The notes under the pieces were generated by a model. The model saw only the letters and a list, made by a program, of their open reading frames with translations. It had not been told where the DNA came from and made no database searches. Source: a bacterium (GTDB lineage: Bacteria > Patescibacteriota > Saccharimonadia > Saccharimonadales > Saccharimonadaceae). From it: a stretch of DNA of 40,389 bases. This document shows positions 1 to 40,389 of this stretch, piece after piece; within the stretch, counting starts at the first letter, position 1, and every line of letters begins with the position of its first letter. The stretch is taken from the NCBI GenBank assembly GCA_021781475.1, contig JAJXWT010000007.1, positions 1-40,389 on the forward strand, read 5' to 3'. Made by a program: the position numbers and the translations under genes.

Positions 1-2
1 TT

Positions 3-89
3 GACAAGTACGGCATCCAACTTCGCCTGGTAACACGCCACAACTACGACGGCGCCGACCAGGTACTGCGCATTTACGCCAGGGCCTAG
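3..89 (+). CDS. 3' end of a truncated gene
   Basis: An open frame runs from the window edge to a TAG stop at 87-89 and gives 28 residues ending in VLRIYARA. It is followed at once by a strong intrinsic terminator, which supports a true gene end. The piece is too short to assign a family, so no function is proposed. Confidence 0.55.
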   Translation, partial: DKYGIQLRLVTRHNYDGADQVLRIYARA

Positions 90-109
90 TACCGGCACGC
101 CTCACCGAG

Positions 110-167
110 CCCCCTATATACCGTTGAGTCCACATATGGATTCCGCTATATAGGGGGTTGTTTTAGT
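110..167 (+). terminator. Intrinsic terminator of the leftmost gene
   Basis: CCCCCTATATA at 110-120 pairs with TATATAGGGGG near 147-157. A T-rich tail (TTGTTTTAGTTT) follows, as expected for rho-independent termination on the plus strand. Confidence 0.8.
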
Positions 168-196
168 TTAAAATAAATTCAATTATTGCTTTTATT

Positions 197-224
197 GGTA
201 TGGCGCGCATTCGCGCGCCATACC
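197..224. repeat. Perfect 12-bp inverted repeat in non-coding DNA
   Basis: GGTATGGCGCGC at 197-208 and GCGCGCCATACC at 213-224 pair perfectly around the 4-nt loop ATTC. It lies just past the stop of the small minus-strand ORF at 237-398. Neither side has a clear U-tract, so it is not called a standard terminator; it may end or stabilise the 3' end of that transcript. Confidence 0.6.
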
Positions 225-236
225 ACACCCCATGCC

Positions 237-398
237 TCACTTGCCCGCTCGCGCGCGTCGTTGCGCAGAGCCCATTCGGTCATGTAACCCGCCGAATGCA
301 AGTGTCAGTAGCACAAACGGCAACCGGACGATACCGGCTAGCAGCTCGGCGACGGTCGGAGGGTCATCCATGTCCCGTAGCGTTTGGTTACGCACCAT
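237..398 (-). CDS. Small 53-aa protein with one hydrophobic segment (hypothetical)
   Basis: The frame starts at an ATG preceded by AAAGG with a 7-nt spacer, a good ribosome binding site. The 53 residues hold a polar start, a hydrophobic stretch at about residues 19-38 (GIVRLPFVLLTLAFGG core) and a basic tail (QRRARAGK), the layout of a tiny single-pass membrane protein. The region upstream of its start resembles that of the 31-aa ORF at 2222-2317. No family was recognised, and the coding status rests on ribosome binding site, composition and the shared leader only. Confidence 0.45.
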   Translation of the reverse strand: MVRNQTLRDMDDPPTVAELLAGIVRLPFVLLTLAFGGLHDRMGSAQRRARAGK

Positions 399-404
399 GT
401 GACA

Positions 405-442
405 GCCTTTCACTAGAGGTTAGCTACACTATTGCACAATTA
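405..442 (-). promoter_or_regulatory. Leader/promoter element shared with 2340-2362
   Basis: Reading the minus strand, TTGTGCAATAGTG is followed by TAACCTC, then AAAGG seven bases before the ATG at 398. The 31-aa ORF at 2222-2317 has TTGTGCGATAGTA, TAACCTC and AAAGG in the same order. The shared part covers about 30 of 45 positions while the two encoded peptides differ. It is probably a common promoter or regulatory site; the exact -35 and -10 boxes are not clear. Confidence 0.4.
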
Positions 443-505
443 ACACTATGCTGCAATATTTCAAAGCCCTAGCCCCCTGGTTGCAGGGCAACCTATGTAT
501 ATAAA

Positions 506-534
506 AAATAATGGCCCAAGGCGGGTCATTATTT
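506..534 (-). terminator. Intrinsic terminator of the 26-aa gene
   Basis: AAATAATGGCCC pairs with GGGTCATTATTT with one mismatch and a 5-nt loop. On the minus strand it is followed by a run of Ts. It begins about 10 nt after the stop of the 545-625 ORF, which supports that ORF being a transcribed unit. Confidence 0.8.
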
Positions 535-544
535 ATTTGCCGTG

Positions 545-625
545 CTACTTGCTTGCAGCTGATTCGGCTTTTTTCTTTTTTGTGCGCTTCCATGCCGCGC
601 CGTGCTTGTTCCGTTGTTTTGCCAT
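545..625 (-). CDS. Tiny 26-aa highly basic protein
   Basis: A 26-residue frame starts with MAKQRNKHGAAWKR and ends in a lysine cluster plus AESAASK. An AGGAAC ribosome binding site precedes the ATG, a TATGAT -10 box lies further upstream (653-658), and a clear intrinsic terminator follows. The composition resembles that of very small basic ribosome-associated proteins such as bTHX or COX24-like peptides, but no specific family motif could be matched. It appears to be an independent monocistronic gene; rRNA or ribosome binding is only an inference. Confidence 0.5.
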   Translation of the reverse strand: MAKQRNKHGAAWKRTKKKKAESAASK

Positions 626-741
626 AGTGTTCCTATCATTTATATCTGTACTATCATACCACATACCGCTCCCCCGCATTTTATATGGCGAGTTTATGCA
701 CTGTAGTAACAATGATTACAAGGACATTGCCCAGTGTTTGA

Positions 742-756
742 TATGCTACCTATATG
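742..756 (+). promoter_or_regulatory. -10 box placed for a leaderless mRNA
   Basis: TATGCT at 742-747 ends 6 nt before the ATG at 754, and no Shine-Dalgarno is present. Transcription would begin at or next to the start codon. No convincing -35 was found at 17 nt; TTACAA lies at 20 nt. Confidence 0.45.
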
Positions 757-1038
757 GATACCCGCACACGTATACAAAACCTGCATTTTTTTACTGATAG
801 CCACGGAAATGTCGTGATTGGGCAATGGCCGAATGTTCCGCTGTACGGCTGGCTCGCGGCAACAGTCCTTTCCTTTGCCATGCAACAAACAGCGCTTAAG
901 GCCGATTTTAGCGCACTTGGCACGGCGTTTCTGTTCACTTGGGCCTACCTTGAGCTTTTCCAGGGGGTCAACTATTTTCGCCGTTTGCTGGGACTTGTTG
1001 TTCTGATTGCCATCATAATCCGCTTTTTTATACGGTAG
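754..1038 (+). CDS. Conserved-looking small membrane protein, 94 aa
   Basis: The protein has a soluble start of about 30 residues (DSHGNVVIGQWPNVPLYGW), then three hydrophobic segments at about 31-45, 55-70 and 77-92, so it is probably an integral membrane protein. The family is not recognised. The start is set by a -10 box 6 nt upstream rather than by a ribosome binding site. It stands alone between the minus-strand 26-aa gene and the secreted-protein pair at 1201. Confidence 0.65.
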   Translation: MDTRTRIQNLHFFTDSHGNVVIGQWPNVPLYGWLAATVLSFAMQQTALKADFSALGTAFLFTWAYLELFQGVNYFRRLLGLVVLIAIIIRFFIR

Positions 1039-1135
1039 TAAAAATTACCCCGGCCGACTCAAGCACGCCTACAGGGAGCGCCGAACACGCCAATATTTTA
1101 TACCCCCTACTATGCGCCATATAGCTATCTAATAT

Positions 1136-1164
1136 TTGACCTTACCTGCCAAGAAGCATAAACT
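1136..1164 (+). promoter_or_regulatory. Sigma-70-type promoter of the 1201-2147 pair
   Basis: TTGACC at 1136-1141 and TAAACT at 1159-1164 are separated by 17 nt. The predicted leader of about 30 nt contains AAGGGG ahead of the ATG at 1201. Confidence 0.7.
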
Positions 1165-1200
1165 ACATACACAGGTACTATTAACACCTAAGGGGTAGGC

Positions 1201-1872
1201 ATGAAAAATAGAAAACAACTATATAAATTTGGCCTTATTGGCTCGACAATGGCCTTAGCGCTTTTGGGCGGATCGGTCGCATTGGCTATGCCGTCACAGG
1301 CCACGGCGCACGCGATTGGCGCTGCAGCCGCAGCGAGCGCGAGTAGCGCGAGCGCAGCCAGTAGCGCCGCTGCAGCAAATGCCAGCAACGTGAGTGCAAA
1401 CACATCGGCAGCCAATGGGCAGGCCACGGGGCAAGCGCACCTTGCGGCAGCACAGCTAAAGGCATGCCAAAACAGGCAAAACGCTATTAGCAATATCATG
1501 ACAAACATTACCACCCGTTCGCAAAACCAACTCACTTTGTTTACTACCATCGCAACCCGTGTCGAAACCTTTTACACCACTGGCGGCAAAACACTTAGCA
1601 GCTACGACCAGCTTGTAGCTGCAGTCAACGCCGCAAAAACCCAAGCAACAACCGACCTTAGCACAATGCGAACGAACAGTGTGTTTAGTTGTTCATCGAG
1701 TGACCCAAAGGGAACGGTCAACTCATTCCAGCAATACCTTAAAACGGAAATTACTGATTTACAAAACTACCGAACATCTGTTAAAAACCTTATCGTTGGC
1801 GTTGCTTCAGTAAACGGCGTAACGGTTTCCGGCTCAAACACTTCAACAATTACACAAGGGAGCGCACAGTAA
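1201..1872 (+). CDS. Secreted Ala/Ser-rich protein, 223 aa (hypothetical)
   Basis: A classical signal peptide is visible: basic start (MKNRKQLYK), hydrophobic core (TMALALLGGSVALA) and a likely cleavage site near residue 30-37. A low-complexity Ala/Ser segment (about residues 39-80) follows, then a helical part with one QLKACQNRQ and one FSCSS cysteine, which could form a disulfide outside the cell. The stop codon TAA overlaps the ATG of the next gene (TAATG), so the two are translationally coupled. The partner is prepilin-like, so this protein may be part of a surface filament or its assembly; that is inference from context only. Confidence 0.7.
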   Translation: MKNRKQLYKFGLIGSTMALALLGGSVALAMPSQATAHAIGAAAAASASSASAASSAAAANASNVSANTSAANGQATGQAHLAAAQLKACQNRQNAISNIMTNITTRSQNQLTLFTTIATRVETFYTTGGKTLSSYDQLVAAVNAAKTQATTDLSTMRTNSVFSCSSSDPKGTVNSFQQYLKTEITDLQNYRTSVKNLIVGVASVNGVTVSGSNTSTITQGSAQ

Positions 1873-2147
1873 TGAAAAAGCAATCAGGTTTCGCTATTCT
1901 TGAACTCGTTGCCGTTGTGGCGCTTATAGCCGTTATTGGCGGCGCCGTGTACTACGCATGGTACACCCACAGCCAAAGTAACAGCACCGCATCGAGCTAC
2001 CAGTCGCCACAAGTGACTGTTTCGCCAGCGCCACAGGTGACAAAAGCATCGGACTTAAACAGCGCCATGCAAGCACTCAACAGCGCAGACATTACAGCTA
2101 ATACTACCGATAGTAGCCAGTTAAGCACGCAGACATCAGGCTTTTAG
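1872..2147 (+). CDS. Prepilin-like protein, 91 aa
   Basis: The N-terminus fits a class III (type IV prepilin) signal: a short basic leader MKKQSG, cleavage before F, glutamate at mature position 5 (FAILE), then a long hydrophobic helix (LVAVVALIAVIGGAVYYAW). The remaining 60 residues are Ser/Thr/Gln-rich and disordered-looking, so this may be a minor pseudopilin. It overlaps the upstream secreted protein by one base and is closed by a terminator at 2171-2201. Prepilin peptidase would be expected to cleave it at the inner membrane face; the peptidase is not in this window. Confidence 0.7.
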   Translation: MKKQSGFAILELVAVVALIAVIGGAVYYAWYTHSQSNSTASSYQSPQVTVSPAPQVTKASDLNSAMQALNSADITANTTDSSQLSTQTSGF

Positions 2148-2170
2148 GGCCAGCCGTTTGCTGAAACTAT

Positions 2171-2201
2171 AAAAGGGCTCACCTACACGGCGAGCCCTTT
2201 T
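2171..2201. terminator. Bidirectional intrinsic terminator
   Basis: AAAAGGGCTC at 2171-2180 pairs perfectly with GAGCCCTTTT at 2192-2201. The A and T tracts make it usable from both sides. It separates the 1201-2147 pair from the convergent 31-aa ORF. Confidence 0.85.
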
Positions 2202-2221
2202 ATGTAGACTGCAATTGATTG

Positions 2222-2317
2222 TCATGGGTGCAGGGCGCGGAGCGCGTTACCGAACCCAGGGATCAGCACTGGCACGCCGTCAACTTCCGGCATGGTCATG
2301 TGGTGTTGGGCTGCCAT
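2222..2317 (-). CDS. Putative 31-aa peptide
   Basis: The short frame starts at the ATG at 2317, preceded by AAAGG with a 7-nt spacer, and encodes MAAQHHMTMPEVDGVPVLIP followed by 11 residues ending in LRALHP. A longer in-frame start exists at 2404 but would place the shared promoter-like element inside the gene. It runs toward the terminator at 2171-2201. No family was recognised and the evidence for coding is moderate. Confidence 0.35.
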   Translation of the reverse strand: MAAQHHMTMPEVDGVPVLIPGFGNALRALHP

Positions 2318-2476
2318 TTCGTAACCTTTCGTCGTTGATGAGGTTAAACATACTATCGCACAAACTACGCAATATAACAATGGTGCTCTGATCCAGATTA
2401 TCAATTAAGCAAATTACAACTTATATAACCTGTTATATAAGTTTTTTTGGCGCTTATAAAAATCAGCGCCTTGGCG

Positions 2477-2491
2477 TACTATAAAAGTATG
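2477..2491 (+). promoter_or_regulatory. Promoter for a leaderless mRNA
   Basis: TACTAT at 2477-2482 ends 6 nt before the ATG at 2489. A weak TTATAA lies about 17 nt upstream. No ribosome binding site precedes the start. Confidence 0.55.
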
Positions 2492-2806
2492 ACTATACAA
2501 ACAATCCCTGGCGGTGTGGTGCACGAGCTGCCCAAGGACCTTAAGGCCGCCCTTGCCGCCGACAAACAAGCCCTGGCGCTGTGGCACGACATTACCCCAC
2601 TCGCCCGGAACGAATGGATTTGCTGGACAATATCGGTTAAGCAGCAAAAAACGCGCGACGAGCACATAGCCCGGGTAGTGTCAGAACTAAAAGACGGCAT
2701 GCGGCGCCCCTGCTGCTGGATCGGTTGCATTCACCGCACCGACAAAGTTGTGAGCCCCTCGGTCAAATGGGTGCTCAGCAAGCGAACAAGCAAGACCGCG
2801 CGTTAG
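2489..2806 (+). CDS. YdeI/OmpD-associated (OmdA) family protein, 105 aa
   Basis: The central part LWHDITPLARNEWICWTISV then KQQKTRDEHIARVVSELKDG follows the pattern of the OmdA/YdeI family (aromatic residues, then a K..TR..RI..L..G helix). Some members are linked to bacteriocin protection, but the biochemical role is unknown. The ATG at 2489 is chosen over the upstream in-frame start because a -10 box sits 6 nt before it. It ends 22 nt from the convergent flavin oxidoreductase gene. Confidence 0.7.
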   Translation: MTIQTIPGGVVHELPKDLKAALAADKQALALWHDITPLARNEWICWTISVKQQKTRDEHIARVVSELKDGMRRPCCWIGCIHRTDKVVSPSVKWVLSKRTSKTAR

Positions 2807-2828
2807 TTAACTTTAGCGGCCAATGGGC

Positions 2829-4361
2829 TCAGGCGTACCCTGGAAAGAAATCAGTCTTAACATTACTACTGCTGACACCAATTTCGGTAAGTATTTCTTG
2901 CATTGCCTCCACCATGGCGTGCGTGCCAGATATATAGAACACCCGTTCGTTAAAGTCCGGCATGCTGTGGCGTATGATATCCGCAGAAATAGGCCCAGCA
3001 ATAGTGTTCGGGTGGGGCATTGTTGTCCCTGGGTTTGAGGCTACGTACAGTATCTGCGCGCCAAGCTTTTCCCTCGCCTGCTCAAAGGTATCTTTATAGG
3101 CAAAATCGGCCATGGTACGTGCGGCATACAACATGCTGACGTCCCTTGCTTGGTTTGTGTCGATTAAATACTTGATCATGCTGCGGAATGGTGTCACACC
3201 AATCCCCCCGGCAATAAAGGCGAGCTTTTGATTCACATCCTTTGGCATAGTAAAGTCACCACCAATTTGCGCCGCGACAATCTGATCACCCGCTGCCATG
3301 TCGATCATCGCGCGCTTATACGTGCTGCTTCTGTTATAAAACTTTACCCCAATGGCGATATATTGTTCGGTTGGCGACGACGAGAGCGTGAAATAGCGCC
3401 GAGACCCCCGCGCGTCTGGTTTGGTGTGCGGTAGGGTCCATTCCATATATTGGCCTGGCTGATACGACAGCTTACGGTTTGGCTTAAAAATAAAGTCGAC
3501 CGTGTCAGGCGTGAGCCTGACCTTTTGCCGCAAGCTTGGGACAAGTTTTACCTTGTTGCTGACAAGGTAGGCAAAAATATTGCCAATAACAAGGCTAATC
3601 TCTGGCGTTGTATAGTAGTTAAAAATACGAGCCTGGGGTGGCAATAGTATGCCAACAAGTATTGCATAGCCAATCTGCCGTTTTCGGGCCGTTGGCGAAG
3701 TATAGGGTTCGGTGAGCATAACAAAACCAAGGAAAAATACCGGCGAGCTCAGCAGCATGTTTTGTAGTCCCATCCATACATTTGACCCCCCAGCAATTGA
3801 GTACACAATGGTCGCGGCAGTGGTCGCGATTAAGAAACTGTAGACCATGTACTCTCGGCGCACTTTACGCGTCATAATAACCCCCCCAATGACAACAAGG
3901 GGCAGCATAGTGGCTGAGCCGATCCACCAACTTGCATGCTGGTTTGGACCAAGCGCAGTCAAAACAACCCCAATGGCGGCCGGGTTAAATATGTGCTTGT
4001 GGCGGATTGTTAAAATATATTTTGAGGCAATCGCCAAGCCAGCCGCAGCCAGCATAAATAAAACGCCAAACAGCGACAGTGTTGGTGGAATGATAAGGGC
4101 TAATATAAGGCCCGTAAGAATCGATGATTCTGGGTTAATGGGCACGTCAAAGATAGCCGCAAATATCCTGTTGACAGCCCAGCTGGCAAAGACAAGCGTG
4201 CCAGCCGAAATAGCCAGGGCGACCGGGTCGTAGTGTAGGTCGCCAACCAAACTCAGGATAATCGCAGCCGCCAATAGGCCGACAAGATAATACATAAGGA
4301 GCCGGTACATAGTCACGGCGTCGATAAACGTATCAATAGGTTTAAGCAGTTTGTTTAACAT
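2829..4361 (-). CDS. RnfD/NqrB-like membrane domain fused to an FNR-type flavin reductase
   Basis: The first 265 or so residues hold about nine membrane segments with RnfD/NqrB-like features (INPESSILTGLILALI, HIFNPAAIG). The last 230 or so residues are a ferredoxin-NADP reductase-like module: FAD site YQPGQYMEW with RRYFTLSSSP, and the nucleotide-binding site FIAGGIGVTPFRSM, ending in VKTDFFPGYA. Predicted role: moving electrons from NAD(P)H through flavins to the membrane or the outside. The ATG at 4361 is preferred over the TTG at 4370; the gene overlaps apbE by 20 nt. A clear covalent flavin motif (SGAT) was not seen in the membrane part, so an electron route through it is inferred. Confidence 0.85.
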   Translation of the reverse strand: MLNKLLKPIDTFIDAVTMYRLLMYYLVGLLAAAIILSLVGDLHYDPVALAISAGTLVFASWAVNRIFAAIFDVPINPESSILTGLILALIIPPTLSLFGVLFMLAAAGLAIASKYILTIRHKHIFNPAAIGVVLTALGPNQHASWWIGSATMLPLVVIGGVIMTRKVRREYMVYSFLIATTAATIVYSIAGGSNVWMGLQNMLLSSPVFFLGFVMLTEPYTSPTARKRQIGYAILVGILLPPQARIFNYYTTPEISLVIGNIFAYLVSNKVKLVPSLRQKVRLTPDTVDFIFKPNRKLSYQPGQYMEWTLPHTKPDARGSRRYFTLSSSPTEQYIAIGVKFYNRSSTYKRAMIDMAAGDQIVAAQIGGDFTMPKDVNQKLAFIAGGIGVTPFRSMIKYLIDTNQARDVSMLYAARTMADFAYKDTFEQAREKLGAQILYVASNPGTTMPHPNTIAGPISADIIRHSMPDFNERVFYISGTHAMVEAMQEILTEIGVSSSNVKTDFFPGYA

Positions 4362-5085
4362 AATTTCCAAATCCAGTCGTTAAAGTTGCAATATGCCGGT
4401 CGTTAATTGAGTACGCTTCGAAGCCAGGCAAACGCTCAATAAAGTGAACGCCGTTCTCACCCATGGCAAAGGCCGCGGTTGCAAACCGATCGGCTTCGTA
4501 CACGTTCGGGCCAATTACCGTAAAGCTTCGGATAGGATTAGCGCCCGGGCTACTACCATGGGGGTTATAAATATGCTCGCCACGTATGTAGGTGCCCGAA
4601 GTAGCAATACCTCGGTTTGACAGCTGAACCACCTTGACAATTTCATCTGTATTAAAGGGGTTCCTGACACCAACAGCCCACGGGGTCTGGTCGGCGGACA
4701 CGCCCGCAACCTCGATATCGCCCCCGGCTTCAATATAGTAATCCTTGTGGCCAGCAGCGGACACTATCTGAGCAGCGTGCTGGACAGCCCACCCCTTAAC
4801 GAGCCCCGAGGTGTCGATTTTTCCATTATGGTGGATGTCAAAATAGCCATTTGTTTGCCGTTTTGTCATATCGCATAGGCGCATCACTTCAACCATTTGT
4901 TTTGACCAATCGCTTTTGGGCAGCCCGGCATTAACCTGGGCAAGTTCGCTGGTCTCTTTATAGGGGCTAAACTGATCGTCCACCCCTTTAAAGTAGGCAA
5001 ACACGCGGTCTATTATGCCATGGTCCGGCGCATCAACAATCTCGACAGTTATAGGCATCCCCATTAATATTCTGGTTTCTTTCAT
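4342..5085 (-). CDS. apbE: ApbE-family FAD:protein FMN transferase
   Basis: ApbE attaches FMN from FAD to Ser/Thr of partner flavoproteins. Family features are MGMPITVEIVDA at the start, the EAGGDIEVAG segment, GIATSGTYIRG, HIYNPHGSSPGANP and a late ADRFATAAFAMG. At 247 aa it is shorter than many secreted ApbEs and lacks a signal peptide, so it may act on the cytoplasmic side or use another route. It sits between its likely substrate (FMN-binding protein at 5095-5544) and the membrane oxidoreductase, in one transcription unit. Confidence 0.88.
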   Translation of the reverse strand: MKETRILMGMPITVEIVDAPDHGIIDRVFAYFKGVDDQFSPYKETSELAQVNAGLPKSDWSKQMVEVMRLCDMTKRQTNGYFDIHHNGKIDTSGLVKGWAVQHAAQIVSAAGHKDYYIEAGGDIEVAGVSADQTPWAVGVRNPFNTDEIVKVVQLSNRGIATSGTYIRGEHIYNPHGSSPGANPIRSFTVIGPNVYEADRFATAAFAMGENGVHFIERLPGFEAYSINDRHIATLTTGFGNYVKQTA

Positions 5086-5094
5086 AGGGCGGTA

Positions 5095-5544
5095 CTATGC
5101 CTGCGACAATGCAGATTGCAACGATTGCTGAAATGCCTGTGAGGTGTAGGTGGCACCTGAGATTGTCTGGACGTTGGCACTCTGCGCTTTAATGGCTTCT
5201 TGTTGCAAGTACGGCATTGCTTGCTGATTGATATACACCGATGTTTGGTGGCTGTTGGGGTATTGCAAGAACTTTACGTCAGTAATCTTACCGCCAGATA
5301 TTGTAGCGGCAACTTGAACGTTACCCCAGTAGGCATCTTCGCTTGTGCCAGTAAACGTTCCGTCCTTAAGGGGTGTTGATGATGCGTTAGGGGGCGTTCC
5401 GCCGCTTGTACTTGCTACGCCAGACCCCCCGCCACCTGCAGGCGATGAGCTCGGCGCACTAATGACCGGTTGTTCATGGCGTACGCCAATACTGTATATA
5501 AAGAAAATTCCAAGAATAACTATGCCAATAACAATTTTTTTCAT
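5095..5544 (-). CDS. Membrane-anchored FMN-binding domain protein
   Basis: An N-terminal hydrophobic helix (about residues 4-21) anchors the protein, followed by a Pro/Ser/Gly-rich linker and an FMN-bind domain of the RnfG/NqrC type (about residues 60-149). The flavinylation signature is visible in the C-terminal QTISGATYTSQAF, where the Thr/Ser after SGA is the site normally modified by ApbE. GAAAGG precedes the ATG. With apbE and the oxidoreductase directly downstream it probably forms a short extracytosolic flavin relay. Confidence 0.87.
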   Translation of the reverse strand: MKKIVIGIVILGIFFIYSIGVRHEQPVISAPSSSPAGGGGSGVASTSGGTPPNASSTPLKDGTFTGTSEDAYWGNVQVAATISGGKITDVKFLQYPNSHQTSVYINQQAMPYLQQEAIKAQSANVQTISGATYTSQAFQQSLQSALSQA

Positions 5545-5621
5545 TCTATAACCTTTCTATTGTTTGTGCACAAGTATCGCATATATACCTGTAGAATTCC
5601 TGACTACTTTTAGCAGGCGGC

Positions 5622-6638
5622 TTAGGAGTGTGCGCTCAAAACCTTTAATGGCAGTGAAACAAGTACCGTAGTGCCTTCGCCCACAGCTGAACTCACGGTG
5701 ATGGTGCCGCCATATAAGTCAACAATATCCTTTGCAAGTGGCAACCCAAGCCCATAGCCCCCCACGCTGGTACCCTGATTTTTGGCACTGGTGGACCGAT
5801 AAAAGTGCTCGAATATGTGCGGCTGGTCCTCAGCGCTGATGCCAATCCCCGTGTCACTGACCCCTATCGACAGGCCGCTTTTTGACCGGGTGATAGTAGT
5901 AGTAATAGTGGTGGGGTCAGCCTGGCTATACTTAATAGCGTTATCAAAAATAATAGTCAGCAGCTGTTGGATTGCGACCGGATCAACAAACAGTATCGCC
6001 GGAACGCTATGGATAACGAAATGCAACTTTCGGTCTGAATACTGCCGCTTTAACTGCGCGATTGTGTCGTGAACAAGGGCCTGCAGATCAACGGTTTCTG
6101 GCGACAGCGCCGAGTATTCCCTATAGCGCGACATCTGCAGCAAGTGATCTGTGAGGTTTTCCAGGCGAACAATATCCTTTAGGTTATCTTCGAGCGCAGC
6201 TTGCATTTTGCGCGGGTCTTTTCGCTTTTCTCGCAGGATTGACTCTGTATCTACCCGCATCGCAGCCAACGGGGTCCTTAACTCGTGGCTTGCTTCGGCG
6301 ATAAAACGAGTCTGCAACCGGTGGGTGTCTTCGATAGGACGCAGTGTCCGACGCGCCAGTATATAGCTAGCAATCGTTGAGCCGGCGAGTACAACGATAT
6401 TAAAATACAGCAGGTCGCTAGAAAGCTGGCTTGAGCGGCGGCTTTGTTCCCGCGCAGATATCACGCGGACATTGTCGGCATCGTAGTCATTGCTCACAAG
6501 CGCACGCGATTGATTGTTAAGGCCTTCGGTGAGTTCATGGCTCGCAAAGTGGTACACCGCAACACTGAGCAATAGGCTGAGCCCCATACTAAGCAGCACG
6601 TACCAAAAGGTCAGTTTAAAAATAGCCGAGCGGAACAT
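5622..6638 (-). CDS. Sensor histidine kinase, 338 aa
   Basis: Two membrane segments (about 7-30 and 79-95) enclose a short sensor loop of about 50 residues. The kinase core has all boxes: H box ASHELRTPL with His118, N box DNAIKY, G1 DTGIG, F FEHFYR and G2 GYGLGL. It shares one base with the response regulator upstream (TAATG), a standard coupled pair. The signal is unknown; the short loop suggests membrane or small-molecule sensing. The FMN operon directly downstream is a possible target. Confidence 0.92.
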   Translation of the reverse strand: MFRSAIFKLTFWYVLLSMGLSLLLSVAVYHFASHELTEGLNNQSRALVSNDYDADNVRVISAREQSRRSSQLSSDLLYFNIVVLAGSTIASYILARRTLRPIEDTHRLQTRFIAEASHELRTPLAAMRVDTESILREKRKDPRKMQAALEDNLKDIVRLENLTDHLLQMSRYREYSALSPETVDLQALVHDTIAQLKRQYSDRKLHFVIHSVPAILFVDPVAIQQLLTIIFDNAIKYSQADPTTITTTITRSKSGLSIGVSDTGIGISAEDQPHIFEHFYRSTSAKNQGTSVGGYGLGLPLAKDIVDLYGGTITVSSAVGEGTTVLVSLPLKVLSAHS

Positions 6639-7321
6639 TAGGTGCCCGCTCCAAACCGATACCCAAAGCCGTGCACCGTGTGGAATAACGGCGGGCTCAG
6701 CGGAAAGTCCTTATCGATTTTTTTGCGCAAATGGCCAAAGTAAACTTCGACCGTGTTTGGCAAAATAAAGCCGTCTTCGTCCCACACATGGTTAATAATT
6801 GTGTCTTTCGATATAATTTGCGACTGGTGGTACGCCAAATAGATAAGCAGCCTAAACTCCCTGGCGGAAAGTTTGATTGTTTTACCCGCTCGGGTAACCT
6901 CATAGTTTTCGGTGTTAATAAACAGGTCTGTAATCTGAATAATCGAGCCGAGTGTCACTTTTGGCCGCCGCAACAGCACTTGCACGCGGGCAATAAGTTC
7001 ATCGAGCGAAAATGGCTTTACAATATAATCATCCGCACCCGCCCTAAGGCCCTCGACCTTATTCGCTACTGTGCCGAGTGCGGTTAGCATCAAAACGGGC
7101 GTGTGTACGCCGTCCTTACGAATTTGTTCGCAAAGCTGCATGCCATCAATAGCCCCCGGGAGTTTTCTATCCAAGATAATCAAATCATAGTCAGGGTCAA
7201 CCGCTGCCGCCAGCCCATCGTCGGCGTTGTCAACGTGGTCAACAGCATAGCGACACTGCTCTAGGGCCCGTTTAATGCCACTAGCAATGCGCGCCTCATC
7301 TTCAATCAGCAATAATCTCAT
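6638..7321 (-). CDS. OmpR-family response regulator, 227 aa
   Basis: The receiver domain has the acidic pair after LLLIED, phosphoacceptor Asp51 in IILDRKLPG, Thr80 and the conserved Lys in YIVKPFS. The C-terminal winged helix shows the OmpR pattern KLSAREFRLLIYLAYH, NTVEVYFGHLRKKID and VHGFGYRF. It is the first gene of the pair with the kinase at 5622-6638. A TACAAT box lies 12 nt before the ATG, so its mRNA leader would be only a few bases long. Confidence 0.94.
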   Translation of the reverse strand: MRLLLIEDEARIASGIKRALEQCRYAVDHVDNADDGLAAAVDPDYDLIILDRKLPGAIDGMQLCEQIRKDGVHTPVLMLTALGTVANKVEGLRAGADDYIVKPFSLDELIARVQVLLRRPKVTLGSIIQITDLFINTENYEVTRAGKTIKLSAREFRLLIYLAYHQSQIISKDTIINHVWDEDGFILPNTVEVYFGHLRKKIDKDFPLSPPLFHTVHGFGYRFGAGT

Positions 7322-7348
7322 AGCTTACACACTATTGTAGCGCACCAG

Positions 7349-7735
7349 CTAGTGGATAATAAGCCCCACCGCGAATGACGCCAAAAGCAGCAAGAATACA
7401 GCAAGCGTTACTATGGTCATGGGCTTTTCACTGGCCCTAGCAAATAGCACGACCGAGGCCGCCACCCTAAATATTGGCGTCATAATAAGCAATAAAATAC
7501 CAAGTTGGATAAACCCAAGCCCGCTCCCGGCCACAACGGCTGCCATGATAGCCCCCACCGTGCGCGGAAACATGTAGCCTAGGGTTATGGGCGCATGGCC
7601 TGCAAAAAGCCCCCCTTGCCCGGCAAACAACAGCACGAGCCCCACTACAATCATTATGGCACTCACAAGAACCCCTGCGCGGAGTATGCCACTTACAGCC
7701 CGCTCCATGCGACTGGCGGCTAAGCTATGTGTCAT
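7349..7735 (-). CDS. DUF1634 membrane protein, 128 aa
   Basis: Three hydrophobic segments (about 18-40, 55-90, 105-127) and a start of the ASRMERAVSGILRAGVLVS kind match the DUF1634 family. Members often sit next to TauE/SafE transporters, and here the ATG overlaps the stop of such a gene by 4 nt, so the two proteins probably work together. The substrate is unknown. Confidence 0.75.
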   Translation of the reverse strand: MTHSLAASRMERAVSGILRAGVLVSAIMIVVGLVLLFAGQGGLFAGHAPITLGYMFPRTVGAIMAAVVAGSGLGFIQLGILLLIMTPIFRVAASVVLFARASEKPMTIVTLAVFLLLLASFAVGLIIH

Positions 7736-8568
7736 GCGATCCCCCGTTGCAGCATTTCAACCGCAACTATCACTAACACCAGCATAAACATCATTCGTAC
7801 AGCACGCGGCGCGACCTTATTTAATAGCCGTGACCCAACCATTGCGCCAACCAACACCCCCAACGCAACGGGGGCCGCCAAAATAGGGTTAATTTGCCCG
7901 CGCGCAAAAAAGGCGCCTGCGCTTGCGGCAGCTGTTACCCCAATCATAAAATCACTAGTTGCCGCCGAGGCTTTAATTGGCATGCGCATGGCAATATCCA
8001 TTGCTGGCACCTTTAAGGCCCCTGAACCCACCCCTAAAAGCGCCGACAGCATACCGGCGCAGTACATAAGCCCCAGGCCAAGCTTTGTGCCCTGCAACTT
8101 ATACGTAATTGTTTTGCGCTCGTTTTGGTCGTAATATGAGCCATGCAAACGTAGGTGGTTCGCGATGGAATCGTTTGACTTTGTGAGCACGCGCTCATGG
8201 CGGGGTTGGCGCAGCATTGCCACCGCCGAATACGCAATCACTCCGGCAAATAAAATATACAATGCCTGGTTTGGAATGTAGGCTGTTAGTACCGCACCGC
8301 TAATAGCGCCGAGTGTTGTGCCAAGTTCTAAAAACATGCCAGCCCGCAAGTTCGTGAGGCGTTCGCGCACGTACGTCACGGCCGCGCCCGAAGATGTGGC
8401 AATTACTGCGACAATTGACGCCCCAATCGCCAGCCGAATATCAACATGGTACAGCAAGGTTAAAACCGGTACGATAATGATACCGCCGCCAAGGCCGACG
8501 AGTGACCCCACTAAGCCAGCGATGATTGCAACCAGCCCAAGTGACACAACAAAATCAAGTGGCGACAT
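7732..8568 (-). CDS. TauE/SafE (DUF81) family permease
   Basis: The 278-residue membrane protein has two halves each with a Gly-rich motif: LVGSLVGLGGGIIIVPVLT in the first and MLSALLGVGSGALKVPAMD in the second, as in sulfite exporter TauE/SafE proteins. The family moves sulfur-containing or small organic anions. A TATAAT box (8576-8581, minus strand) ends 7 nt before the ATG with no ribosome binding site, so it should be translated from a leaderless mRNA. The DUF1634 gene follows with a 4-nt overlap. Confidence 0.85.
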   Translation of the reverse strand: MSPLDFVVSLGLVAIIAGLVGSLVGLGGGIIIVPVLTLLYHVDIRLAIGASIVAVIATSSGAAVTYVRERLTNLRAGMFLELGTTLGAISGAVLTAYIPNQALYILFAGVIAYSAVAMLRQPRHERVLTKSNDSIANHLRLHGSYYDQNERKTITYKLQGTKLGLGLMYCAGMLSALLGVGSGALKVPAMDIAMRMPIKASAATSDFMIGVTAAASAGAFFARGQINPILAAPVALGVLVGAMVGSRLLNKVAPRAVRMMFMLVLVIVAVEMLQRGIA

Positions 8569-8692
8569 GCTATGTATTATATACCACGAACCCGCAGCAG
8601 GGGCTATGCCTCATAATCGATACGGTAGTTTTGCGCCGAACGGTTGCTGGCCCACCGCGCCCAGCTTATACGGCATTTATTAATAAGTAGTG

Positions 8693-9196
8693 CTACTGGC
8701 TTAATTGCTTAATTTTGGGTCCCGCTACCATCAAGTAAATGACCAGTACGAGAGCAAACACAGCCACCCCTATACCGCCGCCAAGGAGGGTTTGGGCTAC
8801 CGCAACAACAAACAGGGCGATAGAAACAAGGTTGATGTTGTGGATTGTCTTAAGGACAACAGTGGCATTTTCATCACTTTTCATAATGCGCCGGCCAGCA
8901 ACAATCCAGTAGACACCCACACCAAGTGACAGTACAAGGTAAACGGCAAGTATCACCCGCATATTTGCGTTTGTGCTACCGAAAGCGAGCAGGCTGATCA
9001 AAATAAGCACAACCAGCAAACAACCCAACAAAAACGTTGATCGTCCCGCATTTTGAATCTTTTTACGTAACAATGCAACATTTTGGTCGGCACCCGGTAC
9101 AGGCGGAGTTATCGATTCCGTTGCTGTGCCCGCCTGAGGTTGCTGCATGTCGTTAACCGGCTGCGTAGCCTGGTCTATTGGTTGTTGTGGCTGCAT
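8693..9196 (-). CDS. Four-helix membrane protein with Gln/Pro-rich start (hypothetical)
   Basis: About 45 polar residues rich in Gln and Pro are followed by four hydrophobic segments at about 54-72, 78-98, 117-137 and 141-158. AAAGGAAT precedes the ATG. The layout resembles small DUF4870-like or Pro/Gln-tailed membrane proteins, but no family was firmly recognised. Nothing in the neighbours indicates its role. Confidence 0.65.
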   Translation of the reverse strand: MQPQQPIDQATQPVNDMQQPQAGTATESITPPVPGADQNVALLRKKIQNAGRSTFLLGCLLVVLILISLLAFGSTNANMRVILAVYLVLSLGVGVYWIVAGRRIMKSDENATVVLKTIHNINLVSIALFVVAVAQTLLGGGIGVAVFALVLVIYLMVAGPKIKQLSQ

Positions 9197-9300
9197 ATAT
9201 ACTATTCCTTTGGTGCTGCAATTACGTTTATTCTTACCTGCACTATATAACGCCTGGCCCAGTTTTTACAACCTTGGCAGGCTGACAACCTTGCGCCCGT

Positions 9301-9552
9301 TTACTCTGAAAGCGTTTTTTTCCTTTGCTCGAACTCTTTTTGGTCGATCTCGCCATTCGCGTAGCGCTTGCGAAGGATAGCCAGTGCGTCATCAGCCGCG
9401 CTACCCTGCGCTGGCATGCTGCCGCGCGTTCCACGTACCAACAAATAAATCCCAATACCAATCAATACTAATACGATAAACATCATGATTACGCCTCCAA
9501 TTCCAAAGTACCCATAGTTCATACCGTTGCCGTAACTCCAACCATCCATCAT
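9301..9552 (-). CDS. SHOCT-domain membrane protein, 83 aa
   Basis: A Gly/Tyr/Met-rich start is followed by a single membrane helix (GGVIMMFIVLVLIGIGIYLL) and a C-terminal SHOCT motif (ALAILRKRYANGEIDQKEFE). SHOCT domains are short oligomerisation modules at protein ends. AAGGAGG stands 6 nt before the ATG pair, one of the strongest ribosome binding sites in the window. It is divergent from the ECF sigma gene. Confidence 0.85.
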   Translation of the reverse strand: MMDGWSYGNGMNYGYFGIGGVIMMFIVLVLIGIGIYLLVRGTRGSMPAQGSAADDALAILRKRYANGEIDQKEFEQRKKTLSE

Positions 9553-9639
9553 AGTGCGCCTCCTTAGTTATACCCCTATTATAGCGCGCCCCGCTTGCCA
9601 TGGCCACAATATCTAGTGGTAGTCTGCCGACCATTCTGC

Positions 9640-9654
9640 GATAATAGACCCATG
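9640..9654 (+). promoter_or_regulatory. -10 box for a leaderless sigma-factor mRNA
   Basis: GATAAT at 9640-9645 ends 6 nt before the ATG at 9652. The -35 region is not recognisable as sigma-70 type, so autoregulation by the sigma factor is possible but not shown. Confidence 0.5.
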
Positions 9655-10209
9655 CCAGCCCCGACCCAGCCCGACGAAGCGATTGTTGCCGCCGTGATAC
9701 ACGGTGACATAGACGCCTACGCAGCCATAATGGCACGCTACGAGCAAAAACTCGAGCGCTATGTGCTGTACTTGGTCCACGACACCGCCACGGCACGCGA
9801 CATCGTGCAAGAAACCTTTATTCGGGCGTACCAAAACTTGCGCTCATACAACCCAAAGTACAAATTTTCATCATGGCTCTACCGAATCGCCCACAATCAA
9901 GCCATGAACGCTATCAAAAAAGAGCGCCACACCGTCGCAGTTGAGAGCGATACGTTCCCGGACACCGCCTACGATGCACGTATTGACGAGCTAGTTGACG
10001 CAAAAATCTTACACCAAAGGGTCCAACAATGCCTCGGCCGGCTTGCCCCAAAATACCGCGAAGTGGTGCAACTGATTTATTTCGAAAACATGAAATACGA
10101 AGACGCGAGCGACGTGCTCCGGGTACCGGTCTCGACAGTCGGCGTGCGCCTGTCGCGCGCCAAGGTGCAACTACTCAAAATTTGTAAGCAGATAGGAGTG
10201 AAGCGATGA
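9652..10209 (+). CDS. ECF-family RNA polymerase sigma factor, 185 aa
   Basis: Region 2 is clear (RDIVQETFIRAYQNLRSY, then FSSWLYRIAHNQAMNAIKKE), and region 4 follows (LAPKYREVVQLIYFENMKYE, then VPVSTVGVRLSRAKVQLL). The ATG at 9652 is chosen because a -10 box ends 6 nt upstream; the longer frame from 9595 would contain that promoter. It overlaps the next membrane-protein gene by 4 nt (ATGA), the usual layout of a sigma/anti-sigma pair. It probably controls a small envelope or stress regulon. Confidence 0.93.
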   Translation: MPAPTQPDEAIVAAVIHGDIDAYAAIMARYEQKLERYVLYLVHDTATARDIVQETFIRAYQNLRSYNPKYKFSSWLYRIAHNQAMNAIKKERHTVAVESDTFPDTAYDARIDELVDAKILHQRVQQCLGRLAPKYREVVQLIYFENMKYEDASDVLRVPVSTVGVRLSRAKVQLLKICKQIGVKR

Positions 10210-10685
10210 AACAACAGCCCGACACACCCGTTATACACAAGGTTATGACTGATATAAAAGAAGGCAAGGTCGGCATGCGGCCACGCACCTACTACACGCT
10301 ACTGCTAGTGGCAGCAACGCTAGGGGCAGTGGTTTTGGGCTTAATTATTAGCTATGCGGTCGATATTACGATTTTTTGGTATAAAATTCAAACCGCCAGC
10401 ACCCCTGCGTACGGTGCACGGGCCAACCTAAGCCAGGCACTCGGCAGCTTTCCGTGGTGGGCAATCGCCGTTGCGGCGCTCGCACTCATTGCCGCGATTT
10501 GGCTAATAAAAAAACAAGGGACAATGTACCGGGTGCGGACCAGTGTGGTTGCGCTGGCCCTTATAGCCGCAGCGTGCGCGGTTGCGGTTGTGCTTTCGCT
10601 CGCGGGCATCGGCGAGCCGCGCGGCGGCCTGCCTGGCAACCCAAGCGGCCAGCCCCATAGTGGCCGCCAACTCCAAAATAGATGA
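10206..10685 (+). CDS. Membrane protein coupled to the sigma factor (possible anti-sigma)
   Basis: A short cytoplasmic start (about 28 residues, IHKVMTDIKEGKVGMRPRTY) is followed by three membrane segments at about 29-50, 83-102 and 110-132 and a Gly/Pro/Gln-rich tail. It overlaps the sigma gene by 4 nt. No zinc-binding HxxxCxxC anti-sigma motif is present, so if it restrains the sigma factor it belongs to a different class. Function is inferred from position. Confidence 0.6.
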   Translation: MKQQPDTPVIHKVMTDIKEGKVGMRPRTYYTLLLVAATLGAVVLGLIISYAVDITIFWYKIQTASTPAYGARANLSQALGSFPWWAIAVAALALIAAIWLIKKQGTMYRVRTSVVALALIAAACAVAVVLSLAGIGEPRGGLPGNPSGQPHSGRQLQNR

Positions 10686-10748
10686 AATAAAACCAGCCGC
10701 TTGGTTGTATTACTAGTGCAAAGCAACATAACATAGGAGACTTGCACT

Positions 10749-11207
10749 ATGAACAAATTACTACTCACTAGCGGTATAGCCGCAGTCGCCGTAACGGGCG
10801 CCATTGCGGTAACCCCACTACGGGCATCGGCCGAAACAGCGCTAAATACCATCGTCACGACCGCCCAACAGCACCAACGGTTTGGCAACGGGGGTGGCTA
10901 CGGCTACCAATCATCGCTTGAAACCCGTGCCCCGGTGTTAGGTATGAGTGCCAGCGAACTACAAACAGCGCTCCAAACCAAAACACTATCGCAAATTGCC
11001 GCCGAGCAAGGCATGACCCAAGAACAGTTCCAGGCCAAAATGCAGGCGGCGGTAACCGCACGCTGGCAGGCCATGGGCCTCAGCAGCGACGAAATCGCCG
11101 CTCGCCTGGCCGCACGCGAACAGCGCCAAGAGCAAAACCAGGCAACCCACACCTGGGGTAGTGGCGATGGCGCTCGCTCCCATGGTGGCTACGGCCCACG
11201 CAGCTAA
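10749..11207 (+). CDS. Secreted protein with Gln-rich C-terminal half, 152 aa
   Basis: A signal peptide is visible (MNKLLLTSGIAAVAVTGAIA, cleavage near RASA-ET). The mature part contains LGMSASELQTALQTKTLSQI and AAEQGMTQEQFQAKM, a helical pattern seen in small secreted proteins of the DUF2680 kind, and a Gly/His/Ser tail. ATAGGAG precedes the ATG. It lies 60 nt after the sigma/membrane protein pair, in the same direction and before a terminator, so it is a plausible target of that sigma factor. Confidence 0.7.
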   Translation: MNKLLLTSGIAAVAVTGAIAVTPLRASAETALNTIVTTAQQHQRFGNGGGYGYQSSLETRAPVLGMSASELQTALQTKTLSQIAAEQGMTQEQFQAKMQAAVTARWQAMGLSSDEIAARLAAREQRQEQNQATHTWGSGDGARSHGGYGPRS

Positions 11208-11230
11208 CACCCGCGCCAACAATCGCCAGC

Positions 11231-11261
11231 CTATCGCCCCGTGTAAAAAGCGGGGCGATAG
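11231..11261 (+). terminator. Intrinsic terminator after the sigma locus
   Basis: CTATCGCCCCG at 11231-11241 pairs perfectly with CGGGGCGATAG at 11251-11261 around a 9-nt loop. The downstream tail (ATAAATC) is only partly T-rich. Confidence 0.65.
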
Positions 11262-11280
11262 ATAAATCGCTTTGCCATGC

Positions 11281-11583
11281 TTATTCACCCACCGTCACGC
11301 CACGCCAAAACGCAATGTAATTTGTAAAATCTTTCCGAACACGCTCAATTGAGCCCTCTTTGGGCACCGGGTAGTACCAAGCCGCTCCGGCATTCACTTT
11401 TCCACCCACTGCAATATCGTAATAGCTCGCCTCACCTTTCCAAACACAGGTGGTATGTTCGTCACTTGGTGCCAAGTACTCTTTTTTCACAGACTGGGGC
11501 GGAAAGTACCAGTTCCCCTCTATATAAATAAGGTCTTCTTTTTTTGCCTCGGCAATTACCATGTCGTTCCATAGTGCTTTCAT
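11281..11583 (-). CDS. DUF427 domain protein, 100 aa
   Basis: The sequence MKALWNDMVIAEAKKEDLIY, then GNWYFPPQSVKKEYL, CVWKGEASYYDI and AAWYYPVPKEG follows the DUF427 pattern closely, and the length is typical of single-domain members. The biochemical activity of the family is not established. The start at 11583 has AAAGGAG seven bases upstream; the longer frame to 11784 is rejected because it runs into the divergent PAP2 promoter region. Confidence 0.88.
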   Translation of the reverse strand: MKALWNDMVIAEAKKEDLIYIEGNWYFPPQSVKKEYLAPSDEHTTCVWKGEASYYDIAVGGKVNAGAAWYYPVPKEGSIERVRKDFTNYIAFWRGVTVGE

Positions 11584-11692
11584 GCGCGTGCTCCTTTGAC
11601 GAATATTACGCCTGCATTGATTATAATACGGTGCAGCCGACATGATACAATAAAATGCATAACCATAGACGCTAAGGAGATACTTACCCCAT

Positions 11693-12250
11693 ATGAACAC
11701 CAGTTTGCTTTTAACGATTAACGGGTGGGCCGGAAAGCACCATTCGCTTGACCAACTGATGATTTTTTTGGCGAGCAACCTCATTTATGTCGTATTTGCT
11801 GCCGCACTTATAATCATTGGGTACCTACTATATAAACGCCAGTTTGCAACCGTGGCTTGGTTTATGGGCTCACTGGTATTGTCGTATGTGCTACTAAAAA
11901 TAGCGGCTCACACCTATGTTGACCACCGGCCGTTTGTTGATCACCACTTAACACAGCTAATTCCCCACGCCGCCGGGTCGTCGTTCCCGAGTGACCACAC
12001 GACCGTTACGACAGCTATTGGCGTGAGCTTATTGTTACTGACAAAATTCAAAAAAACCGGCATAGCTATCGCCGCTGCGGCTGTACTTATTGGCTTTGCT
12101 CGCGTATTTGTTGGCGTTCACTACCCAATCGATATTTTGGGCGGGTTAATTGTTGGTACTATTGGTAGCGTTGCTACATGGGCCGTAATGCGCTGGTACA
12201 CATCACGTGCCAAAAGCACACCAGCGACGAACACGACGCCGAGCGCCTAA
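11693..12250 (+). CDS. PAP2-family phosphatase, possibly undecaprenyl-diphosphatase
   Basis: The three phosphatase motifs are present in order: KIAAHTYVDHRP, SSFPSDHTT and RVFVGVHYPIDILGG. Five or so membrane segments surround them, so the active site would face outward as in BcrC-type undecaprenyl pyrophosphate phosphatases, recycling the peptidoglycan lipid carrier. Other lipid phosphatases share these motifs, so the substrate is inferred. AAGGAG precedes the ATG by about 10 nt. It is divergent from DUF427 and convergent with the Fur-type gene. Confidence 0.85.
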   Translation: MNTSLLLTINGWAGKHHSLDQLMIFLASNLIYVVFAAALIIIGYLLYKRQFATVAWFMGSLVLSYVLLKIAAHTYVDHRPFVDHHLTQLIPHAAGSSFPSDHTTVTTAIGVSLLLLTKFKKTGIAIAAAAVLIGFARVFVGVHYPIDILGGLIVGTIGSVATWAVMRWYTSRAKSTPATNTTPSA

Positions 12251-12287
12251 GCACACACCTACACCTGTACCCTGTACGTTGGAAGAT

Positions 12288-12680
12288 TTAACTCTGGCAA
12301 TTTTTACACAGGCCCGAAACCGTAAGACTGCCACTAATACTACAGCCGTCACCAATTGCCTGCTCTATCAGTGGACGCACCACCGCACTAAGAGTAGCAT
12401 CTCGGATTAAGCCGCAGTGTGTGCACATAAAATGATCGTGTGGTTCAAGGTTAAAATCGTACCGCAATACGTTTTTTTTGCCGCTTGGCGCTAGCTGCAC
12501 CTCGCCGCGTTCAAGCATACGGGCCGTAATACGGTGGATTGTCGTCGTACTCACTTCGGGGTAATCGGCATGGAGCGCGCTCAATAACTCGGCATTGGTC
12601 GCATGGCCCAGCCGCTGTAATGCCTGGCGGGCTATGTCAACATATTTGCTCGTGCGCTCATGCACAGGGTAGTGGTTCAT
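12288..12680 (-). CDS. Fur-family metalloregulator (PerR/Fur type)
   Basis: The winged-helix part (LQRLGHATNAELLSALHADY, then VSTTTIHRITARMLERGEV) is followed by a dimerisation part with the metal ligands HDHFMCTHCG and two final cysteines in GLCKNCQ, giving a four-cysteine structural zinc site. It overlaps the thioredoxin reductase stop by 4 nt and so is in its operon. A perfect 19-bp palindrome in the operon promoter (13647-13665) is its most likely binding site. Whether it senses iron, zinc, manganese or peroxide cannot be told from the sequence. Confidence 0.9.
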   Translation of the reverse strand: MNHYPVHERTSKYVDIARQALQRLGHATNAELLSALHADYPEVSTTTIHRITARMLERGEVQLAPSGKKNVLRYDFNLEPHDHFMCTHCGLIRDATLSAVVRPLIEQAIGDGCSISGSLTVSGLCKNCQS

Positions 12681-13618
12681 ACTTTGTTCCTTTCAAGGTG
12701 TTCACGGATGGCGAGCGCCGCCGAAGCGCCATCGCCGACAGCGCTGGCAATTTGCATTGTGGCGCCACTCCGGCAGTCACCAGCAACAAAAACACCAGGC
12801 ATTGATGTTTCGTTCTTTGCGTTTGCGTGCACCAAGCCTTGTGCATCAAGCGCAATAGCGCTCCCACGCAAAAACTCGGTGTTCGGCAATAACCCAATAA
12901 ATATAAACATGCCATCGGCCTTTAGTAGGGTATGGTCGCCTGTGCCTGTATGGGTCACCTGGGCACCGACAAATGAATCGTCGGTGCCCACGATTTCATC
13001 AACAGCCACATCCGTGTGCACGGTAATTTTATCGCTCATAGCGGCCAGTTTGTGCTGCAAAACATCACTTGCGCGCAACTCGCTCCGCACCAGCAGGTCA
13101 ATATGGGTAGCGAATTTTGTTAAAAATAGGGCTTCTTGCACACCGCTGTTACCGCCGCCCACCACAATTAGGCGCTTTCCGGCGTAAAACGCGCCGTCGC
13201 AGGTCGCACAGTAGTGCACGCCGCGCGAATAGTACGTGTCTTCGCCAGGCACGTGCAGCTTGCGGTGGTCGCTCCCTGTCGCAATGAGCACCGCCCGGGC
13301 GTGCACATCGCCGTTTGTGGTGTGCACCCGCACGCCGCCGTGGTTAGGGGTTAGGCCGGTGACTTCGGCAAAATCAATTTTTGCCCCAAACCGCTCGGCT
13401 TGCGCACGCAGCTGGTCGGCCAGCCGAATGCCTTCAAGCCCCTCGGCGTAGCCCGGGTAGTTATCAATCCAATCAGTTGTTGCCGCTAACCCGCCCACCA
13501 TGGCTTTTTCGTATAACACCGTGGCAATATCTTCGCGGGCGGTGTATATGGCAGCTGAAAGCGCGGCCGGGCCAGCGCCAATCATAACGACATCGTGAAT
13601 TTTATTTTGTTGCTCCAT
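12677..13618 (-). CDS. trxB: Thioredoxin reductase (NADPH, FAD), 313 aa
   Basis: It reduces thioredoxin with NADPH. FAD site VVMIGAGPAALSAAIYTARE, redox-active pair Cys137-Cys140 in HYCATCDGAF, NADPH site LIVVGGGNSGVQEA and the late FAD contact GVFVAGDCRS are all visible, and the length is typical. The ATG at 13618 is chosen because TATGCT ends 7 nt upstream, predicting a leaderless mRNA; the -35 TTTACA overlaps the 19-bp palindrome. fur follows with a 4-nt overlap, so the operon is probably self-regulated. Confidence 0.95.
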   Translation of the reverse strand: MEQQNKIHDVVMIGAGPAALSAAIYTAREDIATVLYEKAMVGGLAATTDWIDNYPGYAEGLEGIRLADQLRAQAERFGAKIDFAEVTGLTPNHGGVRVHTTNGDVHARAVLIATGSDHRKLHVPGEDTYYSRGVHYCATCDGAFYAGKRLIVVGGGNSGVQEALFLTKFATHIDLLVRSELRASDVLQHKLAAMSDKITVHTDVAVDEIVGTDDSFVGAQVTHTGTGDHTLLKADGMFIFIGLLPNTEFLRGSAIALDAQGLVHANAKNETSMPGVFVAGDCRSGATMQIASAVGDGASAALAIREHLERNKV

Positions 13619-13625
13619 AGTACGT

Positions 13626-13654
13626 AGCATACAGGCTTTACAAATAAATGTAAA
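13626..13654 (-). promoter_or_regulatory. Promoter of the trxB-fur operon
   Basis: On the minus strand, TTTACA (13649-13654) and TATGCT (13626-13631) are 17 nt apart. The -10 box ends 7 nt before the trxB ATG, so the transcript should begin at or near the start codon. Confidence 0.75.
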
Positions 13655-13665
13655 TGATTTACATT
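13647..13665. promoter_or_regulatory. 19-bp perfect palindrome, candidate Fur-family operator
   Basis: AATGTAAAT, a central G, then ATTTACATT form a perfect 9-1-9 inverted repeat, the geometry of Fur/PerR/Zur boxes. It overlaps the -35 of trxB-fur and lies about 30 nt upstream of the divergent rhodanese gene. Since a Fur-family gene is in the flanking operon, binding by that protein is the simplest explanation. Confidence 0.75.
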
Positions 13666-13693
13666 AAGATGAATTGTTAACGAAAGGAATAGG

Positions 13694-13966
13694 ATGAAAG
13701 ATACGCAAGAACGAATCATTATTGATGTCCGCGAACCATACGAATTCATGATGGGCCATGTTAAGGGAGCGCTCAATATCCCCCCCGCTAAGCTGCTAAA
13801 AGGTGTCCCCAAAGAACTCGCCGAAACGCCAAAAAACACGGAAATTATACTGTACTGCATGAGCGGCTCACGCTCCGGTGCATCAATCCGCATATTGCAG
13901 CAATACGGCTTTACTAACCTTGTAAACGGCATTAACAAAGACCAGGTGAAAGCACGCTACCTGTAA
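13694..13966 (+). CDS. Single-domain rhodanese, 90 aa
   Basis: The rhodanese-homology fold is seen in IIIDVREPYEFMMGHVKGAL and the active-site loop YCMSGSRSG with catalytic Cys; the protein transfers sulfane sulfur or acts in thiol redox chemistry. AAAGGAATAG precedes the ATG. It is divergent from thioredoxin reductase and shares the palindromic control region, so it is probably co-regulated with that gene. No fusion or signal peptide is present; it should be cytoplasmic. Confidence 0.9.
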   Translation: MKDTQERIIIDVREPYEFMMGHVKGALNIPPAKLLKGVPKELAETPKNTEIILYCMSGSRSGASIRILQQYGFTNLVNGINKDQVKARYL

Positions 13967-13978
13967 AGCCGGGCAGGC

Positions 13979-14452
13979 CTAGTGGGCGCGGCGCGGTGGC
14001 AACTCACGCATCGTGAGTACGTATGACCAAGTTAATAGCAGGCTAAATAGGACAGTCCACCAGCCGCTATCTGTCGCGATTGTACCGCCAAATAGCCCGG
14101 ATTGTACCGAGGCACCCATATACAGGGTTGTCCAAAGCGTTAACGCAATCAATACCACACACACCGCGAGCCCACTCCACTTACTAATCGAGCGTAGCTG
14201 AGTAGTGACGCGCATTGAAATAAGGTATGGAATGCTTGCGATTTCAAGCAAAGGGATTGCAATCGCGAGCACCCAGTTCGTGACGCCAAACCCCGCGAGG
14301 TGCATGGCTTTTATGATACCGGGGAGTTCTTCGAACCGAAATAATTGTGTGACCGCAAGGATAAGTAACACCAGCCCTAGCGTAAACCCGCGCCAGTAGG
14401 CGACATTATGTTTAAATTCTGCTGGGAAAATGGATGCGATAAATTCTTTCAT
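13979..14452 (-). CDS. DoxX/MauE-like four-helix membrane protein, 157 aa
   Basis: After a 20-residue amphipathic start, four membrane segments follow at about 23-42, 56-78, 92-112 and 126-148. The arrangement resembles DoxX/MauE-type proteins, which work in membrane thiol or quinone redox chemistry, but no diagnostic motif was found. TATAAT (14459-14464, minus strand) ends 6 nt before the ATG, predicting a leaderless mRNA. It is convergent with the rhodanese gene with only 12 nt between them. Confidence 0.6.
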   Translation of the reverse strand: MKEFIASIFPAEFKHNVAYWRGFTLGLVLLILAVTQLFRFEELPGIIKAMHLAGFGVTNWVLAIAIPLLEIASIPYLISMRVTTQLRSISKWSGLAVCVVLIALTLWTTLYMGASVQSGLFGGTIATDSGWWTVLFSLLLTWSYVLTMRELPPRRAH

Positions 14453-14656
14453 ACTTTGATTATAGTCTCTAACAGAGGAATTTTGTGTTGTAATTTTGGT
14501 AATACCCCTTGCGCTTTTTTATTAGGTTCGGTATATTACAGACAGCGAAGTTACAAAAACAAAAACTTTTTAAAAACTTGCAACATCGCACTACGATATT
14601 TCCACCACAACAATATCTTTTTTATGGCCGGGGTTATACCCGGTCATTAACGTTGC

Positions 14657-15307
14657 CTAGGCTTTTTTGCTTTGCGACTTACGCCACTCGGCAATTTTGC
14701 CATGGTGCCCACTTAAAAGCACAGGCGGCACCGCCATGTCCATAAAGACCTCGGGCTTGGTGTACTGTGGGAATTCTAAAGTTTCGCCGTCGCTAAAGCT
14801 TTCAATCGCGGCGCTCTGCTCGCCGCCAAGCACACCCGGTATTAGGCGCACCACGCTATCAATAATGGTCATGGCAGGCAATTCGCCACCCGTCAGCACG
14901 TAGTCCCCCACGCTGATTTCTTTGTCTACCAGCGCTAAAATGCGTTCGTCGTAGCCCTCGTACCGCCCACAAATAAAGATATAGCCAGTATCAGCTGCCG
15001 CATAGGTTTCGGCCGCCTGCTGTTTCCAGCGCTCGCCACGTGGCGTCATAAGCAACACAGTCGCCCCCGGGTCGTTGGCCTTTGCTGACTGCACCGCGTG
15101 CCACAGCGGTTCAATCCGCAGCAGCATGCCATCGCCCCCACCATACGGCGTATCGTCGACCGTTCGGCGCGGGCCAAGGCCAAAGTCACGCAAATTTATA
15201 CAGCTTAGCTCCACAATGCCCTCTTTTTGCGCTTTCCACATCATGGAACTGCCAAAAACACCTTCAAACATTTCGGGGAACAGCGTGATCACTTGGAATT
15301 TTTTCAT
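14657..15307 (-). CDS. trmD: tRNA (guanine-37-N1) methyltransferase TrmD
   Basis: TrmD methylates G37 next to the anticodon using SAM. Knotted SPOUT signatures are present: VITLFPEMFEGVFGSSM at the start, PYGGGDGMLLRIEPL, YIFICGRYEGYDERI, VGDYVLTGGELPAM and PGVLG. At 216 aa it is a compact member lacking a long C-terminal tail. TACACT (15315-15320, minus strand) ends 7 nt before the ATG, so the mRNA should be leaderless. Unlike many bacteria it is not adjacent to rpsP, which lies about 3 kb away. Confidence 0.96.
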   Translation of the reverse strand: MKKFQVITLFPEMFEGVFGSSMMWKAQKEGIVELSCINLRDFGLGPRRTVDDTPYGGGDGMLLRIEPLWHAVQSAKANDPGATVLLMTPRGERWKQQAAETYAAADTGYIFICGRYEGYDERILALVDKEISVGDYVLTGGELPAMTIIDSVVRLIPGVLGGEQSAAIESFSDGETLEFPQYTKPEVFMDMAVPPVLLSGHHGKIAEWRKSQSKKA

Positions 15308-15406
15308 TAGTACCAGTGTAGCAGCTATTGACTAATGAGTAAATAATTGCATTCGTATACAATACTCCTTTTGCCCCATATGCAGCTGTGCTAGACTAGT
15401 GACAGT

Positions 15407-15763
15407 ATGGAGGAGTTTGCAAACAACGAACCAGGCGATAATCACGACGGTGTGTTAGATGCTGAGAAAAAACTGACAATAACGCCCATCCACGACCAGG
15501 TTCAGGTTGATACCGAAATCAACGCCCAGGTAACCGCAAGCCACGCAAACAGCGCGCCGATTGGAAACATTGCGAGCGACCAAGAGTCAACCGGTGAGGC
15601 ACCATCGACACCAGTAGCGCCCGTGGCGGCGGCCGAGGCGCCCCTGCACGCACCGGCAAAAGCCACCAAGCATGTATCCGCCCTACGCCCTAAGTCGTAC
15701 CGCTCAATTATTATCATGGGGGTTATTATTATGCTGCTCCTTGCGCTCCTGCTAATTCGTTAA
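15407..15763 (+). CDS. C-tail-anchored protein with disordered acidic/Pro-Ala body (hypothetical)
   Basis: The 118-residue protein is polar and low-complexity for about 95 residues (acidic start MEEFANNEPGDNHDG, then PVAPVAAAEAPLHAPAKATK) and ends in one membrane helix (IIIMGVIIMLLLALLLIR). That makes it a tail-anchored protein with a long cytoplasmic part. No family was recognised. TAGACT ends 9 nt before the ATG and no ribosome binding site is seen. An intrinsic terminator follows at 15788. Confidence 0.6.
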   Translation: MEEFANNEPGDNHDGVLDAEKKLTITPIHDQVQVDTEINAQVTASHANSAPIGNIASDQESTGEAPSTPVAPVAAAEAPLHAPAKATKHVSALRPKSYRSIIIMGVIIMLLLALLLIR

Positions 15764-15787
15764 CACTCACGCTGCACCAAAACCACC

Positions 15788-15818
15788 AAAAAACCCGCTC
15801 TTACGAACGGGGTTTCTG
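15788..15818 (+). terminator. Intrinsic terminator after the tail-anchored protein gene
   Basis: AAAAACCCGCTC and GAACGGGGTTT pair with one mismatch around TTAC. Convergent transcription from the KH gene could also use it. Confidence 0.6.
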
Positions 15819-15905
15819 ACACATATAAGGCTCTCAAACCTTGTTGGTTTGCTCGCGTAGAGCTTTTTATCTCGCAGTTCAAGTAATGTGTTGAACTAGT
15901 GCTTA

Positions 15906-16310
15906 TTATATATCGAGGTCGTCTAACTCCGCAAGTTCTTTACGGGACTTTTTTGCAAAGTCAGATTCGTTATCCACAGGCTCATCTGTAGAGTTGTCCA
16001 CAACGCTCACTACGGCTGCTGGTTCTTCGTCCGAACTGATTGTCGCCACTGGTTCATCGGGGTTATCGTTGTTAACGATTTTAAGGTTGTACCGGGCGCT
16101 ATTTTTTGTACCAAGGGCTCGCAAAAGCGTCCGTAGGCTTTGTGCGGTGGTGCCCCTGCGGCCAATTACCCTACCAAGGTCTTCGGGGTTAACTGTCAGC
16201 GTTAGCAGTACGCCCTTTTCGTCAATAATCCGCTCAACGCTTACGTCAGCGGGGTTTTCTACAAGTGATTTTACGATATATTCTACGAATTGCTGGTCAA
16301 TACTCGACAT
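15906..16310 (-). CDS. KhpA-like KH-domain RNA-binding protein with acidic tail
   Basis: The first 80 residues match the small KH protein KhpA/YlqC: FVEYIVKSLVENPADVSVER then PEDLGRVIGRRGTTAQSLRT, with the GxxG loop read as GRRG. KhpA binds RNA, often with KhpB, and is commonly encoded beside rpsP and trmD. Here a further 50 acidic, disordered residues (PDEPVATISSDEEPAAVV then KKSRKELAELDDLDI) extend it to 134 aa, about 50 more than the usual size. GGAGGG precedes the ATG. Confidence 0.88.
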   Translation of the reverse strand: MSSIDQQFVEYIVKSLVENPADVSVERIIDEKGVLLTLTVNPEDLGRVIGRRGTTAQSLRTLLRALGTKNSARYNLKIVNNDNPDEPVATISSDEEPAAVVSVVDNSTDEPVDNESDFAKKSRKELAELDDLDI

Positions 16311-16365
16311 TTGATGCCCTCCATTGTCTCTGTCTTACTGTTTTATATCGTGCTTATATTATACA

Positions 16366-16905
16366 CTAGCGGACCTTCAGCAAATAGTTAAACCCAGCGC
16401 CAAGCACCGCCGATTTTGTTGTTGAGTCCATGTCGCTATTCGTAATCATTGACTGGTCGCTGCCCAGTGTTTCGAGCTTTGCCACAAGATAATAGTGTGA
16501 GTTTGTGGCAATTGTATTGTAGGCCGCATAGGCGCCGCGAATACTTTGGTTGCAAGTTGACGCAGTATCGGTTAGGCTCACGCAGCCACTCGGGTCGTTC
16601 AGCTGCTTATTCGAGCTATCAAATGTTTTGAGGCAGCTGGTAATGGTTGGGTTGGAACCATACGTAACGTTAGTGTAGCCGCTCATTGTGTTGGTAGTAT
16701 CACCACACGCCGCGTTCCAGGTCTGGTTTTGCGTTGCATAAATTTCAATCTGTTTGGCAAGCGACGCAATATCATTTTTGCGGATAGCATCCCGCGCACG
16801 TGCCTGCACACCGTTATAGGCCACAATCATAATGCTCGCTAATATGCCAATAATCAGTATGACTAGTATAAGTTCAATGAGTGTAAAACCGCGCCGCTTA
16901 ACCAT
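16366..16905 (-). CDS. Type IV pilin-like protein, 179 aa
   Basis: The prepilin signal is unambiguous: leader MVKRRG, cleavage before F, Glu at mature position 5 (FTLIE), then a hydrophobic helix (LILVILIIGILASIMIVAY) leading into NGVQARARDAI as in major pilins. The globular part has four cysteines that can form disulfides. The start at 16905 is chosen because TACAAT ends 7 nt upstream (16913-16918); further upstream ATGs would sit in the promoter. It is the best candidate for the main pilin subunit in this window, but the assembly genes are elsewhere. Confidence 0.88.
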   Translation of the reverse strand: MVKRRGFTLIELILVILIIGILASIMIVAYNGVQARARDAIRKNDIASLAKQIEIYATQNQTWNAACGDTTNTMSGYTNVTYGSNPTITSCLKTFDSSNKQLNDPSGCVSLTDTASTCNQSIRGAYAAYNTIATNSHYYLVAKLETLGSDQSMITNSDMDSTTKSAVLGAGFNYLLKVR

Positions 16906-16927
16906 TACCATTATTGTAGCACGCGCG

Positions 16928-17155
16928 CTATATGGGCACACCCCAGCCAATAAAGACTGGCGCCGGTAAAACATCAAGGTACACATAGCCTATTGCACTA
17001 GGCGACGACGTGGCGCCAGCGCCAACGTTTAAATAGATATAGCCTGTTGCACTAGGTGTCGGCGCAACAGCCGGCCCAACGTTAAGGTAGATATAGCCCG
17101 TTGCGTCAGGGCTCACGTCCAACTCCCCGCTACTGCGAGCACGCGGAGGACCCAC
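16928..17155 (-). CDS. Overlapping 75-aa ORF with three GYIYLNV repeats
   Basis: The frame has a GTG start at 17155 and overlaps the end of the 17113-17961 gene by 43 nt in another frame. It encodes three tandem units of about 18-19 residues, each with a PxAxGYxYLxV core (twice ATGYIYLNVG, once AIGYVYLDVL), and ends in FIGWGVPI. No ribosome binding site stands before the GTG, so it could be reached by translational coupling or by a -1 frameshift from the upstream gene. The repeats make it unlikely to be chance. Function unknown. Confidence 0.5.
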   Translation of the reverse strand: MGPPRARSSGELDVSPDATGYIYLNVGPAVAPTPSATGYIYLNVGAGATSSPSAIGYVYLDVLPAPVFIGWGVPI

Positions 17156-17961
17156 AGCGATAGTGTGGCCGTACTGCTTAACGTACGTTTAAGCGTCATA
17201 ACCCCCGAAATCGTGCCTGGCGCCAGCGTGCCGGCACTTGCAGTTGAGGCAAACGTCACCCCGTCAGATGAAAGCGAATGCTGGCTCACTAATGTTGGCG
17301 ATGTGTCTGAAAGCGCGTTAAGCGACAGCTGCACGCTATTGGCCGTAAGCGTTGTTGATAGGTTCTTGACCCTAAACGTAATGGTTGCGCTCGATCCCTG
17401 TGGCACATCGCCCCAGTCAAAATACGCGCCGGTAAGGGCTTGGTCGAGCGTTGGGTCCCACAACGCGAGCCTGTTAGGGTTTTGCCCGGCACTTGGCGAA
17501 CCATACAGGTGTATTGTCGTAACAGTACCACCATTGTACATATTGCCCTTAATAGCCTTTATGCCAGTTTGGGTCGTTGCGGTAATATTGGTACGATAGT
17601 TCGGCGAGTACGGATTATTCTGCCCAGTAAGCACAGAACTCGCGATTGTTGTCCACGTGCCATCAACACCGTTTGTTGTGTCGGCAGACACCTGGATTGA
17701 GGTCCACCCGCCGTCAGCCCCGCGGTTTGAGTTGTCGTTATTTTGCATAAAGTAGCCAGCCAAGTCGCGTAGCTCCGGGAAAATGATCGCCATGCTCCCG
17801 GCATTCGCGGTGTACGCGTCTGCATTTTCGTTATTAAGCGTAATAACTTGAGCACTTGTCAGTGTCGTAATGCCACTCGTAGTATTAATATAGACAACCG
17901 TGCTTCCGTCGCGGTCATACGCCATTCGCAGGCCCGGTACATTTGGGTAATTACCAGCCAT
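17113..17961 (-). CDS. Beta-rich structural or surface protein, 282 aa (hypothetical)
   Basis: The start is MAGNYPNVPGLRMAYDRDGS, with GGAGG four bases before the ATG at 17961. The protein is rich in Thr, Ser and Asn, has no signal peptide, and reads as a series of beta strands; the second half (PQGSSATITFRVKNLSTTLT) looks like an Ig-like or CARDB-type fold. It ends LSLWVLRVLAVAGSWT. Such proteins occur as tail-fibre or extracellular contractile components, but no family was recognised. Its 3' end overlaps the repeat ORF at 16928-17155. Confidence 0.65.
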   Translation of the reverse strand: MAGNYPNVPGLRMAYDRDGSTVVYINTTSGITTLTSAQVITLNNENADAYTANAGSMAIIFPELRDLAGYFMQNNDNSNRGADGGWTSIQVSADTTNGVDGTWTTIASSVLTGQNNPYSPNYRTNITATTQTGIKAIKGNMYNGGTVTTIHLYGSPSAGQNPNRLALWDPTLDQALTGAYFDWGDVPQGSSATITFRVKNLSTTLTANSVQLSLNALSDTSPTLVSQHSLSSDGVTFASTASAGTLAPGTISGVMTLKRTLSSTATLSLWVLRVLAVAGSWT

Positions 17962-18022
17962 TGTTCCTCCGGCTACATTTAATTGCAAACATTACCGTTA
18001 TTATACTATGGCGTTGTGATAT

Positions 18023-18049
18023 AAAAAACCGCCCAGTAGGCGGTTTTTT
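18023..18049. terminator. Intrinsic terminator downstream of rpsP
   Basis: AAAAAACCGCC and GGCGGTTTTTT pair perfectly (11 bp) around a 5-nt loop. The T-run on the minus strand terminates rpsP. Confidence 0.9.
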
Positions 18050-18074
18050 ATATGCAAATGATAGATTTTGCGGG

Positions 18075-18425
18075 CTACTCAGCTGCCGCTGCCTCTACGG
18101 GCTCTTCTTTTGGCTGGTTTTTGCGCAATTTATCGGCTTTTTTTACGACACCGGCTTTTGTTGGGTCAAATTCTTTTACCCATTTTGGCATTTTCACGCC
18201 CGCATCTTTCAAAAGTTTGACAACACGTGGCGTTGGCTGTGCACCGTTGTCCAGGTACTTTTGAGCAGCCTCAACTTGAACGGTTGCCTCTTTGGTGTGC
18301 GGGTTGTAGCTGCCGACATAGGCGACCACGCGGCCGCTCGAAGGGTGACGGTTCGCTTCTTGCACGGCTAAACGATAGGTTGGGTAGGCTTTGCGGCCTA
18401 GGCGTTGCAAACGGATTGCGAGCAT
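18075..18425 (-). CDS. rpsP: Ribosomal protein bS16
   Basis: bS16 is a small-subunit protein needed for 30S assembly. The start LAIRLQRLGRKAYPTYRLAV and the segment VAYVGSYNPHTKE, then AQKYLDNGAQPTPRVVKLL, are typical. A Lys/Glu/Ala-rich tail of about 30 residues extends it to 116 aa, longer than the usual 80-90. AAAGGAAT stands upstream of the ATG. It is transcribed after rnc. Confidence 0.97.
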   Translation of the reverse strand: MLAIRLQRLGRKAYPTYRLAVQEANRHPSSGRVVAYVGSYNPHTKEATVQVEAAQKYLDNGAQPTPRVVKLLKDAGVKMPKWVKEFDPTKAGVVKKADKLRKNQPKEEPVEAAAAE

Positions 18426-18480
18426 AAAAAATTGATTCCTTTACTTCACTTATAAGTACTACTATTACTTCTGGCCCATT

Positions 18481-19245
18481 TTACTCTGTTTTTGGCCGCT
18501 TGTCAATCTGTTCATAGGCTTTTAGGGCCGCACGGGCAGCTTGCTGTTGGGCGGCCTGCTTGCTGGGGCCAACCCCCTTGCCCCTTAGCGTGCCGTTTAC
18601 ATAGGCACCAAGGGTAAACACTTTGTCGTGGTCGGGACCGACCTCGTCCATTACCTTATACACTGGCGTCGCGCCATCAACGCGTTGGCTCACCTCTTGC
18701 AGGTGGCTCTTGGGGTCGCGCCACGTGCCTTCGGCCAAAATGGTGTCGAGCTTACTTAATATGTAGGTATGCACGTACTCGCTTGCCGCGTCGTAACCCT
18801 TTTCAAGGTAAATGCTGCCAAGCACCGCTTCGAACGCGTTGGCACGGATTTGCTGCCGGGCACGATCGCCCCCTGCTTTTTCGCCCTTGCTCATACGAAT
18901 AAGTGGCTCGTACCCAAGCCGTTCACCAGCTTCGGCAATACTTTCGGTGCGCACCAGGGCCGCGCGCCAACTCGTCAGCACACCTTCTTGCTCCTGAAAG
19001 TTTTTGTATAGGTAATCTGTCACGATTAGTTCAAGCACGGCATCACCTAAAAATTCCAAGCGCTCGTTGTGCTCAGTGGTGCTTTTTTTGTGCTCGTTCA
19101 CATAGCTGCGGTGTGTCAGGGCGGTAATAAGCCATTCGATATGCGCAAATTCATACCCGAGTGTTTCGCGTGCCCATTGCTGGTAGGGCGCTACCGGCAT
19201 GCCACCAAACGTACTGGCTGGCTTTGTAGTTGTAGTTTCGTCCAT
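18481..19245 (-). CDS. rnc: Ribonuclease III
   Basis: RNase III cuts double-stranded RNA, for example in rRNA processing. The signature HNERLEFLGDAVLELIV carries the catalytic Glu64 and Asp68, a second acidic patch follows in ANAFEAVLGSIYLEKG, and a dsRNA-binding domain occupies about residues 170-245 (DPKSHLQEVSQ through GKGVGPSKQAAQQQAARAAL). At 254 aa it has a slightly long N-terminus. AAAGGAG precedes the ATG. It lies in the nusB-Nudix-rnc-rpsP run. Confidence 0.97.
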   Translation of the reverse strand: MDETTTTKPASTFGGMPVAPYQQWARETLGYEFAHIEWLITALTHRSYVNEHKKSTTEHNERLEFLGDAVLELIVTDYLYKNFQEQEGVLTSWRAALVRTESIAEAGERLGYEPLIRMSKGEKAGGDRARQQIRANAFEAVLGSIYLEKGYDAASEYVHTYILSKLDTILAEGTWRDPKSHLQEVSQRVDGATPVYKVMDEVGPDHDKVFTLGAYVNGTLRGKGVGPSKQAAQQQAARAALKAYEQIDKRPKTE

Positions 19246-19334
19246 ATATTCTCCTTTACAATTTTCATTGCCCAGGAGACTTCAGATGATGTGCAGTGCG
19301 CTACTGGCACGGTGCATCATATGGAGCCTCATAG

Positions 19335-19829
19335 TTATAAGTTTTCTTGGCGTATCCGTTTCATAGCCAATAGCATTAATTTACCAATGTCTTCGTATTC
19401 AATCAAATCGAGCGCTTCGTTAAACGGAAACCACTTAATGCCGTTCATCCACTCCTCTTTTTGGATTTCGTTGCCATCGGTTTTTACGCGCATTAGGTAT
19501 ACCTGTTGGGTAATAAGTACCAGCTTATCAATCCGGCGGTAGCGAAAATGGATTTTACCGAGCCAACCCAGCATATCAACTGCGTGTAAGCCGGCTTCTT
19601 CGCCAATTTCGCGGCGCGCGGTTTCTTGCGCGGTCTCGCCTTCCTCAACGTGGCCCTTAGGTATAGTCCAGCGGTCCTTGTGGTCCTGAATCAACAAAAT
19701 TTCAACATCGCCAGCCTTTGTACGCCGGAACACAATGCCCCCCGCCGTGGGCTCGCGAACAATTTCTTGAATACTTTGCTTGTTGCGGTTAAAATATTTT
19801 TTAAATTTGTCAAGATTCGGTGGTTGCAT
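19335..19829 (-). CDS. Nudix hydrolase, 164 aa
   Basis: A complete Nudix box is present, from [17 protein letters not shown] to GEEAGL, with the REUxEExGU core that binds Mg2+. The flanking [20 protein letters not shown] and [20 protein letters not shown] fit a diadenosine-polyphosphate or NTP-cleaning family member; the substrate is not certain. The ATG overlaps the end of nusB by 20 nt, so the two are translated from one mRNA. Confidence 0.92.
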
Positions 19830-20274
19830 TAACGGGTGATTCCCCCTCTACAAGTGTACGGAACGCCGTGCCGAGCACGCCGTTTATAAACTTGCTTGAG
19901 TTATCGGACCCAAATGCCTTTGCCAGTTCAACCGCCTCATTAATAGCGACTTTCGGCGGCACTGTGCCTGCCCTATACAGCAGTTCGAACAGGCCAAGCC
20001 GCAAAATCGATCGGTCAATACGGGCAATCTGTTGGAGCGGCCATTCCGGCGCCATGGGCTGCAGCTTGCCGTCAAGTTCGTCAAGCTTACCCAAAACTCC
20101 ATGCACAAGCTCAGAAACAAATTCTGTATCATCAATCGCCCCTTCGTAGCGCTCCATATTGCGCGCCATGATATCATCGGCGCTTACGGTCGCGTCAGCA
20201 GATTGCGTACGGAATTCAACCTCGTATAAGGTTTGCAGAGCGACGATGCGGCCAAGGTGACGGTTTGATGCCAT
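19810..20274 (-). CDS. nusB: Transcription antitermination factor NusB
   Basis: NusB binds boxA RNA with S10 and supports rRNA transcription. The family pattern is clear: [17 protein letters not shown] at the start, [38 protein letters not shown] and [16 protein letters not shown]. Length 154 aa is typical. AGGAAC precedes the ATG. The gene follows rpmF by 56 nt. Confidence 0.96.
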
Positions 20275-20330
20275 AACTGTTCCTGTTGGGTCCTTTTGTT
20301 AAATAATTAAATAAACACGAAAAGTAAGCC

Positions 20331-20480
20331 CTAGGCGGCTTTCTTTTTACCAGTCTCGTTCTTAGTGGTGCGCACTTTTACAGGTGATTTTGCGTTCACC
20401 CTTCGCGCCAGCTCTAGTTTTAGGTGGCTGCGACGGGTACCGGTTTTGCGCGGGCTCGTTTGCTTTTTTGGCTCTGCCAT
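20331..20480 (-). CDS. rpmF: Ribosomal protein bL32, zinc-free form
   Basis: A 49-residue basic protein starting MAEPKKQTSPRKTGTRRSHL has the bL32 signature (M-A-x-P-K-K-x-T-S then R-R-S-H). It has no cysteine, so it belongs to the zinc-independent (C-minus) type. AAAGGAG precedes the ATG at 20480. It is followed by nusB, and the order rpmF-nusB-Nudix-rnc-rpsP points to one translation-related cluster. Confidence 0.93.
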   Translation of the reverse strand: MAEPKKQTSPRKTGTRRSHLKLELARRVNAKSPVKVRTTKNETGKKKAA

Positions 20481-20590
20481 TTGTAATGTTCTCCTTTACT
20501 CGGTGATAATAAACTTGGGTCTTATTATACAAAAAACTCGCCGTTTTCTCAAGTGTGGTTATGCTATTTTAGCTAAAATCTGAGCTATAG

Positions 20591-20619
20591 TTGACTTCTT
20601 AATTGTTTTGTGGTATAAT
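20591..20619 (+). promoter_or_regulatory. Consensus sigma-70 promoter of the lipoprotein gene
   Basis: TTGACT at 20591-20596 and TATAAT at 20614-20619 are separated by exactly 17 nt. The ATG at 20629 is only 9 nt past the -10, so the leader would be about 3 nt. Confidence 0.9.
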
Positions 20620-20628
20620 GAAAAGATA

Positions 20629-21186
20629 ATGAGTAATTTTTTACGGGATCATAATAAACTAGTTACCGTTCCAGCTACGTTAGCGTTTGGGGCGGCCGCC
20701 CTTTCGGGATGCTCAGTCGCCCCGGCCCACGCCCAAGACCGCGCCCCTGCCGCCTCCTTATGCCTACAAGATGGCGCCAACGAACGGACGCATCCATCCA
20801 TTTTTGGTGATGAAGGTGCCGAAGCCCCTGTTGCCACACTTGACCTAGACGGCACACCAAGTAACGCAGGACATACCAACGACAGCATGCACGACATTGT
20901 ATGCATACCAACAAAAAACGGTACCGTCGGCGTAGAAAACGGCGACTACGGCCAATGGTACGAACTAAATAATACCTACGTGCAAGACCTTTTGGAAAAA
21001 GACCCGTCAGCCATTAAAGATGGCTACGGCAACCCAGCGCCCGGCTACTACCTTAAGGCCCTTGGTAAGTTTGTTGGGCCACACGGCTGGCTAATCGACA
21101 ATGGGCAAATCCCTTTCGGTTTCGTAAACGAACAGCGAGCCGAGCCGATTAAGCAAGGCGAGCCGCTTCCACTCCAACACCAATAG
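20629..21186 (+). CDS. Putative lipoprotein, 185 aa (hypothetical)
   Basis: The start MSNFLRDHNKLVTVPATLAF leads into a lipobox-like GAAALSGCS, so the protein may be lipid-modified at Cys25 or so; an alternative signal peptidase I site follows (APAHAQ-D). Three further cysteines lie in the mature part. The rest (GQWYELNNTYVQDLLEKDP, PAPGYYLKALGKFVGPHGWL) is not from a recognised family. The in-frame TTG at 20608 is rejected because the TATAAT box would lie inside the gene. Confidence 0.65.
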   Translation: MSNFLRDHNKLVTVPATLAFGAAALSGCSVAPAHAQDRAPAASLCLQDGANERTHPSIFGDEGAEAPVATLDLDGTPSNAGHTNDSMHDIVCIPTKNGTVGVENGDYGQWYELNNTYVQDLLEKDPSAIKDGYGNPAPGYYLKALGKFVGPHGWLIDNGQIPFGFVNEQRAEPIKQGEPLPLQHQ

Positions 21187-21197
21187 GCAGTCCAAGC

Positions 21198-21240
21198 ACA
21201 CAAAGTCAGCGCACAACTAATGCCGTGCGCTCACTTTGTG
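21198..21240. terminator. Long hairpin between convergent genes
   Basis: CACAAAGTCAGCGCAC and GTGCGCTCACTTTGTG pair over 16 bp with one mismatch around a 10-nt loop. It lies between the lipoprotein gene and leuS and could serve both, although no long T-run follows. Confidence 0.6.
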
Positions 21241-21244
21241 ACAT

Positions 21245-24160
21245 TCATACGACAAAGCTCAGTAATTTACCTTTGATGTAAATCACTTTTTTGGGCGCAC
21301 CGGCTAGGTGGCGCTTTACATTTTCGTCTGCAAGGGCGAGTTTTTTGATTTCGTCTTCGGTCGCCTCAACACCAATTTCTAACTTAGCGCGGACTTTACC
21401 ATTTACTTGCACGACAATTGTCATGGTGTTGGCAACAATCTTACTGTCGTCCCACACAGGCCAGGCAACAAAATCTAACTGATCATTGTGCCCCAATTGC
21501 TCCCATAGCTCTGCGGTCATGTGCGGCGCAAGGGGCTGGAGTAACTGGACTAAACTTTCGATCGCAAACTGCCATTCGGGTGTAAAACCAGCGGTTTTTA
21601 GCTTATACAGCTCGTTGGTATATTCCATTAATGCGGCAATAGCCGTATTAAAGCTTAGGCGGTGCATGTCGTCGGTGACTTTTTTGATCACGGCGTGCGT
21701 CAAGCTTTCGAGCTGCGCCGTGTCGCCCGTGCCCTGCGTGTCGCTTTCCATGTATTCTTGGGCTAATGTCCATACGCGGTTAATAAAGCGGTACACACCA
21801 GTAATGCCGCGGCTGCTCCAACTGCTGTTTTCGTTGATTGGCCCTAAAAATAGCTCAAACGTGCGGAGCGCATCGGCTCCATAACCTTGGTCAATTACCT
21901 CTAGCGGGTCAACCACGTTGCCTAGGCTTTTACTCATTTTTCGGCCATCTTCGGCTTGAACGAGCCCGTGGTAGACAAGCTGGCCCACCGGCTCCTTAAA
22001 ATCAGTCAGGCCCATATCTTTGAACACATGCGTCCAAAAACGAACATACAGTAAGTGCGCTACCGCGTGATCACCACCAACATACATATTAAGCGGCGCC
22101 CAGTAATTGGCTTTTGCCGGGTCCCACGCCTGATTATTGTTATGCGGGTCGGCGTAACGGAGCAGATACCAGCTACTACAGGCGTAGCCGTCCATGGTGT
22201 CGGTTTCGCGCGTAGCGGGCCCACCGCAAGACGGACAGCTTGTGTTCACCCAATCCGCCTGGGCGCCAAGGGCCGACGTACCATCGCCACGGGGGGCAAA
22301 ATCTTGAATATCGGGCAAAAGCACTGGCAAATCCTCTTTTGGCACTGGCACAGCGCCGCATTCGGGGCAATGGATAATCGGGATTGGCGCGCCCCAGTAG
22401 CGCTGGCGGCTAATTAGCCAATCGCGCATTTTGTAAGTAACTTTAGCCTTACCCAGGCCTTGTTGTTCAAGCCATGCTACGATTTCTTCGCGGGCTTCGC
22501 TGCTTTCCATACCATCAAATGCGCCAGAATTGATCAATATGCCTTCGCCATGATAAATTCCCGGCTTGTAAACTTCGCCAGCCTCATATGCTTTTACTGC
22601 TTCGCGCGCACGGGCAACGCCATCAATCCAGTGTGAAATACCGTCTTCGGGGCTCGTATCTCGCTCTTTGATAAAGTCTGCCTCAATATCTTGTAGGCCG
22701 CCCCATACGACTTCATAATTTTCGCCAGCCTCTTGTTCTTGCGCAACCTGGCTTGCATTATCAAGTATCGCCAAGTACATAAAGCTGTACGATCGCCGAT
22801 TGCTTTTTTTGTTCGGGTTGTAGTAATAAGAATTTGTAGGCTCACCAAGTTGTATAAGCTCTTGGACTTCAACATAGCCAGCTTCTTCGCGCAGTTCGCG
22901 CAGCGCAGCTTGTTCATACGTCTCGCCGGCCTCAAGGCCACCAGCAACCAGCCAACGCATATTATTCGCGTTTTTGTTGAGTAGGCTCATAAACTGCTTG
23001 GTGTTTGGGTCATACCCAATAACAACTGGGCCTGTCACGTCAACAGGGTCCGGCAATACAGTACCAAAATCTTGCACGACAACCCGCTCAATAGGCAACT
23101 TAAACTTAGTCGCGAATGCAAAGTCCCGCTCGTCGTGCGCTGGCACGGCCATAATGGCGCCAGTGCCATAACCACCAAGCACGTAATCGGCGATCCAAAT
23201 GGGGATTTTTTGGCCGGTTGCCGGGTTAATAGCGTAGCTGCCGGTGAACACACCGGTTTTTTCTTTGCCTTCGCTTTGGCGCTCAATTTCATCTTTTTTG
23301 ACTGCTTGGTCAATATAGGCCAACACGGTTTGCATCGTATCCTCGGTTACCAGGCTTTTTGCCAACGGATGTTCCGGCGCTAACACCAAAAATGTCGCGC
23401 CAAAAATGGTGTCGGGGCGGGTGGTAAACACGGTAATCTGATCATTACGGCCATCAAGCGTAAACTGAATCTCGGCGCCTTCGCTGCGGCCAATCCAGTT
23501 TTGTTGAGCAACTTTAATTTTATTTGGCCAGTTTAGGTCGGGCAACTCGTTCAGCAGCGCATCGGCGTAATCGGTAATCTTAAAGAACCATTGTTTCATG
23601 GCCTTTTTTTCGACAACGCTTTCACAGCGCCAGCAACGGCCGTCAATCACTTGCTCGTTTGCAAGCACGGTTTTATCTTTAGGGCACCACCACTGCATGG
23701 CCTCTTTTTGGTAGGCCAGGTTGCGTTCGAACAGCTGCGTAAAAATCCACTGTGTCCAACGGTAATATTGTGGATCGGCCGTATTAATTTCGCGGCTCCA
23801 ATCAATACTTGCGCCCACACGTGTCAACTGATTTTTAAAGTTCGCGATATTTGTTGCCGTTGTTTCCTGTGGTATTTTACCAGTTTTTATCGCGTAGTTT
23901 TCGGCCGGCAAGCCAAAGCTGTCCCACCCCATTGGGTATAACACGTTATAGCCAAGCGACCGCCGAAATCGAGCAACGGCGTCCACGATGCTGTGCTCTA
24001 AAAAATGCCCCGTGTGCATGCCAACCCCGCTTGGGTACGGGAACATGCCGCTCACATAGAACTTTGGCTTACTGTCAAAATCCGTTGCAGCATAGCGAGC
24101 ATCGCTCGCCCATTTTCGCTGCCATTTTGGCTCAATTTCGCTTGGGTTGTATCGTTTCAT
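21245..24160 (-). CDS. leuS: Leucyl-tRNA synthetase with an inserted Nudix domain
   Basis: LeuRS charges tRNA-Leu. Class I motifs are present: PYPSGVGMHTGH (HIGH motif as HTGH, residues 49-52) and KMSKS (741-745). The CP1 editing domain shows TVFTTRPDTIFGATF and AIMAVPAHDERDFAFA. Inside the editing domain region, about residues 376-515, lies a complete Nudix box (GGLEAGETYEQAALRELREE, 407-426), an addition not found in ordinary LeuRS and the reason for the 971-aa length. Two zinc-type clusters follow (CPECGAVPVP, CPSCGG). TATAAT ends 8 nt before the ATG without a ribosome binding site. Confidence 0.95.
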   Translation of the reverse strand: MKRYNPSEIEPKWQRKWASDARYAATDFDSKPKFYVSGMFPYPSGVGMHTGHFLEHSIVDAVARFRRSLGYNVLYPMGWDSFGLPAENYAIKTGKIPQETTATNIANFKNQLTRVGASIDWSREINTADPQYYRWTQWIFTQLFERNLAYQKEAMQWWCPKDKTVLANEQVIDGRCWRCESVVEKKAMKQWFFKITDYADALLNELPDLNWPNKIKVAQQNWIGRSEGAEIQFTLDGRNDQITVFTTRPDTIFGATFLVLAPEHPLAKSLVTEDTMQTVLAYIDQAVKKDEIERQSEGKEKTGVFTGSYAINPATGQKIPIWIADYVLGGYGTGAIMAVPAHDERDFAFATKFKLPIERVVVQDFGTVLPDPVDVTGPVVIGYDPNTKQFMSLLNKNANNMRWLVAGGLEAGETYEQAALRELREEAGYVEVQELIQLGEPTNSYYYNPNKKSNRRSYSFMYLAILDNASQVAQEQEAGENYEVVWGGLQDIEADFIKERDTSPEDGISHWIDGVARAREAVKAYEAGEVYKPGIYHGEGILINSGAFDGMESSEAREEIVAWLEQQGLGKAKVTYKMRDWLISRQRYWGAPIPIIHCPECGAVPVPKEDLPVLLPDIQDFAPRGDGTSALGAQADWVNTSCPSCGGPATRETDTMDGYACSSWYLLRYADPHNNNQAWDPAKANYWAPLNMYVGGDHAVAHLLYVRFWTHVFKDMGLTDFKEPVGQLVYHGLVQAEDGRKMSKSLGNVVDPLEVIDQGYGADALRTFELFLGPINENSSWSSRGITGVYRFINRVWTLAQEYMESDTQGTGDTAQLESLTHAVIKKVTDDMHRLSFNTAIAALMEYTNELYKLKTAGFTPEWQFAIESLVQLLQPLAPHMTAELWEQLGHNDQLDFVAWPVWDDSKIVANTMTIVVQVNGKVRAKLEIGVEATEDEIKKLALADENVKRHLAGAPKKVIYIKGKLLSFVV

Positions 24161-24222
24161 TACCTGATATTATATCATGGCACGGCGTCGCGGCCGACAA
24201 CACAACCCCTTTATACTGGCAG

Positions 24223-25740
24223 TTACAAAGAATTTGTAATGTTAAAACTTGCGCCTGTTGAATACTGATTTTGAAGGCTTGTCGAATCTGGCATGCCTAA
24301 GCCCGATGCCACGTTGTTGTAGCGGTTATAAAACTCGCTTAACGGTATAGAATTGCCCGGTGTTGCAACGGTTGTTTTTGAATCATAGGCAAAGTTCATG
24401 GTGCCGGTAATGTTTGTTGTCGTGGAGCCAGCCGTTGTATCCATGTTCAGATCCAATTGCTGTAACTGGTGTGTCCACTGACTAATCCATACGGTGTAGG
24501 TGGCATTGGTTGTGCCGGTGCCTGTCGACGGCGTGGTCGAGCTGTTACTTAATGAGCTATCGCACGCGTTTAGGTCTTTGTAGGCCGGCGTGCCCCTGAC
24601 AGCCGTACCGAATGCTTTTGCATTGGCTTCGTTCCACCCGAGCACATAGCCCTGGTTACCATTTTTGAGGCCAAGATCTTGCTTAACCGTAATGAATGGG
24701 TTCTTTTGGTATGCGTCTGCAATAGCACTTGAATTATCATTCATGTGTTTCTTAAGTGCATCTACCTCACACTGCATCATAGTGCCAGTAGTTTGGTCGC
24801 TGCTTTTAACATCGGCAAGCGTTACCTTGACCCACTGATCTTGCAAGGTGCCAAGGCCGCTCAAAAACGAATCTAGCGCACTGTTCGAAACACCCTGCGC
24901 CTCAGCAACCGTTGAAAGTGCCTGTTTTAGATTGTTTAGCTGAAAGTACAGCACACTGTCTTGTAGCGACAGCATAACCTTACCGCCGACACTAAAGGCT
25001 TTGCCGCTGTAATCCATGTCGACTGTCGCATCGAGTAAGCCTGCATTTTTGTTCGCGGTTTCTGTGGTTAGCTTTATGTCTTTTAGGGTTATGGCGCTAT
25101 CGAGTTTTTGGTTAAGGGTTAGAACCGAATTTGTCTGTACCGCTTTTGCCGATAATAACTGGCCAAGCGCATCGCGCACGACGTTCTGCGGTTTTTGATA
25201 AATAACAAAGTAGTACGCGCTTGCGCCGCCCGCAAGCAGCAACGCGACGACAAGTGCAATCACTGGGGCAAGCCACTTTTTCTTTGCCTTTGGCGTAGGC
25301 GCAGGGCTTGGGGCGGCAGGTGCTGGCACTACTGTGGCTGGCTGACCGAACGGCGATACCGGCACAACTGGCACGACAGGCGGCTGCTCACTAAAATTGG
25401 TCGTTGGTTGTACCTGTTCTGGCGCGACAACCGGGGCGGCTACTGGTTCTGGGGCTTGCTGTTGGGCCATGGGGGCAGTATACGTTGGCTCGGGCTGTAC
25501 AGGCGCGATTGGCGGTTCGGGATCGGGGGTCAGCTCGCTTGGCGCTGGTTCACCAAATGGGTTCGTTGGCTGTTCTTGATCTTGCGGCACCACCGGGACC
25601 TCTGTGGGCGGCACGGTAATTTGCTCGGGCTGCGGCTCGTCTGGTACGGTGCTTTCCGTTTGGTCTGGTGTAAAAGGTTGGTATACGTTATCAGTATCCG
25701 GCGTATTCGCTGGTGCCTGATTGTCATTTTGGTCTGGCAT
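24223..25740 (-). CDS. Pro-rich membrane-anchored protein with large outer domain, 505 aa
   Basis: About 160 residues of low-complexity Pro/Glu/Val/Gln sequence precede a basic stop-transfer (KAKKKWLAP) and one membrane helix (VIALVVALLLAGGASAYYFV). The outer part of about 310 residues includes KPQNVVRDALGQLLSAKAVQ and a Ser/Thr-rich region, similar in layout to LppX/LprAFG-like or DUF-type lipid-binding folds, but not recognised as any of them. AGGGGAAG precedes the ATG. Its role is probably at the envelope. Confidence 0.6.
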   Translation of the reverse strand: MPDQNDNQAPANTPDTDNVYQPFTPDQTESTVPDEPQPEQITVPPTEVPVVPQDQEQPTNPFGEPAPSELTPDPEPPIAPVQPEPTYTAPMAQQQAPEPVAAPVVAPEQVQPTTNFSEQPPVVPVVPVSPFGQPATVVPAPAAPSPAPTPKAKKKWLAPVIALVVALLLAGGASAYYFVIYQKPQNVVRDALGQLLSAKAVQTNSVLTLNQKLDSAITLKDIKLTTETANKNAGLLDATVDMDYSGKAFSVGGKVMLSLQDSVLYFQLNNLKQALSTVAEAQGVSNSALDSFLSGLGTLQDQWVKVTLADVKSSDQTTGTMMQCEVDALKKHMNDNSSAIADAYQKNPFITVKQDLGLKNGNQGYVLGWNEANAKAFGTAVRGTPAYKDLNACDSSLSNSSTTPSTGTGTTNATYTVWISQWTHQLQQLDLNMDTTAGSTTTNITGTMNFAYDSKTTVATPGNSIPLSEFYNRYNNVASGLGMPDSTSLQNQYSTGASFNITNSL

Positions 25741-25792
25741 AATCTTCCCCTATATGTAAGCTGTTACCATTATCATATCACACCGCTTATGG

Positions 25793-27079
25793 CTATTGTA
25801 AACTCTCAAAAAAGCGGCGCTTTTTTTCCATCCATTCAGGGCTTTGGCGCACAAGTTGCGCGGCTTCGGTTATAAGGCATAGGTCTTTAACAGCCTCTTC
25901 GAGGTAAATTGTATTCTGTGAGCCCTTGGCTAATATCACGCCACCGGGCTCGCTGACCGTGCGGATAAATTCGGCGGCCTGTATGGGGTTTTTAAACGAC
26001 TTGACCTGGCAACCCTGCCTACGGGCGGCAGGCGCAAGGTAACGCTCTGTTTCGGGGCCGACAGTAACCACCCAGGCAAGCGAATCGCCACGGCAAAAAT
26101 CCCCTAAGGCCTGGTGCTCGTGCTCGCTTGTTTCGCCAAGTTCACGCATATCACCCAGCAAGGCAATCCGCTGTGGCGCCTGGCTAAACACACTGTACAA
26201 AGTACGGAGCGCGCCAATGGCCGCTGCCGGGCTTGAGTTATAGCTATCGTCGATAACCCATGTATTGTTCAGGCCTTTTAGTAAATTCATCCTGCCTGGC
26301 ACGGGCCTGATTTTTTGGGCGCCGGCAGCAATGCTGTCGGTTGCCATACCCAGCGCCAAACCAACGCTTATGGCAGCCATAACGGGGCGCAGGCTATGTT
26401 CGCCAAGGACACGTACCTGCAGCGCAAAACCCTGAGCGACGGTTGGGCCGTACGCCGTGCACGTATAGCCATTTGCCACGTCGTACTGGCCAATTTCGAG
26501 CCGATACTCCGCCGTATCATTCACGCCGTAGGTGGTAAAATTAGGGGTTTTTTGTAAGCTCGCGTAGGCGCTGTCGACATCATCGCGATTAATAAACGTA
26601 AACTTTGAAAAATCGCTCACGCCAAGTTCTTCTTTGGCAACAGCATCCATGGTTTTAAAGAATTCCATATGCTCTGGCGTCACTGCGGTCACCACTGCAT
26701 AATCTGGCTGCAAATAGCCCCCAAACGCGGCGATATCACCCGGGTGGTCAGTGCCGAGTTCTTGTACGATTACGTCCACATCGGTTGGCTGCTGCACGCG
26801 TACACGTGCCGCTTTAAACACCGCCAGCCATGCCACTACACTGCGTGGGTTTAGGGGGTATTCGATACCCAAGATACCAAGCGGTGCACTCATTTCGGTG
26901 TTGTGATTGTTCATGTCCATACGCACACGGAGCTGCCCACTCAGCACGGTACCAATCGCGCGTTTGGTGCTGGTTTTACCAACGCTGCCAGTTACAGCAA
27001 TCAGTTTTACCTCGGGGTGCTGTTCAAAATAGCGCCGCACGTAGCGCTCAAGCTGCTTTTGGATAAGTTTTTTCATCAT
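25793..27079 (-). CDS. murF: MurF-like Mur ligase (UDP-MurNAc-tripeptide:D-Ala-D-Ala ligase)
   Basis: MurF adds D-Ala-D-Ala to UDP-MurNAc-tripeptide. The ATP site is VTGSVGKTSTKRAIG; NNHNTEMSAPLGIL replaces the usual NNEIGVP; VIDDSYNSSPAAAIGAL and LLGDMRELGETSEHEHQALG are the central and C-terminal MurF signatures. At 428 aa it is somewhat short and starts directly before the ATP site, so the usual N-terminal UDP-sugar domain is largely missing. That could mean a divergent substrate handling. A TACAAT box lies 8 nt before the first of two adjacent ATGs. Its dipeptide supplier ddl is at 39063. Confidence 0.85.
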   Translation of the reverse strand: MMKKLIQKQLERYVRRYFEQHPEVKLIAVTGSVGKTSTKRAIGTVLSGQLRVRMDMNNHNTEMSAPLGILGIEYPLNPRSVVAWLAVFKAARVRVQQPTDVDVIVQELGTDHPGDIAAFGGYLQPDYAVVTAVTPEHMEFFKTMDAVAKEELGVSDFSKFTFINRDDVDSAYASLQKTPNFTTYGVNDTAEYRLEIGQYDVANGYTCTAYGPTVAQGFALQVRVLGEHSLRPVMAAISVGLALGMATDSIAAGAQKIRPVPGRMNLLKGLNNTWVIDDSYNSSPAAAIGALRTLYSVFSQAPQRIALLGDMRELGETSEHEHQALGDFCRGDSLAWVVTVGPETERYLAPAARRQGCQVKSFKNPIQAAEFIRTVSEPGGVILAKGSQNTIYLEEAVKDLCLITEAAQLVRQSPEWMEKKRRFFESLQ

Positions 27080-27149
27080 ATGCTTCCATTGTAACGGTTA
27101 TGCCCCACATAATGAATACGCGTGGCATCTTTTATACCGCGACAGGCGC

Positions 27150-27527
27150 CTAGTGGCCGCGCTCGAGCTCGTGGATCCTATCGTGCCCCAGGCCGTAATG
27201 GTGGGCAATTTCGTGCCACAAGGTGCGCTTAACGCGCTCAAACAGTTCAGCCTCGCTATGCGATACCGTAAGCAGCGGCTGCTTGAACAGGGTAATTTTG
27301 TCGGGTAGAACAAAGGTGTAGCCGGCGCCACGAGCAGTAAGGGGGATGCCTTCGTACAGGCCAAGTAACAGCTCGTTTTGGCGCACACCCTGCTTTTTTA
27401 GCTGTTCGGGTGTTGGCGCTTCGGCGAATGTAATTGCAACGTTATCAAGGCCCGTAATGTACTGCTGTGGCAACTCATCCATGGCGCGCGTAATTAACGC
27501 ATCAAACAGATTATCTGGTAAATCCAT
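27150..27527 (-). CDS. Minimal zincin-like metallopeptidase, 125 aa
   Basis: The metal site LWHEIAHHYGLGHDRIHELE matches the HExxHHxGxxHDR pattern of the small zincin-like peptidase family (PF06262 type). The protein has no signal peptide or membrane helix and should be cytoplasmic; its substrate is unknown. The ATG at 27527 is chosen because TATACT (27534-27539, minus strand) ends 6 nt upstream; a longer in-frame start at 27566 would sit upstream of this promoter. Confidence 0.88.
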   Translation of the reverse strand: MDLPDNLFDALITRAMDELPQQYITGLDNVAITFAEAPTPEQLKKQGVRQNELLLGLYEGIPLTARGAGYTFVLPDKITLFKQPLLTVSHSEAELFERVKRTLWHEIAHHYGLGHDRIHELERGH

Positions 27528-27533
27528 AGTACC

Positions 27534-27539
27534 AGTATA
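27534..27539 (-). promoter_or_regulatory. -10 box for a leaderless peptidase mRNA
   Basis: TATACT on the minus strand is 6 nt from the ATG at 27527 and there is no ribosome binding site. Confidence 0.6.
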
Positions 27540-27659
27540 CAGGCGGCAACCTAAGTGTGATACCATAAGCTACATAAACAAGGAAGCTGGCAAGTAACTT
27601 ACCTTCGGGCAAGCGGTTCACCACTCGATACCACACTGCAGTAGGGTTCCTACGCGCAA

Positions 27660-27688
27660 TAAATACCCCGCCAACGGTGGGGTATTTA
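27660..27688 (-). terminator. Intrinsic terminator of the aldo/keto reductase gene
   Basis: TAAATACCCCGCC and GGTGGGGTATTTA form a 13-bp stem (one G-T pair) with a 3-nt loop, just past the stop at 27704. Confidence 0.75.
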
Positions 27689-27703
27689 TATATTGGGGCA
27701 CAT

Positions 27704-28546
27704 CTACTCGCGGTCAAAGGCATCGGGGTCGGGGCCAAGGCGAACCCCGGTATTTAAGTCCGAGATTGCTGCAAGTTCATCGCTTGTCAGTTCAAAATCG
27801 AATATGTCGCGGTTTTCAATAATCCGGCTTACGTGGTCCGACTTTGGTATCACCACCAAGCCTTGTTGGATATGCCAGCGCAACACCACCTGTGCAGAGG
27901 TTTTGCTATATTTTTTGGCAATGTCAACCAGCGTAAGATTGCCCAACAAATCGGCGATACTTTTTTGGCCACCAAGTGGCGCCCATGATTCAACTTGAAT
28001 GCCGTAACGCTTGGCATATGCCCGCACAGCCTCTTGCGTAAACGTGGGGTGTAGCTCAATTTGCAAAACGGCCGGCACGGTTTCGCTTTTTTGCAGCAGC
28101 TCGTCGAGATGGTGCGGCTGAAAGTTGCATACGCCTATCGACTTAATGCGCCCGCCTTTATATAGCTGCTCCATGGCTTTCCAGGTTTCCACCATTTGCC
28201 CACGGGCGGGGTGCGGCCAGTGCATAAGGTATAAATCCAAGTACTCAAGGCTAAGCTTTTGCATGCTTGTTTCGAATGCCTTGGCCACGTTATCAAACCC
28301 GTGGTCACTGTTCCATAGCTTAGTCGTGATAAATAACTGCTCGCGGGGCACGCCACTTTTGCGGATCCCTTCGCCTACCGCTGCCTCGTTACCGTACATA
28401 GCCGCGGTATCAATCAGCCGATAGCCGTTTTGTATAGCCGCCGCCACATTGTCGGCCGTTATGTCACTTGGCATCAAAAACACGCCAAGCCCTAACTGCG
28501 GCATTTGTACGCCATTGTTTAGTGTTACGTTTGGAATATCATTCAT
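27704..28546 (-). CDS. Aldo/keto reductase, 280 aa
   Basis: NADPH-dependent carbonyl reduction is expected. The tetrad is visible: Asp and Tyr in YRLIDTAAMYGNE, Lys in FITTKLWNSDHG, His in LYLMHWPHP. The coenzyme region includes GVCNFQPHHLDELL and VVIPKSDHVSRIIEN. Length and order fit the AKR5-like bacterial group (2,5-diketo-D-gluconate reductase type), though the natural substrate is unknown. AAAGGAGG precedes the ATG. It is a single-gene unit. Confidence 0.94.
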   Translation of the reverse strand: MNDIPNVTLNNGVQMPQLGLGVFLMPSDITADNVAAAIQNGYRLIDTAAMYGNEAAVGEGIRKSGVPREQLFITTKLWNSDHGFDNVAKAFETSMQKLSLEYLDLYLMHWPHPARGQMVETWKAMEQLYKGGRIKSIGVCNFQPHHLDELLQKSETVPAVLQIELHPTFTQEAVRAYAKRYGIQVESWAPLGGQKSIADLLGNLTLVDIAKKYSKTSAQVVLRWHIQQGLVVIPKSDHVSRIIENRDIFDFELTSDELAAISDLNTGVRLGPDPDAFDRE

Positions 28547-28682
28547 AGCTTGCCTCCTTTATCCTGCTTACTGTAATTTGCCCACCGACATCCTAGCCAA
28601 TACTGGCCACTAACCCTAATTAAACAATAGCTACAATTGCGGTGCTGTCATATATTTTACTATTTTAGGCTATCAACGTGAG

Positions 28683-29375
28683 TTAGTATTTTACCTCTAC
28701 CCCACCGAGCGCTACGGTGCCGGTAATAATAAGCAGCGGCGTATCTTTTGCTGCGCTCGCGTCGGCTTTAACGTCAACACCGCCTAATAGCACGAGTACC
28801 TCGGACTTTACGGCTACGCCAGCCGGTACTTTTATGTTTACACCACCCATAAGCGCAAAAACTTCAATTGTTGCATTGCTAACAATTTTTGATTCGCGCA
28901 AATCTAGCTCCACGCCGCCCATAATGGCTGTCGCTTTGCCACCCGTGTATTTATCGGTCACAATCCGTTGCCCCGAACCGCTCATTAACGCAAATTGGTC
29001 GCTCGTATTAACGCTGCCTACGGCCTTTTTTAGCTCACCACGCGCTGGGCGCGTGAGTATCTGCACGCCAATCAGGGCAATCACGACAGGCCAAAATAGC
29101 TCCCATACCGTAAACGACACTACGTTATTAATATTTAAAAATGACACGGCACCGATGCCTATTAAAACGAGGCCCCACAGCCAATTTTTTGCGCTCGATA
29201 TCAGCGATAGTACCCCTGCCAAAACAAATAGTAACGGCCACGTGCCCGCAATAAAGACGCCAAGATGGAATAAACCAATGGCATCCATTAGCGCTAATAC
29301 GCCCGCCGAAATAAATAAAGCACCAATTACCGCCCGCGGCACCGACACACGTTGCGCACTCATGCCCTGTTGCAT
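28683..29375 (-). CDS. LiaF-like membrane protein (DUF5668 plus LiaF C-terminal domain)
   Basis: Four membrane segments lie within about residues 14-107 (RAVIGALFISAGVLALMDAI, LGVFIAGTWPLLFVLAGVLS, WLWGLVLIGIGAVSFL, LFWPVVIALIGVQIL). A C-terminal beta-repeat domain follows, with recurring xxIMGGVELDL, ALMGGVNIKVP, VLLGGVDVKA and VALGGVEVKY units. This matches LiaF-type proteins, which in Firmicutes inhibit the LiaRS envelope-stress system; no LiaRS genes are adjacent here. ATAGGAGAG precedes the ATG. Confidence 0.85.
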   Translation of the reverse strand: MQQGMSAQRVSVPRAVIGALFISAGVLALMDAIGLFHLGVFIAGTWPLLFVLAGVLSLISSAKNWLWGLVLIGIGAVSFLNINNVVSFTVWELFWPVVIALIGVQILTRPARGELKKAVGSVNTSDQFALMSGSGQRIVTDKYTGGKATAIMGGVELDLRESKIVSNATIEVFALMGGVNIKVPAGVAVKSEVLVLLGGVDVKADASAAKDTPLLIITGTVALGGVEVKY

Positions 29376-29454
29376 AATACTCTCCTATGTTATGGCTTAA
29401 TCATAGCGACTCCACGTACCGCAGGGTATGAGAATTTTAACAAAAAATACACAA

Positions 29455-29482
29455 AACCCGCACCGGGGTACCGGCGCGGGTT
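29455..29482 (-). terminator. Intrinsic terminator of the alcohol dehydrogenase gene
   Basis: AACCCGC pairs with GCGGGTT, with an inner CCGG/CCGG stem. On the minus strand a T-rich tail (GTTTTGTGTATTTTTTG) follows. Confidence 0.85.
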
Positions 29483-29498
29483 AGCGTACCCAGCCGCC

Positions 29499-30548
29499 CT
29501 ACAGTGTTGCGTTATCAATCACAAAGCGGTAGCGAACGTCTGAATTCATTACACGGTCGTATGCTTTATCAATGTCATCTGCCGAAATCACCTCGATTTC
29601 CGCCCCTAAGTTATGCTCGCCACAAAAATCTAGCATTTCTTGGGTTTCGTTAATACCGCCAATGAGCGAGCCAGCGAACGAACGCCGACCGCCAATTAGG
29701 GCACCTGCTTGCACTGGTATGTGTTCTGCGGGGGCGCCCACGTTTACCAATGTGCCGTCCACCTTAAGCGTCTGCAGGTAGCCGGTCAGGTCAATATCAG
29801 CGCTGCTCACCGTGTTAATTATCAAATCATAGGTGTTGGCCAGCTTTTTCAGCGCGCCCTCTTCGCTCGTATTCACGTAGTTATCGGCGCCAAGCCTTAT
29901 GCTGTCGTCGCGTTTTTTGTCGCTGTGCGACAACACGGTTACCTCGGCGCCCATGGCATGGGCAATTTTTACCGCCATGTGGCCAAGGCCGCCTAGGCCA
30001 ATCACGGCCACCTTTTTGCCAGGGCCAGCGCCCCAATGGTGTAGCGGGGAGTAAGTGGTAATGCCAGCGCATAATAATGGCGCGGCGTGATCAAGCTCTA
30101 GGCCGTCCGGAATGCGCAGCACAAAATCTTCTTTTACAACAATGTGGCTGCTGTAGCCGCCCTGTGTGCGTTCGCCATCGGTATACTTGTTTACACTGTT
30201 ATAGGTGCCAACCATGCCATTCACGCAAAATTGTTCTAGGCCCTGCTGGCAGTATTCGCATTCGCCGCACGAATCCACCATGCAACCAACGCCAACCCTG
30301 TCACCAACCTTATACTTTGTAACCGCAGGGCCAACCTGGGCCACTACGCCGGCAATTTCGTGACCCGGCGTTAAGGGGAACTCGATATTGCCCCATTCTT
30401 GCCACGCCGTGTGGATATCGCTATGGCAAATGCCAGCATATTTAATTTCAATCAATACGTCTTTTGGCCCTACATCGCGCCGGGTAATTGTCGTTTTTTC
30501 AAATGGACCATCGGCGCTAAAAACTCCACGTGCTTGTGCTTCTATCAT
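29499..30548 (-). CDS. Zinc-dependent NAD(P) alcohol dehydrogenase (YahK/CAD type)
   Basis: A medium-chain dehydrogenase of 349 aa. Catalytic zinc ligands are in GICHSDIH and PGHEIAGVV; the structural zinc site has four cysteines in [15 protein letters not shown]; the coenzyme fold carries [15 protein letters not shown]. It resembles bacterial YahK, a broad NADPH aldehyde reductase of the cinnamyl alcohol dehydrogenase group. TAGGAGGC precedes the ATG. The nearby aldo/keto reductase suggests a general carbonyl or fermentation-end-product role. Confidence 0.95.
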
Positions 30549-30608
30549 TGTGCCTCCTAAACTTACTTTATGTTCGCATATACTAGTTAAGCAAACTTTG
30601 CTGAAATT

Positions 30609-31832
30609 TTATGTAAGGTTTGTCACTTTATGTGTAGCCGAGCGACGAATCGCCTCGTGGTAGCGCTCAACATACTGCTTTGCCATGACATCTGCCGAAA
30701 AGTGCGTTTCAACCGACCGACGGCATTCGTAGGGGTCAATTTCGTCGACCCGCTGCATATACTCCGCAAATTCTTGTTCGCTATTTGCCAAAAAACCATT
30801 CACTCCGTGCTGAATAATCTCGGGCATCGCCCCGCGGTTCATTGCGACAACCGGCGTGCCACACGCCATTGCTTCGATGACCGCCATGCCAAATGGCTCG
30901 TCCCAGGCAATCGGGAACAATAGCGCCTTCGCGTTAGACATCAGCCGCTGTTTGCGCGCGCCACTAATATCCCCCAGGTGCTTAATCCGTTTGCTTTTAA
31001 TGGTATAGGGTAATATTTCGTCGCTGTAGTAGCGAAAATCTGGCACCTGGCGGTACGGGCTCAGCGGGTTGGCTAGCTCCAGCGATAATTGTTTTGGTGA
31101 TGTAATATCTGCTACCGAACCAGCCATCTGTAATTCATACCCTAGCTTGACACATAGCTTGGCGGCAATATGCTGCCCCTTATCCCTCGAAAAGCGTGCC
31201 AATGTAAAGAAATATCCCTTTTTCTTGTCCAAAAACTGAAAATTGCATACATCCACCGCATTATATACAGTTGGTAAAATTCGCCGACGAAGCGCCGGTA
31301 AGGCGGGCCGCATTAAAGCATTAGAAATACCCACCAAGTACACGCGCGAATCCATAGCGGCAAATTGTTGCCAAAACGGTCCGTTATCCGGCAACCCACC
31401 CTTTAGCATATCGCGGTTAGTAAATGGCGGCCCATGGAGCGTGTGAATAACCGGTGGCATCACCGGGTCGCTTGTCGCCCAAGCCAATACCTGGGGACCC
31501 ATAAACCCATTGTGGTCGTGAATAATATCAAAATGGCCATCTTTTTTAATCGCGTTTAGCGCGTACTGCAAATGGGCTGCCGCAATCGGCATTGCTTCGT
31601 ACATTGGCTTATAAATGTGCTGATACTGCTCGGCCTTATACAACGAGTGAACGGTAACCCCACTAATTCTTGTTGGGCCAATACTAAACAACTCAACCGT
31701 CACGTCTTGTCGCTTTAAACCAGTAATTAGCCCATCCAGTACAGCTTCTATGCCCCCGTAGCCAGTGGGCGGTACCTTAAGCCAGGGGGGGGCGATCATT
31801 GCGATTCGCAAGTGTGACACGGTAGTCTCCAT
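30609..31832 (-). CDS. GT4-family glycosyltransferase, 407 aa
   Basis: A GT-B enzyme: N-terminal IAMIAPPWLKVPPTGYGGIE with the Gly-rich loop, then HDHNGFMGPQVLAW and THTLHGPP-like HTLHGPPFTN; the C-terminal donor site is EPFGMAVIEAMACGTPVVA. It should transfer a nucleotide sugar to a glycan or lipid of the envelope; donor and acceptor are unknown. An in-frame TTG lies at 31877 but overlaps a TATAAT box, so the ATG at 31832 is preferred. No clear ribosome binding site is seen. Confidence 0.9.
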   Translation of the reverse strand: METTVSHLRIAMIAPPWLKVPPTGYGGIEAVLDGLITGLKRQDVTVELFSIGPTRISGVTVHSLYKAEQYQHIYKPMYEAMPIAAAHLQYALNAIKKDGHFDIIHDHNGFMGPQVLAWATSDPVMPPVIHTLHGPPFTNRDMLKGGLPDNGPFWQQFAAMDSRVYLVGISNALMRPALPALRRRILPTVYNAVDVCNFQFLDKKKGYFFTLARFSRDKGQHIAAKLCVKLGYELQMAGSVADITSPKQLSLELANPLSPYRQVPDFRYYSDEILPYTIKSKRIKHLGDISGARKQRLMSNAKALLFPIAWDEPFGMAVIEAMACGTPVVAMNRGAMPEIIQHGVNGFLANSEQEFAEYMQRVDEIDPYECRRSVETHFSADVMAKQYVERYHEAIRRSATHKVTNLT

Positions 31833-31980
31833 AGATGGGCGTCGTACATAATCATACACGGCCTTCTTGTCTACCAATTATACCACGCGCATTCGAGAAG
31901 GGTTAACCGCCCCAGGTGCAAATCAGCAAATCTACCGGCGCCTCGGCAATAGTCGCCGCACTACAGCGACCGCAAACGGC

Positions 31981-32397
31981 TCATCGGGCTTCTTTTGTAA
32001 TGTGCGGTATTGCACTTTTGGGTATCTTACGTACCTGCACAACAGCTGCGCCCTGGGCCGCTTGTTTCATTAGGCGGTGCAGACCGTCCAAAATTAGCCA
32101 GTGATTTTTCCAGTACATAATATCAATCGGGTGTTTTGTGTCGGCCCGCATGGTCCGGTCATATTCCTGCGTATACAGTTCGGGGTGCTCAATTACCTCG
32201 CTTGGTTTTACATCATAAAATCCGTTTGGTTGTGACCATATAAACGGCACGTCAAAATGCCACGTTAGTTCGCTTATCGCCATTGGCTCTGTTGGCACGT
32301 CGAGCCGCCACACCTTGCGCTCGTCCCAGCTAAAATCGAACCCAACTTCTTTAATAATGCCAGGTAATTCGCGGTCCATACGCCTACTTCGAGCCAT
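31981..32397 (-). CDS. ParB-like (sulfiredoxin-fold) protein, 138 aa
   Basis: The C-terminal half has the ParB-like DGxHR motif (HWLILDGLHRLMKQAAQGAA) preceded by EVIEHPELY, as in stand-alone ParB/Srx-fold proteins that are not chromosome partition factors. The protein may bind nucleotide, as the fold does elsewhere, but no activity can be assigned. It overlaps the DUF5680 gene by 14 nt in another frame, so the two are co-translated. AAAGG is immediately upstream of the ATG, so the true start may be the internal ATG 18 nt later. Confidence 0.6.
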   Translation of the reverse strand: MARSRRMDRELPGIIKEVGFDFSWDERKVWRLDVPTEPMAISELTWHFDVPFIWSQPNGFYDVKPSEVIEHPELYTQEYDRTMRADTKHPIDIMYWKNHWLILDGLHRLMKQAAQGAAVVQVRKIPKSAIPHITKEAR

Positions 32398-32872
32398 CCT
32401 TTAGGGTGCCGCCGAAGTAATTGTGCTCAAATACAAACTCGCCTTTATACCTTATTTCTTCGCGCCCCTTAAAGCTAGAAACGTCACCCGTGTAGTCATT
32501 TTTATATTCCCAATCACCATCAACCAGGTTTTCGGGCCCACGCGGCTGGAACGATTTGCTTTTTTCACCCGACCGCATCGCGAGCTTTAAAAACTCAAAG
32601 GTATCATGGGCAAAGTCGGTATCATCTGTTTTGCTACCACGCATACCACCGGCGTATGAACACATCCAAACAGGCGTGTCTTTATACCACACCGTTTCTT
32701 GTCCGTGTGAAGCTAAATAACCTGCAAAACTGTCGCGGTAGTAAAAGTCCCCTTCTTGGTATTCCATATCAAAGAAACCTTTTTTATCGGTTTCGAGTCG
32801 CTTACCGCCCCCAGCGTACGTTGCCAATGTTGCTTTACCAACAAACTCGTTTAGTGCCTGCAAATCTACCAT
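32384..32872 (-). CDS. DUF5680 domain protein, 162 aa
   Basis: The pattern FVGKATLATYAGGGKRLE, then MEYQEGDFYYRDSFAGYLAS, GQETVWYKDTPVWMCSYAGG, matches the DUF5680 family, which is cytoplasmic and of unknown activity. The family is sometimes found beside helix-turn-helix regulators; here it precedes a ParB-like gene. A GGAG ribosome binding site stands before the ATG and TATAAT is found upstream near 32905-32915. Confidence 0.8.
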   Translation of the reverse strand: MVDLQALNEFVGKATLATYAGGGKRLETDKKGFFDMEYQEGDFYYRDSFAGYLASHGQETVWYKDTPVWMCSYAGGMRGSKTDDTDFAHDTFEFLKLAMRSGEKSKSFQPRGPENLVDGDWEYKNDYTGDVSSFKGREEIRYKGEFVFEHNYFGGTLKDGSK

Positions 32873-33037
32873 TATCGCTCCATTTTACGGTTACGCAATA
32901 CCATAATTATACACCGCCCATTAACATCAATACGCTCGATAATATACCAGGGCAAAAAGTCAGGGGTTTACTGTGGTGCAGGTAAAGATGCTCTAATTCC
33001 TTGGCCTATTCAACAGCAAGTAGGCGCCTATACTGTG

Positions 33038-34186
33038 TTAGTTTTGGCTAAAATAGTATTCCCACGCAGGGAGCTCAAGGCCAAATAATTTTTCTGGGGA
33101 CTGGTTGAACATTTGCCGCACTTCGTCCACGGGGACCCATTTGGCATCTTTTGCCCCACTTAATTGTGCCGACGGCTCACCACTTTGTACTTCACACACA
33201 AATATAAAACCAATCCACGGCTTGCCATCTTTTAACTGCTGCGTGCAGCAAAACGGCCGAAAACCAAATGACAAATCGGTCCCATGCGGACTAAACTCTT
33301 TTGTCCGACTATCACCCTTAATCGCTTGTAGTGTAAGGCCGCATTCTTCTTTAATTTCCCGCGCGACCGTATCGTACACATTCTCAAATGGCTTGTCCAT
33401 CATACCCGCGGGGAATTCAAGCGTGCCAGCGTACAAAGGATCAGCGTTGCGGTTCCACCGCGTTTGCAGCAGTACCTCTTTTACGCCACCATTCATGCGT
33501 TCAATGATTGCTGCCGTAAACGGAAACGCCATTGTAAACGGCTTGGCGTGCATTGGCTTTTTGCCTACAAACCGGACAAGGTTGTGCACACCTTTTGCGC
33601 TATCTTTGTAGGTTTCGCCTAGTTCATCCAATAAGTTTGTTTCAAAATACTGCGTAAAGGTACGCGCCGTGCTTTCACTAAAGTACCGCTTTACAGTTTT
33701 ACCAATTTCAAAATAATCGGGCTCGATTTGGTTACCCGTGCCGTATTCTGGGTCGTTCACAGAGTTCGCAATAAACGCAAAAACACCGCCTGGTTTTAAT
33801 ACGCGCTGGATTTCCCCAATTAAACGCACGGTTGTTTCGTAGTCAAAATAGTGGAGTGACAAATGAGCGTATACCACATCAAAGCTTTCGCTTTCAAACG
33901 GAAACTCATGGCGCATATCAAGCTTGGTTACTTCAACGGCAACTTTTTGTTCAGCCGCCCTACTTTTTGCAAGCTCCAAGGCGGTGTCTTCAACATCTGT
34001 CGCCACAATCTCATAGCCCTTGCTAGCAAAAAACCGGCTATCCTGCCCCTGCCCGGCACCAAGCTCTAATACCCTGCCGTGCTTTGGAATATAACTAATC
34101 GCCTGCTCGGCAAAAATAGAAGGCTTATCAATCCAATCCTGCTCTTTATACAGATTATGTAAATCGGTCCAGATTGTATCGCTCAT
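33038..34186 (-). CDS. SAM methyltransferase fused to a Nudix hydrolase, 382 aa
   Basis: Residues 1-210 form a class I methyltransferase: SAM site GRVLELGAGQGQDSRFFASK, then VATDVED, and FPFESESFDVVYAHLSLHYF plus the usual IQRVLKPGGVFAF. Residues about 220-382 form a Nudix domain with box FPAGMMDKPFENVYDTVARE then IKEECGL (one residue longer than consensus in the first loop). The two-part layout has no obvious standard substrate; nucleotide or nucleoside metabolism is inferred. TATGAT ends 6 nt before the ATG at 34186 with no ribosome binding site; the longer frame to 34264 would include this promoter. Confidence 0.85.
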   Translation of the reverse strand: MSDTIWTDLHNLYKEQDWIDKPSIFAEQAISYIPKHGRVLELGAGQGQDSRFFASKGYEIVATDVEDTALELAKSRAAEQKVAVEVTKLDMRHEFPFESESFDVVYAHLSLHYFDYETTVRLIGEIQRVLKPGGVFAFIANSVNDPEYGTGNQIEPDYFEIGKTVKRYFSESTARTFTQYFETNLLDELGETYKDSAKGVHNLVRFVGKKPMHAKPFTMAFPFTAAIIERMNGGVKEVLLQTRWNRNADPLYAGTLEFPAGMMDKPFENVYDTVAREIKEECGLTLQAIKGDSRTKEFSPHGTDLSFGFRPFCCTQQLKDGKPWIGFIFVCEVQSGEPSAQLSGAKDAKWVPVDEVRQMFNQSPEKLFGLELPAWEYYFSQN

Positions 34187-34264
34187 AACAATATCATAGC
34201 AGAAGGTAAAACACTTCCGACATACACCAAGTAAAAACCACCGCGAGGATGGTTCTTTACTCAA

Positions 34265-34285
34265 TGCGGGTAAGGAGACTCTAAC
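34265..34285 (-). pseudogene. 3' fragment copy of tRNA-Gly(GCC)
   Basis: On the minus strand this equals the T-arm and 3' acceptor strand of the functional tRNA-Gly(GCC), GTTAGAGTCTCCTTACCCGC plus A, but is not followed by CCA. It lies about 120 bp past the tRNA 3' end. A short inverted part copy of the T-arm (GAGGCCAGGAG then TAGAG) occurs on the plus strand near 34350-34367. Confidence 0.75.
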
Positions 34286-34370
34286 CCTTGACCCGCCGGA
34301 GCGGGATCAATGGTTGCTCCTGGCGATTATTAATTTTGGAGGCCAGGAGCTAGAGAACTCAGCTCATACC

Positions 34371-34407
34371 AAGAAAAATAGCCCAGACAAGCTGGACTAC
34401 TTTTCTT
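34371..34407 (-). terminator. Terminator directly after tRNA-Gly(GCC)
   Basis: Starting at the encoded CCA, the minus strand folds into a 16-bp stem (AAGAAAAGTAGTCCAG with CTGGGCTATTTTTCTT, some G-U pairs) around CTTGT. The T-rich 3' arm fits an intrinsic terminator. Confidence 0.8.
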
Positions 34408-34482
34408 GGTGCGGGTAAGGAGACTCTAACTCCTGGCCTCTTCCTTGGCAAGGAAGCGCTCTAACAACTGAGCTATACCCGC
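34407..34482 (-). tRNA. tRNA-Gly (GCC), CCA encoded
   Basis: The cloverleaf is complete: acceptor GCGGGTA/TACCCGC, D-arm AGCTCAGTTGTTAGAGC, anticodon stem CTTCC/GGAAG with loop TTGCCAA (anticodon GCC), T-stem AGGAG/CTCCT, discriminator A and encoded CCA. It reads glycine codons GGC and GGT. A promoter at 34509-34538 drives it and a hairpin terminator follows. Partial copies of its 5' and 3' ends flank the gene. Confidence 0.96.
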
Positions 34483-34508
34483 ATATTTGAATTGTAAGGT
34501 GCTATCGG

Positions 34509-34538
34509 ATTATAACGTACGCTTCCTTGGCCTGGCAA
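34509..34538 (-). promoter_or_regulatory. Promoter of tRNA-Gly(GCC)
   Basis: TTGCCA and TATAAT on the minus strand are separated by 18 nt. Transcription would start about 20 nt before the tRNA. The same bases also form a CCTTGGCC/GGCAAGG hairpin. Confidence 0.7.
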
Positions 34539-34628
34539 GGATAGGTCACGTTCCGCGACCCCGCGCCTCAGTCAAATGAACCAGTTCATTTGTGAGAGCG
34601 CCTTGCGAACCTTCGCCGAAGGTTCTCA

Positions 34629-34652
34629 CTCTAACAACTGAGCTATACCCGC
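34629..34652 (-). pseudogene. 5' fragment copy of tRNA-Gly(GCC) with its own promoter
   Basis: The 24 nt equal the first 24 nt of tRNA-Gly(GCC), acceptor strand through D-arm, then diverge. A strong promoter (TTGTAA, 17 nt, TATACT; 34672-34700) lies 13-20 nt upstream, as expected of a tRNA gene. Between this copy and the functional tRNA lie about 146 nt that fold into several consecutive hairpins, including AAATGAAC/GTTCATTT and GGTCGCG/CGTGACC. Confidence 0.75.
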
Positions 34653-34671
34653 ATAGGTTTACACCCTAAAA

Positions 34672-34700
34672 AGTATACCGAAACCGGGGTCAAATTACAA
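34672..34700 (-). promoter_or_regulatory. Promoter in front of the tRNA-Gly 5' fragment
   Basis: TTGTAA and TATACT with a 17-nt spacer match the promoter of the other tRNA-Gly (37866-37895), suggesting the ancestral position of the tRNA-Gly gene start. Confidence 0.75.
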
Positions 34701-34725
34701 TACTAAATCAATCAATGACCAAGCG

Positions 34726-35025
34726 TTACCACGCGGAACGGCGGTCAACCAGTGTGCCAATAAAACCAACTACAATGCCAATGACAATAAAGGCAATCAG
34801 CGATGTCCAGTCAAATACGCTTGCCGTGGCGGTGCCAACTCCGTGCACTACGGTGGCGTCTTGGCCAAAAATGCCCGAAAACGGCGCGACAAACGGCGTG
34901 CTCCAGTTATAAATAAACCCTACAATGGCGTTACCAGCGTTCGCGCCAAGCAAGCGCAGCAAAAAACGGAGGCCTACTAATGTTTCAATAAATCCACCTA
35001 TGGCATAAATTATCGATGCTATCAT
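34726..35025 (-). CDS. YggT-family membrane protein, 99 aa
   Basis: Two hydrophobic halves and the sequence VGLRFLLRLLGANAGNAIVG then YNWSTPFVAPFSGIFG are typical of YggT (DUF751-like) proteins, which sit in the inner membrane and have an unclear role, possibly in osmotic or ion homeostasis. GAAAGGAAAA precedes the ATG. It is the first gene after the tRNA-Gly region and transcribed toward it. Confidence 0.88.
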   Translation of the reverse strand: MIASIIYAIGGFIETLVGLRFLLRLLGANAGNAIVGFIYNWSTPFVAPFSGIFGQDATVVHGVGTATASVFDWTSLIAFIVIGIVVGFIGTLVDRRSAW

Positions 35026-35105
35026 GGTATTTTCCTTTCGTTGCTAATAGTAGCAAGCCAGGCGCACGCCGCCTGTGAACAAGTTCACAGATTGCCCCTG
35101 TAGCC

Positions 35106-35531
35106 CTACTGGCCGGTAATGCACGAGTCGCCGTCGTACAGCTGGTCAAAAGTGACTTTGCCGAGCATTTGCTGCTTTTCGGCAGTTTTACGCGCATAAC
35201 ATTGCTGCGCTGCTGCCTCTATTTTTTGCTGGTGCTCATATGCCGCCTTAGCCGCCGCCTTAGCAGCCACCACTTGGTGGTTGTGGTACAAAACTGCCCC
35301 AACCATGCTAGCCACTAACACCGCAAGCACACAGGCCGCCATAATAAGTTGCTTGCGCGTTAGCCGAAATGACCGAGCCCGCCGCACAATACTAACAAGG
35401 CGCCGTGCACCAGCCCGCTGCTGTGCCGCCGGAACCCCTAACGCTGTTGCTACACGGCCATAAAAAATAGCCTTTTTTCCCAGCCACCGCGCTCGCTCGT
35501 GTTTTGGCTGGATCCCCCTCTTTTTGTCCAT
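35106..35531 (-). CDS. Single-pass membrane protein with basic start and coiled Ala/Lys-rich outer part
   Basis: A strongly basic N-terminus of about 60 residues (RGIQPKHERARWLGKKAIFY) is followed by one helix (IMAACVLAVLVASMVGAVLY) and an outer helical part rich in Ala, Lys and Gln (AAKAAAKAAYEHQQKIEAAA) with two cysteines. No family was recognised. TATCAT ends 8 nt before the ATG without a ribosome binding site. An intrinsic terminator of the upstream gene ends just before it. Confidence 0.6.
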   Translation of the reverse strand: MDKKRGIQPKHERARWLGKKAIFYGRVATALGVPAAQQRAGARRLVSIVRRARSFRLTRKQLIMAACVLAVLVASMVGAVLYHNHQVVAAKAAAKAAYEHQQKIEAAAQQCYARKTAEKQQMLGKVTFDQLYDGDSCITGQ

Positions 35532-35549
35532 ATGTACTTATGATAACAA

Positions 35550-35580
35550 AAAGACAACCCACATTAAAGGGGTTGTCTTT
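35550..35580 (-). terminator. Intrinsic terminator after the 35596-36399 gene
   Basis: AAAGACAACCC and GGGTTGTCTTT pair perfectly (11 bp), followed on the minus strand by TTTTTG. Confidence 0.9.
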
Positions 35581-35595
35581 GGCAAAATGTGCTAG

Positions 35596-36399
35596 TTATT
35601 GTACTTTTGCTTTGCTACTGACAATGTAGCTTACGCACTGGCCTTGGTTTTTAAAGCCGCTACCATCGGCCATAAATAAACTTTCCCAGCCGTACTTTTT
35701 ACAATCTTGAATTGTTTTTGGTACGTCGACAACGTTTTGCGTTGGCACCACTCGTTCAAAATCGTACACTGCCGTGCCGAGTGTTAAGCCATCGACATCA
35801 ATCACGCTGCTTGGAGTATTTGGCCCTACCTGCAAACCAATAATCAATATTTGTGCTGCGGGGTATTGCTGCTTAATGGTGCTAAGACTATACGAGCTGC
35901 CTGCCGTAAGCGAGCCATAGGTTTTGCTCGATACAAATTCGCCGTTTGTTGCGTCCCAGTATTGCCACACGTTATTTTGTACCGGCGCCCCACCAGGCTG
36001 CATGCTAGGGTTGTAGGTAAGCGTGGTGTCTGCCATGTAGTCACCATTTAGGTCGACATCCATGACTAGGTTAGCTGTTTGGCTAAGGTTAAGCGTGGTA
36101 AGCTGCTTTGTCCAATAGCTCGCCTGCGTAAGTTGCGCCAAAGTGATACCAGGGGATTCCAAATAAGCCGCTTGCGCCGTAAAGGAATTGTCGGTTTGCA
36201 TTTGGAGCGAGGCCACACCAAACCCAGTTGGCGCACCATCAACAAAGCTTGTTGACCCGCCATTTACACTTACGTCTGCCCACCCAAGGGTGTTAGCGGG
36301 CGTAATGTACAGTTGCGTCACGCTGACAGCGTGCGCGATGGGTACCAAGGCAAGCGCGATGATCCCGGTCGCGACTGACAATTTACTGACTAATCTCAT
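35596..36399 (-). CDS. Secreted protein with a C-terminal two-cysteine motif, 267 aa
   Basis: A signal peptide is present (MRLVSKLSVATGIIALALVP, cleavage near AHA-VS). The mature part is Thr/Ser/Asn-rich and beta-like (PANTLGWADVSVNGGS, then MDVDLNGDYMADTTLTYNPS). The last 35 residues (QDCKKYGWESL, then GSGFKNQGQCVSYIV) carry a conserved-looking C...FKNQGQC motif found near the C-termini of many exported CPR and actinobacterial proteins. It probably folds with a disulfide at the cell surface. CAGGAGAAT precedes the ATG. Function unknown. Confidence 0.75.
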   Translation of the reverse strand: MRLVSKLSVATGIIALALVPIAHAVSVTQLYITPANTLGWADVSVNGGSTSFVDGAPTGFGVASLQMQTDNSFTAQAAYLESPGITLAQLTQASYWTKQLTTLNLSQTANLVMDVDLNGDYMADTTLTYNPSMQPGGAPVQNNVWQYWDATNGEFVSSKTYGSLTAGSSYSLSTIKQQYPAAQILIIGLQVGPNTPSSVIDVDGLTLGTAVYDFERVVPTQNVVDVPKTIQDCKKYGWESLFMADGSGFKNQGQCVSYIVSSKAKVQ

Positions 36400-36417
36400 A
36401 GATTCTCCTGTTTTTGT

Positions 36418-36431
36418 GTATTACGTAATAC
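36418..36431. promoter_or_regulatory. 14-bp palindrome just past a promoter
   Basis: GTATTACGTAATAC is a perfect palindrome. It begins about 10 nt downstream of the -10 box of the 35596-36399 promoter, a typical position for a repressor operator. The regulator is not known. Confidence 0.5.
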
Positions 36432-36440
36432 GTTGCCCAT

Positions 36441-36470
36441 ATTATACATAACCATATGCGGTATGTACAA
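36441..36470 (-). promoter_or_regulatory. Promoter of the secreted protein gene 35596-36399
   Basis: TTGTAC and TATAAT on the minus strand with an 18-nt spacer. Confidence 0.8.
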
Positions 36471-36499
36471 CATCTACCTGAAAAAATAGTCAAAATAAA

Positions 36500-36520
36500 A
36501 TACCCCAAAGCTAGGGGCAT
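36500..36520 (-). terminator. Terminator after tRNA-Phe
   Basis: ATGCCCC and GGGGTAT form a 7-bp stem (one G-U pair) followed on the minus strand by TTTATTTT. Confidence 0.75.
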
Positions 36521-36529
36521 AATTATATG

Positions 36530-36605
36530 TGGTGGCGCCTCCCAGACTTGAACTGGGGACACAAGGCTCTTCAGGCCTCTGCTCTACCAACTGAGCTAAA
36601 GCGCC
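36530..36605 (-). tRNA. tRNA-Phe (GAA), CCA encoded
   Basis: Acceptor GGCGCTT/AGGCGCC, D-arm AGCTCAGTTGGTAGAGC, anticodon stem AGGC/GCCT with loop CTGAAGA (anticodon GAA), T-stem CCCAG/CTGGG, discriminator A and encoded CCA. It reads UUC and UUU. Its 5' head is repeated twice more upstream within a 110-bp tandem repeat. Confidence 0.95.
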
Positions 36606-36831
36606 ACAATAATGCTTAGTTTACACCGTAAGCCTGGTGGTTCACTGCGCTTGCAGAGGCAATCTCTGCTCTACGACTACCATTGCCGCTGCTACGCAGC
36701 TGGAGCTAAAGCGCCACAATAATGCTTAGTTTACACCGTAAGCCTGGTGGTTCACTGCGCTTGCAGAGGCAATCTCTGCTCTACGACTACCATTGCCGCT
36801 ACTACGCAGCTGGAGCTAAAGCGCCACAATA
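36601..36831. repeat. 110-bp tandem repeat containing the tRNA-Phe 5' head
   Basis: Units at 36601-36710 and 36711-36820 differ at one base (36691 versus 36801), followed by 11 nt of a third copy. On the minus strand each unit begins with GGCGCTTTAGCTC of tRNA-Phe, then about 28 foreign nt in place of the D-loop, then GTAGAGCAGAG again from the tRNA, then unrelated sequence. Nested pairings CTGCG/CGCAG and GGCAAT/ATTGCC predict a folded RNA. No protein is encoded. Confidence 0.85.
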
Positions 36832-36880
36832 GTACTACATGATTTTACTAAAACAGATGTAATTAATCAATAAGCAGCGG

Positions 36881-37825
36881 CTACTGCGCCATGCCACTGG
36901 ATGTCGAAGCATTTGCCGTGCCGCTCCATGCCCAGCCGCTGGTGTTACCATCGGCATAGTTTGACGAGCCGTTGCTCACCATAAGTGCGTCGACATACAT
37001 AGTAGTGCCACTTGCAACGGGCGGGTAAAAACGCAGTTGGAACGTAGTTGCCCCACTGGCCGTGAGTGTCGTGCTGACCCGCTGCCAGCCATTAAGGTTA
37101 GAGCGGTTGTAGCATACATACGTGAACGACGAGCCATTGTACCAGGCGGCGTCCTTGTTGCCAGAACTGCACGTGCCGCCCGTCATACCGTTTGCACTGC
37201 TTGTTAAGTATACGTAGGCACTTACGTAATAGGTACCTGCGCTTGGTACACTAACCGCTGCGAGTAGGTATGAATCTGACACGGTAGTTGTAGACACCGA
37301 CACCATCGCCGCGTGCGTGCCGTTGTAGGCCTTTGTCGTGGTGACACTGCCCACATAGCCGGTTGCCGAAGCGTAAGCCCAGCCGTTGTTTAACAGGCCC
37401 GTTTCAAGGCTTGGATTTAGCGCGTAATTGGTGATTGGCGCGACACCATCTACCGAATGACCTGGGCAACCACCCCGGGCCGGCGCGGGCGTTGTGCTAC
37501 TACCGAACATGCTCACATTATTAGTCGTTGCAGTAAGACAGTAAGTAAGGTAGGTGCCGCCCACTGTGTATTGGTACGAGGTATTTTTTGTGTTCTGGAT
37601 ACTTGCGTCACTCAGCGCGCCTGGGTAAAAGCGGTTAGTAATGCGGTACAGCTCAAGTTGCTTGTTCGCGTTTTCGACCGCTGCTGCCGCAGCCGATTCG
37701 TTCGCGCGATATTGCACCCCGTTGTAAGCAACAACGGTAATTACGGCTAAAATGGCGATAACGACAATCACCACTAACATCTCTACCATAGTAAAGCCAC
37801 GGGTCAATTTACGTTGCCACTGCAT
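36881..37825 (-). CDS. Pilin with C-terminal carbohydrate-binding-like domain, 314 aa
   Basis: Prepilin signal: leader MQWQRKLTRG, cleavage before F, Glu at mature +5 (FTMVE), hydrophobic helix MLVVIVVIAILAVITVVAY then NGVQYRANES. Residues about 45-125 form a pilin-like head. From about 130 a second domain starts with ITNYALNPSLETGLLNNGW and continues with STTLTASGATTFQLRFYPP and MYVDALMVSN, the jelly-roll pattern of CBM4/9-like or galactose-binding modules. This suggests a tip or minor pilin that binds glycans on a host or surface. TACAAT lies 10 nt before the ATG. Confidence 0.82.
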   Translation of the reverse strand: MQWQRKLTRGFTMVEMLVVIVVIAILAVITVVAYNGVQYRANESAAAAAVENANKQLELYRITNRFYPGALSDASIQNTKNTSYQYTVGGTYLTYCLTATTNNVSMFGSSTTPAPARGGCPGHSVDGVAPITNYALNPSLETGLLNNGWAYASATGYVGSVTTTKAYNGTHAAMVSVSTTTVSDSYLLAAVSVPSAGTYYVSAYVYLTSSANGMTGGTCSSGNKDAAWYNGSSFTYVCYNRSNLNGWQRVSTTLTASGATTFQLRFYPPVASGTTMYVDALMVSNGSSNYADGNTSGWAWSGTANASTSSGMAQ

Positions 37826-37865
37826 ACTGCTTATGATTGTAGCAGACTTTTTTGTTGGGGCCTAT

Positions 37866-37895
37866 TTGTAAAATAACCCTGGCGTGCGCTATACT
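37866..37895 (+). promoter_or_regulatory. Promoter of tRNA-Gly(CCC)
   Basis: TTGTAA (37866-37871) and TATACT (37890-37895), spacer 18 nt, 11 nt before the tRNA 5' end. Confidence 0.85.
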
Positions 37896-37906
37896 ATTTT
37901 AGCTAT

Positions 37907-37981
37907 GCGGGTGTCGTATAACGGCTATTATGTGACCTTCCCAAGGTCGAGACGGGGGTTCGACTCCCCCCACCCGCACCA
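37907..37981 (+). tRNA. tRNA-Gly (CCC), CCA encoded
   Basis: Acceptor GCGGGTG/CACCCGC, anticodon stem TGACC/GGTCG with loop TTCCCAA (anticodon CCC), T-stem GGGGG/CCCCC, discriminator A and CCA. It reads GGG. It complements tRNA-Gly(GCC) at 34407. Confidence 0.95.
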
Positions 37982-37983
37982 AT

Positions 37984-38013
37984 AAAATAACTCCGCCTAT
38001 GCGGAGCTATTTT
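37984..38013. terminator. Bidirectional terminator between tRNA-Gly and the DUF4342 gene
   Basis: CTCCGC/GCGGAG with outer AAAATA/TATTTT arms and a 4-nt loop; A and T tracts on both sides serve the convergent units. Confidence 0.85.
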
Positions 38014-38035
38014 ATTATTGTAGGGTATGCACGCG

Positions 38036-38287
38036 TTAGTCGCGGCGCTCAACCACAATAGTGCATTTTGTCAGTAACGCGGCGGCGGCGCCAAGGGCAG
38101 CAAACACCGGCAGCAATACTGCGCCAACGACACCAAACGTCACAGGGAACTCAATAACTGATTCGCCTTGCTCATTTTTGATGATGATCCGGCGCACGTT
38201 CCCTTCGTTGATCAGCTGTTTTACCTTTTCGACCACTTGGTCGGCATTTACGCTAAATTCTTCGGTTGATTTTTTAGGTTCGCTCAT
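38036..38287 (-). CDS. DUF4342 domain protein, 83 aa
   Basis: The pattern FSVNADQVVEKVKQLINEGNVRR, then IIKNEQGESVIEFPVTFGVV and a membrane-like helix (GAVLLPVFAALGAAAALLTK) fits DUF4342, a family of small proteins with a possible membrane or ubiquitin-associated-like domain. Its ATG overlaps the stop of the SPFH gene by 4 nt, so the two are a coupled pair. Confidence 0.8.
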   Translation of the reverse strand: MSEPKKSTEEFSVNADQVVEKVKQLINEGNVRRIIIKNEQGESVIEFPVTFGVVGAVLLPVFAALGAAAALLTKCTIVVERRD

Positions 38288-39039
38288 TTTTTTACCTCAC
38301 TTTGCACAAAGCCTTTCAGCTGTTGGACAGTGTCTAAAAGCTGCGCGGGGAACACGATCGTGCTGTTCTTTTCGACAGCAATTTCTGTGAGAGTTTGCAA
38401 ATTGCGGAGCTGCAAGGCAACTGGGTGCGCGGCAATAATATCGGCTGCCTGACCTAACTTTTCAGCACTCATTGCCTCGCCTTCGGCGGCAATAATTTTA
38501 GCGCGGCGTTCACGTTCGGCTTCAGCCTGCTTGGCCATGGCACGTTTCATGTCTTGTGGCAGTTCAATGTTTTGAATTTTGACATTTTCGACATCGATAC
38601 CCCACACCGACGTTTCGGAATCGACGATTTCTTTAATTTTTTCGCTCATGGATTCGCGGTTTGTTAACAGCTCGTCCATTTCGGCGGCCCCAGCCACATC
38701 GCGGAGCGCCGCTTGTGCAAACTGGCTTGTCGCGTACGTGTAATTGACGGTTTCAAGTACGGCTTTTTCACTGTCAATCACCCTAAAATACACCACGGCG
38801 TCAATGTTCACCGTCACGTTGTCCTTTGTAATGACCTCTTGCTTGGGCACATCAATCGGCGTGCTGCGAATATCTACCCTGCGCATTGTTTGAATAAACG
38901 GAATTAAAAGCTGCAGCCCCGGTTGGCGGACCCCAGTGAACCGGCCTAGGGTTAGCACGACTCCACGCTCATATTGGTTTACAACTTTAATACACGCCGC
39001 TAATAAAACGACTACGACAATCACCCAAAACCAATCCAT
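38284..39039 (-). CDS. SPFH/stomatin-like (slipin) membrane protein, 251 aa
   Basis: An N-terminal membrane helix (FWVIVVVVLLAACIKVV) is followed by the SPFH core: NQYERGVVLTLGRFTGVRQP, IDVPKQEVITKDNVTVNIDA and a long helical segment (MAKQAEAERERRAKIIAAEG). Stomatin-like proteins organise membrane microdomains and are often paired with NfeD peptidase partners; no nfeD is adjacent here, a DUF4342 gene is instead. AAAGGAGG precedes the ATG. Confidence 0.92.
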   Translation of the reverse strand: MDWFWVIVVVVLLAACIKVVNQYERGVVLTLGRFTGVRQPGLQLLIPFIQTMRRVDIRSTPIDVPKQEVITKDNVTVNIDAVVYFRVIDSEKAVLETVNYTYATSQFAQAALRDVAGAAEMDELLTNRESMSEKIKEIVDSETSVWGIDVENVKIQNIELPQDMKRAMAKQAEAERERRAKIIAAEGEAMSAEKLGQAADIIAAHPVALQLRNLQTLTEIAVEKNSTIVFPAQLLDTVQQLKGFVQSEVKK

Positions 39040-39062
39040 AACGCCTCCTTTAGCTTACAAGC

Positions 39063-40070
39063 TTATTGTAGCGCAAGTTTAATCAAGTTACTAATGAGCT
39101 GCGAATACCCGATACCTGCCGCGTTCCATAACTTTGGGTACACGCTAACTCCAGTGAAACCCGGGATACTATTAATTTCGTTTAGGTAAATCTGCCCATC
39201 CGCATCTGCTAAAAAGTCAACACGGGCCATGCCGCGGCAATTGGTCGCCTTGTACGACCTAATTGCCCACTCGCGAATCTGTTCTGTTGTCGCTTGACTT
39301 AGCCGCGCCGGTATAAAAAACTGGGCCGCAGAGTCTTGGTTATATTTATCTTCAAAATCATGGAATTTCGCCCCAATCACTATTTCACAGATATCGGTCG
39401 CGCGTGGCGTGGCGTTACCAAGCACTGCGACCTGAAATTCATTGCCCGTAACGGCCTTTTCAATCAATACTTCCGTGTCGTGTTGGGCCGCAAGGTCAAT
39501 CGCCGCTTGCCATTGCCCTGCGTTTTCCACCCGGCTCACACCCATGGACGACCCTGCCCTCGATGGTTTGACAAATACCACACCGCCAAATTCATTTTGT
39601 ATTTCCTTGTAACTAGGTGCCTTAGTTTCGGTGTTCCAAACACGCCATGGTACAACAGGCACGCCCGCATCGCGCGCTAAGCGCTTTGTCATATCCTTAT
39701 TCATCGTGACCGCAGCGCCTAATACAGTCGGGCCGACATATGGAATATTGAGTAGTTCCAGTAAACCCTGTATGGTGCCGTCTTCGCCAAACTTGCCATG
39801 AAGCACCGGAAACGCCACATCCACGGTCAGTTGATCGCTGCCGGCGTAAAAATGCCCGTCGGCCAAATCCAAAATAACCGCGGCATCAGTATCGTTTGCC
39901 TCGCGCACGGTATCAACTAAGCGCCATTCGCCCCCTTTTGTAATTGCCACCAATGTGACGTTGTACTGGCCTTTATCGATTGCCTCAAAAACATTGCGCG
40001 CCGAGTTTAACGACACTTCATGTTCGCTCGATTTTCCGCCAAAAAGTAACAACAGGTTTATCATGCTCAT
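39063..40070 (-). CDS. ddl: D-alanine--D-alanine ligase
   Basis: Ddl joins two D-Ala with ATP for peptidoglycan. Family marks: LLLFGGKSSEHEVSLNSARN at the start, VLHGKFGEDGTIQGLLELL, FVKPSRAGSSMGVSRV and MARVDFLADADGQIYLNEIN with SIPGFT. Length 335 aa is typical. TATACT (40077-40082, minus strand) ends 6 nt before the ATG without a ribosome binding site. It is divergent from rarA and supplies the substrate of the MurF-like enzyme at 25793. Confidence 0.96.
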   Translation of the reverse strand: MSMINLLLLFGGKSSEHEVSLNSARNVFEAIDKGQYNVTLVAITKGGEWRLVDTVREANDTDAAVILDLADGHFYAGSDQLTVDVAFPVLHGKFGEDGTIQGLLELLNIPYVGPTVLGAAVTMNKDMTKRLARDAGVPVVPWRVWNTETKAPSYKEIQNEFGGVVFVKPSRAGSSMGVSRVENAGQWQAAIDLAAQHDTEVLIEKAVTGNEFQVAVLGNATPRATDICEIVIGAKFHDFEDKYNQDSAAQFFIPARLSQATTEQIREWAIRSYKATNCRGMARVDFLADADGQIYLNEINSIPGFTGVSVYPKLWNAAGIGYSQLISNLIKLALQ

Positions 40071-40105
40071 TTATTCAGTATACCCCGCAAGTGCAGGGTT
40101 CGGCG

Positions 40106-40121
40106 TATAATAAGAGACATG
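40106..40121 (+). promoter_or_regulatory. -10 box for a leaderless rarA mRNA
   Basis: TATAAT at 40106-40111 ends 7 nt before the ATG at 40119, and there is no ribosome binding site. Confidence 0.65.
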
Positions 40122-40389
40122 AACCGGGAGCCGCTGGCCGAACGAATGAGGCCGCAGAGTTTGGACGATGTAATTGGGCAATCGCATTTGTTAGCTAATG
40201 GCGGGATCTTAAGGCAGATTGTGAAAAAGAAAGAACCGGTAAGCCTGATTTTATGGGGGCCACCAGGGACCGGTAAAACCACGTTGGCGCGTATTATTGC
40301 CAAAGAAGTCAATGCTGAATTTATAGAAATGAGCGCCGTGACAAGCGGTAAAAAAGACGTTGAAAAAGTAGTCGAGCACGCCCGCCAAA
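40119..40389 (+). CDS. rarA: Replication-associated recombination protein RarA (5' part)
   Basis: The first 90 residues are seen. LAERMRPQSLDDVIGQSHLL and the Walker A loop LILWGPPGTGKTTLARIIAK are typical of RarA/MgsA, an AAA+ ATPase that acts at stalled forks; FIEMSAVTSGKKDVEKVVEH continues the ATPase core. The gene runs off the window. It is divergent from ddl. Confidence 0.93.
   Translation, partial: MNREPLAERMRPQSLDDVIGQSHLLANGGILRQIVKKKEPVSLILWGPPGTGKTTLARIIAKEVNAEFIEMSAVTSGKKDVEKVVEHARQ

Follow-up and report, generated by a model that had tools for sequence, protein, structure and literature searches.

Engineered tRNA scaffolds carry a folded RNA domain in a tRNA loop, and the REP/REPIN palindromes with their RAYT transposases are short structured sequences, which are dispersed and persist vertically. 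The tRNA introns of Archaea, where split and permuted tRNAs are also described, are structured insertions in the loop of a tRNA sequence (PMC3218864, PMC4090602). Integrative elements in tRNA genes give a duplicated tRNA end beside an intact tRNA, with the junction in a tRNA loop (PMC9897764), and comparative surveys have recognised structured RNAs in intergenic DNA by their covariation (PMC2864571). In the present work the surroundings of a tRNA-Gly(GCC) gene were analysed in a window of 40,389 nucleotides, which is the whole stretch of DNA under study. With moderate confidence, the window is taken to hold one member of a tRNA-linked structured RNA module that works as RNA.

The features of the locus are summarized in Table 1. 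The original prediction had reported a 24-nt copy of the 5' end of the tRNA about 146 bp upstream and a 21-nt copy of its 3' end without CCA about 120 bp downstream. Both copies are real, and their positions and spacings were upheld. The upstream copy, which gains three leader nucleotides to reach 27 identical nt, lies 146 nt from the tRNA, and the downstream copy of 21 identical nt lies at about 121 nt. The longest match obtained with shuffled flanks was 10 nt (93 tRNAs, two related genomes), and therefore the copies are not due to chance.

Table 1. Positions of the features at the tRNA-Gly(GCC) locus and at the tRNA-Phe array of the window
Feature	Position	Strand	Basis
Intact tRNA-Gly(GCC)	34407..34482	-	ARAGORN and Rfam RF00005, 71.9 bits
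5' decoy: tRNA-Gly(GCC) nt 1-24 with 3 leader nt	34629..34655	-	27/27 identical
Element E, hairpins A, B and D	34544..34628	-	Model R1, 97 bits; fold; 34-pair consensus with covariation
Anticodon-arm remnant CCTTGCCAGGCCAAGGAAGCG, anticodon closed by fold-back	34520..34540	-	Complementary to tRNA nt 25-34
Inner promoter P2, TTGCCA-18-TATAAT	34509..34538	-	11/12 consensus
Outer promoter P1, TTGTAA-17-TATACT	34672..34700	-	9/12 consensus
Hairpin after tRNA-Gly, pairing from CCA to TGG	34368..34410	-	19-nt arms, 89% complementary
Antisense arm, complement of about tRNA nt 43-60	34339..34355	-	17 nt, 94% complementary to 34424-34440
First piece of the 3' decoy, approximately tRNA nt 46-54	34316..34324	-	Perfect complement of 34342-34350
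T-loop insert of the 3' decoy, other than E, with GATCCCGC/GCGGGTC hairpin	34286..34315	-	Sequence
3' decoy: tRNA nt 53-73, without CCA	34265..34285	-	21/21 identical
Hairpin after the 3' decoy, second terminator-like structure	34225..34264	-	Inverted repeat with A and T tracts
Pair of 110-nt units in tandem, ahead of tRNA-Phe (36530-36605)	36606..36827	-	Sequence

The spacers had been described as packed with perfect hairpins. Perfect pairing was found for GCTCCTGGC/GCCAGGAGC and AAATGAAC/GTTCATTT, whereas GGTCGCG/CGTGACC requires one G-U pair. The promoter proposed ahead of the 5' copy (P1) scores 9/12, and a better promoter-like site (P2, 11/12) stands inside the upstream spacer, directly ahead of the real tRNA, and its -35 box is provided by the anticodon-arm remnant. 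The first 85 nt of the upstream spacer, called element E, have a compact predicted fold of three hairpins (-38.6 kcal/mol, z -4.9) and are not random palindromes. On the 3' side of the tRNA-Gly gene the position that E holds at other loci is occupied by the non-E insert, so this side is an E-less decoy, and the tRNA-Phe array is a related tandem form. Each of its two 110-nt units is composed of tRNA-Phe nt 1-13, a short insert, nt 19-29 and then a fold-back. The view that the spacers are structured, with inserts in tRNA loops, and that both sides of tRNA-Gly and the Phe array belong to one general kind of arrangement is in accordance with these results. The observation behind the original prediction is thus confirmed, and its interpretation is partly supported.

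Two further properties of the locus were observed. The tRNA-Gly(GCC) has the D-loop AGTTGTTA, in which one G of G18-G19 is absent, and the T-loop TTAGAGT, in which A replaces C56; the usual G19-C56 elbow pair is therefore seemingly absent, and these oddities are common to the relatives seen. At many tRNA loci of the own genome the hairpin after the tRNA runs from CCA to TGG, as it does in the window, and because of this the CCA is base-paired inside a terminator-like hairpin.

The first stretch related to E met in the search of the own genome was near tRNA-His, in the T-loop of a partial tRNA-His copy. In sister genomes E occupies loops of additional partial tRNA copies, among them those of Gln, Glu, Lys and Gly. 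An initial consensus of 10 copies gave 34 pairs, 21 of them with double changes, and the covariance model R1 gathered 71 matches for the covariation test. Among these matches 96.5% of the pair cells were standard pairs. Double changes amounted to 455, whereas shuffles gave 120 and slid controls no more than 58; the result is somewhat favoured because the alignment was fitted to R1. The G-U wobble of the GGTCGCG/CGTGACC hairpin is conserved in 60 of 64 scorable copies. Since this pair is conserved and the G-T cells exceed the A-C cells (102 against 20, or 42 against 20 leaving out the wobble pair), folding of the E sense strand as RNA is indicated. Compensatory base changes on one strand, by which a structured RNA is recognised, were found in E, and the comparison argues for an RNA-type structure pairing on its sense strand. 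The upstream insert had been read as a short palindromic element; the pairing pattern is instead strand-specific, including the conserved G-U pair, and the insert is a member of a defined three-hairpin family. In Rfam no family matches E or its relative in Burkholderiales, and only tRNA matched meaningfully in the window and the E-bearing loci. A search of the open-access literature with few terms found no published description of such an element. The E module is provisionally regarded as undescribed, as judged against Rfam and open-access papers only.

The distribution of E was analysed with the same model. Within the genus, 9 of 13 genomes carry 4-10 copies each and the other four carry none; in the family 63 of 198 genomes gave matches, and of 245 genomes sampled over the class (Saccharibacteria) 58 did so. 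In one complete E-bearing genome (G001), 9 of the 10 copies have a tRNA on the same strand at a distance of 46-85 nt, whereas the zone within 160 nt makes up 1.6% of the genome. A scan with the exact 20-mer of helix D also matched Burkholderiales, namely Pandoraea, Herbaspirillum, Noviherbaspirillum, Herminiimonas, Pelomonas and Massilia, mostly 109-156 nt downstream of tRNA-Leu(CAG). The Burkholderiales element has a comparable A-B-D layout, and its end is formed by the T-arm of the tRNA itself, with CCA present in many copies. Model R2, made for this form, found up to nine copies per genome, and Noviherbaspirillum suwonense has six tandem units of about 155 bp after one tRNA-Leu(CAG). Homology of the two elements is likely, though not proved, on the basis of the hairpin order and of the 20-mer common to both, with which the search itself was made.

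The arrangement of E at tRNA genes was then defined from 129 distinct copies. Of these, 85 were verified: an intact tRNA is found no more than 140 nt away, and the end of that tRNA forms the outer flank of E. The verified modules stand on the 3' side of the tRNA in 55 cases and on the 5' side in 30. After E, exactly the last 20 nt of the tRNA (R57-A76) follow in 42 of the 55 modules on the 3' side, and 21 nt in three. On the 5' side E comes after tRNA nt 24 or 25 in 19 of 30 modules, and in some of the remaining ones E occupies the anticodon loop or the T-loop, or is present in both. E replaces about two loop nucleotides of the copied tRNA.

This geometry bears on the general idea of the original prediction, in which the modules would be attachment-site remnants of integrated phages or islands shrunk by deletion. 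Identity segments typically run from the T-loop to the CCA. Fragments of tRNAs left by integrating mobile elements are amply documented (PMC9897764), but at the verified loci just 6-104 nt separate the tRNA from E, more than a third of the modules (30/85) copy the 5' end rather than the 3' end, and E has the same orientation on both sides. Neither integrase nor cargo was found in these gaps between the tRNA and its displaced end, which leave no room for an integrase, and searches of phages, plasmids and viral contigs gave no E. Two pattern hits on viral contigs were chance matches in coding DNA, without E. A simple duplication of an attachment site also leaves unexplained the antisense stretch found on the tRNA side. 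Such an origin is held to be quite improbable.

The antisense stretch of the tRNA lies between E and the tRNA. In 3' modules it corresponds to about nt 43-70 and exceeds z of 3 in 39 of 55. In 5' modules the arm exceeds this value in 12 of 30 and is weak in 18; part of this signal may be sense copy, because the anticodon and T arms are near-palindromic. The T-stems of the decoys are paired at 251 of 275 positions with only three compensatory changes, and a self-paired acceptor stem in the 3' modules of Saccharibacteria found no support in the part of the loci scored. Some decoys are without acceptor end and CCA. About half of the tRNAs examined in the own genome have an own-end copy or an antisense stretch, a count that includes some shorter matches reflecting similarity to neighbouring tRNAs, and decoys with non-E inserts occur.

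Several variants of the arrangement were also seen. In the own genome, 3' decoys with non-E inserts stand at tRNA-Asn, tRNA-Arg(GCG), tRNA-Tyr and tRNA-Met (L010, L012, L019 and L025), and the inserts of the Tyr, Arg and Asn decoys look partly alike and may represent a second insert family. At tRNA-Phe of several genomes (L048, L108, L130, L175, L201) E and the tRNA are on opposite strands. Four to six copies of E occur within about 0.9-2.2 kb around tRNA-Pro and tRNA-Leu(TAG) at L119 and L165. Modules of the 3' type without an intact tRNA nearby were seen at L135, L136, L162, L190 and positions 136172-136258 of G001, and some of them retain a mutated remnant of a tRNA 3' end ahead of the first hairpin. 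At L104:1440-1640, E stands between the D-arm and the anticodon arm of a tRNA-Pro(GGG) and no intact copy was seen in the locus, which is possibly a deletion product or a truly interrupted tRNA.

The inheritance of E was examined by similarity between the copies. In 16 cases the nearest neighbour of an E copy stood in another genome at the same tRNA and on the same side (3.2 expected, p<0.0002), and in 3 cases it stood in the same genome (1.3 expected, p 0.18). The mean similarity score was 36.6 within genomes and 35.8 between them. A recently amplifying, MITE-like element was rejected, since similarity among the copies of one genome does not exceed that between genomes. At tRNA-Gly(GCC), E stands at the same point in 10 genomes, directly followed by CTTGCC(A)GGCCAAGGA with one variant, and part of this conservation may reflect the -35 box of the inner promoter. 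When the fit of the antisense arm to its own tRNA was set against its fit to the corresponding isoacceptor from other genomes, the own tRNA gave the better fit in 149 cases, the worse in 51 and an equal one in 52, and the decoy ends fitted their own tRNA better in 211 cases against 6; these comparisons share sequences, are not independent and carry no p value, and recent common formation could also produce such a fit. Own-end copies were found at 12 of 46 tRNAs in E-bearing G001 and at none of 47 in complete G002, the one E-free genome compared. The tRNAs that carry the module differ between related genomes, hence no single tRNA requires it. The view that short palindromic elements were recently inserted at integration sites and rebuilt tRNA ends is not supported: copies at the same tRNA in different genomes are the more alike, and the sequence evidence points to a conserved module, linked to tRNA and working at the RNA level, rather than to fresh insertions.

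The same data bear on a neutral origin, in which the modules would be by-products of replication template switching at tRNA hairpins and E would be tolerated in a dead copy. tRNA genes form hairpins, and the order of real half, antisense stretch and second sense copy is the outcome that two switches would give. A recurrent covarying insert with fixed insertion points is left unexplained by switching, as are the locus-wise conservation and the absence of decoys in E-free G002, and this origin is considered unlikely.

A partner acting in trans was searched for by comparing complete E-bearing G001 with complete E-free G002 and half of G009, and 51 candidates were obtained. YajQ/DUF520 was present in 9 of 9 E-bearing and 0 of 4 E-free genomes of the genus (G000-G012). 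It was rejected as a required partner, as 21 E-bearing genomes of the family are without it (odds ratio 3.5), and shared descent may explain the association. An HrpA-like helicase does not track E. A Y1 transposase, as a REP/RAYT system would require, was also discarded: PF01797 occurs in 3 of the 9 genus members with E, and the window's own genome lacks it.

A serious rival is that E is a slow, domesticated and non-autonomous mobile element, comparable to the REP sequences that RAYT mobilises, whose niche is the loops of tRNA genes, with the tRNA-end duplication and the fold-back arising at insertion and keeping the host tRNA intact. This is quite possible. E is found in D-, anticodon- and T-loops, and tRNA-targeting integrases also cross over in these loops. 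Relatives differ in occupancy, and genomes of the genus either carry E (9/13) or lack it entirely. Tandem copies (L062, L119, L165 and the Burkholderiales arrays), orphan copies without a nearby tRNA and the inverted copies at tRNA-Phe also suit a mobile element. It is opposed by copies that are no more alike within a genome than between genomes, by the absence of the element from the phage, plasmid and viral collections searched, and by the conserved wobble and strand-specific pairing, which indicate RNA. No matching transposase was found, and Y1_Tnp, present in 3 of the 13 genus members, does not follow the occurrence of E.

For the preferred reading of a module that works as RNA, the following mechanism is proposed. 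The module consists of a partial copy of the neighbouring tRNA (the decoy half), whose loop is interrupted by a folded RNA domain, here E, and of an antisense stretch of the tRNA placed between the decoy and the intact gene. Short transcripts, which start from P2 or end at the hairpin after the tRNA, would give normal tRNA. Long transcripts, from P1 or by read-through, would include the decoy; the antisense arm would then mask that half of the real tRNA which it matches, and the other real half would pair with the decoy half, the probable product being an E-bearing tRNA-like RNA instead of tRNA. The likeliest effect would be to set the yield of functional tRNA from the locus, to make a stable E-carrying RNA, or both. 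Promoter-like sites for both the short and the long transcript are present in the window. In predicted folds of long transcripts, pairing between the real half and the antisense arm covers 65% of positions in 3' modules, compared to 15% with a shuffled middle, and 46% compared to 18% in 5' modules. The decoy half enters the acceptor stem in the predicted folds of many loci. Since shuffling of the middle does not abolish this swap, specificity is confined to the antisense pairing, and the swap follows from the outer arrangement and the stability of E. A model acting in cis on the tRNA transcript does not account for tRNA-Phe, where E is on the opposite strand. Further points against the preferred reading are the variable occupancy among relatives, the loss of the acceptor end in some decoys, the few E copies far from any tRNA, the scarcity of compensatory changes in the decoy T-stems and the weak antisense arm of 18 of the 30 modules on the 5' side. 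The further proposal that each locus uses shared sequence to encode two tRNAs as alternatives, the normal one and a long isoform with an E-bearing decoy half, chosen by promoter or termination, is rather doubtful.

If two such tRNAs are made, E would be a new tRNA-borne RNA domain in Saccharibacteria and Burkholderiales, regulating tRNA supply or acting through a tRNA-like carrier. A structured RNA recurring in copied tRNA halves of tiny episymbionts and of Burkholderiales would represent a new way of building or controlling tRNA genes, and the module would account for odd tRNA fragments otherwise taken for integration scars. The Burkholderiales form offers testable loci in culturable Herbaspirillum and Noviherbaspirillum, and the covariance model for E is an aid for reading RNA-seq of Saccharibacteria.

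Like the domains of engineered tRNA scaffolds, E is carried in a tRNA loop, but it is natural and stands in a partial copy beside the real gene. It resembles the REP/REPIN sequences in being short, structured, dispersed and vertically persistent, and differs from them in its three hairpins with RNA-type covariation and in its tie to tRNA copies; the Y1 transposase does not track it. As with the RNAs of comparative surveys and of Rfam, E was recognised by covariation in intergenic DNA. In contrast to the Rfam families, E and its Burkholderiales relative have no Rfam match; the published Burkholderiales-1 motif, which has no Rfam entry, is outside that comparison. Compared with the archaeal tRNA introns, the module has an intact tRNA alongside in nearly every case, and E as a tRNA intron was rejected, since its removal would not restore a tRNA, loop nucleotides being missing at the junctions; L104, with no intact copy seen, is the exception. 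With the integrative elements the module shares the duplicated tRNA end beside an intact tRNA and the junction in a tRNA loop. It differs from them in having neither an element nor an integrase, and in its covarying RNA domain within the copied end, its antisense arm and its locus-wise inheritance.
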